Position numbers and translations under genes: made by a program. The notes beneath the pieces were generated by a model that saw only the letters and a program-made list of their open reading frames with translations, ran no database searches and was not told the DNA's origin. From positions 1 to 64,000 of the forward strand of contig NZ_LGCN01000040.1 of assembly GCF_001279005.1 (NCBI RefSeq): 64,000 bases of DNA, given 5' to 3'. This document shows, in pieces, positions 1-64,000 of the stretch. How positions within the stretch are numbered: the stretch's first letter is position 1; every line of letters starts with the position of its first letter. This DNA comes from Streptomyces caelestis. GTDB taxonomy: Bacteria > Actinomycetota > Actinomycetes > Streptomycetales > Streptomycetaceae.

Positions 1-287
1 GGGGAGGACGGGCGCGCCTCGGGGGCGGGGGTGACGGTCCCGGGCGGGGCCGGGGAAGCGGTGGGTGTGCCGGTGTCCGTCCGGGGGACGGGGCGGGGGC
101 CCGCCTCCGTGCCGGTGTCCGTGCCGCCGCCCTGGAGGGCGGTCAGCCGGACCAGGGCCACGGCGCCGGCGGCCACGACCAGGCTTCCCACGACCGGCAG
201 GACCTTGCGGGGGCGGGGCCTGCGGTGGCGGCCCCGGGGGCGGGAGGCGCCTGCCGGTGGCTCCTCCGCCGGTGTGGTCGGTGTCAT
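1..287 (-). CDS. Membrane-anchored hypothetical protein, 5' part only (runs off the left edge)
   Basis: The first 95 codons of a leftward gene are present, starting at an ATG preceded by GGAGGGG; there is no stop before the window edge. The protein opens with about 28 residues rich in Pro, Arg and Gly, followed by a hydrophobic segment (about residues 32-48, KVLPVVGSLVVAAGAVALV). After that comes a Pro/Thr/Ala-rich linker. This is the layout of a type II single-pass protein with an extracytoplasmic C-terminal domain, which lies outside the window. The functional domain cannot be named from this part. Confidence 0.6.
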   Translation of the reverse strand, partial: MTPTTPAEEPPAGASRPRGRHRRPRPRKVLPVVGSLVVAAGAVALVRLTALQGGGTDTGTEAGPRPVPRTDTGTPTASPAPPGTVTPAPEARPSS

Positions 288-503
288 CGCGATCCCCTCC
301 CCCCGCGTGCGCGCCTGCGGCGTGCCGCGGTGTGCGCACGCTATGCGCTCCCGTGAGGGGCCGGGCCGGGAGCCGGAACGATGTCACTCGAACGGGTGGG
401 CGGGGGGTGACGAGGGAACCAGGCGTGCGCCCTTTTCCCGGTGGGCGCGGGCTGCGATGATCGGAGCGAGTGGAAGTTAACCCGCGTTAACCGGAGGGCG
501 TCG

Positions 504-1304
504 ATGAGTGAGGAACGGTTCGGGGAGTTCGTGCTGGTGCGCCGGCACGAGCGGGGGCACGTCGCGGAGCTCGTCCTCGACCGCCCGGGGGCCATGAACG
601 CCGTGTCGACCGGGATGGCCCGCTCCCTCGCCGGCGCCTGTGCGGCGCTGGGGGAGGACCGGAGCGTGCGGGTGGTGGTGCTGAGCTCCTCGCACGAGCG
701 GGCGTTCTGCGTGGGGGCCGATCTGAAGGAGCGCAATTCCTTCAGCGACGCCGACCTGGTGCGCCAGCGGCCCGTGGCGCGCGGGGCGTACACCGGGGTG
801 CTCGAACTGCCCGTGCCGACGGTGGCGGCGGTGCACGGGTTCGCGCTCGGCGGCGGGTTCGAGCTGGCCCTGGCGTGCGACGTGATCGTCGCCGACCGTA
901 CGGCGGTCGTGGGGTTGCCCGAGGTGTCGGTCGGGGTGATCCCGGGCGGGGGCGGCACGCAGTTGCTGCCCCGGCGGGTGGGGGCGGCGCGGGCCGCCGA
1001 GCTGATCTTCACGGCGCGGCGGGTGGAGGCCGGTGAGGCCCGGGAGCTGGGGCTGGTCGACGAGCTGGTGGAGGAGGGGCGGGACCGGGAGGAGGCCCTC
1101 GCCATGGCGTCCCGGATCGCCGGGAACTCGCCGGTGGGGCTGCGGGCGGCCAAGCGGGCCCTGCGGCTCGGGCACGGACTGGACCTGTCCGCCGGGCTGG
1201 AGGTCGAGGACGCGGCCTGGCGGTCGGTGGCGTTCTCGGGGGACCGGGCGGAGGGGGTCGCCGCCTTCAACGAGAAGCGCAGACCGGAGTGGCCCGGGGA
1301 GTAG
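504..1304 (+). CDS. Enoyl-CoA hydratase/isomerase family protein
   Basis: A crotonase-fold protein of 266 residues, the normal family length. It is expected to hydrate trans-2-enoyl-CoA thioesters in fatty-acid or amino-acid beta-oxidation in the cytoplasm. Both glutamates that act as acid/base in rat mitochondrial crotonase are present with the right 20-residue spacing: Glu120 in ALGGGFELALACD and Glu140 in GLPEVSVG. The oxyanion-hole glycines (GGGFE and PGGGGTQ) are also present. This argues for a true hydratase rather than a paralogue with another chemistry. The start is the ATG at 504 because GGAGGG lies 6 bases upstream; an in-frame upstream extension has no ribosome site. The acyl chain preference cannot be read from sequence. 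The next gene starts 66 bases downstream and may be co-transcribed. Confidence 0.88.
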   Translation: MSEERFGEFVLVRRHERGHVAELVLDRPGAMNAVSTGMARSLAGACAALGEDRSVRVVVLSSSHERAFCVGADLKERNSFSDADLVRQRPVARGAYTGVLELPVPTVAAVHGFALGGGFELALACDVIVADRTAVVGLPEVSVGVIPGGGGTQLLPRRVGAARAAELIFTARRVEAGEARELGLVDELVEEGRDREEALAMASRIAGNSPVGLRAAKRALRLGHGLDLSAGLEVEDAAWRSVAFSGDRAEGVAAFNEKRRPEWPGE

Positions 1305-1370
1305 GGGCCGGCGAACCCCGTTCGCTCCTTTAATGTCCCGGTTCGACCTGAATCTTCCTAACCTGGAGAG

Positions 1371-2519
1371 ATGGGTGAGGAGAGCCGGCTGGCGGCCGTG
1401 GTGGCGCTGGCTCAGGGCATGGCCGCCGCGCACGGTTCGCGGGACGCCTGGCGGGCCGCGGCCGGCGGGGCCTGCCGGGCGCTGGGCGGGAGCTTCGCCG
1501 CGCTGTCGGTGTGGGAGCGGGGGCTCGGGCGGCTTCGGGTGCTGGTGAACGTCGGGGAGCTGGCCGAGGGCGAGGAGGAGTTCCCGGAGGACGAGTCCTA
1601 TCCGGTGCACCAGTTCGCCGAGATCACCGAGTTCCTGCACGAGCGGTGGGCGGGGGGCGGCGAGCCCGACGCGTGGGTGGAGACCGCCGAGGGGTCCCCG
1701 GCGGAGCGCTCCGGGTACTGCGGGCAGCGGGTGGCCGCGCTCAGGCGGCGGGGGCGCGGGTGCTGCGTGGTCGCGCCGATCGTGCTGCACGGGCGGGCCT
1801 GGGGCGAGCTGTATGTGGCCCGGCCGGCCGGTGCGCCCGTCTTCGGGCGGGGCGACGCCGACTTCGCGACGGTCCTGGCCGCCGTCGTGGCCGCGGGGAT
1901 CGCGCAGACCGAGCGGCTGGAGGAGGTCCGGCGGCTGGCGTACACGGACTCGCTGACCGGGCTGGCCAACCGGCGCGCCGTGGACGCCCGGCTCGACGAG
2001 GCCGTCGACCGGCACCGGCGCGACGGGGCCGTCGTCAGTCTCGTGGTGTGCGATCTGAACGGGCTGAAGCGGGTCAACGACACGCTGGGGCACGCCGTGG
2101 GGGACCGGCTCCTGGAGCGGTTCGGGACCGTGCTGTCGCTGTGCGGGGCCACGCTGCCGGGGGCCCTGGCGGCGCGGCTCGGCGGGGACGAGTTCTGTCT
2201 GCTGGCGGTGGGGCCGCCGGCCGACGAGGTCGTCAAGGCCGCCGACGAGGTGTGCCGACGGGCCGTGGAGCTGGGGATCGGGGACGGTGTCGCCTGCGGG
2301 GTGGCGTCCACCGAGGATCCCGTCGGGCCGGTGCACTCCGCCCGGCGGCTGTTCCGGCTGGCCGACGCGGCGCAGTACCGGGCCAAGGCCGAGCGCGCCG
2401 CGCATCCCGTCGTGGCCGGACGGAAAGGGCCGGACGATCCCGTCGTACGGCTCGCGGACGAGCCGTCGCGGGCGGCGGACGGGGAGCGGCGCCGGTTCCG
2501 GGGGCGGCATTCGCCGTAG
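1371..2519 (+). CDS. cdgE: GAF-GGDEF diguanylate cyclase (CdgE-like)
   Basis: A 382-residue soluble protein. The N-terminal half (about residues 20-175) has GAF-type sensor character. The C-terminal half is a GGDEF domain beginning at DSLTGLANRR, with the catalytic signature GGDEF at residues 271-275 and the substrate-binding Asn in KRVNDTLGH. It should make cyclic di-GMP, which in Streptomyces controls the switch from vegetative to aerial growth through BldD. No RxxD inhibitory site precedes GGDEF (the residues there are ALAARL), so product inhibition by the classical I-site is not expected. There are no membrane segments or EAL domain. The architecture and the position directly upstream of hutH match what I recall of S. 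coelicolor CdgE (SCO4931); the symbol rests on that recollection. TGGAGAG lies very close to the ATG. Confidence 0.85.
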   Translation: MGEESRLAAVVALAQGMAAAHGSRDAWRAAAGGACRALGGSFAALSVWERGLGRLRVLVNVGELAEGEEEFPEDESYPVHQFAEITEFLHERWAGGGEPDAWVETAEGSPAERSGYCGQRVAALRRRGRGCCVVAPIVLHGRAWGELYVARPAGAPVFGRGDADFATVLAAVVAAGIAQTERLEEVRRLAYTDSLTGLANRRAVDARLDEAVDRHRRDGAVVSLVVCDLNGLKRVNDTLGHAVGDRLLERFGTVLSLCGATLPGALAARLGGDEFCLLAVGPPADEVVKAADEVCRRAVELGIGDGVACGVASTEDPVGPVHSARRLFRLADAAQYRAKAERAAHPVVAGRKGPDDPVVRLADEPSRAADGERRRFRGRHSP

Positions 2520-2559
2520 CGCACGGCCCGCCGGTAAGGGGTGAGGCGCCGACCCGGTG

Positions 2560-2596
2560 GTGACATCGTTGAATTCACTGCGTACGCTCCTGAATA
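2560..2596 (+). promoter_or_regulatory. Candidate promoter for hutH giving a leaderless mRNA
   Basis: GTGACA at 2560-2565 (one mismatch from TTGACA) is followed by a 17-base spacer and TACGCT at 2583-2588 (TANNNT). The A of the first ATG at 2596 lies 7 bases after the -10 box, the spacing expected if transcription starts at the start codon. There is no ribosome-binding site upstream of this ATG, which fits a leaderless transcript. Confidence 0.5.
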
Positions 2597-4140
2597 TGAA
2601 TATGCACACTGTGGTGGTGGGGACCGCCGGCGTGACCGCGTCCGACGTGCTCGCCGTGGCGCGCGGCGGCGCCCCCGTGGAGCTGTCCGCGGAGGCGGTG
2701 GCCGCCCTCGCCGCGTCCCGCGGGATCGTGGACGCCCTGGCCGCGAAGCCGGACCCCGTGTACGGGGTGAGCACCGGCTTCGGCGCCCTGGCGACCCGGC
2801 ACATCGACCCCGGGCTCCGTGGCCGGCTGCAGCGCAACATCGTCCGCTCGCACGCCGCGGGCATGGGGCCCCGGGTGGAGCGCGAGGTCGTACGGGCGCT
2901 GATGTTCCTGCGGCTGAAGACCCTCTGCTCCGGGCGCACCGGTGTCCGGCCCGAGGTGGCGCGGACGATGGCCGAGGTGCTGAACGCCGGGATCACCCCG
3001 GTCGTGCACGAGTACGGCTCCCTCGGCTGCTCCGGCGACCTGGCCCCGCTGTCCCACTGCGCCCTCACGCTGATGGGCGAGGGGGAGGCGGAGGGGCCCG
3101 ACGGCGGCGTGCGGCCGGCCGGCGAACTGCTCGCCGAGCACGGCATCCGGCCCGTCGAGCTGCGCGAGAAGGAGGGGCTCGCCCTCCTCAACGGCACCGA
3201 CGGCATGCTCGGCATGCTGGTCATGGCCCTCGCCGACCTGGACCTCCTCTACACGTCCGCCGACGTCACGGCCGCCCTGAGCCTGGAGGCGCTGCTCGGC
3301 ACCGACAAGGTGCTCGCCCCCGAACTGCACGCCATCCGCCCGCACCCCGGCCAGGCCGCCAGCGCCGCCAACATGCTGGCCGTGCTGAAGGGTTCGGGGC
3401 TGACGGGGCATCACCAGGACGACGCGCCCCGCGTCCAGGACGCCTACTCGGTGCGCTGCGCCCCGCAGGTCGCCGGCGCCGGACGGGACACCCTGGCCCA
3501 CGCCCGGCTGGTCGCCGAGCGTGAACTCGCGGCAGCCGTGGACAACCCGGTCGTCCTACCCGACGGCCGGGTCGAGTCCAACGGCAACTTCCACGGGGCC
3601 CCGGTCGCCTACGTGCTGGACTTCCTCGCCATCGCCGTCGCCGACCTCGCCTCCATCGCCGAGCGCCGCACCGACCGGCTGCTGGACAAGAACCGCAGCC
3701 ACGGGCTGCCGCCCTTCCTCGCCGACGACCCCGGCGTGGACTCCGGGCTGATGATCGCCCAGTACACGCAGGCCGCCCTGGTCGGCGAGTTGAAGCGGCT
3801 CGCCGTACCGGCGTCGACGGACTCGATCCCGTCCTCCGCGATGCAGGAGGACCACGTCTCCATGGGCTGGTCGGCGGCGCGGAAACTGCGGACGGCCGTC
3901 GACAACCTCACCCGGGTCGTCGCGATCGAACTGTACGCGGCCACGCGGGCCGTGGAACTGCGCGAGGGGCTGACCCCGGCGCCGGCCACGCGGGCGGTCG
4001 TCGAGGCCGTGCGGGAGGCGGGGGTGGGCGGCCCCGGACCCGACCGTCACCTCGCCCCCGACCTCGCCGCGGCGGAGGCGTTCGTGCGGGACGGGCGGCT
4101 GGTGGCGGCCGTGGAGACGGTCACCGGACCGCTGAGCTGA
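2596..4140 (+). CDS. hutH: Histidine ammonia-lyase
   Basis: Non-oxidative deamination of L-histidine to urocanate, the first step of histidine use. The protein is 514 residues, which I recall as the length of the S. griseus enzyme. The MIO electrophile forms from the tripeptide at residues 145-147, here Cys-Ser-Gly in GSLGCSGDLAPL instead of the usual Ala-Ser-Gly; I recall the same variant from S. griseus HutH. Other family blocks are present: YGVSTGFG near the N-terminus, QDAYSVRCAPQV, and NGNFHG. The start at 2596 (Met-Asn-Met-His) is chosen because it fits a leaderless promoter; 2602 is the alternative and a GTG at 2557 is unlikely. No other hut genes adjoin, as is usual in Streptomyces where the pathway is scattered. 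Confidence 0.96.
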   Translation: MNMHTVVVGTAGVTASDVLAVARGGAPVELSAEAVAALAASRGIVDALAAKPDPVYGVSTGFGALATRHIDPGLRGRLQRNIVRSHAAGMGPRVEREVVRALMFLRLKTLCSGRTGVRPEVARTMAEVLNAGITPVVHEYGSLGCSGDLAPLSHCALTLMGEGEAEGPDGGVRPAGELLAEHGIRPVELREKEGLALLNGTDGMLGMLVMALADLDLLYTSADVTAALSLEALLGTDKVLAPELHAIRPHPGQAASAANMLAVLKGSGLTGHHQDDAPRVQDAYSVRCAPQVAGAGRDTLAHARLVAERELAAAVDNPVVLPDGRVESNGNFHGAPVAYVLDFLAIAVADLASIAERRTDRLLDKNRSHGLPPFLADDPGVDSGLMIAQYTQAALVGELKRLAVPASTDSIPSSAMQEDHVSMGWSAARKLRTAVDNLTRVVAIELYAATRAVELREGLTPAPATRAVVEAVREAGVGGPGPDRHLAPDLAAAEAFVRDGRLVAAVETVTGPLS

Positions 4141-4147
4141 ACCGGCC

Positions 4148-4174
4148 GGGCCCGGCGGCCGTTCCGCCGGGCCC
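4148..4174. terminator. Bidirectional terminator hairpin
   Basis: A perfect 11-bp stem (GGGCCCGGCGG and its complement) with a 5-base loop lies between the convergent hutH and the small surface-protein gene. As is common in Streptomyces there is no U-tract. Confidence 0.7.
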
Positions 4175-4185
4175 CGCACGCGCGC

Positions 4186-4500
4186 CTACAGACCCAGGCG
4201 TTCCCGGCGGACCGAGTAGACGACGAAACCGGCGCCGAGGGCGAGGCAGGCCGTGCCGCCGGCGATGTACGGGGTGCTGTCGAAGCTGCCGGTGTCCGCG
4301 AGGCGGACCTCCTCGGCGGTGCCGTCGACGGACGTCGACACGACTCTCGCCTGCTCCGTGACCTGCGGAGACGGACTCGCCGAGACCGTGTCGGCCACAG
4401 GCGTGTTCGAGGTCGCGTTCGCGGACGGAACGAACCACAGGGCGCACAACAGGGTGCCCGCGGCGGTGGCGGTCAGCAACGGACGGAGCGCGGATGACAC
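4186..4500 (-). CDS. Small sortase-anchored surface protein (LAXTG motif)
   Basis: A 104-residue protein with every part of a sortase substrate. Residues 1-29 form a Sec signal peptide ending in ANA. A short Ser/Thr/Val-rich mature region follows (about 30-66). The sorting signal is LADTG at residues 67-71, then a hydrophobic helix (about 79-96) and an Arg-rich tail (RRERLGL). LAXTG is the motif preferred by class E sortases of Streptomyces, so the mature protein of roughly 40 residues should be linked to the cell wall. It starts at a GTG with AAGGGGAT upstream. There is no known domain. It is too short to be an enzyme; a structural or adhesin-like role, as with chaplins, is possible but unproven. 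No sortase gene is nearby. Confidence 0.8.
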   Translation of the reverse strand: MSSALRPLLTATAAGTLLCALWFVPSANATSNTPVADTVSASPSPQVTEQARVVSTSVDGTAEEVRLADTGSFDSTPYIAGGTACLALGAGFVVYSVRRERLGL

Positions 4501-4609
4501 GGAATATCGATCCCCTTGTGGCGCTGGCGAATTGGCCGTGTGGGGCGATGTTAGTGAACGGCGCGGGTCACGGGAAAGTCACAGGGGTCCGGGGACGTAC
4601 GCTCCGGAC

Positions 4610-4966
4610 ATGAACACCCCAGAGACATCACGGTTTGTACGGCTTCGCGTGGAACTCGTCCTCGAGATCGACGACGAGGAGGCGGTGACCGGGGCCGCGT
4701 TGCGCAGGATCGCGGACGACGGCGATATGCCGGACGAGGAACGGGTACACGCCGAGAGCGCCGTGACGGAGGACACCGCGGAGGCACTCGCCCACCTCGT
4801 CGACCCGTTCACCCTGATCGACGAGGTGCCGGGCGTGGAACTGCTGCAGGCCTCCTGGAGCGGCGAGGAGATCGACTACGACCCCGACTCGGCGGAGTGG
4901 GACCTCGACGAGGACGATGACGACGAGCCCTACGACGACGAGGAGGAGGCGGACAGGGCCGGCTGA
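4610..4966 (+). CDS. Conserved acidic hypothetical protein
   Basis: A 118-residue cytosolic protein with no signal peptide or membrane segment. The N-terminal 90 residues mix short hydrophobic strands (RLRVELVLEI) with charged helices. The C-terminus is a run of Asp and Glu (about residues 93-115). I recognise no domain. The ATG is preceded 6 bases upstream by TACGCT (TANNNT), and there is no good ribosome-binding site, so a leaderless mRNA is likely. An in-frame extension upstream to 4253 lacks coding character and overlaps the gene on the opposite strand. Confidence 0.75.
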   Translation: MNTPETSRFVRLRVELVLEIDDEEAVTGAALRRIADDGDMPDEERVHAESAVTEDTAEALAHLVDPFTLIDEVPGVELLQASWSGEEIDYDPDSAEWDLDEDDDDEPYDDEEEADRAG

Positions 4967-5207
4967 GGCGTTTTGAGGAAATCGTGACCCCGGGCGGCAA
5001 CCGCCGCCGGGGCCGGAACGTCTCAAGCGACGGCGCACCGATCCGCATCCTCACCACCGTTCGCCCCGGCGGACGTGGTGAGCCCCACACCTTCGGGCCG
5101 TGGGGAACGGGGGAAGCCGGTCGTAGCGTTGAAGGTTGTGGACGGGTCCTCGGTTTCGGGCCGAGGGCTCGTGGGGTTGGGATTCGGCAACGATGGAGAA
5201 GCGTGTG

Positions 5208-6461
5208 ATGACGGACGGTAAGCGGCGCAGGGGTCTGGCGGCCGCGTCCGCTCTGCTCGGCGGAGTGCTGGTGCTCTCGGCGTGTTCCGGCGGCGGAGAC
5301 GACAGCGCCTCGGGCGACAGCGGCAAGGGCGACTCGCAGGCCCAGGTCGACGAGGCGGCGGCCAAGAAGTCCTCCGAGGCACAGATCAAGATCACGCCGA
5401 AGGACGGCTCCAACAACGCCTCCATCAACAACTCCGCCGCCGTCACCGTGGCCAAGGGCACGCTCACCGAGGTGAAGATGACCACCGCCGACGGCACCGC
5501 CGTCGACGGTGAGATATCCGCCGACAAGAAGAGCTGGAAGCCCAGCGTGCAGCTGGAGCGGGCCACCACCTACAAGCTGTCGGCCACCGCCGAGGACTCC
5601 GCGGGCCTCGCCGCCCACGAGAACGCCTCGTTCACCACGGTCGCCCCGGACAACAGCTTCATCGGCACCTTCACCCCGGACGACGGCACCACCGTCGGCG
5701 TCGGCATGCCGGTGTCGATCAACTTCGACAAGGCGATCACCAACAAGGCCGCGGTGCAGAAGGGCGTCACCGTCTCCACCACCAGTGGCCAGGAGGTCGT
5801 CTGCCACTGGTTCAACGCCAACCGCATGGACTGCCGGCCCGACGAGTACTGGCAGGAGGGCTCCACCGTCACGCTGAAGCTGGCCCTCGACGGTGTCGAG
5901 GGCGCCGAGGGCGTCGTCGGCGTCCAGCAGAAGACGGTCACCTTCAAGATCGGCCGCAACCAGGTCACGTACGTCGACGCCAAGACCAAGCAGATGAAGG
6001 TCACGCAGGACGGCAAGACCGTCCGCACCATCCCGATCTCCGCCGGGGCGCCCGAGAACAAGACGTACGAGGGCCAGATGGTGATCTCCGAGAAGTTCAA
6101 GGAGACCCGGATGAACGGCGCGACGGTCGGCTTCACCGACGACGACGGCGAGGGCGAGTACGACATCAAGGACGTGCCGCACGCCATGCGCCTGAGCACC
6201 TCCGGCACCTTCATCCACGGCAACTACTGGGGCGCCAAGTCCATCTTCGGCAGCGTCAACACCAGCCACGGCTGCGTGGGTCTGTCCGACACCAAGGGCG
6301 CGAACGACCCGAGCACGCCGGGCGCCTGGTTCTACGACAACTCGATCATCGGAGACGTGGTCGTCGTCCAGAACACCGGCGACAAGACCATCGCCCCCGA
6401 CAACGGCCTCAACGGCTGGAACATGAGCTGGGAGCAGTGGAAGGCGGGCTCGGCGGTCTGA
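5208..6461 (+). CDS. Lipoprotein L,D-transpeptidase (YkuD family)
   Basis: Forms 3-3 cross-links in peptidoglycan at the outer face of the membrane. The protein is 417 residues. It has a lipoprotein signal (hydrophobic stretch then LSAC, lipidated Cys26), an acidic/Gly linker, two Ig-like domains (about 60-270) and a C-terminal YkuD domain. The catalytic signature is complete: His337 in HGNYWGAKS, then His354 and nucleophile Cys356 in TSHGCVGLSD. This layout matches mycobacterial LdtMt2-type enzymes. The start at 5208 is chosen because GGAGAAG lies 6 bases upstream; ATG 5193 and GTG 5205 are in frame but badly placed. The gene is followed by a strong terminator and appears monocistronic. Beta-lactam class sensitivity cannot be judged from sequence. 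Confidence 0.93.
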   Translation: MTDGKRRRGLAAASALLGGVLVLSACSGGGDDSASGDSGKGDSQAQVDEAAAKKSSEAQIKITPKDGSNNASINNSAAVTVAKGTLTEVKMTTADGTAVDGEISADKKSWKPSVQLERATTYKLSATAEDSAGLAAHENASFTTVAPDNSFIGTFTPDDGTTVGVGMPVSINFDKAITNKAAVQKGVTVSTTSGQEVVCHWFNANRMDCRPDEYWQEGSTVTLKLALDGVEGAEGVVGVQQKTVTFKIGRNQVTYVDAKTKQMKVTQDGKTVRTIPISAGAPENKTYEGQMVISEKFKETRMNGATVGFTDDDGEGEYDIKDVPHAMRLSTSGTFIHGNYWGAKSIFGSVNTSHGCVGLSDTKGANDPSTPGAWFYDNSIIGDVVVVQNTGDKTIAPDNGLNGWNMSWEQWKAGSAV

Positions 6462-6499
6462 CGCCGGCCGCGCACGCGGCGCCTCTCCCCACCACCCGG

Positions 6500-6555
6500 C
6501 CGATGCCGCCGTCCGCCCCTTCCGGGGAGCGGGCGGCGGCATCGGTCTTCTTCTC
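6500..6555 (+). terminator. Intrinsic terminator after the L,D-transpeptidase gene
   Basis: CCGATGCCGCC at 6500-6510 pairs perfectly with GGCGGCATCGG at 6535-6545, with further pairing inside the loop. A pyrimidine-rich TCTTCTTCTC tract follows, so this is a more canonical terminator than most in the window. Confidence 0.8.
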
Positions 6556-6612
6556 ATCAGGCTCTTACGGGGCGCTTATCGCTTCATCACCCGGCGTCCC
6601 TAGCTTGCCGCC

Positions 6613-8070
6613 ATGTTCTTCACCTACCTGAGGCGCGAGCTGCGCCGCCGCAGAAAGGCGGCCCTCGTCGTCGCCTCCGGGCTCGCGCTCGGCATCGCGC
6701 TGGTCATCGTGGTCGACTCCGTGTCCTCCGGCATGGGCAAGGCGCAGGAGAAGGTCCTGCAGTCCCTGTACGGGCTCGGCACGGACATGACGGTCACCAA
6801 GGCCGCCGAGGCCCGGTCCGAGGCCGCCGGTGAACGCCCCCGGTTCCAGTTCGACGCCCAGGACGACTCCGGCGGGGAGCAGAGCAGCGACCGCGTCATG
6901 GTGCAGGGCTTCCAGACCCTGGCGAGCTCCACCGTGACCGAGGTCGGCGAACAGGACGGTGTCGCCGACGCGGTGGGCGGACTGAGTCTCCAAGTCATGA
7001 AGGTGAGCGGCGAGTTCACCCGGGGTCGGTTCCAGCAGGACGGCCGGAGCGGCCAGGGCGGCGGTCCCGGCGGCGGCCAGTCCTCCCCGCAGGGCCGGGT
7101 CGAGGGCGGCGGCGCCGACTTCGACGTCAACAGCTACTCCGTCTACGGCACCGACGTCACCGAGCCCGCCCTCGGCCCGCTGACCTCCTCCGAGATCACC
7201 GACGGACGCGCCTTCAAGACGACCGAGACCGACGCGAAGGTCGCCGTCGCCGACTCCGCCTACGCCAAGGAGAAGGAGCTCGAGACCGGTGACACCGTCA
7301 CCGTCAAGGGCGCCGGGTACAAGGTCATCGGCATCGCCACCGCCACCAGCGGGGACGCCGCGGCCAACCTGTACCTGCCGCTGAAGCAGGCGCAGACCCT
7401 CGCCGGCGCCGAGGACGAGGTCACCACGATCTACGTCAAGGCGACCGACTCCCAGCGGATCGACAGCGTCAAGTCCGTTATCCAGAAGAACATTTCCGGT
7501 ACGACCGTCACGACCTCCGCCGACCTCGCGGACACCGTCTCCGGCTCCCTGTCCACCGCCTCCTCGCTCGCCGCCGGCGTCGGAAAGTGGCTGTCGGCCG
7601 TGGTGCTCGTGGCCGCGTTCCTCGTCGCCGGCCTGCTCACCTCCTCCGCCGTCTCCCGCCGGGTGCGCGAGTTCGGCACCCTCAAGGCGCTGGGCTGGAG
7701 GTCCGGCCGGGTGACCCGGCAGGTGGTCGGCGAGTCCATGGTCCAGGGCCTGATCGGCGGCGCCCTCGGCATCGCTCTCGGCCTGGCGGGCGCGTACGCC
7801 GTCACCGCCGTCAGCCCCACCCTGCAGGCCCAGCTCGGCGGCGGCAGCGGTGGTGGCGGCGTGGGCGGTCCCGGCGGTGGCGGCATGGGCGGTCCCGGAC
7901 GGCAGGCCGCCGCCAAGACCCTCGACGTCGCGCTCACCGCGCCGGTCAGCCTCACCACCCTCGCCCTCGCGGTCGGCCTCGCCGTGGCCGGCGGTCTCGT
8001 CGCCGGCGCCTTCGGCGGCTGGCGCGCCTCCCGGCTGCGGCCGGCCGACGCGCTCCGCCGCGTCGGGTAA
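6613..8070 (+). CDS. ABC transporter permease, MacB/FtsX type
   Basis: A 485-residue membrane protein. It has one N-terminal helix (about residues 16-36), a large extracytoplasmic MacB core-like domain (about 40-300) containing Gly/Gln-rich loops, and a C-terminal FtsX block with three helices (about 320-345, 378-402, 450-475). The order TM-periplasmic domain-three TMs is that of MacB/LolCE-type permeases, which couple ATP hydrolysis to extracytoplasmic motion rather than to classical transport. The last helices are separated by a Gly-rich loop near residues 412-432. The ATPase partner follows 77 bases downstream. No ribosome site precedes the ATG; TAGCTT ends 7 bases upstream, so translation may be leaderless. 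The substrate is unknown. Confidence 0.88.
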   Translation: MFFTYLRRELRRRRKAALVVASGLALGIALVIVVDSVSSGMGKAQEKVLQSLYGLGTDMTVTKAAEARSEAAGERPRFQFDAQDDSGGEQSSDRVMVQGFQTLASSTVTEVGEQDGVADAVGGLSLQVMKVSGEFTRGRFQQDGRSGQGGGPGGGQSSPQGRVEGGGADFDVNSYSVYGTDVTEPALGPLTSSEITDGRAFKTTETDAKVAVADSAYAKEKELETGDTVTVKGAGYKVIGIATATSGDAAANLYLPLKQAQTLAGAEDEVTTIYVKATDSQRIDSVKSVIQKNISGTTVTTSADLADTVSGSLSTASSLAAGVGKWLSAVVLVAAFLVAGLLTSSAVSRRVREFGTLKALGWRSGRVTRQVVGESMVQGLIGGALGIALGLAGAYAVTAVSPTLQAQLGGGSGGGGVGGPGGGGMGGPGRQAAAKTLDVALTAPVSLTTLALAVGLAVAGGLVAGAFGGWRASRLRPADALRRVG

Positions 8071-8147
8071 CACCCGCCCGGCACCGGCCCCGGGGCCCGC
8101 CCGCAGCGGACGGGCCCCACCCCCGTACGCGATCCAGGAGCAGACCC

Positions 8148-8831
8148 ATGTACGAACTCAGAGGCGTCACCCGGCGTTACACGCGCGGCAAGGAGACCGT
8201 CCACGCCCTCGACGGAATCGACCTGACCATCCCCGACGGCGACCGGCTCGTCATCCAGGGCCCCACCGGCGGCGGCAAGTCCACGCTGCTGCAGATGCTC
8301 GGCGGCCTCGACCGGCCCAGCTCCGGCGAGGTCGTCCTGGACGGCACCGACCTGGCCAAGCTGCCCGAGGCCCGGCTCACCCGGGTCCGCAGCGAGAGCA
8401 TCGGCTTCGTCTTCCAGTCGTTCAACCTGATCCCCACGCTCACCGCGCAGGAGAACGTCGAGACCGCGCTCGTCCCGCTCGGCGTGAAGGCCAGGGAGCG
8501 CCGGGAGAAGGCCGCCGAGGCGCTGGCGTCGGTCGGCCTGGGCGAGCGGCTCGGGCACCTGCCCGGTGAGATGTCAGGCGGCCAGCAGCAGCGCGTGGCC
8601 ATCGCGCGGGCCCTGGTGAAGGAGCCGAAGGTGCTGCTCGCCGACGAACCCACCGGAAACCTCGACGAGTCGATGCGCGACGAGATCATGGACGTGCTCA
8701 TCCGCATGTGGAAGGAGCTGGGGCTGACCTTCGTCATGGTCACCCACGACTCGGCGATCGCGAAGGCGGCCTCGCGCCTGGCGACGATCCGCAAGGGGCG
8801 GATCACCGTGCGGGAGAACCCGGGAGTCTGA
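8148..8831 (+). CDS. ABC transporter ATP-binding protein, MacB/LolD type
   Basis: A 227-residue nucleotide-binding subunit for the preceding FtsX-type permease. The motifs are complete: Walker A GPTGGGKST, the Q-loop region VFQSFNLIP, signature MSGGQQQR, Walker B with catalytic Glu in VLLADEPTGNLD, and the switch His in MVTHD. VFQSFNLIP and DEPTGNLD are typical of the LolD/MacB subfamily. AGGAG lies about 8 bases before the ATG. It forms a two-gene unit with the permease; the following gene has its own promoter. Confidence 0.93.
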   Translation: MYELRGVTRRYTRGKETVHALDGIDLTIPDGDRLVIQGPTGGGKSTLLQMLGGLDRPSSGEVVLDGTDLAKLPEARLTRVRSESIGFVFQSFNLIPTLTAQENVETALVPLGVKARERREKAAEALASVGLGERLGHLPGEMSGGQQQRVAIARALVKEPKVLLADEPTGNLDESMRDEIMDVLIRMWKELGLTFVMVTHDSAIAKAASRLATIRKGRITVRENPGV

Positions 8832-8923
8832 CCGGAAGGGGCGTCAACCACGCGGTTGTGTAACGGAGTTCCTGCGGTGGCGTTACAGCCGTCCGTCGAC
8901 TTCGGCACCCTTTCCGGTGTCCC

Positions 8924-8961
8924 TTGAGACGCTTGATCACCCCTCGGCATACTGCGTGATC
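8924..8961 (+). promoter_or_regulatory. Promoter of the S8 protease gene with a flanking inverted repeat
   Basis: TTGAGA at 8924-8929 and CATACT at 8948-8953 are separated by 18 bases, close to the main vegetative consensus. GATCAC (8935-8940) and its complement GTGATC (8956-8961) bracket the -10 box, 15 bases apart, and could be a repressor site. Transcription would start near 8960, giving a short leader for the ATG at 8976 or an 80-base leader for the TTG at 9042. Confidence 0.45.
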
Positions 8962-9041
8962 CGGGGGGTGCGCACATGCGTACGAGACCACCCCCGGCCG
9001 GGTGGCGTCGAGTTCGCCCGGCGACTTCGCTAGGGGGAACC

Positions 9042-12000
9042 TTGCGCAGACAAGTGAAGAGAGCGTGCGCGGCCACGGTCGCCACGGCGACCGCCGTGGC
9101 GCTCGCGGCGGGCATGGCCGGCCCGGCGTCGGCGAACGGGGAGCGCACGGCGGCCGCCTCCACGACGGAGACCTCCGCGCCGAAGGCCAAGCACCGGATC
9201 ACGCTGATCACGGGTGACCGGGTCGCCGTGGACGCCAAGGGCCGCGTGGTCGGTCTGGAGCGGGCCGAGGGCCGGGAGCACATACCCGTGCAGGTCCGCC
9301 GCACCGGCGGCCACACCCTGGTACTGCCGGCCGACGCCGCCCGGCTGGTGGCGAGCGGCAAGCTGGACCAGCGGCTGTTCGACGTCACCGAGCTGAACAA
9401 GGCCACGATCCGCGGCTCCCAGAAGCGGGGCCTGAAGGTCATCGTCGGCTACCGGGGCGCCGCCCAGGCCGCCAAGGCCGACGTCCGTGACGCGGGCACG
9501 GTCCGCCGCACCCTGAAGACCCTGAACGCGGACGCGGTGCAGACCCCGCACGAGGACGCGCCCGAGCTGTGGGACGCCGTCACCAACGGCGACCGCACCG
9601 CCTCCGGCATCGCCCACGTCTGGCTCGACGGGGTCCGCAAGGCCTCCCTCGACACGTCCGTGGCGCAGATCGGCACCCCGAAGGCGTGGGCGGCCGGATA
9701 CGACGGCAAGGGCGTGAGGATCGCCGTCCTGGACACCGGCGTCGACGCCACCCACCCGGACCTCAAGGGCCAGGTGACCGCGTCCAAGAACTTCAGCCCC
9801 GCGGCCACCGCCGGCGACAAGGTCGGCCACGGCACCCACGTCGCGTCCATCGCGGCCGGCACGGGCGCCCGGTCCAAGGGCGCGTACAAGGGCGTCGCGC
9901 CCGGCGCGAAGATCCTCAACGGCAAGGTCCTCGACGACGCCGGCTACGGTGACGACTCCGGCATCCTGGCCGGCATGGAGTGGGCGGCCGCACAGGGCGC
10001 CGACATCGTCAACATGAGCCTGGGCGGCGGTGACACGCCCGAGGTCGACCCGCTGGAGGCGGCGGTCGACAAGCTCTCCGCCGAGAAGGGCGTCCTGTTC
10101 GCCATCGCGGCCGGCAACGAGGGCCCGCAGTCGGTCGGTTCGCCCGGCAGCGCGGACGCCGCCCTCACCGTCGGCGCCGTCGACGACAAGGACGGGCTCG
10201 CCGACTTCTCCTCCACCGGCCCGCGCGTCGGCGACGGCGCGATCAAGCCGGACGTCACCGCTCCCGGCGTGGACATCACGGCCGCCTCGGCGACGGGCAA
10301 CGACATCGCCAAGGAGGTCGGCGAGAAGCCGGCCGGCTACATGACCATCTCCGGTACGTCGATGGCGACCCCGCATGTCGCGGGCGCGGCGGCGATCCTC
10401 AAGCAGCAGCACCCGGAGTGGACCTACGCCGAGCTGAAGGGCGCGCTCACCGGCTCCACCAAGGGTGGCGCGTACACGCCGTTCGAGCAGGGCTCGGGCC
10501 GCGTCCAGGTCGACAAGGCGATCAAGCAGACCGTGATCGCCGACCCGGTGTCGCTGAGCTTCGGCGTCCAGCAGTGGCCGCACACCGACGACAAGCCGGT
10601 CACCAAGCAGCTCACCTACCGCAACCTCGGCACCCAGGACGTCACCCTCAAGCTGACCTCGACCGCCACGAACCCCCAGGGCAAGGCGGCCCCGGCCGGC
10701 TTCTTCACCCTGGCCGCCACGACGGTCACCGTCCCCGCGGGCGGCAAGGCCTCCGTGGGCGTCACGGTCGACACCAGGCTCGGCGGCACGACCGACGGCG
10801 CCTACTCGGCGTACGTGGTCGCCACCGGCGGCGGGCAGACCGTGCGCACGGCGGCCGCGGTGCAGCGCGAGGTCGAGTCGTACGACGTGACGCTGAGGTT
10901 CCTCGACCGCGCGGGCAAGCCGGCCTCCAACTACGTCGCCAACCTCGCCGGCATCTCCGGCCTGGGCGCCGGCCGGTGGCACCGGCCCTACGAGGCCGAC
11001 GGCACCGTCACCGTCCGCGTGCCCAAGGGCGGTTACGTCCTGGACACCGGCATCTTCGTCAACCCCGACCCGGAGAAGTACGAGGGCGCCGACTGGCTCG
11101 CCCAGCCGAAGCTGAACGTCACCAAGAACACGACGATCACGCTGGACGCCCGCAAGGCCAAGCCGGTGAAGATCACCGTGCCGGACAAGGCGGTCAAGCC
11201 GGGATTCGCCTCCGCCGACTACACCGTCGAGACGAAGGACTCGGCCTACGGCTTCGGCTGGTGGCTGGACTCGTACGACAACTTCCGCTCCGCCCACCTC
11301 GGCCCGCAGGTCACCGACGGCTCGCTGTACCAGCAGTGGGACGCCCACTTCAGCAAGGGCGCCAAGGAGCAGTACAGCACCGTCACCGGCGCCAAGGTCA
11401 AGAACCTCGCCACCGGGTACACCCGGACCTACAAGGCCGGCGAGTTCGCCACGGTGAAGGTCGGCATGGGCGCTGCGGCGAGCGGCAAGAAGGGCGTCGT
11501 CAGCGTCTTCGGCACGTTGCCCGGGAGCAGCGGCGCCTCCTCGTTCGGCCAGGCACAGAACCTGCCCGGCACCCGCACGCTGCACCTGTCCACCACGGCC
11601 GGGGCGAAGTGGGACCTCGACTTCGAGCAGCAGGGCGGTGTCGACGCGGAGGGCTGGCCGATCTGGGAGGCCGGCTACGTCATCGGGTACGCGAAGGGCT
11701 ACAAGGGCGGCAAGACGTACCAGGAGACCGTGAACACGGCCGTCTTCGGGCCGCGCCTCACCTCCGACTACGGCCTCTTCCGTGACGGCAACAGCATCTC
11801 CGGACTGGTCCCGCTGTTCGCCGACGGCAAGGGCCACGACGGCTCCTCGGAGTTCACCTCCGTCACCACCAGCCTCTACCGCAACGGCAAGAAGGTCGGC
11901 TCGCACGACGACCCGCTGTTCGACGAGAAGGAGTTCAAGGTCCCGTCCGCGGACGCCTCCTACAAGCTGACCACCTCGGTCAAGCGCAGCGCCAAGGTCG

Positions 12001-12371
12001 CCGCCGCCTCCACGCGGATCGACGCGAGCTGGACCTTCCGCTCCAAGAAGACCGCCGGCCTCAGGCAGCTGCCCGCCTCCACGGTCCGCTTCCAGGCGGC
12101 CACCGGCCTGGACAGCAAGGTGACGGCCGGCAAGAAGGTCACCTTCCCGGTCGCCGTCGAGGGCGCCGCCAAGGGCAAGAACCTCAAGTCCCTGTCGGTG
12201 TACGTGTCCTACGACCACGGCAAGACCTGGAAGAAGACCACGGTCACGAAGGGGAAGATCACCGTCAAGAACCCGGCGAAGGGGAAGGCCGTCTCCTTCC
12301 GCGCCAAGATCGCCGACAAGAAGGGCAACACGTCGACGATCTCGATCTACAACGCGTACTACGGCAAGTAG
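9042..12371 (+). CDS. Secreted subtilisin-like serine protease (S8 family)
   Basis: A large extracellular protease, about 1,109 residues from the TTG chosen here. That start follows AGGGGGAAC and yields a compact Sec signal (RRQVKRACAATV then Ala-rich core, cleavage near PASANG). ATG 8976 is an in-frame alternative adding 22 residues. A propeptide precedes the catalytic domain (about 220-475). The full S8 triad is visible: Asp231 in VLDTGVD, His263 in GHGTHVAS, Ser440 in SGTSMATPHVAG, plus oxyanion Asn359 in AAGNEGP. The remaining 600 or more residues are beta-rich, Lys/Thr/Gly-rich modules that probably bind substrate or cell surface. No wall-anchor or membrane helix is seen at the C-terminus. 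Likely role: extracellular protein degradation. A perfect terminator follows. Confidence 0.9.
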   Translation: MRRQVKRACAATVATATAVALAAGMAGPASANGERTAAASTTETSAPKAKHRITLITGDRVAVDAKGRVVGLERAEGREHIPVQVRRTGGHTLVLPADAARLVASGKLDQRLFDVTELNKATIRGSQKRGLKVIVGYRGAAQAAKADVRDAGTVRRTLKTLNADAVQTPHEDAPELWDAVTNGDRTASGIAHVWLDGVRKASLDTSVAQIGTPKAWAAGYDGKGVRIAVLDTGVDATHPDLKGQVTASKNFSPAATAGDKVGHGTHVASIAAGTGARSKGAYKGVAPGAKILNGKVLDDAGYGDDSGILAGMEWAAAQGADIVNMSLGGGDTPEVDPLEAAVDKLSAEKGVLFAIAAGNEGPQSVGSPGSADAALTVGAVDDKDGLADFSSTGPRVGDGAIKPDVTAPGVDITAASATGNDIAKEVGEKPAGYMTISGTSMATPHVAGAAAILKQQHPEWTYAELKGALTGSTKGGAYTPFEQGSGRVQVDKAIKQTVIADPVSLSFGVQQWPHTDDKPVTKQLTYRNLGTQDVTLKLTSTATNPQGKAAPAGFFTLAATTVTVPAGGKASVGVTVDTRLGGTTDGAYSAYVVATGGGQTVRTAAAVQREVESYDVTLRFLDRAGKPASNYVANLAGISGLGAGRWHRPYEADGTVTVRVPKGGYVLDTGIFVNPDPEKYEGADWLAQPKLNVTKNTTITLDARKAKPVKITVPDKAVKPGFASADYTVETKDSAYGFGWWLDSYDNFRSAHLGPQVTDGSLYQQWDAHFSKGAKEQYSTVTGAKVKNLATGYTRTYKAGEFATVKVGMGAAASGKKGVVSVFGTLPGSSGASSFGQAQNLPGTRTLHLSTTAGAKWDLDFEQQGGVDAEGWPIWEAGYVIGYAKGYKGGKTYQETVNTAVFGPRLTSDYGLFRDGNSISGLVPLFADGKGHDGSSEFTSVTTSLYRNGKKVGSHDDPLFDEKEFKVPSADASYKLTTSVKRSAKVAAASTRIDASWTFRSKKTAGLRQLPASTVRFQAATGLDSKVTAGKKVTFPVAVEGAAKGKNLKSLSVYVSYDHGKTWKKTTVTKGKITVKNPAKGKAVSFRAKIADKKGNTSTISIYNAYYGK

Positions 12372-12382
12372 TCCGTGAGCGG

Positions 12383-12417
12383 ACGGCCCGCCGGAAGCAC
12401 CGCTTCCGGCGGGCCGT
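12383..12417 (+). terminator. Terminator hairpin after the S8 protease gene
   Basis: A perfect 16-bp stem (12383-12398 with 12402-12417) closes a 3-base loop (ACC). It lies 12 bases after the protease stop and also faces the end of the convergent regulator gene, so it may serve both. Confidence 0.85.
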
Positions 12418-12441
12418 TCCGTGGTCGGGGGGCCTCCCGCG

Positions 12442-13359
12442 TCACGGAGCCGCCGCGTCCGCCCCGGACCGCCTCGCGTCCGCGCCCCAGCTGGCCAGCA
12501 GCCGCAGGGCCTCCGCCGACGGCGAACCCGGCTCCGCGAAGTACGTGACCAGCGACTGACCCGTGTCGTCGCCGGCCGGCCGGAACGACTCCCACAGCAG
12601 CGTCAGCTCACCGACCAGCGGATGCCGCACGCGCTTGACGCCATGGCTTTTCTCCTTGACGTCGTGCGCCGCCCACAGCCCGCGGAACTCCTCGCTCTTC
12701 ACGGACAGCTCGCCCACCAGCGAGGACAGCTGCGGGTCGTCCGGATGGCAGCCCGCGTCCATGCGGAGATAGGCGACCATGTCGTACGCCTTCCGCTCCC
12801 ACTCCACGAACAGCTCGCGGTAGTCCGGGTTCAGGAACACCAGCCGCGCCCAGTTCCGCTCCTGCGCCGGGAGGAGCCCCCAGTCCCCGAAGACCGCCGC
12901 CGCCATCCGGTTCCAGGCGAGGATGTCCGAGCGCCGGCCCACCACGTACGCCGGGACCGCGTCCATCGACTCCAGCAGGTGCCGCAGCGGGGCGCGGACC
13001 TGCTGGGCCCGGGCCGCCGGCTTGCGCTTCTGCCGCTTCGGCTTCGCCAGATGCGTGAGATGGGACCGTTCGGCGTCGGTGAGGCGCAGGGCGCGCGCGA
13101 TCGAGTCCAGCACTTCCGCCGACACGTTCCGCCCGTTGCCCTGCTCCAGGCGCGTGTAGTACGCCACGGACACCCCGGCGAGCTGGGCCAGCTCCTCGCG
13201 ACGCAGACCGGGCACCCGGCGGTGCCGTCCGAAGTCCGGCAGACCCACGTCCTGCGGCTTCAGCCGGGCCCGTCGGGTGCGCAGGAACTCGCTGAGCTCC
13301 GTCCGCGGGTCGAGGCCACCGCTCGCGGGGCCGGCCGGGGGGGTGTGCTGCTCGTCCAT
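12442..13359 (-). CDS. XRE-type regulator with MmyB-like ligand domain
   Basis: A 305-residue DNA-binding protein. Residues about 20-90 form a helix-turn-helix of the XRE class ([29 protein letters not shown]). The C-terminal 200 residues (from about [20 protein letters not shown]) match the MmyB-like ligand-binding domain common in actinobacteria, which may bind a small hydrophobic molecule. It is transcribed away from the zinc alcohol dehydrogenase gene across 174 bases that hold two copies of an 11-bp direct repeat. The likely job is therefore to regulate that dehydrogenase and itself. The start is the first Met giving a sensible N-terminus; the ribosome site is weak. Confidence 0.85.
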
Positions 13360-13378
13360 ATCCCCAGTATCCCCGGTC

Positions 13379-13418
13379 GTACGCACAGCATCCTGTCCCC
13401 GCCAGTGGTACGCACAGC
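13379..13418. promoter_or_regulatory. Direct repeats in the divergent promoter, candidate operator
   Basis: GTACGCACAGC occurs at 13379-13389 and again at 13408-13418, 29 bases apart (close to three helical turns), between the divergent XRE regulator and alcohol dehydrogenase genes. The spacing would place both copies on one DNA face, which suits a dimeric regulator. Confidence 0.45.
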
Positions 13419-13533
13419 CAACGTAGGCAGAGCCGTGGCCTGGGTAAGTCCGGAATGCCGGGGCAGGCTGGAGGCCGTGCCCGGCCGAACAGGAGACAGC
13501 CGGGCGTACGACCTCACGAGGAGAACCCCCGGT

Positions 13534-14574
13534 ATGACCACTGTCGCCGCATACGCCGCACCCGCCGCCAAGGCTCCGCTGGAGCGGACGACCATCGAGC
13601 GGCGCGCGGTCCGCGAGCACGACGTCCTGATCGACATCAAGTTCGCCGGCATCTGTCACTCCGACATCCACCAGGTCCGTGAGGGCTGGGGCGAGGCGAT
13701 CTTCCCGATGGTCCCCGGCCACGAGATCGCCGGTGTGGTCTCCGAGGTCGGCCCCGGCGTCACCCGGTACAAGGTGGGTGACCGCGTGGGCGTCGGCTGC
13801 ATGGTCGACTCCTGCCGCGAGTGCGACAACTGCAGGGCCGGCAAGGAGCAGTACTGCACCGGCGGCAACGTGATGACCTACAACGGCATCGGCAAGGACG
13901 GCGAGCCGACCCACGGCGGCTACTCGGAGAAGATCGTCGTCGACGAGGACTTCGTCGTCGGCATCCCCGAGGGGATCTCGCTGGACGAGGCCGCCCCCCT
14001 GCTGTGCGCCGGCATCACGACCTACTCCCCGCTGCGGCACTGGAACGCCGGTCCCGGCAAGAAGGTCGCGATCGTCGGGCTCGGCGGCCTCGGCCACATG
14101 GCCGTGAAGATCGCGCACGCGCTCGGCGCCGAGGTGACGGTGCTGTCGCAGTCCCTGCGCAAGAAGGACGACGGGCTGCGGCTGGGCGCCGACCACTACT
14201 ACGCCACCGCGGACCCGGCCACCTTCGAGGAGCTGAAGGGCGCCTTCGACCTGATCGTCTCCACGGTCTCCGCCCCGCTCGACCTCGGCGCCTACCTGTC
14301 GCTGCTGCGGACGGACGGCGCGCTGGTGAACGTGGGCGCCCCGGAGGAGCCCGTCTCCCTCAACCTCTTCTCGGTGATCGGCGGACGCAAGACCCTCGCG
14401 GGGTCGAGCATCGGCGGCATCCGGGAGACCCAGGAGATGCTGGACTTCTGCGCGGAGCACGGCATCGGCGCGGAGATCGAACTGATCGGCGCGGCCGAGA
14501 TCAACGAGGCGTACGAGCGCGTCCTGAACAGCGACGTCCGCTACCGCTTCGTGATCGACGCGGCGACGATCTGA
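13534..14574 (+). CDS. Zinc-dependent alcohol dehydrogenase (cinnamyl-alcohol-dehydrogenase-like)
   Basis: An NAD(P)-dependent medium-chain dehydrogenase of 346 residues. The catalytic zinc ligand is Cys41 in GICHSD, followed by the GHE motif and a third Cys in [12 protein letters not shown]. The structural zinc is held by a full Cys-x2-Cys-x2-Cys-x7-Cys set ([15 protein letters not shown]). The Rossmann glycine motif is [19 protein letters not shown] and [10 protein letters not shown] place it in the cinnamyl-alcohol/YahK-like group, which reduces a wide range of aldehydes with NADPH. GAGGAG lies about 11 bases before the ATG. Divergent from the XRE/MmyB regulator, which probably controls it. 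The physiological substrate is unknown; aldehyde detoxification is plausible. Confidence 0.92.
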
Positions 14575-14593
14575 CCCCGGCCGCCGGCCGGGG
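14575..14593. terminator. Terminator between convergent genes
   Basis: CCCCGGCC and GGCCGGGG form a perfect 8-bp stem around a GCC loop, starting directly after the dehydrogenase stop and ahead of the convergent neighbour. Confidence 0.6.
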
Positions 14594-14608
14594 CCTGGAC
14601 CGCGGCGG

Positions 14609-15727
14609 TCAGCGCGGCAGTGTCGCCGGGCTGCCGCCGTTCGCCTCGTAGCCGGCCACCGCCAGGGCGCGGTAGACGGCGAACTCGGCGGCCGGGTCGG
14701 GGGAGAGGGTCCAGGGGAGGGCGCCCACGTGGCCGTCGACGTGCATGAGCTGGCTCATGGCCTCCGCCCAGCGCTCGCCGCGGACCAGGAAGAAGACCAG
14801 CAGGTGCCGTACGTGCGCCGTCATCGGGTCGTCGGGGCGGGCCGAGTGCACCGCGTGCAGCGCGCCGTGGACCGCCTTGGTGACGGTCTCGCTCTGGTGG
14901 AAACCGGCGACCAGGTTCACCTCGGGCAGGTGCTCGAACACCGCGAAGAGCGGCATGGCGGCGAGCAGGGAGCCCTGGGGCGCCCGCGCCGCCGCGGCCT
15001 CCGCGAACGCGAACGCCTGCTGCCGCGAGCCGTGCCACTTCTCGCACCAGTAGTGCAGTGCGGCCAGGTGCGCCCCCATGTGGGCCGGGGCGCGGTCCAG
15101 GATCTTCAGCCAGACCTGCTCGAAGTCCTGCCGCGAGTAACCGAGTCCACGGGCCACCGACAGCTCCACGAGGTACGGGACGGGGTCGCCGGGAGCCAGC
15201 AGCGCGGCCTCGCCGCACGCCGTCCTCGCCTCCTCCATGATGATCCGGAACTCGTCCGTCCCGGGCGCCGCCGTACGCCACGCCTGCTGCACCAGGAACT
15301 CGGCGTGCACCGCGGCGCCGCCCGCGTCCTTGGGCATCTCGGTCCGCCACACCCGCAGCCACTGCCCGCCCGGCGCCTCGCCCACCCCGCCGGGCCGCTG
15401 CTGCAACTCCAGCGAGGCCGCGCCCGCGAACGCCTGGACGCGCTGCCAGCGCCGCTCGCCCTCCGGCTCCGTGCCGGCCAGCAGCTGCTGCGCCGCGCGG
15501 TAGTCCTGCGTGCGCTGCACCAGGTCCAGGACGTCCAGCAGGTCCTGGTCGGGACCCGGCATGCGGACGTCCAGCTCCTCCTCGCGGGCGAAGCCGTAGT
15601 TCACCGGGTCCGCCGCGTCCGGGTGGCCGGCGGGGACCCGTGTGATCGTCCCGCGCCCGCGCCGCACGAACGGCACCACCACGAAGCCGAGCATGACGAG
15701 CGCGATCAGGACCCAGAGAATCTCCAT
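14609..15727 (-). CDS. Membrane-anchored helical-repeat protein of unknown function
   Basis: A 372-residue protein starting MEILWVLIALVMLGFVVVPF, a single N-terminal helix followed by Arg-rich cytoplasmic residues. The rest is Ala/Leu/Glu-rich helix after helix, including LVQRTQDYRAAQQLLAG and later WAEAMSQLMH, like degenerate tetratricopeptide repeats. It is therefore probably a membrane-tethered scaffold rather than an enzyme. No catalytic motif is seen. The ATG at 15727 is chosen over one 30 bases upstream because it places the hydrophobic anchor at the N-terminus. The gene converges on the alcohol dehydrogenase gene and diverges from the cystathionine enzyme gene. Confidence 0.75.
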   Translation of the reverse strand: MEILWVLIALVMLGFVVVPFVRRGRGTITRVPAGHPDAADPVNYGFAREEELDVRMPGPDQDLLDVLDLVQRTQDYRAAQQLLAGTEPEGERRWQRVQAFAGAASLELQQRPGGVGEAPGGQWLRVWRTEMPKDAGGAAVHAEFLVQQAWRTAAPGTDEFRIIMEEARTACGEAALLAPGDPVPYLVELSVARGLGYSRQDFEQVWLKILDRAPAHMGAHLAALHYWCEKWHGSRQQAFAFAEAAAARAPQGSLLAAMPLFAVFEHLPEVNLVAGFHQSETVTKAVHGALHAVHSARPDDPMTAHVRHLLVFFLVRGERWAEAMSQLMHVDGHVGALPWTLSPDPAAEFAVYRALAVAGYEANGGSPATLPR

Positions 15728-15871
15728 GCCACCAAGCGAACCAGACCACGCCGACAATTGGCCAACCCGGTACCGGACCCTGTGGAAAGCTCCCGGCGGC
15801 CGCCCGCTGCGCCCACGCCGCCTGCCCCGCCGTCCCTCATCCGCACCGTGCGCGCACTACCCTCGGTTCCC

Positions 15872-17029
15872 ATGAGCGACAGGCATATCAGTCAGCACTT
15901 CGAGACGTTGGCGATCCACGCGGGCAACACCGCCGACCCCCTGACGGGCGCGGTCGTCCCGCCGATCTACCAGGTGTCCACCTACAAGCAGGACGGCGTC
16001 GGCGGCCTGCGCGGCGGCTACGAGTACAGCCGCAGCGCCAATCCGACCAGGACCGCGCTGGAGGAGAACCTCGCCGCCCTGGAGGGCGGCCGCCGCGGCC
16101 TCGCGTTCGCGTCCGGACTGGCGGCCGAGGACTGCCTGTTGCGCACGCTGCTCGGCCCCGGCGACCACGTGGTGATCCCGAACGACGCGTACGGCGGCAC
16201 GTTCCGCCTCTTCGCCAAGGTCGTCGCCCGCTGGGGCGTGGCATGGTCCGTGGCCGACACCTCCGACCCGGCCGCGGTCCGGGCCGCGATCACCCCGAAC
16301 ACCAAGGTCGTCTGGGTGGAGACCCCCTCCAACCCGCTGCTCGGCATCACCGACATCGCCGCCGTGGCCCAGGTGACCCGGGACGCGGGCGCCCGGCTCG
16401 TCGTCGACAACACCTTCGCCACGCCGTACCTCCAGCAGCCGCTCGCGCTCGGCGCGGACGTCGTCGTGCACTCCCTGACCAAGTACATGGGCGGCCACTC
16501 CGACGTCGTCGGCGGCGCCCTGATCACCGGCGACGCGGAGCTGGGCGAGGAACTCGCCTACCACCAGAACGCGATGGGCGCGGTCGCCGGGCCCTTCGAC
16601 TCCTGGCTGGTGCTGCGCGGCACCAAGACGCTCTCGGTCCGCATGGACCGGCACAGCGAGAACGCCACGAGGATCGCCGACATGCTCACCCGTCACCCGC
16701 GCGTGACGAGCGTCCTGTACCCGGGGCTGCCCGACCACCCCGGCCACGAGGTCGCCGCCAAGCAGATGCGGGCCTTCGGCGGCATGGTCTCCTTCCGGGT
16801 GGAGGGCGGCGAGGAGGCGGCCGTCGAGGTCTGCGACCGGGCCGAGGTGTTCACGCTCGGCGAGTCCCTGGGCGGCGTCGAGTCGCTGATCGAGCACCCC
16901 GGGCGGATGACGCACGCGTCCGCGGCCGGCTCCGCGCTCGAGGTCCCCGCCGACCTGGTGCGCCTCTCCGTGGGCATCGAGAACGTCGACGACCTGCTCG
17001 AAGACCTCCAGCAGGCGCTCGGACGGTGA
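15872..17029 (+). CDS. metB: Cystathionine gamma-synthase / gamma-lyase family PLP enzyme
   Basis: A 385-residue fold-type I PLP enzyme of the Cys/Met metabolism family. The Schiff-base lysine is Lys204 in HSLTKYMGGHSDV. Other family blocks are YEYSRSANPTR, the cofactor-stacking region FASGLAAE, and DNTFATPYLQ. It either joins O-succinyl- or O-acetylhomoserine to cysteine (synthase) or cleaves cystathionine to cysteine (lyase); actinobacterial members often do both, and the name metB follows the common annotation. In Streptomyces reverse trans-sulfuration is important, so a lyase role is quite possible. TACCCT ends 9 bases before the ATG and no ribosome site is seen, which suggests a leaderless mRNA. 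The threonine dehydratase nearby shares the 2-oxobutyrate link. Confidence 0.92.
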   Translation: MSDRHISQHFETLAIHAGNTADPLTGAVVPPIYQVSTYKQDGVGGLRGGYEYSRSANPTRTALEENLAALEGGRRGLAFASGLAAEDCLLRTLLGPGDHVVIPNDAYGGTFRLFAKVVARWGVAWSVADTSDPAAVRAAITPNTKVVWVETPSNPLLGITDIAAVAQVTRDAGARLVVDNTFATPYLQQPLALGADVVVHSLTKYMGGHSDVVGGALITGDAELGEELAYHQNAMGAVAGPFDSWLVLRGTKTLSVRMDRHSENATRIADMLTRHPRVTSVLYPGLPDHPGHEVAAKQMRAFGGMVSFRVEGGEEAAVEVCDRAEVFTLGESLGGVESLIEHPGRMTHASAAGSALEVPADLVRLSVGIENVDDLLEDLQQALGR

Positions 17030-17032
17030 CGG

Positions 17033-17281
17033 TCACCAGCCCGTGAGCGGTGGAGTCGTCCGAGACGGCGGCTCCACCCAGGGGCGCGCCGTCAGCGCCC
17101 ACACCACGAACGCCACGGTCCCCGCCAGCAACAACAGCCACATCACGCGGCGGGCGAGCACCCTGCGGCGCAGCACGCGGGCCCCGCGGCGCGCCGCCTC
17201 CGCGTGGAGTTCGGGCGGCACGCGCGGCGGCGACTGCTCCAGCATCCGCCGTACGGTCGCCTCACGCCTCATCCGGGTCAC
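17033..17281 (-). CDS. Small single-pass membrane protein coupled to a sigma-like gene
   Basis: An 82-residue protein whose GTG overlaps the stop of the upstream sigma-like gene (GTGA, 4-base overlap), so the two are translationally coupled. An Arg-rich helical N-terminus (about 1-42) leads into one membrane helix (about 43-65, MWLLLLAGTVAFVVWAL) and a short Pro/Thr tail. This resembles a minimal anti-sigma-like anchor, but the cytoplasmic part has no zinc motif. ATG 17272 is an alternative start. It ends 4 bases from the convergent metB stop. Confidence 0.65.
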   Translation of the reverse strand: MTRMRREATVRRMLEQSPPRVPPELHAEAARRGARVLRRRVLARRVMWLLLLAGTVAFVVWALTARPWVEPPSRTTPPLTGW

Positions 17282-17781
17282 GACGGCACCGCCTTGACGC
17301 CGCCCACCGCGGAGGCCGGTCTCGGGGGCGGACTCAGCACGGCGGTCATCGCGCGGTGGAGGACGGCCCGCACGCGTTCCGCGGACAGGCCGAGCAGGGC
17401 CGCCGTCTGTTCCTCGGCGATCCCCTCGCGCAGCCGCAGCACCAGGACCAGGCGTTCCTGCGGGGAGAGCCGGGCCAGCAGGCCCGCCGGGCGGGCGCGG
17501 GGGCGGAGCAGGCCGCCGCGCCGGTGCCAGGCGCCGTTCGCGAAGCGGGTCGCCAGGCACTGGCGGGTGTGGGCGTAGGGGTCCTCGCCGTGCAGCCGGT
17601 CCCAGCTCGCGTACGTGCGGGCCAGCGCCAGGGTCAGCAGGCGCCGCGCGTGCGGGTTGTCGTCCGGGGTCTCGGCGGTGAGCAGGGTCGCGAGGTGCAG
17701 CAGCCGGGTGCCGGCGCCCGCGACGTACGCCTCGAACTCGCGGACGCGGAGGTCGTCCTGGGACGTGTGCCGTGGTCGCAC
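17278..17781 (-). CDS. Degenerate RNA polymerase sigma-70 family protein
   Basis: A 167-residue protein with a clear C-terminal sigma region 4 helix-turn-helix (LSPQERLVLVLRLREGIAEE, then TAALLGLSAERVRAVLHRA). The N-terminal 90 residues, where region 2 should be, keep only the general helical pattern and lack the usual aromatic DNA-melting residues. It may therefore not direct promoter opening by itself. The GTG at 17781 is chosen because GGAGG lies 5 bases upstream; an ATG 39 bases earlier is possible. A 17-bp palindrome sits just upstream and a coupled membrane peptide follows. Confidence 0.72.
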   Translation of the reverse strand: MRPRHTSQDDLRVREFEAYVAGAGTRLLHLATLLTAETPDDNPHARRLLTLALARTYASWDRLHGEDPYAHTRQCLATRFANGAWHRRGGLLRPRARPAGLLARLSPQERLVLVLRLREGIAEEQTAALLGLSAERVRAVLHRAMTAVLSPPPRPASAVGGVKAVPS

Positions 17782-17801
17782 CCTCGCCTCCCGCCGTCCC
17801 T

Positions 17802-17818
17802 GAGAGCCCTCGGCTCTC
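17802..17818. promoter_or_regulatory. Palindrome upstream of the sigma-like gene
   Basis: GAGAGCC and GGCTCTC form a perfect 7-bp inverted repeat with a 3-base spacer, 21 bases before the chosen GTG start. It could be an operator, or a hairpin in the 5' leader. Confidence 0.4.
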
Positions 17819-17924
17819 ATATCAGGCCAGAGTGCGCCCCCCGGTCAAGAGACGTGCACGCGCGATGCTCCGGTTTTTTCGCCCCCGCCGCCCCTCCCCG
17901 GTCCCGTCCCCCCGGGACCCCCGC

Positions 17925-18042
17925 TCCTCGGACGCCGGAGGGGCCGGTTTTCGCCGGGTGGGCCGGAATCAGCCCGTCCGGCGTTCGGGGACGGGGCCCG
18001 CTCAGGGCCGGAAGGGAGTCCGGGGAGCGCAGCCCCCGGAGA
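17925..18042. repeat. Streptomyces-type dispersed intergenic repeat
   Basis: The stretch between the sigma-like and MarR genes holds CAGCCCGTCCGGCGTTCGGG, then CCCGCTCAGGGCCGG and a run ending CAGCCCCCGG. This sequence type recurs between genes in many Streptomyces genomes (from memory), is self-complementary in parts, and does not encode a protein. It may act as a transcription terminator for both flanking genes. Confidence 0.5.
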
Positions 18043-18594
18043 TCAGGAGTCGGTCCGGTCCGGCGCGGACATCCGCGCCGACAGCGCGCCGTTGAAGCGC
18101 GTCAGGAGCGTGCAGAACGCCTCGCGCTCCTCGGGCGCCCACTCCTGCGTCAGCTCGGCCATCAACTGGCGCCGCGAGGAGCGCACCTCCTCCAGGCGCG
18201 ACTGCCCGCGCGGGGACAGCTGGAGCACGACCGCGCGCCCGTCCTCGGGGTGCGAGGTCCGCTTGACCAGGCCGGTGTCGACGAGCGGGGCGACCTGCCG
18301 GGTGACCGTCGAGGAGTCGATGCCCATGCTCGCGGCGAGCGCCTTGACGCCCATCGGGCCTTCCTTGTCGAGACGGTTGAGCAGCAGGTACGCGGCACGG
18401 TCCATCGAGTTGCGCACCTGGCCGACCCCGCCCAGACGCGTCTGTTCGGCACGGCGGGCGAACAACGCCACCTCGTGCTGCAGCGTGTCGAGGAGACCGG
18501 TGTCACCGACGGCCGTCAGGTCCGTCCTCATGTCCATCGACATATCAGGTGTTGTGGGCATGGCCGAGGGCTCACTTCGTGGAGGGCTGCTCAT
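18043..18594 (-). CDS. MarR family transcriptional regulator
   Basis: A 183-residue winged-helix regulator. An N-terminal dimerisation helix precedes the recognition helices (VKALAASMGIDSSTVTRQVA) and the wing (VKRTSHPEDGRAVVLQLS), followed by a C-terminal dimerisation helix. DGRAVVLQLSPRG is the MarR wing signature. It is divergent from threonine dehydratase with 111 bases between starts, so it may regulate that gene or respond to phenolic compounds as other MarR proteins do. TACCCT lies 8 bases before the ATG, suggesting a leaderless mRNA; a Met at residue 12 is an alternative start. Confidence 0.88.
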   Translation of the reverse strand: MSSPPRSEPSAMPTTPDMSMDMRTDLTAVGDTGLLDTLQHEVALFARRAEQTRLGGVGQVRNSMDRAAYLLLNRLDKEGPMGVKALAASMGIDSSTVTRQVAPLVDTGLVKRTSHPEDGRAVVLQLSPRGQSRLEEVRSSRRQLMAELTQEWAPEEREAFCTLLTRFNGALSARMSAPDRTDS

Positions 18595-18705
18595 CGGGGG
18601 ACAGGGTACGCGGCCGGACGGCGGCCCGTACCGGCGCTGCGCAAAGCCGAGTCCGCGGGTTGGTCACACCGGTCGCCTCCGCCGGCGAACTGCGATCCTG
18701 GAGCC

Positions 18706-19935
18706 ATGAGCTACAGCACGGCCGGATCCCTGCGGACCGTCACCCTCGACGATGTGCGCGGCGCCCGGAAGATGCTCGCGGGCGTGGCCCGGACGACCGC
18801 GCTGGAGAGCAGCAGGCACCTGTCCCGGCGGGTGGGCGCGCCGGTGCGCCTGAAGTGCGAGAACCTGCAGCGGACGGGGTCGTTCAAGCTGCGCGGCGCG
18901 TACGTGCGGATCGCCGGGCTGCTGCCCGAGGAGCGGGCCGCCGGGGTCGTCGCGGCGAGCGCCGGCAACCACGCGCAGGGTGTCGCGCTGGCGTCGTCGC
19001 TGCTCGGGGTGCGGTCCACGGTGTTCATGCCGAGGGGCGCCCCGCTGCCGAAGATCAGCGCCACCCGGGAGTACGGCGCCGAGGTGCGCCTGCAGGGCCA
19101 GGTGGTCGACGAGACGCTGGCCGCGGCGACGGAGTACGCGCACCGGACGGGCGCCGTGTTCATCCACCCCTTCGACCATCCGGACGTCATCGCGGGCCAG
19201 GGCACGGTGGGCCTGGAGATCCTGGAGCAGTGCCCCGAGGTGCGCACGATCGTCGTCGGGGTCGGCGGGGGCGGACTGGCCGCCGGGATCGCGGTCGCGG
19301 TGAAGGCGCTGCGGCCCGATGTGCGGATCGTCGGCGTGCAGGCGGCGGGCGCGGCGGCGTACCCGCCCTCGCTGGCGGCCGGGCGTCCGGTGCCGGTGCG
19401 CGACCCGGCGACGATGGCCGACGGGGTCAGGGTGGGGCGCCCCGGCGACGTGCCGTTCGGGATCGTCGGCGAGTTGGTGGACGAGGTGTGCACGGTCACC
19501 GAGGACGAGCTGTCGGCCGCGCTGCTGCTGTGCCTGGAGCGGGCCAAGCTGGTCGTCGAGCCGGCCGGGGCGAGCCCGGTCGCGGCGCTGCTGAGCCGGC
19601 CCGGCGCCTTCGAGGGACCGGTCGTCGCGGTGCTGTCCGGCGGCAACGTGGACCCGGTGCTGATGGAGCGGGTGCTGCGGCACGGCATGGCCGCGCAGGG
19701 CCGCTACCTGGCCGTGCGACTGCGCCTGACGGACCGGCCGGGCGCCCTGGCCTCGCTCCTGGGGGCGTTGTCGGCGGCCGACGCCAACGTCCTCGACGTG
19801 AGCCACGTACGGACCGACCCGCGGCTCGGGCTCACGGAGGCGGAGGTCGAACTGCACCTGGAGACCAAGGGCCCGGAGCACTGCGCGGAGGTCGGACGGG
19901 CCCTGCGCGAGGCGGGTTACACGGTCATGGACTGA
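18706..19935 (+). CDS. ilvA: Threonine dehydratase (deaminase) with C-terminal ACT domain
   Basis: Converts L-threonine to 2-oxobutyrate and ammonia, feeding isoleucine synthesis. The protein is 409 residues. The PLP lysine is Lys61 in TGSFKLRGAY, with the phosphate-binding glycines in VGVGGGGLAAGIA and the substrate loop SAGNHAQG. A single ACT-type regulatory domain (about 330-409, RLRLTDRPGALASLLGAL) follows the catalytic domain. This is the short form, unlike the 510-residue E. coli IlvA with a double regulatory domain. It may therefore be a catabolic (TdcB-like) enzyme, and the symbol is a best guess. The ATG has GGAG 2 bases upstream, which is tight. Confidence 0.9.
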   Translation: MSYSTAGSLRTVTLDDVRGARKMLAGVARTTALESSRHLSRRVGAPVRLKCENLQRTGSFKLRGAYVRIAGLLPEERAAGVVAASAGNHAQGVALASSLLGVRSTVFMPRGAPLPKISATREYGAEVRLQGQVVDETLAAATEYAHRTGAVFIHPFDHPDVIAGQGTVGLEILEQCPEVRTIVVGVGGGGLAAGIAVAVKALRPDVRIVGVQAAGAAAYPPSLAAGRPVPVRDPATMADGVRVGRPGDVPFGIVGELVDEVCTVTEDELSAALLLCLERAKLVVEPAGASPVAALLSRPGAFEGPVVAVLSGGNVDPVLMERVLRHGMAAQGRYLAVRLRLTDRPGALASLLGALSAADANVLDVSHVRTDPRLGLTEAEVELHLETKGPEHCAEVGRALREAGYTVMD

Positions 19936-19977
19936 CGGCCGACGGAGCGTCACTCCTTCGGGCGAGTCCATGGTGAT

Positions 19978-20004
19978 ACGCGATACATCGCGTTATGGTG
20001 TATC
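19978..20004. promoter_or_regulatory. Nested palindromes upstream of the drug-exporter operon
   Basis: ACGCGATACATCGCGT at 19978-19993 consists of 7-bp inverted arms around a central AC. Outside it, GATAC at 19975-19979 and GTATC at 20000-20004 are also complementary. TATGGT at 19995-20000 could be a -10 box. The arrangement is that of a repressor operator overlapping a promoter. No regulator gene adjoins the operon, so the cognate factor must be encoded elsewhere. Confidence 0.55.
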
Positions 20005-20113
20005 TCGTCGCCGGGTGCTCCACCACACGCCCCGCCGCCCGGCGGAAAACCTCAGCACACCACAGCGCGCGAACCTAGGCTTTCCGAAGAATCACGACGA
20101 CGTGGAGACTCAT

Positions 20114-21109
20114 ATGCCAGGCGCCATCTATGCCGAAGGTCTGGTCAAGACCTTCGGGAACGTCAGGGCACTGGACGGCGTCGACCTCGAAGTCCCCGAG
20201 GGCACCGTCCTGGGCCTGCTCGGGCCGAACGGCGCGGGCAAGACCACCACCGTCCGCTGCCTGACCACCCTGCTGCGGCCCGACAGCGGCAAGGCCGTCG
20301 TCGCCGGCCTCGACGTGCTGAGGCAGCCCGACGCCGTGCGCCGCTCCATCGGCCTGTCCGGCCAGTTCGCCGCCGTCGACGAGTACCTGACCGGCCGCGA
20401 GAACCTGCAGATGGTCGGCCGGCTCTACCAGATGAGGGCGAAGGCGGCGAGGGCCCGCGCGGACGAGCTGCTGGAGCAGTTCCACCTCGCGGACGCCGCC
20501 GACCGCACCGCCAAGACCTACTCCGGAGGCATGCGCCGCCGCCTCGACCTCGCCGCCGCCCTGGTCGTCTCGCCGCCCGTGATGTTCATGGACGAGCCGA
20601 CGACCGGCCTCGACCCGCGCAACCGCCAGCAGCTGTGGGAGGTGATCAAACAGCTCGTCTCCGGCGGTACGACGCTGCTGCTCACCACCCAGTACCTGGA
20701 GGAGGCCGACCACCTGGCCCACGACATCGCGGTCGTCGACCACGGCCGGGTCATCGCCCAGGGCACCTCCGACCAGCTCAAGGCCCGTACCGGCGGCGAA
20801 CGCGTCGAGGTCGTGGTGCACGACCGCGAGGACATCCGGGCCGCGTCCGCCCTCCTCGACAAGTACCGCCTGCGCGGCGTCGGCCAGGGCGACACCACGG
20901 TCGAGGACCACATGCGCAAGATCACCACACCGGTCTCCGGCGGCGCGAAGCTCCTCGCCGAGATCATCCGCGACCTCGACACCGACGGCATCGAGATCGA
21001 CGACATCGGTCTGCGCCGCCCCACCCTCGACGACGTCTTCCTCTCCCTCACCGGCCGTGTCGCGGAGTCCGGGGACGAGGCCGAGGACACCAAGGAGACC
21101 GCGAAATGA
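20114..21109 (+). CDS. ABC-type drug exporter ATP-binding protein (DrrA family)
   Basis: A 331-residue ATPase of the daunorubicin-resistance type, powering efflux by the next gene product. Walker A is GPNGAGKTT, the signature is YSGGMRRRLDLA, Walker B is PPVMFMDEPTTGLD, and the switch region is LLTTQYLEEAD. YSGGMRRRLD and QYLEEAD are diagnostic of DrrA-like exporters. The C-terminal 90 residues form the DrrA-specific extension (RRPTLDDVFLSLTG). GGAG lies 6 bases before the ATG; an upstream in-frame extension overlaps the palindromic operator and is rejected. The stop overlaps the permease start (ATGA). Confidence 0.93.
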   Translation: MPGAIYAEGLVKTFGNVRALDGVDLEVPEGTVLGLLGPNGAGKTTTVRCLTTLLRPDSGKAVVAGLDVLRQPDAVRRSIGLSGQFAAVDEYLTGRENLQMVGRLYQMRAKAARARADELLEQFHLADAADRTAKTYSGGMRRRLDLAAALVVSPPVMFMDEPTTGLDPRNRQQLWEVIKQLVSGGTTLLLTTQYLEEADHLAHDIAVVDHGRVIAQGTSDQLKARTGGERVEVVVHDREDIRAASALLDKYRLRGVGQGDTTVEDHMRKITTPVSGGAKLLAEIIRDLDTDGIEIDDIGLRRPTLDDVFLSLTGRVAESGDEAEDTKETAK

Positions 21110-21957
21110 GCGCCGCCACCGACACCGTCCGGGCCACGGCCCCCGGCAACCCCATCGGCCGGTCGATCCGGGACTCCCTGGTTATCACCCGGCGGAACCT
21201 GATTCGGATGAGCCGGATTCCCGAGATGCTGATCTTCGGGCTCATCCAGCCGATCATGTTCGTGGTGCTGTTTACGTACGTCTTCGGCGGCTCGATCAGA
21301 GTCGGCGGTTCGCTCTCGCCACAGGACTACCGTGAGTTCCTGATGGCGGGCATCTTCGCCCAGACCGTCACGTTCGCCACGGCGGGCGCGGGCGCGGGCA
21401 TCGCCGACGATATGCACAAGGGTCTCGTCGACCGTTTCCGCTCGCTGCCCATGGCGCGCGGCGCGGTGCTGACCGGGCGCACACTCGCCGACTTGGTGCA
21501 GACCGCGTTCACTCTGGTCGTCCTCGCAGGCGTCGCGCTCCTCATCGGCTGGCGCGTCCACGAGGACTTCGGCAAAGTCCTGGCCGGGTTCGGTCTGCTG
21601 CTCCTGCTCGGGTACGCGTTCTCCTGGATCGGCGCCCTCATCGGCCTGTCCGTCCGAACCCCGGAAGCGGCCACGTCCGGCGGGCTGATCTGGCTCTTCC
21701 CGCTCACGTTCATCTCGAACGCCTTCGTGGACTCCAACAACCTGCCAACGGTCTTCCGACATATCGCCGAGTGGAATCCGTTCAGCACCACCGTCCAGGC
21801 GTGCCGAGAGCTCTTCGGTAATCTGCCACCCGGCTTCAGAACTCCGGACGCCTGGCCGATGCAGCACCCGGTACTCGCGTCCGTCCTGTGGTCGCTGCTG
21901 ATCCTGACGGCCTTCCGCACGCTCGCCGTGCGCAAGTACCGCTCGGCGGCCGCATGA
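21106..21957 (+). CDS. ABC-2 type drug exporter permease (DrrB family)
   Basis: A 283-residue membrane protein with six predicted helices (about 40-62, 78-98, 122-150, 158-180, 190-208, 250-272). It starts within the stop of the ATPase gene (ATGA), so the two subunits are translationally coupled. The block LVDRFRSLPMARGAVLTGRT is typical of DrrB/ABC-2 exporters. Together the pair should export a hydrophobic antibiotic or toxin. No biosynthetic genes are near, so the natural substrate is unknown. A hairpin terminator follows. Confidence 0.9.
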   Translation: MSAATDTVRATAPGNPIGRSIRDSLVITRRNLIRMSRIPEMLIFGLIQPIMFVVLFTYVFGGSIRVGGSLSPQDYREFLMAGIFAQTVTFATAGAGAGIADDMHKGLVDRFRSLPMARGAVLTGRTLADLVQTAFTLVVLAGVALLIGWRVHEDFGKVLAGFGLLLLLGYAFSWIGALIGLSVRTPEAATSGGLIWLFPLTFISNAFVDSNNLPTVFRHIAEWNPFSTTVQACRELFGNLPPGFRTPDAWPMQHPVLASVLWSLLILTAFRTLAVRKYRSAAA

Positions 21958-21961
21958 CGAA

Positions 21962-21991
21962 GCCCCCGGCGCCGCACAGGGTGCCGGGGGC
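21962..21991. terminator. Terminator between the exporter permease and greA
   Basis: GCCCCCGGC pairs with GCCGGGGGC across a 12-base loop, starting 5 bases after the permease stop and lying before the convergent greA stop. It probably works in both directions. Confidence 0.65.
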
Positions 21992-22015
21992 CCGTCGGGG
22001 TCTCGCGGGGGCGGG

Positions 22016-22513
22016 TCAGCCGGTGTACGGCTTCGCCTCCAGGATCTTCACCGAGGCCTTCCTGCCGTTCGGCAGCTCGTACTCCGCGTCCTCGCCGACC
22101 TTGTGGCCGATGACGCCCGAGCCGAGCGGGGACTGCGGCGAGTAGGTCTCGATGTCGGTGCTCGCGTACTCGCGGGAGGCGAGCAGGAAGGACAGCGTGT
22201 CGTCCTCGTCACCGTCGAAGGCGATCGTCACGACCATGCCGGGCGCCACGACACCGTCGGCCGCCGGGGCCTCGCCGACCTTGGCGTTCTCGAGGAGCTG
22301 GGTGAGCTGGCGCACACGGAGCTCCTGCTTGCCCTGCTCCTCCTTGGCCGCGTGGTACCCGCCGTTCTCCCGCAGGTCGCCCTCCTCGCGCGCGGCGGCG
22401 ATCTTGGCGGCGATCTCCGTGCGCGCGGGACCAGTAAGGTACGCAAGCTCGTCCTTGAGCTTGTTGTACGCCTCCTGGGTCAGCCAGGTGACGTTCTCGC
22501 TGGTCTGGGTCAC
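22016..22513 (-). CDS. greA: Transcription elongation factor GreA
   Basis: Reactivates backtracked RNA polymerase by stimulating transcript cleavage. The 165-residue protein has the N-terminal antiparallel coiled coil with the acidic tip that enters the secondary channel (REEGDLRENGGYHAAKEEQG, about residues 39-58) and the C-terminal FKBP-like domain (about 85-165) with the motif SPLGSGVIGHKVGE. The GTG start is chosen because GAGGAG lies 5 bases upstream; an in-frame ATG 36 bases further up lacks this. The gene is monocistronic and convergent with the drug exporter. Confidence 0.95.
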   Translation of the reverse strand: MTQTSENVTWLTQEAYNKLKDELAYLTGPARTEIAAKIAAAREEGDLRENGGYHAAKEEQGKQELRVRQLTQLLENAKVGEAPAADGVVAPGMVVTIAFDGDEDDTLSFLLASREYASTDIETYSPQSPLGSGVIGHKVGEDAEYELPNGRKASVKILEAKPYTG

Positions 22514-22682
22514 AGGTGCTCCTCGTAGGTACTGGGAAATACAAAGCATCGCCCTACCCAGAAGGATGTTCCTCCATGGATGGGCGAAACCACGAGCCTA
22601 ACAATTGAGTGCCCGTAGGGGGAGGACATAAGCCACCGGACTCATGTCAGCGCAGGTCAGTGGCGAGGTATTCCCCGTGGCG

Positions 22683-23081
22683 TCAGTCCGCGTGGCAGCC
22701 GACGAGCTCGGCCGAGGTGGGCCGGGAGGTGGTGCGGAGCGTGACGACCTCGTCGATGCGCGTGGCGTCCTCGTCGAAGCGGAAGTCGGCGCGGCCCACC
22801 TCGGCGCCGTCCTCGGACTGGGAGCGGACCGTGCAGTAGCCGGTGGCCCCCGCGTCCTTGTGCACCTCCAGGTGCACCTTCACGGAGTCCTCGGCGGTGT
22901 CGAAACCGATCATCTCGGCGCTGATCTCGTTCTGGGCCACGTAGTAGTAGCCGAACCAGCCGATCAGCCCGAGCATCAGCACCGACAGCACGGCGCCGAC
23001 GACCTTGAGGGTGCGGTCGGCACGCTCGTCCGAGGAGCGGCCGTAACGGCCCTCGGGCGGCCGCGTGCTCGACGTACTCAT
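22683..23081 (-). CDS. DUF4307 domain membrane protein
   Basis: A 132-residue type II membrane protein conserved in actinobacteria next to mca. A polar, Arg-rich N-terminus (1-24) is followed by one helix (about 26-46, VVGAVLSVLMLGLIGWFGYY) and a beta-rich extracytoplasmic domain containing two cysteines (in GYCTVRSQ and LVGCHAD) that could form a disulfide. The function is unknown. GGAGACG lies before the ATG. The gene is divergent from mca with 148 bases between, holding TATAGA/TATAGT-like -10 sequences on both strands. Confidence 0.87.
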   Translation of the reverse strand: MSTSSTRPPEGRYGRSSDERADRTLKVVGAVLSVLMLGLIGWFGYYYVAQNEISAEMIGFDTAEDSVKVHLEVHKDAGATGYCTVRSQSEDGAEVGRADFRFDEDATRIDEVVTLRTTSRPTSAELVGCHAD

Positions 23082-23229
23082 GATCGTCTCCTCGGCAGGA
23101 GGGGATCGGCGCCCCTGGCGGGCCCCGAAGCGGAAAACCCCGGAATTATTCGTCCCCCGATTCGGTCACTATAGAAGCCTGCGACTGCGCCGCCGCACTG
23201 AGGGCGCCTACCGACTTGAGGATTGAGTC

Positions 23230-24111
23230 TTGACTGACCAGCTGCGACTGATGGCCGTGCACGCCCACCCCGACGACGAGTCGAGCAAGGGCGCGGCCAC
23301 CATGGCGAAGTACGTGTCCGAGGGGGTGGACGTGCTGGTGGTGACCTGCACGGGCGGGGAGCGCGGCTCCATCCTCAACCCGAAACTGCAGGGCGACGCG
23401 TACATCGAGGAGAACATCCACGAGGTGCGCAAGAAGGAGATGGACGAGGCCCGGGAGATCCTGGGGGTGAAGCAGGAGTGGCTCGGGTTCGTCGACTCCG
23501 GGCTGCCCGAGGGCGACCCGCTGCCGCCGCTGCCGGAGGGCTGCTTCGCCCTGGAGGACGTCGACAAGGCGGCCGGTGAGCTGGTCCGCAGGATCCGCGC
23601 GTTCCGCCCCCAGGTGATCACCACCTACGACGAGAACGGCGGCTACCCGCACCCCGACCACATCATGACCCACAAGATCACGATGGTGGCGTTCGAGGGC
23701 GCGGCGGACGTCGAGAAGTACCCGGAGGGCGAGTACGGCCCGGCGTACCAGCCGCTGAAGGTGTACTACAACCAGGGGTTCAACCGCCCCCGCACCGAGG
23801 CGCTGCACCGGGCGATGCTGGACCGCGGCCTGGAGTCGCCGTACGGGGACTGGCTGAAGCGCTGGAGCGAGTTCGAGCGCAAGGAGCGCACGCTCACCAC
23901 GCATGTGCCGTGCGCCGACTTCTTCGAGATCCGCGACAAGGCGCTGATCGCGCACGCGACGCAGATCGACCCCGACGGGGGCTGGTTCCGGGTGCCGATG
24001 GACCTCCAGCGGGAGGTCTGGCCGACGGAGGAGTACGAGCTCGCGAAGTCCCTCGTCGACACCTCCCTCCCCGAGGACGACCTCTTCGCGGGCATCCGGG
24101 ACAATGCCTGA
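23230..24111 (+). CDS. mca: Mycothiol S-conjugate amidase
   Basis: Cleaves mycothiol conjugates of electrophiles and antibiotics to a mercapturic acid, which is exported, and GlcN-Ins, which is recycled. It is a key detoxification step in actinobacteria. The protein has 293 residues. Zinc-site motifs of the LmbE/PIG-L fold are intact: AHPDDE at residues 12-17 and HPDH at 141-144. Mca-typical blocks include VTCTGGERGSILNP and YDENGGYPHPDH. The start is a TTG at 23230 with GAGG about 9 bases upstream; the N-terminus MTDQLRLMAVHAHPDDES fits the family. MshB, the deacetylase paralogue, is less likely given the length and these motifs. The downstream small membrane gene overlaps the stop. Confidence 0.95.
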   Translation: MTDQLRLMAVHAHPDDESSKGAATMAKYVSEGVDVLVVTCTGGERGSILNPKLQGDAYIEENIHEVRKKEMDEAREILGVKQEWLGFVDSGLPEGDPLPPLPEGCFALEDVDKAAGELVRRIRAFRPQVITTYDENGGYPHPDHIMTHKITMVAFEGAADVEKYPEGEYGPAYQPLKVYYNQGFNRPRTEALHRAMLDRGLESPYGDWLKRWSEFERKERTLTTHVPCADFFEIRDKALIAHATQIDPDGGWFRVPMDLQREVWPTEEYELAKSLVDTSLPEDDLFAGIRDNA

Positions 24112-24352
24112 CATGAGCGCAAGCGCAAGCCTGGCATTGACCCACCTGGTCCCCCTCGCCAAGGAACTCGACGAGGACAAGGTCACCCCCGGTGTCCTCG
24201 GTTTCATCGTCTTCGCGGTGATGGCTCTGGCGGTGTGGGCCCTGATGAAGTCCATGAACCGCCACATGGGCCGCGTGGACTTCCCGGAGGACTCCGAGGG
24301 GGCCGGGGCCGAGAAGACGGAGGCGGCGGGCGCCGCCGAGAATCGGGGCTGA
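24104..24352 (+). CDS. Small membrane protein downstream of mca
   Basis: An 82-residue protein with one membrane helix (about 29-48, GVLGFIVFAVMALAVWALMK) between a short polar N-terminus and an acidic, Ala/Glu-rich tail. The ATG at 24104 overlaps the end of mca by 8 bases; ATG 24113, two bases after the mca stop, is an equally good start. The coupling suggests co-expression with mca. From memory a similar small protein follows mca in other Streptomyces. The function is unknown. Confidence 0.75.
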   Translation: MPDMSASASLALTHLVPLAKELDEDKVTPGVLGFIVFAVMALAVWALMKSMNRHMGRVDFPEDSEGAGAEKTEAAGAAENRG

Positions 24353-24371
24353 GCCCGCGTCGACCGCGGGC
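24353..24371 (+). terminator. Hairpin after the mca operon
   Basis: GCCCGCG and CGCGGGC form a 7-bp stem with a TCGAC loop, immediately after the stop of the small membrane protein gene. Confidence 0.55.
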
Positions 24372-24436
24372 GGTCGTGCCTTCCCCGGCGCCTCAAGGGC
24401 CCGGGGGAGGCACCCCGCGAGCGCCGGGCCGCGCGG
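24368..24436. repeat. Dispersed repeat, copy 1 (sister of the insert in the PfkB gene)
   Basis: Two blocks occur here without interruption. Block A (24368 to about 24416) begins GGGCGGTCGTGCCTTCCCCG. Block B (about 24413-24436) contains GCGCCGGGCCGCGCG. The same two blocks occur at 42529-42577 and 42659-42681 inside the PfkB kinase gene, there separated by about 80 bases. Each block A carries the self-complementary pair CCCC/GGGG around an AAGGGCC core. Confidence 0.6.
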
Positions 24437-24480
24437 ACGGTCCGGTCCACGGTGGCGCCGGGCGCCGGCTGCGGCTGGTC

Positions 24481-24551
24481 GTGCCCACCCGCCCCCCGTT
24501 GCCCGAAAGGCAGGGGAGGCGCCCCCATCGCCCTGCGGAACGGGTGGGCAC
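24481..24551. repeat. Long-range inverted repeat in a non-coding stretch
   Basis: GTGCCCACCCG at 24481-24491 is the exact complement of CGGGTGGGCAC at 24541-24551, enclosing a GC-rich 49-base loop with its own pairing potential. The type resembles GTGGGCAC-containing intergenic elements seen widely in Streptomyces (from memory). With the repeat just upstream it makes up most of the non-coding stretch between mca and the thioredoxin-domain gene. Confidence 0.5.
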
Positions 24552-24577
24552 AGCCACCGGCCGGTGACCAGTGCGGC

Positions 24578-24781
24578 CTACGCCTTCCCGGTCACCGGTA
24601 CTCCCATCACCTCCCGGGCGTGGCGGCTCGGGACCATGCCCAGGTTCCAGGCCTGCCAGCCCGCCTCCAGGCTGACGCCCCGCTCCAGGAGGAGCGGGTA
24701 CACCTCCACGCAGTCGGCCAGTCTCCCGTCACGCGAGGCGTGGCCGGCCCGGCCCAGCTGGGACAGCTCCTCCCGCGCCAC
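24578..24781 (-). CDS. Possible small protein, uncertain
   Basis: A 67-residue reading frame starting at a GTG with GGAGG about 11 bases upstream. The product is not repetitive and has balanced composition for this GC content ([35 protein letters not shown]), with the G/C preference at third positions seen in real genes here. No family is recognised. It is divergent from the thioredoxin-domain gene (152 bases). It could be a genuine small gene or the remnant of a longer one. Confidence 0.35.
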
Positions 24782-24933
24782 CGCCGTACCGACCTCCGTG
24801 CCGCCCGGCGCCGCGTACGGCAGCCGTCGCGGGCCCGGTGACGGCGGTGTCCGCCGCCGCCGGTTCGCGCCGGTCCGGGGCGGCGGACGATCGCCTGCCC
24901 GCCTCCGCGGCCCGGGTGCGGGAGGATGGGGGC

Positions 24934-26967
<2,034 letters not shown>

Positions 26968-26981
26968 ACCGGCGGCCGTAC

Positions 26982-27015
26982 CCGGCCGCCCGTCGTGCCC
27001 GGCCGCCCGTCGTGC
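26982..27015. repeat. Tandem duplication of a 17-bp unit
   Basis: CCGGCCGCCCGTCGTGC occurs twice head to tail (26982-26998 and 26999-27015), just after the thioredoxin-domain gene stop. A third partial copy (CCGGA) follows. It probably arose by replication slippage. Confidence 0.75.
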
Positions 27016-27099
27016 CCGGACGAGAACCGCGACGGCACGGCCCGCGGCAGGGAGGACCCGACGGCGCGCCGGGCGTCCCGCGGGGGCGCGGGGCCGTCG

Positions 27100-27119
27100 C
27101 CGCGGAGGCGGCTCCGCGG
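27100..27119. terminator. Terminator between convergent genes
   Basis: CCGCGGAG and CTCCGCGG make a perfect 8-bp stem with a GCGG loop, 9 bases downstream of the Mut7-C gene stop on the minus strand. The convergent thioredoxin-domain transcript would also meet it. Confidence 0.6.
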
Positions 27120-27128
27120 GGCGTCCCC

Positions 27129-27860
27129 TCAGCGACGCTCCGAGTGGGCCGCGACCGCCTGCTCCACGATCGCGACCAGTTGCTCGTGGTGCGCGCCCTT
27201 CCAGTACGCGCGCCCGCACTCACCGCACTGCGCGAACACGTCGTACGTACGGTGCGTCCCGCCCTTCAACTGGTCGGCGACCTCGTCCTTGGTGGCCCGC
27301 CGCAGCAGCCCGTTGCAGGCGGTGCACCGGCTCCATGGACGCAGCTCGGGCCGGAACCGGTCGAGCACGTAGGCGAGCTGCTCCTCGGGCCGGGTGCTGT
27401 ACACGAACGCCCCCGCCCACAGCTCCCGCCGCCGCAGCAGCCCCCGGTCCCGGCTGAGCATCACCCGCTGCTCCGCCGCCGACCGCGCGGCCAGCGCCGG
27501 ATCGCCGATGTCCGTCGACTCGTACGCCGTGTCCACGCCCAGCAGACGGAGCCGGCGCGCCAGCGTGCCGAGGTGCACGTCGAGCAGGAAGCGCAGGGGA
27601 GCGCCCGGCACCCGCTGGGGGTGCTCGACGGCGCGTACGGCCACCGACTCGCCCGCGGCCGGCACATGGCCGGCGGGCACCTCGCGGCCGTCCACGAGCA
27701 GCGCGCCGACCTCGGTCAGCGGGACTCCGAGGGACTCGACGACGTGGCCGAGGCTGGAGACGCCGTCGGTGGCGGCCTTCGTGGCGCCGGTGGGACGCGC
27801 CCGGGGGACGAAGAGCAGCAGCTCGGGGTCGAACGCGACGTGGATCTCGGGACCGTTCAC
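27129..27860 (-). CDS. Mut7-C domain protein with N-terminal ubiquitin-like fold
   Basis: A 243-residue protein. The N-terminal 85 residues look like a ubiquitin/ThiS-type beta-grasp (VALLVDGREVPAGHVPAAGE-like strands). The rest (about 90-243) is the Mut7-C module: a PIN-like nuclease fold with acidic residues (LDVHLGTLARRLRLLGVDTA, LSRDRGLLRRRE) followed by a zinc ribbon with two CxxC pairs (SRCTACNGLL and QCGECGRAYW). A role as an RNase is proposed for the family. The GTG start at 27860 follows no strong ribosome site, so a start further in is possible. Confidence 0.85.
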   Translation of the reverse strand: MNGPEIHVAFDPELLLFVPRARPTGATKAATDGVSSLGHVVESLGVPLTEVGALLVDGREVPAGHVPAAGESVAVRAVEHPQRVPGAPLRFLLDVHLGTLARRLRLLGVDTAYESTDIGDPALAARSAAEQRVMLSRDRGLLRRRELWAGAFVYSTRPEEQLAYVLDRFRPELRPWSRCTACNGLLRRATKDEVADQLKGGTHRTYDVFAQCGECGRAYWKGAHHEQLVAIVEQAVAAHSERR

Positions 27861-27873
27861 CCGGCCAAGGATG

Positions 27874-28479
27874 TCATGTCAGGTGTCCGCCGCCCCGGGA
27901 TTTCACGGGGAGCGGGCCGTGCCCGGCCCCGTACGCCGAGGCCTTCGGCAGGCCGTTCAGTAGGCCGTTCAGCAGGGACGACGTCGCGGCCCGCGCCTCC
28001 GGGCAGTCCGGGTCGAGCCCGGTGCGCGCGGCGATCGCGTCGGCGGGCAGCCGTCCGGTGGCCGACAGGCTCTCCCGCGCCCGGGAGCGCACCGCCGGCG
28101 GCCGGGCCCGCAGTGGTGTCGCCTCGGGCCGTTCGGCCGTCGCGCGCCGCACGGTCCCGCGCACCACGTGCCGGACGGAGGCGGGCCGGGGCTCCTCGGA
28201 GGGCCGCGCGGCGAGCGCCGCGACCATCGGCCGGTCGTACTCGTCCGGGAGGACGGTGTCCTCCTTAGCCGGGGGGCGGCGGACGACGGTCGCCGGCGGC
28301 ACCCCGGCGCGCTCGGCGATCCGCTCGGCCGTCGTGGCGTCGCGGCGTCGTGGCCCCGTTCCCCGGTCAGCGCGAAGGCCGCACCACGGATCTCCTCACG
28401 GGTCCTGCGTCTTCTTCCGCTCGCGCAGCCCCGGGCGGGGCGGGTCGGCGGGGGTGAGGGGAGGGGGTGCGGCCTTCAT
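27874..28479 (-). pseudogene. Decayed TetR family regulator (two frameshifts)
   Basis: Read leftwards from an ATG at 28479, the DNA first encodes a Pro-rich leader then GLRERKKT, the usual opening of a TetR protein, and meets a stop within about 70 bases. A single-base frame change near 28400-28410 restores REEIRGAAFALTGERGHDAAT. A second change near 28333-28338 restores TAERIAERAGVPPATVVRR, the recognition helix, which continues as KEDTVLPDEYD. The middle part (about 27960-28300) is open, but the C-terminus is cut short after a duplicated LLNGLLNGL (direct repeat in the DNA). Both frameshifts lie in conserved parts, so the gene is inactive unless the sequence has errors. Confidence 0.7.
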
Positions 28480-28516
28480 GACGGCCCTGGCCGGCCACGG
28501 CGACCGGCGCCGGTCG

Positions 28517-29230
28517 CTACCCGTGCCGGTACGCCACCAGGGAGATCCCCACGTAGTGGGCGATGAAGGCGGCCAGGGTGAAGGAGTGGAAGACCTCGTG
28601 GAAGCCGAACCAGCGCGGTGAGGGGTTGGGCTTCTTGAGGCCGTAGATCACCCCGCCCACGCTGTAGAGCAGCCCGCCGACGACCACCAGGACGAGTACG
28701 GCGAGGCCGCCCGTGCGCAGGAAGTCCGGCAGGAAGAAGACGGCCGCCCAGCCCATCGCGATGTAGCAGGGCGTGTAGAGCCAGCGGGGGGCGCCGACCC
28801 AGAACACCCGGAAGACGATCCCGGCCGCCGCGGCGGCCCAGATGCCCCACAGCAGCCACTGTCCCTTGGAGTCCGGCAGCAGCAGGATGGTCAGCGGGGT
28901 GTAGGTGCCCGCGATGATCAGGAAGATGTTGGCGTGGTCGAGGCGGCGCAGCACCCCGTCCATGCGGGGGCTCCAGTCGCCCCGGTGGTAGAGCGCGCTC
29001 ACGCCGAACAGCAGGCAGGCGGTCAGGGCGTAGACCCCGCAGGCCAGGCGGCCCCGGGTCGAGTCGGCGAAGGCGGTCAGCACCAGTCCGGCGACCAGGG
29101 CGGCGGGGAACATGCCCAGGTGCAGCCAGCCGCGGAGCTTGGGCTTGACCGGATGCGGGAGGGAGGTCGCCACCGGACCGCGGCCGTCGGCCGGCGGGTC
29201 CGTGGGCGCGTCGGGGGCGAACGCAGTCAT
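28517..29230 (-). CDS. Hemolysin III family membrane protein
   Basis: A 237-residue protein with seven predicted helices, of the Hly-III/progestin-receptor-like (CREST) superfamily. The conserved residues for a membrane metal site are present: SALYHRGDWSP in helix 2-3, LDHANIFLIIAGTYTP, and the C-terminal FHEVFHSFTLAAFIAHYV. The family name comes from Bacillus cereus hemolysin III, but most members are probably membrane hydrolases or receptors rather than toxins. The start at 29230 has GCGGGAC close by; ATG 29239 is an alternative. The gene is divergent from pckG. Confidence 0.9.
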   Translation of the reverse strand: MTAFAPDAPTDPPADGRGPVATSLPHPVKPKLRGWLHLGMFPAALVAGLVLTAFADSTRGRLACGVYALTACLLFGVSALYHRGDWSPRMDGVLRRLDHANIFLIIAGTYTPLTILLLPDSKGQWLLWGIWAAAAAGIVFRVFWVGAPRWLYTPCYIAMGWAAVFFLPDFLRTGGLAVLVLVVVGGLLYSVGGVIYGLKKPNPSPRWFGFHEVFHSFTLAAFIAHYVGISLVAYRHG

Positions 29231-29556
29231 GTCCCGCATGGTACCTACGGGGCCGTAAGTCATGCCTCGCGGTGACCGATTGGGTCCGTCGGGCGGCCAT
29301 CCTCTCATGCCGCTTCGCCGAGTCGTCACGCAAAGAAATCGTCAGGTGCACCCAACGTGCGCGTAAAGGCCCACGAAAAACCGTGGCCATCGTCACGTTG
29401 CTCACTTGTGCGGCCCTCTGGACAGATGGGCGCGCTCGTCGGATGATCAAATGAGTGCGGTCGACACCGGATGAGCGCGCAGCGCACCACCGTGCAGCAT
29501 CCGGGTCGCAGCCCCCATGGGGCCTCCCAACAAAAAACCCTCATTTAGGAGCAATC
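29231..29556 (+). other. Long non-coding leader between hemolysin III and pckG
   Basis: 326 bases with clearly lower GC than the genes on each side and no plausible reading frame. It holds several A-rich runs (CACGAAAAACCG, CAACAAAAAACC), a short palindrome CCCCATGGGG at 29513-29522, and the ribosome site GGAG 7 bases before the pckG GTG. The length and composition suggest promoter(s) and a 5' untranslated region controlling gluconeogenesis; I could not fix a -35/-10 pair with confidence. Confidence 0.5.
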
Positions 29557-31377
29557 GTGGCGCGCGACATCGCGGAACCCGGCGTCCCCACCACCCACCA
29601 GGGACTGATCTCCTGGGTCGACGAGATCGCAGACCTGACGCAGCCGGACCGGGTGGTCTGGTGCGACGGCTCGGAGGCCGAGTACGAACGCCTGTGCGAG
29701 GAACTCGTCGCCAAGGGCACCTTCCGCAAGCTCGACCCGATCAAGCGCCCCCACTCCTACTACGCGGCCTCCGACCCCACCGACGTCGCCCGCGTCGAGG
29801 ACCGGACCTTCATCTGCTCCGAGAAGGAGGAGGACGCCGGCCCGACCAACCACTGGAAGGCCCCCGCCGAGATGCGGGAGACCTTCCGGGGCGAGCAGGG
29901 CGTCTTCCGCGGCTCGATGAAGGGCCGCACCATGTACGTCGTGCCCTTCTGCATGGGCCCCCTCGGCTCGCCGCTGTCCGCCATCGGCGTCGAGATCACC
30001 GACTCCGCGTACGTCGCCGTCTCCATGCGCACCATGACCCGGATGGGCCGGCCGGTCCTGGACGAGCTCGGCTCCGACGGCTTCTTCGTCAAGGCCGTGC
30101 ACTCGGTGGGCGCCCCGCTGGAACCCGGCCAGGAGGACGTCCCCTGGCCCTGCAACCGGACCAAGTACATCTCGCACTTCCCCGAGGACCGCGAGATCTG
30201 GTCCTACGGCTCCGGCTACGGCGGCAACGCCCTGCTCGGCAAGAAGTGCTACGCCCTGCGCATCGCCTCCGTCATGGCCCGCGACGAGGGCTGGCTCGCC
30301 GAGCACATGCTCATCCTCAAGCTCACCCCGCCCACCGGTGAGTCGAAGTACGTCGCCGCCGCCTTCCCGTCGGCCTGCGGCAAGACCAACCTCGCCATGC
30401 TCGAGCCCACGATCTCCGGCTGGACGGTCGAGACGATCGGCGACGACATCGCCTGGATGCGCTTCGGCGAGGACGGCCGCCTGTACGCCATCAACCCCGA
30501 GGCCGGCTTCTTCGGCGTCGCCCCCGGCACCGGCGAGCACACCAACGCCAACGCCATGAAGACCCTCTGGGGCAACTCCGTCTTCACCAACGTCGCCCTC
30601 ACCGACGACGGCGACGTGTGGTGGGAGGGCATGACCGAGGAGACCCCGGCCCACCTCACCGACTGGAAGGGCAACGACTGGACCCCCGAGTCCGGCACGC
30701 CCGCCGCCCACCCCAACGCCCGCTTCACCACGCCCGCCGCGCAGTGCCCGATCATCGCGCCCGAGTGGGAGGACCCCAAGGGCGTGCCGATCTCCGCGAT
30801 CCTCTTCGGCGGACGCCGCGCCAGCGCCGTACCGCTGGTGACCGAGTCCTTCGACTGGAACCACGGCGTCTTCCTGGGCGCCAACGTGGCCTCCGAGAAG
30901 ACCGCCGCCGCCGAGGGCAAGGTCGGCGAACTGCGCCGCGACCCGTTCGCCATGCTGCCGTTCTGCGGCTACAACATGGGCGACTACATGGCGCACTGGA
31001 TCGACGTGGCCAAGGACAAGGACCAGTCCAAGCTGCCGAGGATCTACTACGTCAACTGGTTCCGCAAGGACGACGCCGGCAGGTTCGTCTGGCCCGGCTT
31101 CGGCGAGAACTCCCGCGTCCTGAAGTGGATCGTGGAGCGCCTGGAGGGCACGGCGGAGGGCGTCGAGACCCCCATCGGTGTGCTCCCGGCCAAGGCCGCG
31201 CTGGACACCGAAGGACTGGACCTCTCCGACGCCGACCTGGACTTCCTGCTCACCGTCGACAAGGACGTGTGGCGCGAGGAGGCCGCCCTGGTCCCCGACC
31301 ACCTCGACACCTTCGGCGACCACACGCCCAAGGAGCTGTGGGACCAGTACCACGCGCTGGTGGAGCGCCTGGGCTGA
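29557..31377 (+). CDS. pckG: Phosphoenolpyruvate carboxykinase (GTP)
   Basis: Converts oxaloacetate and GTP to PEP, the entry step of gluconeogenesis. The 606-residue length matches GTP-type enzymes. The nucleotide-binding P-loop is [12 protein letters not shown] with hyper-reactive Cys274 in ACGKTN. Other GTP-PEPCK blocks are [33 protein letters not shown] and [10 protein letters not shown]. The start is the GTG at 29557 after TAGGAGCAATC; an upstream extension is not plausible. The gene is monocistronic with two hairpins downstream. ATP-type enzyme is excluded by motif and length. Confidence 0.97.
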
Positions 31378-31465
31378 CGCCCGCACGGACCCCGCGGCCG
31401 GTCGGTATGAGGATGCCCTGACCAGCGATCGTCACGCCACGACCGGCCGCGGAACACACCGGCGA

Positions 31466-31489
31466 GGCCCGCACAACGACGTGCGGGCC
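31466..31489 (+). terminator. First hairpin downstream of pckG
   Basis: GGCCCGCAC and GTGCGGGCC form a perfect 9-bp stem with an AACGAC loop, about 90 bases after the pckG stop. Confidence 0.65.
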
Positions 31490-31492
31490 CAT

Positions 31493-31546
31493 GGGCCCGT
31501 CGCCGTCCCTCCCGCCCGCCCCGGCGGAAGGGACGACGACGGGCCC
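31493..31546. terminator. Second, larger hairpin downstream of pckG
   Basis: A 17-base arm at 31493-31509 (GGGCCCGTCGCCGTCCC) pairs with 31530-31546 with one mismatch, and the 20-base loop contains a further CCG/CGG stem. It lies 3 bases after the first hairpin, so pckG transcription meets two strong structures in a row. Confidence 0.65.
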
Positions 31547-31872
31547 TCGCCCGTGCCGGGCCCACGGCGACCGGCCCTTTGGGCGCCGGGGCCGGCGTGG
31601 TCGACCTCCTGAACGGCGTCCAGGACCGTCCGCCGCTCCGGGACGGTCCGGCGGGCGACGAGCGCCTGGAAGCCGGCGATCAGCGGCGCCAGTTCCTCCC
31701 CGTCCGCCACCCGGGCCTGGTTCGTGGTGGCGATCCGGTCCAGCCCCTCGTCCTTCGGCCGGTCGCCGTGGCCGGGCACATCGACCGCCAGTCCCGCACA
31801 CCGGCGTGCCCGCGCCCTGGGCGGCCGGCCGGTGCACGTCCGCCGGAAGCTCCTCCACCACGTCCATGGCCG

Positions 31873-32727
31873 TCATGCAGGCGGGCGCGTTTCCGAGGTG
31901 AGTGCGGCCGCGACTGCCGGGGAGGTCAGCAGGGCACGCAGGCGGCCGGGTGGGAGGCCCGCCATGCGGCGCAGGGCGCGGGTCATGTGGGACTGGTCGG
32001 TGTAGCCGAGTTCCCGCGCCAGGCCCGCCAGATCGCGCTCGCCCTCGCCGAGGCGGTCCAGTGCCCGCGCGAGGCGCAGCCGGTCCCGGTGTGCGGACAG
32101 CGTGATGCCGGTGACGCCCGTGAAGGTCCGGCTCAGATGATGCGGTGACGCGCCCACGATCCGGCCCAGCGCCGCCAGCCCGATGGCCGGCTCGGCGGCC
32201 AGCGCGGCCCGCGCGTCGTCGGTGAGGCGCCGGCGGGCGGCGGCGGAGGCGGGACGGCCGGAGGCGGCGCGGGAGGGGGCGAGCCCTGCGAACACCTCGC
32301 CCGCCAGCCGGGCGGTGCACTCGCCCAGCGTGAAGGCGTCGGCGCCCCCGCGGGCCCGCGCCAGCAGCAGCCGGTGGGCGAGCGTCAGCTCCGGCGTCAC
32401 CATGACGACGCCCTCGGGAACGGTGGGATCCCCGCCCAGCAGCTCCGCGACCCGGGGCTCGGACAGAACGATCTCGGTGTACGAGTCCGGTCCCAGCGGA
32501 TGCGCGAACTGCTGTTCCGCACCAAGGCGTTCGACATACACGCTGGCCGCGTCCAGGACGTGCTCCACACCGTCGACCCGGCCGCGCAGCACCCCGTCCC
32601 GGAGCAGCACCAGGCCGAACACCGGGGCGGGCCGCACCGACGACCAGCCCCGCCCCGTGCTGCCGCAGCGCACGTCGGCGAGCAGGACGTCGTCGTCGCG
32701 CAGATACACCCGCCGGTCCCCGGCCAT
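31873..32727 (-). CDS. AraC family transcriptional regulator
   Basis: A 284-residue regulator. The N-terminal cupin-like sensor domain (about 1-150) contains VYLRDDDVLLADVRCGSTGR. The C-terminal AraC DNA-binding domain has two helix-turn-helix motifs (LAALGRIVGASPHHLSRTFT and LAGLARELGYTDQSHMTRAL, about 200-265). It is divergent from the Tat-exported hydrolase gene, with 133 bases between. TACGAT lies 6 bases before the ATG, which suggests a leaderless mRNA. A role in regulating the adjacent hydrolase is likely by position only. Confidence 0.9.
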   Translation of the reverse strand: MAGDRRVYLRDDDVLLADVRCGSTGRGWSSVRPAPVFGLVLLRDGVLRGRVDGVEHVLDAASVYVERLGAEQQFAHPLGPDSYTEIVLSEPRVAELLGGDPTVPEGVVMVTPELTLAHRLLLARARGGADAFTLGECTARLAGEVFAGLAPSRAASGRPASAAARRRLTDDARAALAAEPAIGLAALGRIVGASPHHLSRTFTGVTGITLSAHRDRLRLARALDRLGEGERDLAGLARELGYTDQSHMTRALRRMAGLPPGRLRALLTSPAVAAALTSETRPPA

Positions 32728-32860
32728 GAGGGCATCGTAGGGTCCGCGCCCCTTGCCCGGGCCCCCGCGAACCGGACACGGACGTACAAGCACCGGTGTA
32801 CCGGCTCCTCCCAGGATGGTTGTCGTCCACCGCGAAACCACACCACTCCAGGGGGAGAGC

Positions 32861-33817
32861 ATGACCGACCACCTCGTCCCGTCCGGCGCACCGACCCGCC
32901 GTGGAGTCCTGCGCGGCGCGGCGGCCGTGGGCGCCGGCGCGCTCGCGGCATGGGCGGGCGGCCCCCCGGCGGTGGCCGCGCCCCGCCGCCGTGCCGTCGT
33001 CCGCCGCCGCACCGGCCCCTACGACGTCATGGCCCTCCTGGACGCCCACGGCACCTTCCCCGGCACGCGGCAGGGGGTGTTCCCCGACGCGGGCGACGCG
33101 GACTGGGCACGGGCCGAGCGGCTGGACCCGGCGGCTTTCGGGCCGGACGACACCTGGGAGCTGGACTTCCGCTGCTACGCCGTACGGCGGCCCGGTGGCC
33201 GCGTCACGCTCGTCGACACGGGGATCGGTCCGGCGGGCAGCCCCGCGTCGGGCTGGGCACCGGTGCCCGGCCACCTGCCGTCGGTCCTGCGACTCGCGGG
33301 TATCGAGCGGGACGACGTCGACACCGTGGTGCTGACCCACCTTCACGAGGACCACTTCGGCTGGACCGTCGACCCGGCCGGCGCCCCGATGTTCCCCGAC
33401 GCCCGCCATGTGGTGCAGCGTTCGGAGATCGCGGCCCTGGACGCCGACGACAGCGCCCCGTCCTACGTGGTCGAGCCCCTGCGCCGGGCCGGACTGCTGC
33501 ACCAGATCGACGGCCGGGTCACCGTGCAGGGCCGCCCGGGCGGTGCGTCACTGACCGCCGTACCGACACCCGGCCACACCCCGGGCCACCAGTCCGTGCT
33601 CGTCGACGGCGGCCGGGACGGCGTCGTGATCACGGGTGACGTGCTGGTCCACGCCGTCCAACTCGCCGCGCCGGACGTCGCCTACCGCTTGGAGAACGAC
33701 CGGGCCACGGCCCGCCGCACCCGCCGTGCCCTCCTCGCCGAGGCCCGCACCCACCACCACGTGCTGGCCACCGCACACCTGAACCAACCGTTCGTCCGCC
33801 CGGTCCTGGGCGGCTGA
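32861..33817 (+). CDS. Tat-exported metallo-beta-lactamase-fold hydrolase
   Basis: A 318-residue enzyme of the MBL superfamily. The N-terminus carries a twin-arginine signal (TRRGVLRGAAAVGAGALAAW), so the protein should be folded and metal-loaded in the cytoplasm and then exported. The zinc motif HxHxDH is complete in THLHEDHFGW, with the further His in TPGHTPGHQS and Asp in ITGDVLVHAVQ. Closest family types are lactonases and alkyl-sulfatase-like hydrolases. GGGGGAGAGC precedes the ATG. Divergent from the AraC gene. Confidence 0.9.
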   Translation: MTDHLVPSGAPTRRGVLRGAAAVGAGALAAWAGGPPAVAAPRRRAVVRRRTGPYDVMALLDAHGTFPGTRQGVFPDAGDADWARAERLDPAAFGPDDTWELDFRCYAVRRPGGRVTLVDTGIGPAGSPASGWAPVPGHLPSVLRLAGIERDDVDTVVLTHLHEDHFGWTVDPAGAPMFPDARHVVQRSEIAALDADDSAPSYVVEPLRRAGLLHQIDGRVTVQGRPGGASLTAVPTPGHTPGHQSVLVDGGRDGVVITGDVLVHAVQLAAPDVAYRLENDRATARRTRRALLAEARTHHHVLATAHLNQPFVRPVLGG

Positions 33818-33840
33818 CTCCCCGCATCACGGCACGAGGG

Positions 33841-33874
33841 ACGGCTGCCGCGGGTCGCGGCCCGCGGCAGCCGT
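33841..33874 (+). terminator. Terminator after the MBL hydrolase gene
   Basis: ACGGCTGCCGCGGG pairs perfectly over 14 bp with 33861-33874, loop TCGCGG. It lies 23 bases after the stop. Confidence 0.8.
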
Positions 33875-34317
33875 ACGGCAGGGCCCTGCGGCGGACGCCA
33901 CGGACACCGTGCCTCCCCGGCCCGGGACGGCCCCTGCCCCGGAGCAGACGGCCGAGCAACCGGAGCACGCGGCCGCACCGGCACGTCGTCACCGCTCCCG
34001 GCGCTTCGCCCGCCCCCGCCGCCTGAGCCCCGATCCGATCCACCTCGCCATGACCGGGCCGGTGGTCCGCAGTCCCACCGGCGAGGCCATCGTCTCCGGG
34101 CACGGCCCCGTGCATCCGCGGCGACCACGGATCTCGGCGTCGGAACAACGGGTGGAAACTCTCAAGGCCCTTTTCCGGAGGGCTCCTTACGGACATCCGG
34201 GCGCGCGACGGCCGGTATTCGATCATCCGCCGGAAGGATGTGAGGACCGTCCGTCTCCCTCGACGATGATCTCAACGGCTCGAACACCGCACTCGAACGC
34301 AAGGGAAGGACAAGCAG
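33875..34317. other. Non-coding stretch upstream of the serine hydrolase gene
   Basis: 443 bases. Open frames exist but their products are Pro/Arg-rich with no domain and no ribosome site. The last 150 bases are somewhat less GC-rich, as expected for a promoter, and end with GGGAAGGACAAG before the TTG start. No clear promoter boxes, repeat or RNA structure was found. Confidence 0.5.
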
Positions 34318-35610
34318 TTGCGCATCGCCCGGCTCCTCGGAACCGTCCTGAGCACCACGTTACTGGCGACCGCCGCCGTACTCACCGGACCGGCTTCCGC
34401 CGGACCGCGGGACTCCACCTCCCTGGACGGAGGCGCACTGCGGGACGCGCTGGACGCCGTCCACGAGGCGGGCATGTACGGCGTCTTCTCGTCCGTCCGG
34501 GACGGTGGCGAGCGGTGGACCGGGGCGGCCGGCGTCGCCGACGTGGACACCGGCCGCCCGGTCACGCCGGGCATGCGGCAGCGGGTGGGCAGCATCAGCA
34601 AGACCTTCACCGCCGTGGGCCTGCTCCAGCAGGCGGAGCGCGGCCGGATCCGGCTCGACGCGCCCGTCTCCGCCTACCTGCCGGACCTGATACCCGGGGA
34701 GCGCGGACGGCGGATCACCGTACGGATGCTCCTCAACCACACCAGCGGGATCGGCGACTACGTCGCGGGCGCCTTCCCCTCCCTCACCCGGGGCTCGGCG
34801 GCCAGCCTCGACGAGGAGCGCTTCCGCTCCGTCCGCCCGCGGGAACTGGTCCGGCTGGGCCTCGCGACCCCCGCGACCGGACGCCCCGGCTCGGCGCCGG
34901 GCACGTACTCCAACACCAACTACGTCGTCGCCGGGCTCCTTCTGGAGAAGGTCACCGGCCAGAAGGCCTCCGCGTACCTCACCCGCAACGTCATCGACCG
35001 GGCCGGACTGCGTCACACGTACCTGCCGCGCACCCCGTACCTCAAGGGCCCGCACCCGCGGATGTACGAGTCGTTCCACGGTCTGATCGACCCGCCCCGC
35101 GACTACAGCGTCTACGACATGTCGTGGGCGTACACGGCGGGCTCGGTCGTCTCCACCACCGACGACCTCAACCGCTTCTACCGCGCCCTGCTCGGCGGGA
35201 AGCTCGTCGGCGCGGCGTCCCTCGACGAGATGACGCGCACGGTCCCCGTCTCCGGCATGGACTACGGCCTCGGCATCTACGCCCTGGACCTGCCCTGCGG
35301 CCGCTTCTGGGGCCACGACGGCGCGGTGTTCGGGGCCGGCACGATCGCGCTGTCCAGCCGGGACGGCAAGCGGCAGATGGCCGTCGCGCAGAACCTGATG
35401 AAGTACCAGGAACTCGACGAGGACGGCGTACCGCGGGTGCACCCGATCGACAACGCCTTCGGCGCGTACGTCGTCCGCGCGCTCTGCCCGGAGGCCGCCG
35501 GGACCGGGGCCGCGGGCCCGGAGGCCCGCGGGGAGCGGATCACGCGGCTGCCCCGGATCGACGACTCCCCGTTGACCGGCGCCACCCCGGCCGGTCGGCC
35601 GTCCGTCTAG
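34318..35610 (+). CDS. Secreted serine hydrolase, class C beta-lactamase/DD-peptidase fold, with TTA codon
   Basis: A 430-residue exported enzyme of the penicillin-recognising family. A Sec signal covers residues 1-27. The SxxK motif is Ser92-Ile-Ser-Lys95, YxN is Tyr197-Ser-Asn199 (YSNTNY), and the third motif is His-Asp-Gly in WGHDGAVFG. This set suits D-alanyl-D-alanine carboxypeptidases and esterases such as EstB as well as class C enzymes; a true beta-lactamase role is not shown. Codon 15 (34360-34362) is TTA, read by the rare BldA tRNA in Streptomyces, so translation may be limited to late growth. The start is a TTG with GGAAGGA upstream. No neighbour suggests the substrate. Confidence 0.9.
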   Translation: MRIARLLGTVLSTTLLATAAVLTGPASAGPRDSTSLDGGALRDALDAVHEAGMYGVFSSVRDGGERWTGAAGVADVDTGRPVTPGMRQRVGSISKTFTAVGLLQQAERGRIRLDAPVSAYLPDLIPGERGRRITVRMLLNHTSGIGDYVAGAFPSLTRGSAASLDEERFRSVRPRELVRLGLATPATGRPGSAPGTYSNTNYVVAGLLLEKVTGQKASAYLTRNVIDRAGLRHTYLPRTPYLKGPHPRMYESFHGLIDPPRDYSVYDMSWAYTAGSVVSTTDDLNRFYRALLGGKLVGAASLDEMTRTVPVSGMDYGLGIYALDLPCGRFWGHDGAVFGAGTIALSSRDGKRQMAVAQNLMKYQELDEDGVPRVHPIDNAFGAYVVRALCPEAAGTGAAGPEARGERITRLPRIDDSPLTGATPAGRPSV

Positions 35611-35792
35611 CCGTCCAGTCCTGCTCACGAGCCGGCCGTTGCCGCGCGCACCGGCCGGCGCGTCACGGCGGTGATGTGCCTCTCGCCGGGCCGCTCGGCC
35701 GGGTGACGGCGGGAAGAGGTGTGGCGCCCGGTCCGCGCGTCGCTGCGGGTGCACGCGGACCGGGGCCGTTCGGGGGAGCCCTCGCGGGGGGC

Positions 35793-36218
35793 TCAGCGGG
35801 AGGACGCGAGGGGGCGCGGCTCCAGGGCCGCCGTGTGCGCGTCCATCCGCTCGGCGGCGAGGATCGCCACCGCCGTGTCGGCGCGGGAGGCGGCGACGAC
35901 CAGGGCGCGGCCGGCGAGCGTGTGCGCCCGCCGGTGCAGGGCCGCCGCGTTCGGCTCGCGGTCCCTCGTGGTCGCCGACGCGCGGGCCGGCGTACGTCCT
36001 CCCCGCAGGCGGGCGATCTCCCCGGCGAGCCGCTCGGCCGCGGTGTCCAGATCGGCCGAGGGCGCCGCCACGCGCAGCTCGTCGGTGACGGCGAGCAGCG
36101 CGGCGAGGTGGCCCGCGAGCTGGATGTCCAGCTCTTCCTCACGGGAGCGGTGGGGGAAGTCGTGGGGGGCGCCGGCCATCGTGCTGTGGACCGACTTGGC
36201 ACGGATCGGCTCGTACAT
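35793..36218 (-). CDS. Conserved hypothetical protein (SCO4983-like)
   Basis: A 141-residue, mainly helical, cytosolic protein. Its conserved-looking core is SREEELDIQLAGHLAALLAV and a second half rich in Ala, Arg and His. From memory this matches the Streptomyces SCO4983 family; no activity is known. The ATG at 36218 is chosen because AGGAGG lies 6 bases upstream; a Met 21 bases earlier is rejected. There is no signal peptide or membrane segment. Upstream, the bases near 36240-36300 are AT-richer and may hold its promoter. Confidence 0.75.
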   Translation of the reverse strand: MYEPIRAKSVHSTMAGAPHDFPHRSREEELDIQLAGHLAALLAVTDELRVAAPSADLDTAAERLAGEIARLRGGRTPARASATTRDREPNAAALHRRAHTLAGRALVVAASRADTAVAILAAERMDAHTAALEPRPLASSR

Positions 36219-36310
36219 GGATGGCCTCCTGTGATGCAACAGGAAACCATCCTAGCTTAGATCCAGTCTAAAGTTGAGTCGTTCGTAAGAAGGCCGTCCG
36301 CGAGAAGGCC

Positions 36311-37522
36311 TCAGGGCTGGCCGTAGCCGTCCAGGAAGCGGGCGATCCGCCCGACCGCGTCCCGCAGGTCGGTGACCGAGGGCAGGGTCACCACCCGGAA
36401 GTGGTCCGGCTCCGGCCAGTTGAAGCCGGTGCCCTGGACGACCATGATCTTCTCGCGGCGCAGCAGGTCCAGCACCATCCGCCGGTCGTCCTTGATCTTG
36501 AAGACGTCGGGGTCGAGACGGGGGAAGAGGTACAGCGCCCCCTTCGGCTTCACGCAGCTCACGCCGGGGATCTGGGTGAGCAGCTCGTACGCCGTGTCCC
36601 GCTGCTCGCGCAGCCGTCCGCCGGGCAGGACGAGCTCGTTGATCGTCTGGCGTCCGCTGAGCGCCGCGACCACCCCGTGCTGGCCCGGCATGTTCGCGCA
36701 CAGGCGCATGTTCGCCAGGATCGTCAGGCCCTCGATGTAGGAGTCGGCGTGGGCGCGCGGGCCCGAGATCGACATCCAGCCCACCCGGTAGCCGGCCACC
36801 CGGTACGCCTTCGACATGCCGTTGAAGGTGAGGGTGAGCAGGTCGGGGGCGACGGAGGCGGTCGGGACGTGCCGCGCGTCGTCGTAGAGGATCTTGTCGT
36901 AGATCTCGTCCGAGCAGACCAGCAGGTTGTGGCGGCGGGCGATGTCGGTGAGGCCCTTGAGGACCGCCTCGTCGTAGACGGCGCCGGTCGGGTTGTTCGG
37001 GTTGATGACGACGATCGCCTTGGTGCGGTCGGTGACCTTGCGCTCCACGTCGGCGAGGTCCGGCATCCAGTCGGACTGCTCGTCGCAGCGGTAGTGCACC
37101 GCCGTGCCGCCGGAGAGGGAGACGGCCGCCGTCCACAGCGGGTAGTCGGGCGCGGGCACGAGCACCTCGTCGCCGTCGTCCAGCAGCCCCTGCATCGCCA
37201 TCACGATCAGCTCGGACACGCCGTTGCCGATGAAGACGTGCTCGACGTCGGTCTCGATGCCGAGGGTCTGGTTGTGCATGACGACCGCCCGCCGCGCGGC
37301 CAGCAGGCCCTTCGCGTCGCCGTAGCCGTGCGCCGTCGACACGTTGCGGAGGATGTCCTCCAGGATTTCGGGCGGGCACTCGAAGCCGAACGCCGCCGGG
37401 TTGCCGGTGTTCAGCTTGAGGATGCGGTGACCGGCCGCTTCCAGCCGCATCGCCTCCTCGAGCACCGGGCCCCGGATCTCGTAACAGACGTTGGCGAGCT
37501 TGGTCGACTGGATCACCTGCAT
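36311..37522 (-). CDS. PLP-dependent aminotransferase (alanine-type, AlaA-like)
   Basis: A 403-residue fold-type I aminotransferase. The PLP lysine is Lys238 in FNGMSKAYRVAGYRVGW; NPNNPTGAV and the Arg in FRVVTLPSV bind cofactor and substrate carboxylate. The N-terminus and KLNTGNPAAFGFECP match E. coli AlaA, which makes alanine from pyruvate and glutamate; this assignment is by similarity of motifs only. TAAGCT lies 6 bases before the ATG without a ribosome site, so a leaderless mRNA is likely. It is divergent from the trypsin-like protease with 298 bases between. Confidence 0.92.
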   Translation of the reverse strand: MQVIQSTKLANVCYEIRGPVLEEAMRLEAAGHRILKLNTGNPAAFGFECPPEILEDILRNVSTAHGYGDAKGLLAARRAVVMHNQTLGIETDVEHVFIGNGVSELIVMAMQGLLDDGDEVLVPAPDYPLWTAAVSLSGGTAVHYRCDEQSDWMPDLADVERKVTDRTKAIVVINPNNPTGAVYDEAVLKGLTDIARRHNLLVCSDEIYDKILYDDARHVPTASVAPDLLTLTFNGMSKAYRVAGYRVGWMSISGPRAHADSYIEGLTILANMRLCANMPGQHGVVAALSGRQTINELVLPGGRLREQRDTAYELLTQIPGVSCVKPKGALYLFPRLDPDVFKIKDDRRMVLDLLRREKIMVVQGTGFNWPEPDHFRVVTLPSVTDLRDAVGRIARFLDGYGQP

Positions 37523-37748
37523 GCTGGGAGCTTACGGGCCGGTATGGCCCTTCGGGCCGTGTTTTCCGCCACGTGGGGCGCGTCGTTTCGAGTGGTTGTG
37601 TCCGATCGGCCGTGCGCCTCCACCACCTCCGCACCGGCCCTCCCCTCCCCGGCCCCCTCTTTCTCCGCGGGTCCGGGCGAACCTGAGGGCCTCGCGGCGC
37701 CCGGTCACCGGTCGGAAACGAAGCCTTGTCCCCCCGCCCTCCGCATGC

Positions 37749-37766
37749 TGACAATGCGCATGACAA
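37749..37766 (+). promoter_or_regulatory. Direct TGACAA repeats upstream of the secreted protease gene
   Basis: TGACAA occurs at 37749-37754 and 37761-37766, 12 bases apart with ATGCGC between, 55 bases before the ATG. Either copy could be a -35 element (TTGACA-like), or the pair could be an activator site. The surrounding bases are less GC-rich than the coding DNA. Confidence 0.35.
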
Positions 37767-37820
37767 CTTCGTGGGCGGCCGGGCTCCTCCGGCCGCCCGA
37801 CGCCGCAAGAGGGGACCCCC

Positions 37821-38741
37821 ATGAGAAAACCTCTCGTCGTCGCGCTCTGCGCCCTGGCCTTCGCCGGGGCGGGCGCGACTCCCGCGGTCGCTTCCGCGCC
37901 TTCCCCCACGGGCGCGGACGCGGCCCCGACCACGCTGACGGATGTCGTCGACGGCGTGGTCGGGACCGCGGCGGACGCCTTGTCCGCACTCACCGCGCCC
38001 CGGGAGGGCGCGGTGAACTTCGCCGGCGCCGTCTCGCTCAGCAACTGCTCCGGCTCCGTCGTCCGCATGCCCGGCTCCGCGGCCGACGACCCGGCGCTCG
38101 TCCTCACCAACGGCCACTGCCTGGAGAGCGGCTTCCCCGCACCCGGCCAGGTCCTCGTCGACCGCGCGTCCAGCCGTACCTTCGGGCTGCTGAACTCCTC
38201 CGGCGCCAAGGTCGCCACCCTGCGCGCCGACCGGCTCGTGTACGCGACCATGACCGACACGGACGCCGCGATCTACCGGCTCGACACGACGTACGCGCGG
38301 ATCAAGAGCGCGTACGGCATCGACGCGCTGACCCTGAGCGCCACCCGCCCGGCGGCCGGCACGTCCATCAGCGTGGTGTCCGGGTACTGGAAGCGGATCT
38401 ACACCTGCTCCGTCGACGGGTTCGCGTACCGCCTGAAGGAGGGGAACTGGACCTGGAAGGACTCGGTCCGGTACACCTCCGCCTGCGACACCATCGGCGG
38501 CACCTCCGGCTCACCGGTCGTCGACGGCGCCACCGGCCAGGTGGTCGCCGTCAACAACACCGGCAACGAGGACGGCGGGCGCTGCACGGTCAACAACCCG
38601 TGCGAGGTCGACGAGAACGGGCGGGTCACGGTCCGCCAGGGCATCAACTACGCCCAGCAGACCCACCTCTTCCCCGCCTGCTTCGGCGTGGACAACAAGC
38701 TCGACCTGAGCGCGAGCGGCTGCGCCGTCCCCAAGCCGTGA
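37821..38741 (+). CDS. Secreted trypsin-like serine protease (S1 family)
   Basis: A 306-residue exported protease. The Sec signal (1-25) ends PAVASA. The chymotrypsin-fold triad is readable: His99 in LTNGHC, Asp in MTDTDAAIYRL (about residue 151-153), Ser231 in GGTSGSPVVD. Six cysteines (CSGS, GHC, YTC, SAC, RCTV with PCEV, FGVD after PAC) fit disulfide bonding. A propeptide of about 45 residues may lie after the signal. AGGGGAC lies before the ATG. The substrate specificity cannot be judged. Convergent with the D-aminoacylase gene. Confidence 0.9.
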   Translation: MRKPLVVALCALAFAGAGATPAVASAPSPTGADAAPTTLTDVVDGVVGTAADALSALTAPREGAVNFAGAVSLSNCSGSVVRMPGSAADDPALVLTNGHCLESGFPAPGQVLVDRASSRTFGLLNSSGAKVATLRADRLVYATMTDTDAAIYRLDTTYARIKSAYGIDALTLSATRPAAGTSISVVSGYWKRIYTCSVDGFAYRLKEGNWTWKDSVRYTSACDTIGGTSGSPVVDGATGQVVAVNNTGNEDGGRCTVNNPCEVDENGRVTVRQGINYAQQTHLFPACFGVDNKLDLSASGCAVPKP

Positions 38742-38749
38742 GGACGTGA

Positions 38750-38789
38750 GGGCGGGCGGTCAGCGGGGAGTCCTGCGGACCGCCCGCCC
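38750..38789. terminator. Bidirectional terminator overlapping the 3' end of the D-aminoacylase gene
   Basis: GGGCGGGCGGTC (38750-38761) pairs over 12 bp with 38778-38789. The stem lies just after the protease stop and includes the last codons of the convergent gene. Confidence 0.65.
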
Positions 38790-40370
38790 CGCGAGCACGT
38801 CCGTGCGCCGCCCGTCCTCGATCACGAACCGCCCGTCGACCAGCACGTGCGGGATGCCCGTCGGAAGCGTCCGCGGTGCGGCGAAGGTCGACCCCGCGGC
38901 CACCGTCGCCGGGTCGAACAGCACCAGGTCCGCCCTGTACCCCTCGCGGACCAGTCCCCGGTCCGGCAGCCGCAGCCGCGCGGCCGGACGCGAGGTCAGG
39001 TGCGCGACGCACTCCTCCAGCGACAGCACCCCCAGCTCCCGGACGTAGTGCCCGAGGTAGTGCGGGAACGTCCCGTACGCGCGCGGATGCGGTTTCGCGC
39101 CCTGCAGGATGCCGTCCGAGCCGCCGGTGTGCACCCGGTGCCGCATGATCGCCCGGACGTTCTCCTCGTGGCCCACGTGCTGGAGGATCGTCGGGGCGAG
39201 CCTGTCCTTCAGCAGCAGCTCCCGCGCGACCGCCCAGGGCGACTCGCCGCGCGCCCGCGCCGACTCCAGGACCGTACGGCCCACGTACGCGCTCAGCGCG
39301 GGATCGCCGACCCCCGAGATCTCGATGGTCTCCCACTCCACGGGCACCCCGTGGCAGCCGTCCGAGCCGGTGACCTCCAGATGGTGCCGGATCCGCCCGG
39401 CGGTCCCCTCGTCCGCGAGCCGCCGCAGGATCTCCTCCGGCCCGCCCTCGCTCGCCCAGCTCGGCAGCAGCGCCACGAGGGTGGTGCAGCCGGGGGTGTA
39501 GGGGTAGGTGTCGAGGCTGATGTCCGCGCCCGCGTCCAGGGCGTCGTCCAGGAGCGTCAGCAGCTCGGGCGCCCGGCCCTTGTTCACGCCGAAGTTCATG
39601 GTGGCGTGCGCGAGGTGCAGCGGGCAGTCCGCCTCCCGCGTCAGCGCCACCATCTCCTCGTACGCCTCCAGCGCGCCGGCGCCGTAGGAGCGGTGGTGCG
39701 GGCAGTAGTAGCCGCCGTACGACGCCACCACCCGGCACAGCTCGGTGAGTTCGGCGTCCGCGGCGTACATGCCGGGCGTGTACGTCAGCCCCGACGACAT
39801 GCCGACCGCGCCCTGCTCCATGCCCTCCGCGACCAACCGCCGCATCCGGTCCAGCTCTTCGGGCGTGGCCCGCCGGTCCTCCCAGCCGACGGCGAGCGCG
39901 CGGACCGTGCCCTGCGGGATCAGATAGGCGGCGTTGACCGCGATGCCCCGGTCGAGCCGGTCCAGGTACTCGCCCACCGACCGCCAGTCGAAGTCGACGT
40001 CGTCCCCGGAGCCGTTCCAGCCGGCGATCGCCCGGCGCACCTCGCCGAGCGTCCGGTCGTCGACCGGCGCGTACGACAGCCCGTCCTGGCCGAGGACTTC
40101 GAGGGTGACGCCCTGCGCGGCCTTGGCGCTGTGGTCGGGGTCGCGCAGCAGCGCCAGATCGCTGTGGGCGTGCATGTCGATGAAGCCGGGGGCCAGCACC
40201 AGCCCCTCGGCGTCCAGTTCGCGCCGGGCCCTCGGACGCTGGCAGCCCGCGTCCGCGGCCTCCTTGACGATGGAGACGATGCGACCGCCGTCCACCACGA
40301 CGTCCGCGCGGTACGAGAAGTCGCCGGAGCCGTCGACGACGTCCGCGTCCCGGATGACGAGCTCTTCCAC
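38760..40370 (-). CDS. N-acyl-D-amino-acid deacylase (D-aminoacylase)
   Basis: Hydrolyses N-acyl-D-amino acids to free D-amino acids. The protein has 536 residues, the expected size, with an amidohydrolase barrel. Metal-site motifs: HAHSD near residue 68-72 in PGFIDMHAHSDLALL; the region around LHLAHATMNFG; and GGSDGILQG. The N- and C-terminal beta-sandwich strands (IRDADVVDGSG and LVLFDPATV) complete the fold. The GTG at 40370 is chosen since AGGAGG, which overlaps the stop of the upstream gene, lies 6 bases away. It follows the D-amino-acid deaminase gene by 11 bases, so both form one unit. Confidence 0.92.
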   Translation of the reverse strand: MEELVIRDADVVDGSGDFSYRADVVVDGGRIVSIVKEAADAGCQRPRARRELDAEGLVLAPGFIDMHAHSDLALLRDPDHSAKAAQGVTLEVLGQDGLSYAPVDDRTLGEVRRAIAGWNGSGDDVDFDWRSVGEYLDRLDRGIAVNAAYLIPQGTVRALAVGWEDRRATPEELDRMRRLVAEGMEQGAVGMSSGLTYTPGMYAADAELTELCRVVASYGGYYCPHHRSYGAGALEAYEEMVALTREADCPLHLAHATMNFGVNKGRAPELLTLLDDALDAGADISLDTYPYTPGCTTLVALLPSWASEGGPEEILRRLADEGTAGRIRHHLEVTGSDGCHGVPVEWETIEISGVGDPALSAYVGRTVLESARARGESPWAVARELLLKDRLAPTILQHVGHEENVRAIMRHRVHTGGSDGILQGAKPHPRAYGTFPHYLGHYVRELGVLSLEECVAHLTSRPAARLRLPDRGLVREGYRADLVLFDPATVAAGSTFAAPRTLPTGIPHVLVDGRFVIEDGRRTDVLAGRAVRRTPR

Positions 40371-40381
40371 GGTCCGGCCTC

Positions 40382-41647
40382 CTAGAAGAACGTACGGATG
40401 TAGTCGACCACCGTGCCGTCCGCCTCCGCCACGGGGACGAGCACCCACTTGTCGAACGACGTGCACGGGTGGGACAGGCCGAGGCCCACCCAGTCCCCCA
40501 CCTCCAGATCGGCCTCCCCGGTGGTGCGCAGCCAGGCGTGCTGGTCGGACAGTCCGGTCACCGAGATCCCGTCCGCCGGGCGCTCGACGCCGTCCCGGCT
40601 GACCACCTGGGCGAACGGCAGGTCGAGGTCGTAGGCCGCGTCCCGCTTGCCCGCGTTGGCGAACGCCTGCTCGGCGGAGGGGCGGGACACCACCTGCGTC
40701 CACAGGCGGAACGCCGGTTCCAGCGCGCCCTCCTCCGGAACCCGGTTGAAGGGGGTCAGCTCGCGGTAGTGGCCGTCGTCGTGCGAGACGTACGCGCCCG
40801 AGCGCAGCAGCTTCAAGGCGGGCGCGGAGAGGCCGGGGACCTCGGCGAACACGTCCGCCACCACGTCGAACCAGGCGCTGCCGCCCGCGCTCACCACGAT
40901 CTCGTCGAGGCCCGCGAAGCGCCCCGCGCGGTCGAAGTCCACGGCGAGCGCCACCAGCCGCCGCAGCCAGGCGCGCACCCGCTCCGGGTCCGCCCGCGGC
41001 ACCTCGCCCTCGTACCCGGCGACCCCCACCAGCCGCAGCGACCGGGCGCCGGCCACCGCGTCGGCGACGGCGGCGCACCCGGCCTCCGTCCGCGCACCGG
41101 TGCGGGCGCCCTCGCCCGCGGCCAGCTCGACGACCACGTCCACGGGCCGCGAGACGCCGCTGAGGGCCGCGTCCATCAGCTCCACCCCGCGCACGGAGTC
41201 GACGTAGCAGACGAAGCGGAAGGCGGGGTCGGCGTCCAGCTCGCCCGCGATCCACCGCAGGGCCGCCGCGTCCACCAGTTCGTTGGCGAGGAACACGCGC
41301 TGGATCCCGAACGCCCGCGCCACCCGCACCTGGTGCGGAACGGCCAGCGTGATGCCCCACGCCCCGTGCTCGATCTGCCGCCGGAAGAGCTGCGGGGCCA
41401 TGGAGGTCTTGCCGTGCGGCGCGAAGGCGAGCCCGTGCCGGGCCGCGTACGTCTCCATCAGCTTCAGGTTGTGCTCCAGACGCTCCGCGGAGAGCGCGAG
41501 GACGGGCGTGGTGAAACCGTCGGTGAAGAGGTTCCGGCGCTGCGCGGCCAGCTCGCCGACGGTCAGCCCCCCGGCGTCCGGCGGAAGGCCCTTGAAGCGG
41601 TGGTCGACCCGTTCCTCGGTGAGGTGGGTGAGAGCGTCGAGGGCCAT
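40382..41647 (-). CDS. D-amino-acid deaminase/dehydratase (D-threonine aldolase/DSD1-like PLP enzyme)
   Basis: A 421-residue fold-type III PLP enzyme, with an alanine-racemase-like barrel. PLP is bound by Lys80 in APHGKTSMAPQL. The C-terminal domain has the His and Cys of a zinc site in GLSHPCTSFDKW, as in eukaryotic-type D-serine dehydratase. It should convert D-serine or similar D-amino acids to oxo acid and ammonia. It is first in the leftward unit with the D-aminoacylase; a divergent promoter with a perfect palindrome lies upstream. GGAGGATCC precedes the ATG. Confidence 0.88.
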   Translation of the reverse strand: MALDALTHLTEERVDHRFKGLPPDAGGLTVGELAAQRRNLFTDGFTTPVLALSAERLEHNLKLMETYAARHGLAFAPHGKTSMAPQLFRRQIEHGAWGITLAVPHQVRVARAFGIQRVFLANELVDAAALRWIAGELDADPAFRFVCYVDSVRGVELMDAALSGVSRPVDVVVELAAGEGARTGARTEAGCAAVADAVAGARSLRLVGVAGYEGEVPRADPERVRAWLRRLVALAVDFDRAGRFAGLDEIVVSAGGSAWFDVVADVFAEVPGLSAPALKLLRSGAYVSHDDGHYRELTPFNRVPEEGALEPAFRLWTQVVSRPSAEQAFANAGKRDAAYDLDLPFAQVVSRDGVERPADGISVTGLSDQHAWLRTTGEADLEVGDWVGLGLSHPCTSFDKWVLVPVAEADGTVVDYIRTFF

Positions 41648-41667
41648 CGGATCCTCCCTGATCAGTC

Positions 41668-41688
41668 GTGTTGCATTCCTTGCAACAC
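41668..41688. promoter_or_regulatory. Candidate IclR operator in the divergent D-amino-acid promoter
   Basis: GTGTTGCA and TGCAACAC are perfect 8-bp inverted arms around TTCCT. A third half-site GTTGCG follows at 41691-41696. It lies 21 bases upstream of the deaminase start and 94 bases before the kinase start, between the two arms of the cluster, which also encodes an IclR regulator. TTGCAA-type palindromes are common among IclR operators. Confidence 0.65.
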
Positions 41689-41781
41689 TCGTTGCGCATA
41701 TCGCTTACCGCTGTCTAACATCTCGGCCACGCGCGGTCAACGGACACCGCGCCCCTCCACCCGACGAGGAGCCCCGCCATC

Positions 41782-43014
41782 GTGACCGCCACCGGACCCT
41801 GCAACGCCCCCGACGTCGTGGACGTCGTCGCGCTCGGCGAGTCCATGGTGACGTTCCTGCCCTCCCGGCCGGGCCGCCTCGCCGACGTCCCCTCCTTCGA
41901 CCGGGGCATCGGCGGCGCGGAGTCCAACGTGGCGTGCGTGCTCGCGGCGGCGGGCCACACCACCCGGTGGATCAGCCGGGTCGGCGCCGACGGCTTCGGC
42001 GACCACCTCGTCGAGGCGATCGGCGGGTACGGCGTCGACGTGTCCCACGTCCGCCGCGACCCGGCCCGCCCCACCGGCGTCTACTTCCGCACGGCCGGCG
42101 ACCGCGCCACGGACGCCCACGAGGTCGCGTACTACCGGGCGGGCTCGGCGGCGTCCGCGATGTCGCCGGCCGGCGTGGACCTGGACGCCGTACGCGCCGG
42201 ACGCGTCCTGCACCTGTCCGGCATCACGGCGGCGCTCTCCTCCGGCTGCCTGGACCTGCTGCGGGAGCTGACCGCCCCCCACCCCGCCCGGCCCCTGGTC
42301 TCCTTCGACGTGAACCACCGCCCGAGCCTGTGGCGCGACGCCCACGGCCCGGAGGTCCTCCTGGACCTGGCGCGCGGCGCGGACATCGTCTTCGTGGGAG
42401 AGGACGAGGCGGAGCAGGCCTGGGGCGTCACGGGCGGCCCGTCCCGGATCAGAGAGGCGTTGCCCGAACCGGAGATCCTGGTCGTCAAGCAAGGAGCACG
42501 GGGGGCAGTCGTGTTCCACGCTCCCCGCGGGCAGTCGTGCCTCCCCCGGAGCCCGGAAGGGCCTGGGAGGCGCCCCCAGGGCGACGGGGGTCCCCCCGCT
42601 CGAGAGAAGCCGAGAGCGGGGGAGGAGCCGAGAGAGGGGGAGGGCGGGCGCGACGGCGCCCCGCAGGCGCCGGGCCGCGCGACCCGCCTCCGCCCAGCGC
42701 CGGCACAGGGCACCTGTGAACCCGCTCTGAAGGTCGACGTGGTCGCCACCACCGGCGCCGGCGACGCCTTCGCCGCCGGCTTCCTCTCGGCGACCCTCCG
42801 GGACCTCCCCGTACGCGACCGCCTGCGCCACGGCCACCTCATGGCCGCGGCCGCCCTCACCACCCCCGGCGACCTCGCCGCGCCCCCGCCCCGCGCCCTC
42901 GCCGACCGCCTCGCCGCCCTCGACGACACCGCGTGGGGGAGACTGCGACTCGGCCCCGGCTGGATCCGAGCCGATGAACACGAAGGGCCCGAGAAGGAGG
43001 CACGCACCCCATGA
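41782..43014 (+). CDS. PfkB family carbohydrate kinase with an internal repeat-derived insertion
   Basis: A 410-residue ribokinase-fold enzyme, close to 2-keto-3-deoxygluconate kinases. N-terminal signatures are ALGESMVTFLP and FDRGIGGAESNVA; the catalytic base is Asp328 in TTGAGDAFAAGF. Normal members have about 340 residues. Here about 60 extra residues (about 248-313, Pro/Gly/Arg/Glu-rich) separate VVKQGARGAVVFHA from LKVDVVATTGAGD. The DNA of that stretch belongs to a dispersed intergenic repeat and keeps the frame. It lies in a loop near the ATP-binding region, so activity may be reduced or kept. GAGGAG precedes the GTG start by 12 bases. The stop overlaps the IclR start (ATGA). Confidence 0.85.
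   Translation: MTATGPCNAPDVVDVVALGESMVTFLPSRPGRLADVPSFDRGIGGAESNVACVLAAAGHTTRWISRVGADGFGDHLVEAIGGYGVDVSHVRRDPARPTGVYFRTAGDRATDAHEVAYYRAGSAASAMSPAGVDLDAVRAGRVLHLSGITAALSSGCLDLLRELTAPHPARPLVSFDVNHRPSLWRDAHGPEVLLDLARGADIVFVGEDEAEQAWGVTGGPSRIREALPEPEILVVKQGARGAVVFHAPRGQSCLPRSPEGPGRRPQGDGGPPAREKPRAGEEPREGEGGRDGAPQAPGRATRLRPAPAQGTCEPALKVDVVATTGAGDAFAAGFLSATLRDLPVRDRLRHGHLMAAAALTTPGDLAAPPPRALADRLAALDDTAWGRLRLGPGWIRADEHEGPEKEARTP
42529..42681. repeat. Dispersed repeat, copy 2, inserted in the PfkB kinase gene
   Basis: Block A (42529-42577, begins GGGCAGTCGTGCCTCCCCCG) and block B (42659-42681, contains GGCGCCGGGCCGCGCG) match copy 1 near 24.4 kb. Between them lies a further stem: CCCCCGCTC at 42593-42601 with its complement at 42614-42622, a sequence type common between Streptomyces genes. 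GGGCAGTCGTG is also found at 42503-42513, 26 bases before block A, as a direct repeat. Confidence 0.7.
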
Positions 43015-43775
43015 GCCAGACCGTAGACCGCGCCCTGAGCATCCTCCCGCTGCTCGCGGAGGGCCCCGCCGACCTCGGCCAGGTCGCCGGCCGCCTGGAC
43101 GTGCACAAGTCCACCGCCCTCCGCCTCCTGCGCACCCTCCACGAGCACGGCCTGGTCTACCGCCAGTCCGACCAGCGCTACCGCCTCGGCGCCCGCCTCT
43201 TCGCCCTCGCCCAGGAGGCGATGGAGAACCTCGACGTCCGCGAGATCGCCCACGCCCACCTCGTACGCCTCAACGAGAAGTGCGGACACACCGTCCACCT
43301 CGCCGTGTACGAGGAGAACGAGGTCCTCTACATCGACAAGGTGGAGAGCCGCTACCCGGTCCGCATGTACTCACGGATCGGCAAACCGGTCGCCCTCACC
43401 GTCGCGGCCGTCGCCAAACTGCTCCTCGCCGACCTGCCCGAGCACGAGCGCCGCGTCCTCGCGGAGAAGCTCGACTACCCCATGTACACGTCCCGTTCGA
43501 CACCCCACGCCACCGCGTTCCTCCAGGAACTGGCCAAGGTGCGCGAACAGGGCTGGGCCACCGACCTCGGCGGCCACGAGGAGTCCATCAACTGCGTCGC
43601 CGCGCCGATCCGCGGCGCCGACGGCCGGGTGGTCGCCGCGATGTCGGTCTCCGCGCCGAACGTCGTCGTCACCGCCGACGAACTCCTCACCCTGCTCCCG
43701 CTGGTGCGCCGTACGGCGGACGCGATCAGCGGCGAGTACTCCGGCAGAACCCCAGTGAAGGACATCCCCGCATGA
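43011..43775 (+). CDS. IclR family transcriptional regulator
   Basis: A 254-residue regulator. The N-terminal winged helix (about 1-65) contains DLGQVAGRLDVHKSTALRLL. The C-terminal IclR effector domain (about 75-245) has the blocks GHTVHLAVYEENEVLYIDKV and ESINCVAAPIRG. Start and stop overlap both neighbours (ATGA each side), so it is translated with the kinase and RidA genes. It is the obvious regulator of the cluster, probably acting at the palindrome 41668-41688. The effector may be a keto acid or a D-amino-acid product. Confidence 0.93.
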   Translation: MSQTVDRALSILPLLAEGPADLGQVAGRLDVHKSTALRLLRTLHEHGLVYRQSDQRYRLGARLFALAQEAMENLDVREIAHAHLVRLNEKCGHTVHLAVYEENEVLYIDKVESRYPVRMYSRIGKPVALTVAAVAKLLLADLPEHERRVLAEKLDYPMYTSRSTPHATAFLQELAKVREQGWATDLGGHEESINCVAAPIRGADGRVVAAMSVSAPNVVVTADELLTLLPLVRRTADAISGEYSGRTPVKDIPA

Positions 43776-44182
43776 CCGAGAAGACCGCGCTCACCCCCGC
43801 CACCCACACCGCCCCGCCCGCGAAGTTCTCCCACGGCGTCCGCAAGGGCGGCATCCTCCAGGTCGCCGGTCAGGTGGGCTTCCTCCCGCACGAGGAGGGC
43901 AAGGCCCCCACCCCCGCCGGTCCGACCCTGCGCGAGCAGACCCTCCAGACCCTCGCCAACGTCAAGGCGATCCTCGAAGAGGGCGGCGCGGGCTGGGACG
44001 ACGTGATGATGATCCGCGTCTACCTCACCGACGTGGACCACTTCGCGGAGATGAACGAGATCTACAACGCCTACTTCGAGGAGCAGGGCCTCACCCAGCC
44101 GCCCGCCGCCCGCACGACCGTCTACGTCGGTCTCCCCGCCGGCCTCCTCATCGAGATCGACGCGCTCGCCGTCCTCGGCTGA
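43772..44182 (+). CDS. RidA family enamine/imine deaminase
   Basis: A 136-residue member of the YjgF/YER057c/UK114 family. The substrate-binding Arg is in PPAARTTVYVGLPAG and the conserved acidic residue in LIEIDALAVLG. RidA hydrolyses the reactive 2-aminoacrylate and other enamines released by PLP-dependent dehydratases. That fits the D-amino-acid dehydratase in the same cluster. Its ATG overlaps the IclR stop. A strong hairpin follows before the permease gene. Confidence 0.93.
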   Translation: MTEKTALTPATHTAPPAKFSHGVRKGGILQVAGQVGFLPHEEGKAPTPAGPTLREQTLQTLANVKAILEEGGAGWDDVMMIRVYLTDVDHFAEMNEIYNAYFEEQGLTQPPAARTTVYVGLPAGLLIEIDALAVLG

Positions 44183-44222
44183 CCCGCGCGCCCTTCCCGC
44201 ACCCGCACGCCGTACGTCGTCA

Positions 44223-44258
44223 CGGCACGGCGTCCCGCACCCCTGGGACGCCGTGCCG
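44223..44258 (+). terminator. Hairpin between RidA and the GntP permease
   Basis: CGGCACGGCGTCCC pairs perfectly over 14 bp with 44245-44258, loop of 8 bases. It may end most transcripts after ridA and lower the expression of the permease, or protect the upstream mRNA end. Confidence 0.7.
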
Positions 44259-44307
44259 CGATCCCCCCTGCCCGAAAGCCCCATGCACTTACCCAGAGGA
44301 CCCCCGC

Positions 44308-45795
44308 ATGTCCCACCCGTTCCTCCCGCTCGCCTCCCTTGCCGCCGCGGAGGCGCCACCGCACACCGGAGGCCTGCTCCTCCTCCTCGACGGCACGGCG
44401 GGCCTGCTGACCGTCGCCGCCATCGGCATCGCGCTCCTGCTCTTCCTGATCATCAAGGTCCGGCTCCAGCCGTTCGTCGCGCTGCTCGCCGTCTCCATAG
44501 CCGTCGGCCTGATGGCGGGTCTGTCGGTCACCGAACTCTTCGGCACGGTCCAGCGCTCGGACGCGGTGTCCACCATCGAGTCCGGCATGGGCGGCATCCT
44601 CGGCCATGTCGCGATCATCATCGGCCTGGGCACGATGCTCGGCGCGATCCTGGAGGTCAGCGGCGGCGCGGAGGTGCTGGCGGGCCGGCTGCTCGGCCTG
44701 TTCGGCGAGAAGCGGGCGCCCCTCGCGATGGGCCTCACCGGTCTGATCTTCGGCATCCCGGTCTTCTTCGACGTCGGCATCTTCGTCCTCGCGCCGATCG
44801 TGTACGCCGCCGCCAAGCGCTCCGGCAAGTCGATCCTGCTCTACTGCCTCCCCCTCCTCGCCGGCCTCTCGGTCACCCACGCCTTCCTGCCCCCGCACCC
44901 GGGCCCGGTGGCCGCCGCCGGACTGCTCCACGTGGACCTGGGCTGGGTCATCCTGATGGGCGTCGTCTGCGGTCTGCCGGCCGTCGTCGCCGCCTGGGTC
45001 TACTCCGCCTGGATCGGCAAGCGGATCTTCGTCCCCGTACCGCAGGACATGGTCGAGGCCGCGCAGGAGGCCAAGGACGCCGTCGTCGCCGAGCAGCGCG
45101 CCTCCGGGGCCGAGCCGCGGGAGGCGCCGGTGCCGCTCGGCACGGTCCTCGGCATCATCGGCACGCCGCTCCTGCTGATCCTCGCGGCCACCTTCTCCTC
45201 GATCGCGCTGGACCCCTCCACCCTCCGCTCGGTCATCGAGTTCTTCGGCCACCCCTTCGTGGCGCTCACCCTCGCCCTGTTCCTCGCGTACTACCTGCTG
45301 GGCATCCGGCGCGGCTGGTCCCGCAAGTCCCTGGAGACCGTCTCCACGTCCTCCCTCAAGCCGGTCGGCAACATCCTGCTGGTGGTCGGCGCGGGCGGTG
45401 TCTTCGGCGCCGTCCTCAAGGCCAGCGGTGTCGCCCAGGCGCTGTCCGACACCTTCAACGACGTCGGCCTCCCGGTGATCGTCCTCTCCTACCTGATCTC
45501 CGTGGTGCTGCGGGTCGCGCAGGGCTCGGCGACGGTGGCGATCGTGACGACGGCGGGCATCGTGGCCCCGCTGCTGGCCGAGGGCGACCACTCCCAGGCG
45601 TTCGTGGCGCTCGTCATCATGGCCATCTCGGCGGGCTCGATCTTCGCCTCGCACGTCAACGACGGCGGCTTCTGGATGGTCGCCAAGTACTTCGGCATCA
45701 GCGAGCGGGACACGCTCAGGACGTGGACGGTGCTGGAGAGCGTGCTGTCCGTGGCCGGGTTCGTGGTCGCCGCCGCGCTCAGCCTCGTCGTGTGA
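44308..45795 (+). CDS. GntP family permease (gluconate / D-serine type)
   Basis: A 495-residue integral membrane protein with about 12-13 helices. GntP signatures include FGIPVFFDVGIFVLAPIV, LSVTHAFLPPHPGPVAA and RVAQGSATVAIVTTAG. The family carries gluconate but also the D-serine transporter DsdX. Because the cluster holds D-aminoacylase, D-amino-acid dehydratase and RidA, a D-amino-acid substrate is at least as likely as gluconate; the PfkB kinase would favour a sugar acid. AGAGGA lies before the ATG. Confidence 0.92.
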   Translation: MSHPFLPLASLAAAEAPPHTGGLLLLLDGTAGLLTVAAIGIALLLFLIIKVRLQPFVALLAVSIAVGLMAGLSVTELFGTVQRSDAVSTIESGMGGILGHVAIIIGLGTMLGAILEVSGGAEVLAGRLLGLFGEKRAPLAMGLTGLIFGIPVFFDVGIFVLAPIVYAAAKRSGKSILLYCLPLLAGLSVTHAFLPPHPGPVAAAGLLHVDLGWVILMGVVCGLPAVVAAWVYSAWIGKRIFVPVPQDMVEAAQEAKDAVVAEQRASGAEPREAPVPLGTVLGIIGTPLLLILAATFSSIALDPSTLRSVIEFFGHPFVALTLALFLAYYLLGIRRGWSRKSLETVSTSSLKPVGNILLVVGAGGVFGAVLKASGVAQALSDTFNDVGLPVIVLSYLISVVLRVAQGSATVAIVTTAGIVAPLLAEGDHSQAFVALVIMAISAGSIFASHVNDGGFWMVAKYFGISERDTLRTWTVLESVLSVAGFVVAAALSLVV

Positions 45796-45878
45796 GCCGT
45801 GGCGCCTGTGTAGGCGTCCGATAACGAAGTTGGGGTCGGCCGTGTCCGGCACAGGTTTATCGACCATACTCCTGCGGT

Positions 45879-46481
45879 GTGGAGCAGCGCATAGGTTCGA
45901 GCAGCCAGCCCCTGGAAGGCGCCGGTTTCGACCCGGCATTCATCCCCGGGCTCACCTCGCCCGCGTCCGGCCGGGAGGAGGACGCGAAGGCGAAACCGGA
46001 GGACACGGCCCCGGAGGAGGACGACGCCCCGGAGCCGGTGGCCGAGGCGGAGGCCGGGGCCGGGGAGGGGGCCGCCCCCGAGGAGGAGGCGGCCCCCGAC
46101 GGCCCCGTCTTCGAGGCCTTTGACCGCCGCGCCCGGGTCGTCGCCGACCACAGGGGCGTACGACTGCGCCTGGACGACCAGGAGTGCGAGTTCCGCTGGG
46201 ACGAGATCGGCGCGGTGGAGACGGAGACCGCCCGCTTCGGCAAGCGCTGGACGGTCACCGTCCACACCCCCGACAGCCGTTGGTACCCCCTCGAGGTCGA
46301 GGCCGACTCCCGGAGCCGTTTCACCGAGTGGGACACCGCTCTGGACGCGGTCCTGGACGAGTACTTCGAGGAGGGCGCCGACGACTTCGCGGAGGCGGCC
46401 GAGGAGGACACGGAGCCGACCGGGGCCGAGGAGGCCACGGACGGCGCCGAGGGCGGCGCCGCGAAGCAGCGGACGTCCTAA
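45879..46481 (+). CDS. Conserved hypothetical protein with acidic linker
   Basis: A 200-residue cytosolic protein. Residues 1-75 are Ala/Glu/Pro-rich and probably unstructured. Residues about 77-160 ([37 protein letters not shown]) are beta-rich and could form a PH-like or similar small domain. The tail is acidic again. I recognise no family. The GTG start lacks a clear ribosome site. Its stop codon overlaps the stop of the convergent carboxypeptidase gene by 3 bases. Confidence 0.78.
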
Positions 46482-47818
46482 CCGCAGTACTGCGCCGCCT
46501 TGCCGATGGAGCGGTACATGCAGTCCGCGTTCTCCAGGAGTTGCAGGACGGCGTCCCGGTTGCGGGAGGTCTCCCGCTCGATGACCTCGTCGGGCGGGTA
46601 GAACCCGCCTCCGGAGCCGGAACCCGGGTACATCTCGAAGGTGTACCCGAAGATCCTGTGCGCGCCCCACAGGTAGTCGTCGATCGACCCGTCCGTGATG
46701 TACAGGTCGCTGGACTGCTGGGGCGTGTAGCCGTTACTGGTCGCCATCTTCCGGCCGACGGCCTGGAACGCGGCGTGGTCGTCGGCCGTCATCCCGGTTG
46801 TGGTGTCGGAGTAGGTGTAGCCGAACGGCCACAGCACCAGCTCGCTGTAGGTGTGGAAGTCGACGCCGGCCTTGATCTGCTGCACTCCGCCGACGACCCG
46901 GCTGCGCACGAAGTCCGCCACGACCTTCACCTCGGTCGCGGACTCCGGGGCGGAACCCCGGTAGGTCTCCGAGGACTTGGAGCCCGAGGAGCCGCCGCAG
47001 CATCCCCAGCGGTGGTCCCAGTTGCGGTTCAGGTCGGTCCCGACGTACGACGAACCGGAGTTCGGCTGGCGGTTCTTGCGCCAGGAGCGGTAGGAGCCGG
47101 AGGCGATGTCGTACTCGCCGCCGTCCGGGTTGAGGTCGGGGACGATCCAGATCTCCCGGCCGTCGACCATGCCGGTGATCCGGGAGTCGTTGCCGTACCC
47201 CGCGCCGAGCTCGCGCAGCAGGTACAGGGCCATCTCCACGGTCAGGTGCTCACGGGCGTGCTGGTGGTGGGTGAACAGGACCTCCGGCTCGCTCTCGTCG
47301 CTCGCCACGTTGTCGCTGACCTTGATGGCGACGATGTCCCGGCCCTGGTGGGACGTGCCGATCACCCGCTTGCTCATGATGTTCGGGTACGCCGCCAGCC
47401 GCTGGTCGATCTCCGCGTTCATCTCGGCGTAGTTGTGGTAGCGGGAGTCGGCCGAGGGGAAGTCGAACAGGCGCATGCCGTCGGCGGCGGACGAGCGGTC
47501 GGGGGCGGCGCCCAGGGGCGTGACCTCGTAGCCCTGTCGCCGCAGCGCCTTGATCTGGTCCGCCCGCCCGGAGACCACCACGGTCTCCTCGTCGGCCTCG
47601 TCCACGGTGACGCCGGAGCGCTGGATCGCCGTACGGGTCACGGGGCTCGTGCGCTGGTGGATCTCGTACTGGCGGACGTCCTCGGCCGAGGGCGCGGGGC
47701 GGTCGGCGCCGTCCGCGCCGGCCCGGGTCGCCGTCAGCGACAGCGGCGCCGCGAGGGCGAGGGAGAGGAGGGTGGCGAGCGCGGCGGAGCGCCGTCTGCC
47801 GCGGATGCGGAGTCGCAT
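46478..47818 (-). CDS. Secreted zinc carboxypeptidase (M14 family)
   Basis: A 446-residue exported metallopeptidase. The signal peptide (1-34) ends ATRAGA. An approximately 85-residue propeptide follows. Zinc ligands His and Glu are in [12 protein letters not shown], the third His in [14 protein letters not shown], substrate Arg region in [12 protein letters not shown], and the catalytic Glu in TFEMYPGSG. The family includes the Streptomyces and Thermoactinomyces carboxypeptidases T, which remove C-terminal residues from peptides. AAGGAG lies 6 bases before the ATG. It is divergent from the NRAMP-like gene and its stop overlaps that of the convergent upstream neighbour. Confidence 0.93.
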
Positions 47819-48013
47819 GAAGTCTCCTTGTGGGAGGTGGGGTTGTTCATGGCGACGTGCGTGGTGCGGGCGTGGTGCGGTGCCGACATCGTCACGGAGT
47901 GACATGGACCGGTCAAGGTGGGGAATCCGGCCGACCGCTCGGGCAGGTGCATCCTGTGGGGATCCCCGCACGCCCTCTTGTCCGACCGGCGACCATGGGC
48001 TTTCTTGACCCCC

Positions 48014-49336
48014 ATGGCGGACACCACGGGCGACATCGAAGACACCGGCGTACCACTCGGGGGCGAACCGGCTCCCCGTCAGTCCCTCTGGCGCCACATC
48101 GGGCCCGGCATCGTCGTCGCGGCCACGGGGGTGGGCGCCGGCGACCTCGTGGCCACCCTCGTCGCGGGCGGCAACTTCGGCTACACCCTGCTGTGGGCCG
48201 CGATCGTCGGCTGTCTGGTGAAGATCTCCCTCGCGGAGGCGTGCGGCCGGTGGCACCTGTCCACCGGGCGCACCCTCTTCGACGGCTGGGCGAGCCTCGG
48301 CCGCTGGACGACCTGGTTCTTCGCGGTCTACGCCGTGATCTGGGGCTTCGTCTACGGCGCGGCGGCGATGTCGTCGAGCGCCCTGCCGCTGCAGGCGCTC
48401 TTCCCGGACGTGATGGACCTCGAAGGGTGGGGCATCGCCTGCGGCCTGGTGGGCCTGGTCTTCGTCTGGTTCAACAAGTACGGCGTCTTCGAGAAGGTCA
48501 TGACGGTCCTGGTGGGCGTCATGTTCGCCGTCACCGTCTACCTGGCGGTCCGCGTCACCCCCCACCTCGGCGACGCCTTCGCCGGCCTCCTCCCGGTCCT
48601 CCCGGACGAGAAGGGCTCGGTCCTCAACACCCTCGGTCTGATCGGCGGCGTGGGCGGCACCATCACGCTGGCGGCGTACGGCTACTGGGTCAACGCCAAG
48701 GGCTGGACGAACACCGGCTGGATGAAGGTCATGCGCCTGGACAACCGGGTCGCCTACGCCACCACCGGCGTCTTCGTCATCGCGATGCTCCTCGTCGGCG
48801 CCGAGCTGCTGCACTCGGCGAACATCGCGATCGCGAGCGGCGACAAGGGCCTGATCCAGCTCGGCGACGTCCTGGAGCGGCAGTACGGACCGGCCACCGG
48901 CAAGCTCTTCCTGATCGGCTTCTTCGCCACCTCCTTCACCTCCCTGATCGGCGTGTGGCACGGGGTGAGCCTGATGTTCGCCGACTTCCTGGCCCGGCGG
49001 CGGGGCGAGCGGGAGGCGCGCGGCGACGAGCTGGCCTCCGGCCGCCGCGAACGCTCCTGGGCCTTCCGCGCCTACCTGCTCTGGCTCACCTTCCCGCCCA
49101 TGATCCTGCTCTTCCAGGGCCAGCCCTTCCGCCTGATCATCGTCTACGGCGTCCTGGGCGCCGCCTTCATGCCCTTCCTCGCCCTCACCCTGCTCTGGCT
49201 CCTCAACTCGAGCCGCACACCGCGCGAGTGGCGCAACGGCCCCCTCAGCAACACCATGCTGGCCGTCGCCGGCCTGCTGTTCCTGGTCCTCTGCGTCAAG
49301 CAGGTCCGGGACCAGCCGTGGTCGGAGTTCTTCTGA
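48014..49336 (+). CDS. NRAMP-like membrane transporter lacking the usual metal-site motif
   Basis: A 440-residue membrane protein with about 11 helices and the overall NRAMP/APC-type organisation (first helix block [20 protein letters not shown]). In true NRAMP metal carriers helix 1 carries Asp-Pro-Gly-Asn and helix 6 Met-Pro-His. Here the first is Gly-Ala-Gly-Asp and the sixth block reads [14 protein letters not shown], without Met-Pro-His. Transition-metal transport by the known mechanism is therefore doubtful; magnesium-type NRAMP relatives or a different substrate are possible. The start at 48014 gives a natural cytoplasmic N-terminus, but no ribosome site is seen there. Confidence 0.82.
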
Positions 49337-49355
49337 CCCGCACGGACCGCCGGCC

Positions 49356-50630
49356 CTACCGCAGCTCGTCCCACTCCGGGCTGAGCGCCATCTCCCGCAG
49401 CTGGTCGACGGTCAGCGCGGGGGTGGCGCGGGACGGCTCGGCGTGCGCGGCACCGTTGTTGAAAGCGCTGATCACCACGCGGAAGCCGTCCTCGCCGGGC
49501 CGCAGGGTGTCGGCGGTCCACATCAGGACTCCGGCGACCCGGTCGTCCCCGTTCCCCTGCCGGACGGCGACGCGGGTGCCGTCGGGCAGGGTCTCGCCGT
49601 CGGTGTAGAGCTCTCCGGCGATGTCGCCCATGCCGTGCTGGACGTTGACCTGGACGAGGCTCTCGCCCCGGCCGTCGTCGACCACGACGTAGGCGAAATC
49701 GCCCTCCGGGTCACCCTTCCTGACCACGTCCAGTCCCTCCGGGAGCAACCCGGCCAGCGTCCTGCCGACGTCCTCGCCGGAGGCGGCCGGCGGCAGGTCG
49801 GCGGTCGGGGCGCCCCCGGCGGGCTCCGGCGTCTCGGGGATCGCGTCCACCACCCGGCGCCACACCTCGGCCGTGACGACCTCCTCCAGCTGCTCGGCCG
49901 ACAGCGGCGGCTCCGCACGGGAGACCGGCGCGCCCTTCTGCGCGGGAGCGTTCCACTCGCCGACGCTGACGTGCTGCCCCTCGGCCGTGACCAGGTCGGC
50001 GGACCAGTACTTGGTGTCGACGCGTTTGTCGGGATACTCGTACCCCTTGAGCAGCCGCAGCAGCGAGCCGTCGGACAGCCGGGTGGAGGAGCAGTCGTCG
50101 TAGGGGACGAACGTCTCGTCGGGACACCGCGTCAGCTGCCGGACCTGGGCACCGCCCGGCTCCACCCGGTCGAACCCCACGGTGATCGCGGCGGCACCCC
50201 GCCCGTCGTCGTGGACGAGAGACGCGTACGGCCCCGGTTCGTCGGCCGTCCCGCGGGCCTCCTCCCGACTGAACTCGCCCTCGGGCAGCAGCTCCTTGAG
50301 CCGGTCGAGGAGGGTGTCGCCGGACACGGGAGCCGGGGCGGAGGCGGCGGCCGACGCGGACGGCCGGGAGGCGGCCCCGGTGGCCGCGGCGGAGACGTCC
50401 GATCCGTCGGAGTTCCCCTGCGGCAGGAACATCGCCCCGCCCACCCCGACCAGCGCGACCCCGGCGACCCCGCCGAGCACCCCGGCCCGGCGCCGCGTCA
50501 GCGCCCGCCGTCCGCGGGCCCGCCCACCGGCGACGAGGGCCGAACGGTCGGCGTCGAAGCCTCCGCCGGTCTCGTGCAGCGCGGCGGAGAGCCGTTCCTC
50601 GAAGGGTTCCTGATGCTGGTTTTCGGGCAT
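49356..50630 (-). CDS. Membrane-anchored protein encoded with an ECF sigma factor
   Basis: A 424-residue protein with a cytoplasmic N-terminus of about 47 residues (Arg-rich, after [14 protein letters not shown]), one membrane helix (about 49-68, [20 protein letters not shown]), a Ser/Ala/Pro linker, and two similar extracytoplasmic halves ([11 protein letters not shown] and [12 protein letters not shown] mark equivalent strands). Lying 83 bases downstream of the SigE-type sigma gene, it is probably its partner, as sensor or anti-sigma. There is no zinc-binding anti-sigma motif. AAGGGTGG lies before the ATG. Confidence 0.8.
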
Positions 50631-50713
50631 GGCGAACCACCCTTTCCGCATGGTGGGAGAAGTGAGAGCCGAAGTGGGGAGTGGGAACGGGGGGACAACG
50701 GGCTCCGGAGACG

Positions 50714-51223
50714 TCAGGTTCCGGCGTACTCCGTGAGATCTTCGCCGAGCAGTTCGCGCAACCTGCCCAGCGCCCGGGAACAGCGGGTCCGAACGGCCGC
50801 CGAGCTGACGTTCATGACGTCGGCGGTCTCCTCGACGGACCGGTCCTCCCAGTACCGCAGGACGACGACGGCCCGGTCCTTGGCGGGCAGCCGCGCCAGC
50901 GCGTCCAGCAGCGTGAGCCGCAGTGAGGCGTCCCCGTCCCCGGCGCCGGGCAGGTCCGGGAACACGTCCGTCGCCCGTTCACGGCTGCTGCGCCGCCGCT
51001 GGTGGGCGAGGAAGGTCCGGGTGAGCACGGTCTGCGCGTACCCGGCGGGGTTCCCGACCCGGGAGACGCGTCCCCAGCGGACGTACAGCCGCCCGAAGGT
51101 CTCCTGCACGAGATCCTCGGCCAGGTGCGTGTCCCCGGCGGTGAGCAGACACGCGGACCGGTACAGGTGGCCGGCCCGCGCCGCCGCGAACTCGGCGTAC
51201 TCGTCCGCCCGCGCCTGTCTCAT
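50714..51223 (-). CDS. RNA polymerase ECF sigma factor, SigE-like family
   Basis: A 169-residue sigma factor with region 2 (LYRSACLLTAGDTHLAEDLV, QETFGRLYVRWGRV) and region 4 (LARLPAKDRAVVVLRYWEDR, then SVEETADVMNVSSAAVRTRC). This is the SigE-like (SACE) group that is very numerous in Streptomyces. It should recruit RNA polymerase to a small regulon, possibly in response to an envelope signal sensed by the downstream membrane protein. Start ATG has GGGGGC upstream. It is not the cell-envelope factor sigma-E of S. coelicolor itself. Confidence 0.9.
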   Translation of the reverse strand: MRQARADEYAEFAAARAGHLYRSACLLTAGDTHLAEDLVQETFGRLYVRWGRVSRVGNPAGYAQTVLTRTFLAHQRRRSSRERATDVFPDLPGAGDGDASLRLTLLDALARLPAKDRAVVVLRYWEDRSVEETADVMNVSSAAVRTRCSRALGRLRELLGEDLTEYAGT

Positions 51224-51328
51224 GTGCCGTGCCCCCTGTGTTCGTCCGGTCCCGTGTCCGCCGCCTTCACCTCATTGATGCGGTGGGGCGGGGAGAATGT
51301 TTCATACGGACCTCACGGCGGAACGGGG

Positions 51329-51362
51329 CCGCCCCCGCCCACGGTGACGTGGGCGGGGGCGG
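51329..51362 (-). terminator. Terminator downstream of the chitinase gene
   Basis: CCGCCCCCGCCCAC and its exact complement form a 14-bp stem around GGTGAC, 20 bases after the chitinase stop on the minus strand. Confidence 0.8.
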
Positions 51363-51381
51363 ACGACGGGCGTCGCGCCGG

Positions 51382-53091
51382 CTACGGCAGCGCGTGGACG
51401 TGCGGGCCCACCGCGTCGGACCAGGCGTTGCCGGCCGTGGCGTCCCAGTTGGTGGACCAGGTCATCGCGCCCCGCAGCGACGGGTAGGTCCTCGACGGCT
51501 TGAAGGTGCCGCAGTGGACGCCCTTCGTCAGGCAGTCCAGGGCGTTGTTCACCACCGTCGGCGAGACGTGGCCGCTGCCCGCGCCCCGCGTCGAGGCCGG
51601 CAGGCCCAGGCCCACCTGGGACGGGTCGAGACCGCCCTCCAGCTGGATGCAGGCGAGCGCGGTCAGGAAGTCCACCGAGCCCTGGCTGTACACCTTGCCG
51701 TCGCAGCCCAGCATGGAACCGCTGTTGTAGTACTGCATGTTGACGACCGTGAGGATGTCCTTCACGTTCAGCGCGGTACGGAAGTACGAGCCGGACGTCG
51801 ACTGCATGTCGATGGTCTGCGGCGCCATCGTCAGGATCATGTCCGGGCCCGCCTTCGCCGACAGGGCGCGCAGCGCCTGCGTCATGTAGGTCGGGTCGAG
51901 GCCGTTCTCCAGGTCGATGTCGACGCCGTCGAAGCCGTACTCCCGCATCAGGGCGTACACCGAGTCCGCGAAGTTCGTCGCCGAGGCGGGGTCGTTCACC
52001 GCGACGGTGCCCTTCTCGCCGCCGACCGAGATGATGACCTTCTTCCCGGCCGCCTGCTTGGCCCGGACGTCCGCCTTGAACTGGTCCACGGTGTAGCCGC
52101 CCAGGCCCGCCGAGTCCAGGTGGAAGGTGACCGCGCCCGGTGTGCCGGTGGCGTCGGCGAAGGCGACCGCGATGATGTCGTAGGCGCTCTGCACGTCCGA
52201 GAGGCGCTGCACCGCCGCACCGTTGTCGAAGTTCTGCCAGTACCCGGTCACCGCGTGCCGGGGCAGGTCACCGCCCCCGCCTCCGCCGCTCTCCTTCGTC
52301 CGCGCCGTCACCGCCGCCGACTTCGGCGACTCGCCCGCCGCGTTGACCGCCGCGACCTGGAAGGAGTACGACGACGCGGCCGCGAGCCCGGTCACGGTCG
52401 CCGACGTGCCCGACACGGCCGTCACCTTCGCACCGTCGCGGTAGAGGGTGTAGCCCGTGGCCCCCGACACCGCGTTCCAGGCCAGGGACACCGACGAGGA
52501 CGTCGTGCCGGAGACGCCGAGACCGCCCGGTGTGCCCGGGACCGTCGGTTCCGGGTCACCGCCGCCGCCCCCGTCGGGGCCGAACACCGACAGGTCGTCC
52601 GCGTAGTAGGCGGCCTGGCCGTACCAGCCGTGGGTGTAGACCGTGACCGAGGTGGTGGAGGAGCCGGTGGTGAAGCCCGTCGACAGCTGCTTCCAGCTGC
52701 CGGAGTCCGGGGTCCAGGTGGAGACGTCCGTCGTACCGGTGCCGGTCACGCCCAGGTAGGCGTACCCGCCCCGCACCCAGCCGCTCAGCCGGTACGTGGA
52801 GTTCGGCTTCACCGCGACGGTCTGGGCGCAGCGGGCGTTGTCCTGCCCGGCGGGTGTGGCCTTGAGCGCGGCCGTGCCGCCGTGGACCGGGGAGGAGACG
52901 GTCGTGCCGCTGTCCGCCGAACAGGTCCAGCCGCCCAGGCCCGCCTCGAAGCCGGCGTTCCTGGCGTTGTCGACGTCCGCCGCGGACGCCTGGCCCGCGC
53001 CGGCGAGGGGGAGGGCGAGGGCGAGGGCGGAGACGAAGGCTCCGGTCCAGAGACGTCTGCGTCGAACGGGCGTTCCTGGTGCGCGGTTCAT
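51382..53091 (-). CDS. chiA: Secreted chitinase, GH18 family
   Basis: A 569-residue extracellular chitinase. Domain order: signal peptide (1-38, ending ASA), an N-terminal carbohydrate-binding beta-sandwich (about 40-172), an Asp/Gly-rich linker, a fibronectin type III domain (about 185-270), a second Gly linker, and the GH18 catalytic barrel (about 280-569). The DxxDxDxE motif is complete in FDGVDIDLEN with catalytic Glu395. It releases N-acetylglucosamine oligomers from chitin. The symbol follows S. coelicolor ChiA (SCO5003), which has this layout and position as I recall. GGAGG lies 5 bases before the ATG; the promoter carries classic chitinase repeats. Confidence 0.94.
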   Translation of the reverse strand: MNRAPGTPVRRRRLWTGAFVSALALALPLAGAGQASAADVDNARNAGFEAGLGGWTCSADSGTTVSSPVHGGTAALKATPAGQDNARCAQTVAVKPNSTYRLSGWVRGGYAYLGVTGTGTTDVSTWTPDSGSWKQLSTGFTTGSSTTSVTVYTHGWYGQAAYYADDLSVFGPDGGGGGDPEPTVPGTPGGLGVSGTTSSSVSLAWNAVSGATGYTLYRDGAKVTAVSGTSATVTGLAAASSYSFQVAAVNAAGESPKSAAVTARTKESGGGGGGDLPRHAVTGYWQNFDNGAAVQRLSDVQSAYDIIAVAFADATGTPGAVTFHLDSAGLGGYTVDQFKADVRAKQAAGKKVIISVGGEKGTVAVNDPASATNFADSVYALMREYGFDGVDIDLENGLDPTYMTQALRALSAKAGPDMILTMAPQTIDMQSTSGSYFRTALNVKDILTVVNMQYYNSGSMLGCDGKVYSQGSVDFLTALACIQLEGGLDPSQVGLGLPASTRGAGSGHVSPTVVNNALDCLTKGVHCGTFKPSRTYPSLRGAMTWSTNWDATAGNAWSDAVGPHVHALP

Positions 53092-53164
53092 GGAGGCCTC
53101 CGGTGGGGGAGAAGAGGGGGGAGGAGAGGAGCGGGCGACGGTGGCCACCGTGTGCAGCACAAGG

Positions 53165-53201
53165 TGGTCCAGACCAATCGTGTTGTCAATAGGTCCAGAC
53201 C
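53165..53201 (-). promoter_or_regulatory. Chitinase promoter direct repeats (chitin/DasR control)
   Basis: GGTCCAGACC occurs twice, at 53166-53175 and 53192-53201, matching the 12-bp direct repeat known from Streptomyces chitinase promoters (TGGTCCAGACCT). TGGTCCAGACCA at 53165-53176 is also close to the DasR-responsive element TGGTCTAGACCA. On the minus strand TTGACA (53187-53182) lies between them and is a perfect -35 hexamer. The arrangement predicts chitin induction and glucose/N-acetylglucosamine repression. Confidence 0.8.
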
Positions 53202-53385
53202 GGAATCGACCGGTGGAACGGTCCCGGGGTGCCGCCCGGCGTCAAGGCGGTGCACGGGGAGCCACACCCCCGGGTCCCGGACGGGACCGGCGAGATGCTC
53301 GACGTGTCCCGTTTTGGCGCGCCTTGTGCATCAGTAGTTGTCGTTCGGCTGCTCAAACGCTGTTCTCCGGTCACAGACCCGCGGA

Positions 53386-53391
53386 TACAGT
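53386..53391 (+). promoter_or_regulatory. Candidate -10 box for the tad operon
   Basis: TACAGT fits TANNNT and lies 88 bases before the first gene. No convincing -35 hexamer was found at the usual distance, so the assignment is weak. Confidence 0.25.
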
Positions 53392-53478
53392 GCTGACGTA
53401 GTCACGCAGTGAAGTCACCGGGGAGCATCGGAGTGACGCCCGATGGGCCGAGGGGCCTGGGAGAACGGGGAGCCGCGC

Positions 53479-54330
53479 GTGCCAACTGCCATCGCCGTGA
53501 CCGGCGCCGACATGGCGCTGCCGGCCCAGGACGAACGCACCCTGCCCGCCGCGGTGCTGCGGGACGTCGACACCCGCCCGCTCGAACAGGTCCTGTCCGA
53601 GCTGCAGATGCTCATCGAGCACCACGGGCACGTCATCGTGGTCTGCTCCCGGGCCGCCCCCACCGCCGTCCGGCGACGCCTGCACACCCTGCGCTCGCTG
53701 CTGGAGAGCGACCGGATAGCCCTCTTCAGCCCCGATCTGCCACCGCTCGGACTGGCCGTCCTGGCCCGCCAGTTACGGCAGCTCGCCTCCTGCGACCTCA
53801 GCCCCGGCGTCCTCGCCTCCGCCGGCCGGCTGCTGATCCACTACATCCACTGCGGGGCCCTGCTCGGTTCCGTCGCCCGCCTCGACCGCGTCCCCGTCGA
53901 CCTGAAGCAGCACGCCAAGTCCTGGATGCCCGGCAGCCAGTTCGCCGTGCTCGCCCACCCGCAGCCGCGCCTCGTCCGCCTCGGCCCCGACGCCTCCCTC
54001 GACGGCCCCGAGTTCGGCACCTGGATGCTCGTCGCCAAGGGCCGGCTCCCGTCCGACTGGGTCACCACCACCCTGGCCCCGGCCTGGAAGGTCCAGGGCC
54101 TGCGCGAGACACCGCTGCCCGCCGAGTCCCCCGGCTGGTGGGGGACCGGCAGGATCATCGAGTTCTGCACCTACCTGCCCGACCTGTCCGTCCTGTACCA
54201 GCTGGTCACCTCCGTACGACGCGGCAGCTGCCACTGGTGCGGCATCGACGTCATCGGCGACCGGTGCGTGTTCTGCTCCGCCGTACCGCCCGCACCCGAG
54301 GGCACGCCGGCCCTCACCCGGGGCACCTGA
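53479..54330 (+). CDS. First gene of the tad operon, zinc-ribbon protein with TTA codon
   Basis: A 283-residue cytosolic protein. Two short segments are hydrophobic (HGHVIVVCSRAAPT; LASAGRLLIHYIHCGALLGS) but no membrane helix is clear. The C-terminus has two CxxC pairs in CHWCGIDVIGDRCVFC, a likely zinc ribbon. No family is recognised; I recall it only as a neighbour of tad genes in Streptomyces. Codon 99 (53773-53775) is TTA in a gene that otherwise avoids it, which makes the protein a candidate for BldA-dependent translation. The GTG start follows GGGGAG by 6 bases. Confidence 0.8.
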   Translation: MPTAIAVTGADMALPAQDERTLPAAVLRDVDTRPLEQVLSELQMLIEHHGHVIVVCSRAAPTAVRRRLHTLRSLLESDRIALFSPDLPPLGLAVLARQLRQLASCDLSPGVLASAGRLLIHYIHCGALLGSVARLDRVPVDLKQHAKSWMPGSQFAVLAHPQPRLVRLGPDASLDGPEFGTWMLVAKGRLPSDWVTTTLAPAWKVQGLRETPLPAESPGWWGTGRIIEFCTYLPDLSVLYQLVTSVRRGSCHWCGIDVIGDRCVFCSAVPPAPEGTPALTRGT

Positions 54331-54410
54331 CCCCGCTCGCCCCCGCCCGACCACCGCTCGCCCCCGCCCGATCCCGCCCGACCGATATCCCCGATGAGGT
54401 TGCACGGTTC

Positions 54411-55118
54411 ATGAACTCCCGTCAGCGCCGCGGCGTGATACTCCTGCTCCTGTCGGTCCTGTGCGCCCTGGGCGCGTTCGCCGGCGTGCTCTCCGTCATC
54501 AGCGACGTGGAGTCCAAGGTCGGCCCCGAGGTCACCGCGTACCGGCTGAAGACGAACGTGGCGCCCTACACCCCCCTCAGTACCGGCCAGTTCGAGAAGA
54601 TCGAGATGCCCGAGCGGTGGCTGTCGAAGAACGCCGTCACCGACCTGGACGAGATCCGGGGCAAGATCGCCGTGACCGACCTGCGGGAGGGCTCCCTGCT
54701 GCAGAGCGACATGATCGTGAACCAGCCCGCCCTGCGGCCGGGACAGCAGGAGGTCGCCATCATGATCGACGCGGCGACCGGCGTGGCCGGCAAGATCACA
54801 CCGGGCTCCTCGGTCAACGTCTACGCCACCTTCGAGGGCGAGCGCGAGGGCGACCCCGACCAGTCCAGGATCATCGTGACCAACGCCAGGGTCCTCGACG
54901 TGGGCCGGCTCACCGCCCTCCGGCCCGACGAGAACGACCGGGACCGGGAGCCCACCGACGCCGTCCCGATCACCTTCGCGCTGTCCGCCGGCGACGCCCA
55001 GCGCATCACCTACGCCGAGTCGTTCGCCCGGCGGGTCCGCCTCGCGCTGGTCGCGCCCGGAACCGACGGCACCGTCCCGGACTCGCAGCGGACGTACGAA
55101 CTCGCGAAGGACAAGTGA
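54411..55118 (+). CDS. cpaB: Flp pilus assembly protein CpaB/RcpC
   Basis: A 235-residue membrane-anchored protein with one N-terminal helix (about 8-32, GVILLLLSVLCALGAFAGVL). A SAF domain follows (about 44-110, VAPYTPLSTGQFEKIEMPER) and then an RcpC-like beta domain (about 115-235). In Gram-negative tad systems CpaB works with the outer-membrane secretin; in this Gram-positive context it may help the fibre cross the wall. The weak site GAGG lies 11 bases before the ATG. The operon continues 9 bases downstream. Confidence 0.87.
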   Translation: MNSRQRRGVILLLLSVLCALGAFAGVLSVISDVESKVGPEVTAYRLKTNVAPYTPLSTGQFEKIEMPERWLSKNAVTDLDEIRGKIAVTDLREGSLLQSDMIVNQPALRPGQQEVAIMIDAATGVAGKITPGSSVNVYATFEGEREGDPDQSRIIVTNARVLDVGRLTALRPDENDRDREPTDAVPITFALSAGDAQRITYAESFARRVRLALVAPGTDGTVPDSQRTYELAKDK

Positions 55119-55127
55119 GAGGCCCGC

Positions 55128-56381
55128 ATGCCCACGAGGATCCTCCCGGCAGTCGGCGACGCGGACGCGGTCCGGTCCCTCACCACACTGCTCAGCCAGC
55201 TCCCGGACGCCGAACCGGTCACCCCGGTGGCCGACTCCACCCAGCTCGTCGACACCCTCGCCCGGCTGGCCGCCGAGTCCGTCGACGAACTGCCCGAGGT
55301 CGTGGTCGTGCACGAGCGGATCGGCCCCGTCCCCGCCCTGGAGCTGATCCGCGAAGTCGCCCTGCGCTTCCCCGCCGTCGGCGTCATCCTCGTCACCTCC
55401 GACGCGAGCCCCGGCCTCTTCCAGGCCGCCATGGACTACGGAGCCCGCGGCCTGGTCGCCCTCCCGCTCGGCTACGAGGAACTCGCCAGCCGCGTCCAGG
55501 CCGTCGCCCAGTGGTCCGCCGGCGTACGACGCCACCTCGGCTCCGGCGGCGACGTGTTCACCGGCTCCGGCGGCACCGTCGTCACCGTCAGCGGCGCCAA
55601 GGGCGGCGTCGGCGCGACCCTGACCGCCGTCCAGCTCGCCCTCGCCGCCCAGGCCTCCGGCCGCCCCACCGCCCTGGTCGACATGGACCTCCAGACCGGC
55701 GACGTCGCCGCCTACCTGGACGTCCAGTTCCGCCGCTCCGTCGTCGACCTCGCCGCCATCAACGACATCTCCCCGCGCGTCCTCGCCGACGCCGTCTTCC
55801 GCCACGACACCGGCCTCGCCCTGCTGCTCGCCCCCGGCGAGGGCGAACGCGGCGAGGACGTCACCGACCGCGCCGCCCGCCAGATCGTCAGCGCCCTGCG
55901 CTCCCGCTACGAGGTCGTCGTCATCGACTGCGGCGCCCAGCTCGGCGGCGCCGGCGCGGCGGCCGTGGAGATGGCCGACACCGCCCTGCTGGTCACCACC
56001 CCCGACGTCATCGCCGTACGGGGCGCCAAGCGGACGGTGCGGATGTGGGACCGGCTGCAGATCCGCAAGGCCGAGGAGACCACCGTGGTCGTCAACCGGC
56101 ACACCCGGTCCACGGAGATCCAGCCCCCGCTCATCCGGAGGATCACCGGCACCGTCGTCGCGGCCACCGTGGTCCCCGCCCACTTCAGGGAACTCCAGGC
56201 CGTCGTGGACGCCGGCCGCGTCCACGAACTGGAGAACAAGAGCACCGTCAAGCAGGCCCTGTGGGGGCTGGCCGGCGAACTCGGCCTGGTCAAGGCGGCG
56301 CAGGGCGCCCGGAAGGCGGGCCGGCTGCGCGGCGACCGCGGGTCGGTGGGCCTGCGGCGGCGCAGGGACTCGGGGGGATGA
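55128..56381 (+). CDS. CpaE/TadZ-like ATPase with pseudo-receiver domain
   Basis: A 417-residue MinD/ParA-type protein that should localise the tad machine at the cell pole or septum. Residues about 1-130 form a receiver-like domain without the phospho-acceptor Asp (strand LPEVVVVHERIG). The ATPase domain begins SGAKGGVGAT with Lys158; the Lys usually before Thr is replaced by Ala163, as in many TadZ proteins. Switch blocks include LVDMDLQTGDVAAYLDVQ and VVIDCGAQLGG. The C-terminus is Arg-rich, possibly for membrane or DNA contact. Confidence 0.9.
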   Translation: MPTRILPAVGDADAVRSLTTLLSQLPDAEPVTPVADSTQLVDTLARLAAESVDELPEVVVVHERIGPVPALELIREVALRFPAVGVILVTSDASPGLFQAAMDYGARGLVALPLGYEELASRVQAVAQWSAGVRRHLGSGGDVFTGSGGTVVTVSGAKGGVGATLTAVQLALAAQASGRPTALVDMDLQTGDVAAYLDVQFRRSVVDLAAINDISPRVLADAVFRHDTGLALLLAPGEGERGEDVTDRAARQIVSALRSRYEVVVIDCGAQLGGAGAAAVEMADTALLVTTPDVIAVRGAKRTVRMWDRLQIRKAEETTVVVNRHTRSTEIQPPLIRRITGTVVAATVVPAHFRELQAVVDAGRVHELENKSTVKQALWGLAGELGLVKAAQGARKAGRLRGDRGSVGLRRRRDSGG

Positions 56382-56385
56382 GGCG

Positions 56386-56778
56386 ATGAGGACGACGGCG
56401 TCACGGCGACCGGACGACCGGGGCCAGGTCACCATCGAGTTCCTCGGCATGACCCCCACGATCCTCGTGACACTGGTGGTGCTGTGGCAACTCGTGCTGG
56501 TGGGGTACGCGTTCACGCTCGCGGGGAATGCTGCGGACGAGGCCGTACGGGCGGCCACGGCGGCGGCGCCGGGCGCGCGCCAGGGCGCCTGCCGGGCGGC
56601 CGGGCTGGACAAGCTGTCGGGAGCGTGGGCGGGAGGGGCGACCGTGGACTGCGCGACCTCGGGCGGTTTCGTCACCGCCGACGTGGAGCTGGACGTCCCC
56701 CTCCTCTTCCCCGGCGTCCTCTCCCTCCCCCTCGACGTGGAGGGGCACGCGGGCGCGGTCGAGGAGGAGACGGACTGA
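56386..56778 (+). CDS. TadE-like pseudopilin, first copy
   Basis: A 130-residue minor pilin. Its N-terminus has the prepilin-peptidase type site: Gly13 followed by QVTIEF with Glu at +5, then a hydrophobic helix (about 22-46). Two cysteines (QGACRAAG and TVDCATSG) could form a disulfide in the extracellular domain. TadE proteins are needed for Flp fibre assembly. GGGGATGAGG lies upstream, 4 bases after the stop of the CpaE gene. Confidence 0.87.
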   Translation: MRTTASRRPDDRGQVTIEFLGMTPTILVTLVVLWQLVLVGYAFTLAGNAADEAVRAATAAAPGARQGACRAAGLDKLSGAWAGGATVDCATSGGFVTADVELDVPLLFPGVLSLPLDVEGHAGAVEEETD

Positions 56779-56779
56779 C

Positions 56780-57145
56780 ATGCCGCAGACGCCGTGCGCA
56801 CGCCACCCCCGCGACCGCGGCCAGGTCGCCGTCGAGTACCTCGGCTTCCTCCCGGTCCTGCTCGTCGTCGCCATGGCCGCCGTCCAGCTCGGCCTGGTCG
56901 CCTACACCGCCCAGCAGGCCGGTACGGCGGCCCGTGCGGGGGCGCGCAGCGCGTCGCTCGACCGGGAGGCCGGACCGGCCTGCACGGCGGCGGTCAGCGA
57001 CTGGCTGGCCGGGCGCACCGGCTGCGCGGTGGCGAAGGGCGGCGACGAGGTCACCGTCACCGCCACGATCGACATCCCGTCGATCGTCCCCGGCTGGAAC
57101 TTCGACCCCGTCCGCAAGACCGCCACGATGCCGGTCGACCACTGA
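56780..57145 (+). CDS. TadE-like pseudopilin, second copy
   Basis: A 121-residue minor pilin similar in layout to the preceding gene: Gly14 then QVAVEYLG with Glu at +5, a hydrophobic helix (about 22-44), and a short beta-rich domain with two cysteines (GPACTAAV and RTGCAVAK). It starts one base after the stop of the first TadE gene. Two TadE proteins side by side probably form a heteromeric tip or initiation complex. Confidence 0.87.
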   Translation: MPQTPCARHPRDRGQVAVEYLGFLPVLLVVAMAAVQLGLVAYTAQQAGTAARAGARSASLDREAGPACTAAVSDWLAGRTGCAVAKGGDEVTVTATIDIPSIVPGWNFDPVRKTATMPVDH

Positions 57146-57159
57146 GGAGCGAGCGACCC

Positions 57160-58497
57160 ATGAGCCTGCGGGCACGCATCAACTCCCCCGAGGAGACGGC
57201 CGGACGGGGTGAGGACGGCCACCTGGTCGCCTCCTACCGCGCCAAGCTCCTGGAGGAGATCGACCTCGCGGAGATGAGCGCGCTGGCCGCGGCCGAGCGC
57301 CGGGCCCGGCTGGAACGCGTCCTCGGCCACATCATCAGCCGCGAGGGCCCGGTCCTGTCGACCGTCGAACGCTCCCAGCTGATCCGCCGGGTCGTCGACG
57401 AGGCCCTGGGCCTCGGCATCCTGGAACCCCTGCTGGAGGACGCGTCCATCACCGAGATCATGGTGAACGGCCCCGACGCGATCTTCGTGGAGCGCGGCGG
57501 CCGGGTCGAACAGCTCCCGCTCCGCTTCGCCTCCAACGACCAGCTCATGCAGACGATCGAACGCATCGTCTCCACGGTCAACCGCCGCGTCGACGAGTCG
57601 AACCCCATGGTCGACGCCCGCCTCCCCTCCGGGGAGCGCGTCAACGTCATCATCCCGCCGCTCTCCCTGACCGGCGCCACCCTCACCATCCGCCGCTTCC
57701 CCCGCTCCTTCACCCTCCAGGAACTGATCGGCCTCGGCTCGCTGGACGAGCCCACGCTGTACCTGCTGGCCGGCCTGGTGCAGGCGCGCTTCAACGTCAT
57801 CGTGTCGGGCGCGACGGGCACCGGGAAGACGACCCTCCTGAACGCCCTCTCCGGCCTGATCCCCGAGCGCGAACGCATCATCACCATCGAGGACTCCGCC
57901 GAACTCCAGCTCCAGCAGCCGCACGTCATCCGCCTGGAGTCCCGCCCGCCGAACGTCGAGGGCAAGGGCCAGGTCACCATCCGCGACCTCGTCCGCAACT
58001 CCCTCCGCATGCGCCCCGACCGCATCGTCGTCGGCGAGGTCCGCGGCGGTGAGTCCCTGGACATGCTCCAGGCCATGTCGACGGGCCACGACGGCTCCCT
58101 CGCGACCGTCCACGCCAACAGCGCCGAGGACGCCCTGATGCGGCTCCAGACCCTCGCCTCCATGTCCGACGTGGAGATCCCCTTCGTCGCCCTGCACGAC
58201 CAGATCAACAGCGCCGTCGACGTCATCGTCCAGCTCACCCGCTTCGCCGACGGCGCCCGCCGCATCACCGAGGTCGCCCTGCTGGAGAGCCACGGCTCGG
58301 AGCCGTACCGGCTGGCCACGGTCGTCCGCTTCCACGCACAGCCCATGACCGCCGACGGCCGCGTCCACGGCGCCTACGAGCACCACCCCCTCCCGCGCCG
58401 CACCGCCGACCGCCTCCACATGGCGAGCCAGCCCGTCCCCCAGGCGTTCGGCATCGCCCAGTCCTACGACCAGCTCGCCACCCGAGAAGCCAGGTAG
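57160..58497 (+). CDS. cpaF: Type II/IV secretion ATPase CpaF (TadA), pilus motor
   Basis: A 445-residue hexameric ATPase that drives pilus polymerisation. Walker A is GATGTGKTT at residues 217-225, the Asp box is ITIEDSAELQLQQPHV, Walker B region is RMRPDRIVVGEVRGGE, and the His box is STGHDGSLATVHANS. The N-terminal domain (ITEIMVNGPDAIFVE) is typical of the CpaF/TadA group. In Tad systems one such ATPase may power extension and retraction. The start lies 14 bases after the second TadE gene, with GAGGAGCGAG upstream. Confidence 0.95.
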   Translation: MSLRARINSPEETAGRGEDGHLVASYRAKLLEEIDLAEMSALAAAERRARLERVLGHIISREGPVLSTVERSQLIRRVVDEALGLGILEPLLEDASITEIMVNGPDAIFVERGGRVEQLPLRFASNDQLMQTIERIVSTVNRRVDESNPMVDARLPSGERVNVIIPPLSLTGATLTIRRFPRSFTLQELIGLGSLDEPTLYLLAGLVQARFNVIVSGATGTGKTTLLNALSGLIPERERIITIEDSAELQLQQPHVIRLESRPPNVEGKGQVTIRDLVRNSLRMRPDRIVVGEVRGGESLDMLQAMSTGHDGSLATVHANSAEDALMRLQTLASMSDVEIPFVALHDQINSAVDVIVQLTRFADGARRITEVALLESHGSEPYRLATVVRFHAQPMTADGRVHGAYEHHPLPRRTADRLHMASQPVPQAFGIAQSYDQLATREAR

Positions 58498-58508
58498 GAA
58501 CCGCCCCC

Positions 58509-59453
58509 ATGGAGCTGCAGAACCTGATCACGCTGACCACCGGCGTCACGCTGCTGACCTGCGTCCTCGCGGTCGTCGGCGTGCACGCGTACGCCACCGG
58601 CAGGGCGCAGCGGCAGGCGCTGGTGGACCGGCTGTCGGCCACCGGTCGGATCCCCGTCGCCGGCCGCCGGCGTCACTTCCCGGCCCTGGACCGCCGCCTG
58701 CGCCGCACCGGGCTCGGCAAGAAGCTCGAACTGCGCCTGGCGGCCACCGGCCTGGACGTCACCCCCGGCGAGTTCTTCGTTTACATGCTCGCCACGGTCG
58801 CCGGCCTGTGGCTCGTCGGCCAGGCGACCCTCGCCCCCTTCTTCGGCCCGATCGCCGGCCTGCTCGGCATCGGGGTGGCGCTGCAGTTCCTCAACTGGCA
58901 GCGGCAGAAACGCATCGAGAAGTTCATCAACCAGCTCCCCGAGCTGGCCCGCATCCTCGCCAACGCCACCCAGGCCGGCCTCGCCCTCCGTACGGCCGTC
59001 GGCATGGCGGCGGAGGAGCTGGAGGCCCCCGCGGGCGAGGAACTGGCCAAGGTGGCCAGCCAGCTGGCGGTGGGCGCGTCGATGGACGACGCCCTCGGCG
59101 AACTCGCCGACCGCCTCCCGTCCCGCGAGCTCGTCGTCCTGGTCACCACCCTCGTGCTGTCCAACCGGGCGGGCGGCCAGGTGGTGAGCGCCCTGCGGAA
59201 CCTGACGGAGACGCTGGAGGAGCGCAAGGAGACCCGGCGGGAGGTCCGCACCCAGCTCTCCCAGGTCAGCATGACGTCGTACGCCGTGCCCGTCCTCGGC
59301 GTCGGCTCGTTGTTCCTGATGGACGGGGTGAAGGACGGCGCCCTGGAGCGCATGACCGGCTCCCCGGCCGGACAGGCCGCGGTGATCATCGCGTTCGGCC
59401 TGTACGCCGTCGGCTTCGTCCTCATCCGCCGCCTGTCCCGCATCGACGTCTGA
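58509..59453 (+). CDS. tadB: Tad pilus platform protein TadB
   Basis: A 314-residue type II secretion F-domain membrane protein. Helices near 8-28, 95-115, 118-138 and 280-305 flank the GspF-like domain (NQLPELARILANATQAGLAL, about 140-265, with LSNRAGGQVVSALRNLTETL). TadB and TadC form the inner-membrane base on which CpaF acts. Located 11 bases after cpaF. Confidence 0.92.
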   Translation: MELQNLITLTTGVTLLTCVLAVVGVHAYATGRAQRQALVDRLSATGRIPVAGRRRHFPALDRRLRRTGLGKKLELRLAATGLDVTPGEFFVYMLATVAGLWLVGQATLAPFFGPIAGLLGIGVALQFLNWQRQKRIEKFINQLPELARILANATQAGLALRTAVGMAAEELEAPAGEELAKVASQLAVGASMDDALGELADRLPSRELVVLVTTLVLSNRAGGQVVSALRNLTETLEERKETRREVRTQLSQVSMTSYAVPVLGVGSLFLMDGVKDGALERMTGSPAGQAAVIIAFGLYAVGFVLIRRLSRIDV

Positions 59454-59475
59454 ACGGCGAGGAGGACCGACCGAC

Positions 59476-60363
59476 ATGGCACTTCTGCTCGCCCTCCTGA
59501 CGGGCCTCGCCGTCTACGGCGTCTTCGCCGGCGTCCGCATGTACCGGGCGGAGGCGAAACTCCCCGGCGACCTGGCCCTGGCCCTGGAGGTCGGCTCCAC
59601 CCGCACGGGCGCGGTCGACTCCCTCGTCGACCGCCTGGGCATGCGCTACGCCCCCGCCGTACTGCGCCTCATGGGCCCGGGGCAGGTCGCCAGGTACCGC
59701 CGCAGGATCGACCTGGCGGGCAACCCCGGCGGCCTCACCCTCGACCGCTACGCCGCCCGCCGCGCGGTGTACGGCTTCCTGGGCGTCGTGGGCTTCCTGG
59801 TCTTCCTGATGCGCGGCCAGCTCTTCATGGCCCTGCTGCTCCTCGCCTTCGGCGCGTTCTGGACGGAGGTCGGCATCTGGTCGGCGATCCGCGTCCGCAG
59901 GGACGTCATCGAGCGGACGCTGCCGGACTTCCTGGACGTGCTGGCGGTGGTGGTGAGCGCGGGCCTGGGCTTCCGGCAGGCCCTGGACCGGGTGTCGTCG
60001 AAGTACGAGGGCCCGTGGGCGGACGAGCTGCGCATCACGCTCCGTCAGATGGACCTGGGCATGAGCCGCAGGCAGGCGTTCGCGGAGCTGCGCCGCCGCA
60101 ACGACTCGGAGCAGGTGGCGATGTTCGTCACGGCGTTGCAGCAGGGCGAGGAGCTGGGCGCGCCGATCGTGGACACGCTGGTGTCCCTGGCCAAGGACAT
60201 GCGCCGGACGGACGCGCAGAACGCCCGCCGCAAGGCGGCCCGCGCGGTACCGAAGGCCACCATGATGATCACCACGTTCATGGTCCCGGCCACGATGATC
60301 CTCCTCGGCGCCGGCCTGATCCTCGGCTCCGGCATCGACTTCGGCGCGGTCACGGGCGAGTAG
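59476..60363 (+). CDS. tadC: Tad pilus platform protein TadC
   Basis: A 295-residue relative of TadB with helices at about 2-20, 95-112, 115-135 and 265-290 and the F-domain segment LPDFLDVLAVVVSAGLGFRQ, followed by ALQQGEELGAPIVDTLVSLA. It follows TadB by 22 bases and completes the membrane platform. No peptidase (TadV/CpaA) gene is in the window, so prepilin processing depends on a gene elsewhere. Confidence 0.92.
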   Translation: MALLLALLTGLAVYGVFAGVRMYRAEAKLPGDLALALEVGSTRTGAVDSLVDRLGMRYAPAVLRLMGPGQVARYRRRIDLAGNPGGLTLDRYAARRAVYGFLGVVGFLVFLMRGQLFMALLLLAFGAFWTEVGIWSAIRVRRDVIERTLPDFLDVLAVVVSAGLGFRQALDRVSSKYEGPWADELRITLRQMDLGMSRRQAFAELRRRNDSEQVAMFVTALQQGEELGAPIVDTLVSLAKDMRRTDAQNARRKAARAVPKATMMITTFMVPATMILLGAGLILGSGIDFGAVTGE

Positions 60364-60380
60364 GGCGGGGGCGGGGTGCG

Positions 60381-61988
60381 ATGACGACGACCGGGGAGCG
60401 CACGGGGCTGTTCCGCCGCGCGCCCAGACCCTCGGAGATCACCACCCCGCCGACGGGCACGGTCCTCCCGCCCCACGCGAGGACGGGCGCCCCGGACGTC
60501 CCGGTGACCTCGGCGACTCCGGCACTGCCCCCGGGCTGGGAACCGGCGACGGGCACCCGGCCCCGGCTGCCCGATCCGTCGGCCGCCGACGGCGCCGGCC
60601 CCCCACAGGGCCACGGAGCGGTAGCCGCCGACGGCGCCGAGCCCCCACAGGGGCCACCCGCACCCGACGACGAAACCCGCACGGGTGGTGCGGAGGGGAA
60701 CCCCCATCCGGCCGAAGACCGGACGCACCCCCCACGACCCGCACAGGCCCCGGACGTCCAGATCCAGATCAACGCCCTCCAAGCCCTGTGCCGGCAGGCA
60801 TTCGGCTTCAGACTGGCGATGATCGCCCTGGCGACCCCCTCCGCCCTCCTCAACGCCGCCCCCGGCTGGAGCACCCGCCTCGTCGCCCTCGCCGTGGTGG
60901 CCACCTTCATGGCCTCCTACGTCCTCTTCAGGGACTGGGAACGCTTCGGCCCCCTCCTCCTGCGCCACCCCACCCTCCTCGCGGCGGACACCCTCTTCGG
61001 AGCCCTGCTCCTCATCTCCGCGGGCCCCGACACCACCCTCGCCTACGTCAGCGTCTGCACCCCCCTCCTCGCGGGCCTGATCTACGGCTGGCGCGGCGCG
61101 GCCGTCTTCGCCTCCCTCCAGGGTCTGATCCTCCTCCTGGTCCACGCGGCCCTGGACAGCCCGCGGACGGACCCGGCGGAAGCACTCCTCCTCCCCGGCC
61201 TCTGCGTGATCGCGGGCGCGGTCGGCTCCAGCCTCCGCAACCTCATGCTCCGCCTGGGCACGGCGACCCGGGCCCTGACCACGGTCCAGGCCCGCCTGGC
61301 CGTCACGGAGGCGGTCAGCGCCGAACGAGCCCGCCTGGCCCGGGAGATGCACGACTCGGTGGCGAAAACCCTCCACGGGGTGGCCCTGGCGGCGGACGGC
61401 CTGGCCGGCACGGCGGGCGCCCCGCACATGGACCCGGCCCTGGTGGGACAACAGGCGGAACTGGTGGCCCGCTCGGCCCGCAGAGCCGCGGCCGAGTCCC
61501 GCGAACTCCTGGCCGACCTGCGCCGGGAGGCGGACCCGGGCCAGGGCGTGGACGTCCTGGTGGAACTGGCCGCCCGCACCGGCGACTTCTCCGCCCGCAC
61601 CGGAGTGCCCGCCACCTACCGTCCCACCGGCGAGCACGCGGTCCCGCCCGTCCCGCCCGCCGTGGCCCGCCAACTCCTCACCATCGCCGCGGAGGCCATG
61701 GAGAACGCCCACCGCCACGCGCGACCGACCAGGGTCGACGTCCACGCCGGAGTCCACGGCGATCTGCTCCGCATCAGCGTGTACGACGACGGCACCGGCC
61801 TTCCGCCCGGCACCGACCTCGGACGACTGCGCCGCACGGGCCACTTCGGCCTGGTCGGCATGGTCGAGCGGGCGGCCTCGGTCGGCGCCCGCATCCGCAT
61901 CGGCCGGGGCGCGCACACGCGAGGCACCGAAGTCCGCCTGGAACTCCCGCTGGCGGCCGTGACGACACCCACGGAGACCACCCCATGA
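60381..61988 (+). CDS. Sensor histidine kinase within the tad operon
   Basis: A 535-residue NarL-partner type kinase. Residues 1-125 are a long Pro/Gly-rich cytoplasmic stretch. Several hydrophobic helices (about 140-285) form a membrane sensor. The HisKA_3 domain has the phospho-accepting His324 in LAREMHDSVAKTLHG. The HATPase domain has the N-box (AAEAMENAHRHA) and G-box (YDDGTGLPPG, GHFGLVGMVERA). It overlaps the response regulator gene by ATGA. With no extracellular sensor loop of size, the signal may be in the membrane. Confidence 0.9.
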   Translation: MTTTGERTGLFRRAPRPSEITTPPTGTVLPPHARTGAPDVPVTSATPALPPGWEPATGTRPRLPDPSAADGAGPPQGHGAVAADGAEPPQGPPAPDDETRTGGAEGNPHPAEDRTHPPRPAQAPDVQIQINALQALCRQAFGFRLAMIALATPSALLNAAPGWSTRLVALAVVATFMASYVLFRDWERFGPLLLRHPTLLAADTLFGALLLISAGPDTTLAYVSVCTPLLAGLIYGWRGAAVFASLQGLILLLVHAALDSPRTDPAEALLLPGLCVIAGAVGSSLRNLMLRLGTATRALTTVQARLAVTEAVSAERARLAREMHDSVAKTLHGVALAADGLAGTAGAPHMDPALVGQQAELVARSARRAAAESRELLADLRREADPGQGVDVLVELAARTGDFSARTGVPATYRPTGEHAVPPVPPAVARQLLTIAAEAMENAHRHARPTRVDVHAGVHGDLLRISVYDDGTGLPPGTDLGRLRRTGHFGLVGMVERAASVGARIRIGRGAHTRGTEVRLELPLAAVTTPTETTP

Positions 61989-62848
61989 CGACACCCCCCC
62001 ACCCCTTCGCGAGCGTCCCGCCACCGGCTCCCCTCCGGGTCGTCGTGGCGGACGACAACCCGGTGGTCCGCGCCGGCCTGACCGCCCTCCTCACCGGCCA
62101 CGAGGACATCACGGTGGTGGCGGAGGCGGCCGACGGCCGGGAGGCCTGCGAGGCGGCCCGCGCCCACCGCCCCGACGTGGTCCTCCTGGACGTCCGCATG
62201 CCCGGCGTGGACGGCATCTCGGCACTCCCGTACCTGGTGCGGATCGCTTCCGTGGTGATGCTGACGTACAGCGGGGAGTCGGAGATCGTCCGGGAGGCCC
62301 TGCGCAGGGGAGCGGGCGGCTACCTGGTGCACGGCGAGTTCACGGCGGACCAGTTGGCGGCGGCGATCCGCGACATCGGGGAGGGCAGGCCCCACTTCAC
62401 CCCCACAGCGGCAGGGGCATTGCTCTCGCAACTCCGTCAGGACCCGCGACCGACCGGGACGCTACCGGAGGGACTGGGCGCTGCACGCGCAACTAACGCG
62501 CCGTCAAACGGACTCGACCTCCACCACATTCCGCCCTCGCCTACTTCTGCGGAAAACCTTTCGCAACTGCAACCAGGTGTGGCACGATCGTCGTCTGGGT
62601 GGACGGGCGGCCGTCCGGTCGCTCCCGACAGGTCGAGGTACCGACTCAGCGCGAGGGAGGCGGAGATCATGGACCTCATCGCATCCGGCATGACCAACCA
62701 GCAGATCGCCGCCACATGCTTCATCAGCGAGAAGACGGTCAAGAACCACATCAACCGCATCTTCGCGAAGCTCCACAGCACGAGCCGTTCCGAGGCCGCG
62801 GCGAAGTGGCTCGGCACTGCGCCCGGTTCGGGCCGAGGGGTGGGGTGA
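61985..62848 (+). CDS. LuxR/NarL-type response regulator with atypical receiver
   Basis: A 287-residue partner of the overlapping kinase. The receiver (about 15-135) keeps the acidic pair in VVADDNPVV and the phospho-acceptor Asp69 in LLDVRMPG. The conserved Lys of the fifth strand (usually GYLLKD) is His116 in GGYLVHGEF. A long, low-complexity linker (about 155-215) is more AT-rich than its neighbours. The LuxR helix-turn-helix is at about 218-275 (SAREAEIMDLIASGMTNQQI, SEKTVKNHINRIFAKL). It probably controls the pilin promoter just downstream. Confidence 0.9.
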   Translation: MTTPPHPFASVPPPAPLRVVVADDNPVVRAGLTALLTGHEDITVVAEAADGREACEAARAHRPDVVLLDVRMPGVDGISALPYLVRIASVVMLTYSGESEIVREALRRGAGGYLVHGEFTADQLAAAIRDIGEGRPHFTPTAAGALLSQLRQDPRPTGTLPEGLGAARATNAPSNGLDLHHIPPSPTSAENLSQLQPGVARSSSGWTGGRPVAPDRSRYRLSAREAEIMDLIASGMTNQQIAATCFISEKTVKNHINRIFAKLHSTSRSEAAAKWLGTAPGSGRGVG

Positions 62849-62877
62849 CCTCCGGTGACGGCGAGGGAGACGAGGAA

Positions 62878-62899
62878 CCGGGCCCGCGCTTGGGCCCGG
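62878..62899 (+). terminator. Hairpin between the response regulator and the Flp pilin gene
   Basis: CCGGGCCC and GGGCCCGG pair perfectly around GCGCTT, 30 bases after the response regulator stop. It would separate the assembly/regulator genes from the pilin gene, which is expected to need higher expression. Confidence 0.6.
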
Positions 62900-62918
62900 G
62901 ATTGGGCCCTGGGGCCCT

Positions 62919-62947
62919 CTGACGGACAGGACTCCCACCCGTACGGT
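62919..62947 (+). promoter_or_regulatory. Candidate promoter of the Flp pilin gene
   Basis: CTGACG (62919-62924) and TACGGT (62942-62947) are separated by 17 bases, between the hairpin and the pilin start at 63009. The match is moderate (-35 TTGACN, -10 TANNNT), but the position is what a separate pilin transcript would need. Confidence 0.35.
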
Positions 62948-63008
62948 GCGGATGCCGAAAGCGGCCCCACGAGGCAGGCCGCTACCGCGTCAGCCGGAGG
63001 GGAACACC

Positions 63009-63242
63009 ATGAGCGACCTGATGACGAAGACCGCCGTCGCGACCAAGGTCCGGGTCAACGGCTGGAAGAACACGACGGTCGAGGCCCTGCAGCGCCGCAA
63101 CGCCGACAAGGGGCAGACCGCGGTCGAGTACCTGGGCATCATCGCGGTGGTCGTGCTGATCGTGCTCGCGATCACCGGCACCAGCATCGGCCAGACCATC
63201 CTCGGCAAGATCAACGAACAGATCGCCAAGGTGGCTCCTTGA
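63009..63242 (+). CDS. flp: Flp family type IVb major pilin
   Basis: A 77-residue prepilin. The leader is 35 residues; the predicted cleavage is after Gly35, leaving QTAVEYLGIIAVVVLIVLAI with Glu at +5 and Tyr at +6, the Flp hallmark. The mature protein of 42 residues is little more than the polymerising helix and a short tail (GKINEQIAKVAP), as in other actinobacterial Flp pilins. GGAGGGGAACACC precedes the ATG. The stop overlaps the start of the next gene (TTGA). An in-frame start 63 bases further up has no support. Confidence 0.93.
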   Translation: MSDLMTKTAVATKVRVNGWKNTTVEALQRRNADKGQTAVEYLGIIAVVVLIVLAITGTSIGQTILGKINEQIAKVAP

Positions 63243-63853
63243 CGCGATTCCGCCGGTACGACGACGCAGGGCAGGCCTTCCCCATCTACATCACGGTGGT
63301 GGGGGGCCTGCTCTTTCTCGCGCTCGCGTACTTCGCGGTCGGCCAGGCCGCGGTGAATCGGAACGGCGCGCAGACCGCCGCCGACGCGGCGGCGCTCGCG
63401 GCGGCCCAGGACACACGGGACGCGCTCGCGAAACGGTGGGTTCAGGACCTGCTCGATCCGGAGAAGTGGCAGGCCATCTTCAACGGGGACGTCGACGGCA
63501 TCGGTCTCACCTGCGGACGCGCGCACGAGCTTGCCGCGCGGAACGACGCCCGTGTGATCGGATGCGATCTGGCGGGCCTCCTCGGCTACAGGGTCGAGGT
63601 GGAGACCAACAAGACCGTCGGAGACTCGATCGTCCCCGATACGGAGAACCGCCGCTCCGACGCGACCGCCACCGCTGTGATCGAACCCCGCTGTACTTTC
63701 CCGCTCCCGTCCGAGGCCGCTGAAGAAGCTGAGGAAGACGTACTGCCGCTGCTCAGCTGCAAGGGCGGCGAGGAATGGGAGCTGGACCCGAAGGCGCCCG
63801 ACGAGCTCCTGCCGCAGCCCGAGGACCTGTTCGACGTCCACCTGGCCGACTGA
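63239..63853 (+). CDS. TadG-like pilus assembly protein
   Basis: A 204-residue membrane-anchored protein. Residues about 11-38 (GQAFPIYITVVGGLLFLALA) form an N-terminal helix resembling pilin-like TadG proteins, followed by the AADAAALAAAQDTRDAL block typical of the family. The extracellular part has four cysteines and an acidic C-terminus. The start is a TTG that overlaps the pilin stop (TTGA), so both are coupled. Unlike Gram-negative TadG it has no von Willebrand domain. Confidence 0.85.
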   Translation: MTRFRRYDDAGQAFPIYITVVGGLLFLALAYFAVGQAAVNRNGAQTAADAAALAAAQDTRDALAKRWVQDLLDPEKWQAIFNGDVDGIGLTCGRAHELAARNDARVIGCDLAGLLGYRVEVETNKTVGDSIVPDTENRRSDATATAVIEPRCTFPLPSEAAEEAEEDVLPLLSCKGGEEWELDPKAPDELLPQPEDLFDVHLAD

Positions 63854-63887
63854 CAAGCGAACGACGAGTGATGAAGGAAGCAGAGAG

Positions 63888-64000
63888 ATGAGCATTCGGA
63901 TCACTGCGCAGGCCCGCAGGGGGGTGGTCGCGTTGACCATTACGGCCGGTCTTGCCGTGGGCGCCGTGGGCTGTGGCGGTGGAGGCGATGACGACAAGCC
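63888..64000 (+). CDS. Lipoprotein, 5' part only (runs off the right edge)
   Basis: The first 37 codons of a gene starting at an ATG with AAGGAAGCAGAG upstream. The product has two Arg residues, a hydrophobic core (VVALTITAGLAVGAV) and a lipobox ending VGC, with Cys29 as the predicted lipidated residue, then GGGGDDDK. It lies 34 bases after the TadG-like gene and probably belongs to the tad operon. The function cannot be seen in this part. Confidence 0.75.
   Translation, partial: MSIRITAQARRGVVALTITAGLAVGAVGCGGGGDDDK

Follow-up and report, generated by a model that had tools for sequence, protein, structure and literature searches.

The nearest precedent for the locus described here is the protein-coding palindromic repeats (RPE) of Rickettsia. 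RPEs are dispersed repeats that lie between genes and also in frame within conserved Rickettsia protein genes; one RPE-bearing enzyme was assayed, and its insertion was discussed as neutral (PMC2229807). GTAG/CGTC-tagged REPs are short extragenic palindromes, some of which fall within open reading frames, and two Xanthomonas species have different REPs at nearly the same position of recB (PMC3733652). Enterobacterial RU/ERIC-type elements are small intergenic repeats that are translated within genes (PMC2759123, PMC2229807), and terminal inverted repeats and target-site duplications are tabulated for ERIC (PMC2229807).

A 64,000-nt stretch of the Streptomyces caelestis genome (contig NZ_LGCN01000040.1, positions 1 to 64,000; hereafter the window) contains a PfkB-family sugar kinase gene that likewise combines a mostly intergenic repeat with an in-frame insertion for which the empty site is present in relatives. 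RPEs and the Streptomyces kinase inserts are alike in being dispersed, present between genes and also found in frame in conserved genes. They differ in that the bacteria are unrelated, and in that the Streptomyces case comprises several unrelated families, one loop, three reading frames and polymorphism among strains. The recB site offers a precedent for reuse of one position, as in the kinase loop; the kinase elements are modular and exceed REPs in length, and the main text of the REP study (PMC3733652) does not mention Streptomyces (0 occurrences). The termini of the kinase element's copies were placed by eye, and the left copy of an 11-bp repeat beside it belongs to the kinase core. Searches of mainly open-access literature, at the level of titles and abstract openings, gave no description of such in-frame repeats in Streptomyces; passages of PMC1590033 and PMC2267715 contained nothing on these repeats, and five 15-mers of the repeats had 0 occurrences in the open-access literature searched. 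What this locus adds is a free-living actinobacterium and a single site that unrelated families occupy across many species. Here nature has repeatedly turned non-coding repeats into coding sequence, and both empty and filled alleles exist among close relatives and strains, so that the neutrality of such segments and the present mobility of the intergenic repeats become testable. A further lesson is that a long protein in Streptomyces may owe its length to repeats and not to domains.

The kinase open reading frame (Table 1) matches PF00294 with an E value of 2.4e-46 (best stretch, residues 14-253) and carries the GAGD motif that is present in its orthologues. The core has sequence and fold in common with 2-keto-3-deoxygluconate kinases (PDB 1v19 and others), of which 0 residues align to the insert; against the solved structure 1v19, residues 13-246 and 315-372 are aligned with nothing between. 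A mediocre AlphaFold2 model (mean pLDDT 64, from an input alignment of 33 sequences) places strands at residues 241-246 and 311-314 with no secondary structure in between, and residues 255-308 have pLDDT <50. The initial annotation had described about 60 extra in-frame codons beginning at 42503; the segment is real and comprises ~64 codons, and that start was ~17 bases too far left because the left copy of the 11-bp repeat is conserved core.

Table 1. Positions of the kinase gene, its insert and element A within the window.
Feature	Position	Strand	Remarks
PfkB-family sugar kinase gene, 2-keto-3-deoxygluconate kinase-like	41782..43014	+	410 codons including insert
Extra codons 247-310 relative to short empty loop	42520..42711	+	~64 codons, tip of kinase beta-hairpin before GAGD
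Element A copy, dispersed intergenic repeat	42527..42697	+	apparently full-length; boundaries approximate, by eye
Optional module B of element A	42542..42581	+	
Optional stem-loop module Cst of element A	42583..42625	+	perfect 9-bp stem 42593-42601/42614-42622
Two tandem 18-bp copies	42604..42639	+	6 codons each; 89% alike
Left copy of 11-bp direct repeat	42503..42513	+	core codons G-A-V-V
Right copy of 11-bp direct repeat	42529..42539	+	within start of element A
Intergenic element A copy in window	24364..24435	+	outside predicted genes

The insert holds a copy of a dispersed repeat, element A, both ends of which resemble (as read by eye) the ends of intergenic copies. Both blocks of the repeat at 24.4 kb were recovered in it, as had been claimed, with a 79% match between 42525-42588 and 24364-24428 and an 89% match between 42655-42681 and 24409-24435, and the further stem-loop is found in module Cst. 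Inverted arms, including the perfect 9-bp stem, are present in the insert, yet its predicted RNA fold is unremarkable relative to shuffles (z -1.16; 23/200 shuffles as good), so a special RNA structure is not supported; Rfam models gave 0 matches to 42300-43000 at E up to 1. The 11-bp direct repeat also exists, but its interpretation as a target-site duplication made by insertion was rejected: the repeat is a coincidence, since its left copy encodes the conserved core G-A-V-V and the repeat is absent from that position in three relatives that carry element A (L063, L064 and L065).

Element A is widespread in its own genome, where 51 matches were found including the kinase copy, more than expected by chance given that the best other match is 80% identical with an E value of 1.2e-42. 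Among the 30 best own-genome matches, 28 lie outside predicted genes (the predicted coding fraction of the window is 85%; gene prediction used an in-house script that scores codons, with the window as its training set). The own genome has 63 occurrences of the 15-bp start of the element, which is present in 131/392 genomes; the reversed control was scattered at 0-3 per strand. Stops in all six frames of 29 own copies (kinase copy included, L047 left out) number 44 versus 51.1 expected, and 102 versus 104.6 in the flank control. A special lack of stop codons beyond composition was therefore discarded, and the open frames of the element, whose opposite strand is open as well, are attributed to composition.

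The kinase gene was detected at E up to 1e-75 in 303/392 genomes of the genus. Of 157 loci, 3 were discarded as duplicates and 2 because a contig end truncates them, leaving 152 non-redundant, complete loops; G108, whose contig ends at the locus, was left out. These loops come from half of the 303 genomes (an initial set plus the best-scoring listed) and are skewed to close relatives. Loop length ranges from 22 to 179 codons, and is understated for L119 and L152, where the left anchor lies inside the loop. Alignment of orthologues, which had been suggested as a way to define the empty site, gives 23 codons as the commonest loop (36/152), with 22-25 codons in 49/152. Loops of 23-31 codons are found in 20/20 related kinases, of which 13 belong to other genera and 7 are paralogues from the same genus (23 codons in 15, 24-31 in the other five), and the short hairpin is therefore probably the ancestral state; among the kinases compared, only the loop of this gene has grown far. 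The frame is kept in 152/152 orthologues with 0 stops, left and right anchors having been sought in any frame; GAGD is one of the two anchors, so this count covers only loci that possess it. Eight loci missed at the first pass were checked by eye, and 6 are in frame and 2 are cut by contig ends. The contigs of L076 and L083 stop inside the loop, as expected where repeats break assemblies. Six other orthologues (L007, L014, L028, L030, L143 and L175) contain short in-frame tandem repeats at the same position, for which reason the loop may also grow by slippage.

Two further repeat families, F and V, occupy the same loop. With a family call defined as a score above the maximum of 456 randomised loops (first-order Markov copies), A was called in 24 of the 152 loops, F in 14 and V in 5; 38 loops have at least one family, and A and F occur together in five. 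The F count covers plain F or F with its own inner insert, a borderline F call (L081, 18 versus 17) was dropped, and the family consensus strings were written partly from the same loops, so the calls are not blind. Among the 69 loops of at least 36 codons, 31 lack A, F and V and consist of tandem repeats or unassigned sequence. The exact F 29-mer occurs in 9/10 genomes searched, at 1-71 copies (reversed control 0), its 24-bp core in 209/392 genomes (reversed control 0 in the rows shown), and 86/93 exact copies lie outside predicted genes. V is found at 1 to 9 places per genome in seven genomes, one mismatch allowed; 16/20 copies examined fall outside predicted genes, and this kinase accounts for the remaining 4. 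In G320, G252, G132 and G272 the places are few, with at least one in each ~15-27 kb from the kinase and others at up to ~90 kb, a pattern that would fit either local spread of copies or orthologous sites common to the genomes. A candidate family D in the L009 orthologue has 2 exact copies in that genome, one at the kinase site, and is not claimed. Strains differ by whole modules: among public proteins named S. pseudogriseolus, some have module B and some lack it, and the same holds for Cst, which also varies among those named S. fungicidicus (names per sources). A low-sensitivity search with the combined A+F insert of P0078 as query returned 5 proteins among 485 candidates, all of them this kinase. 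Segments are thus present in many orthologues, but they belong to unrelated families, differ in frame and length and share no conserved peptide, which argues against the conserved domain that the initial annotation had named as a refuting observation.

We assign a probability of roughly 0.8 to the interpretation that element A entered a tolerant hairpin tip of a functional kinase and is translated there, with frame-keeping changes retained. A GC-rich dispersed element built of modules B and Cst would have entered the tip of the beta-hairpin, where almost any peptide may be accepted, and would be translated as part of the enzyme; insertions and rearrangements that keep the frame would survive, and others would be purged along with the kinase. 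The high GC content of the repeats leaves many of their frames open, which would make in-frame insertion easy. At the level of DNA, the proposed conversion of a non-coding element into protein sequence is borne out by the open frame, the dispersed intergenic element and the empty site. Activity of the kinase, presence of the insert in the protein, passive retention and the way in which the repeats move are points that we infer, and tolerance of the hairpin tip appears to be the simplest account.

Frame use and composition were compared between inserts and cores. An exact 9-mer at the start of A is present in 14/24 A loops, in frames 0, 1 and 2 in 5, 1 and 8 cases, respectively. The codon-position signature of the gene is absent from the inserts and present in short loops: GC at codon positions 1/2/3 is 0.77/0.78/0.81 in A inserts, 0.77/0.55/0.93 in the cores of A carriers and 0.69/0.56/0.94 in loops <36 codons. 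Across 12 insert-carrying pairs (not mutually independent), dN/dS is 0.17-0.31 in the core and 0.36-1.38 in the insert, the latter a rough measure given that in some A pairs the alignment joins inserts read in different frames, and substitutions in the inserts are spread across the three codon positions. The insert value is <1 in 9/12 pairs, which may reflect either a degree of constraint or a bias introduced by such cross-frame alignments. The core of the window kinase, with a dN/dS of 0.205 against G330, is under purifying selection, as are the cores of the other carriers.

Three unrelated families at one site imply at least three entries into the kinase loop. As one orientation is used throughout and carrier status follows the tree, each family may have entered few or many times. 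A possible, though less favored, history is one or a few old insertions per family in place of many separate ones, followed by spread or loss through descent, deletion and interspecies recombination. All 61 of 61 element calls in loops share one orientation, which fits few insertions per family given that the other strand is open too; F carriers mostly cluster on a quick core tree, and the strain differences observed concern modules inside an existing element. Against this history stand the three or more entries required by unrelated families, and the presence of V at two distant places and of 23-25-codon loops among carriers on that tree, which is weakly supported in places. Fewest-change counts (gains and losses together) are 14 for A, 6 for F and 2 for V.

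It is more speculative, and on balance rather unlikely, that the hairpin is a true landing site that families active in a Streptomyces genome re-enter repeatedly, with the same process turning repeats into linkers and tails of other Streptomyces proteins; if so, the hairpin would preserve a history of repeat movement and give the protein a segment that varies among strains and on which selection may act.

Before correction for the tree, carriers have more genomic copies than other genomes, with medians of 7.5 versus 1 for A (p 1.6e-6) and 67 versus 8 copies for F (p 1.2e-6). With the tree accounted for, there are 5 (A) and 2 (F) supported independent pairs, and none is significant.

Less probable still is that the loop is a selected hypervariable segment that tunes enzyme stability or interactions or, via mRNA hairpins, the expression of an iclR-like downstream gene. 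Length variation is indeed concentrated at the loop, in that GAGD lies 64 residues from an LGPGW-like motif in 137/140 orthologues measured, while 118/137 have an N-terminal distance of 197-200 (26/152 are without one of the two motifs), and the paralogues remain short, also in two A-carrying genomes (L320 and L321). The absence of a conserved peptide, the use of several frames, the fast substitution in inserts and an RNA fold no better than shuffles all speak against selection, and passive tolerance of the tip remains the preferred reading. That the kinase is a decaying pseudogene is very improbable: ~64 codons of non-coding origin might suggest decay, as the initial annotation had allowed in proposing a disabled enzyme, but the frame and GAGD, already seen to be kept in the window gene, are kept throughout the orthologues and the cores of insert carriers have low dN/dS, so that disabling is not supported and the kinase is probably functional. 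Repeats do break assemblies, including the two orthologue contigs that end in the loop, but an assembly or annotation artefact is extremely unlikely, since inserts occur in many genomes, several of them within one contig, and in many public proteins, among them a cluster containing the window protein with 6 member sequences on 2 contigs (longest, 189 kb; the window contig is 162 kb) whose representative, P0001, has an identical insert except for one changed residue.

Other Streptomyces genes also contain repeats of these families, read in frame either internally or at a terminus: F in either orientation or, in L042, A. Of the 93 exact F copies examined (36/37 of G246, the kinase copy being left out, 32/32 of G357 and small numbers from further genomes), 7 are in predicted genes, named here from their translations: a phosphoribosyltransferase-like gene in three genomes (L190, L201 and L246), internal positions in an ABC exporter (L206) and an NRPS-like gene (L275), and terminal positions in a transporter tail and a permease start (L249 and L210). 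Where a gene ends within 150 bp of F, the two have the same orientation in 50 cases and opposite orientations in 34, which gives no clear rule. Element A also has a weak match in the window (38 columns, 82%) at 56562-56598 on the minus strand, inside a predicted gene at 56449-56775.
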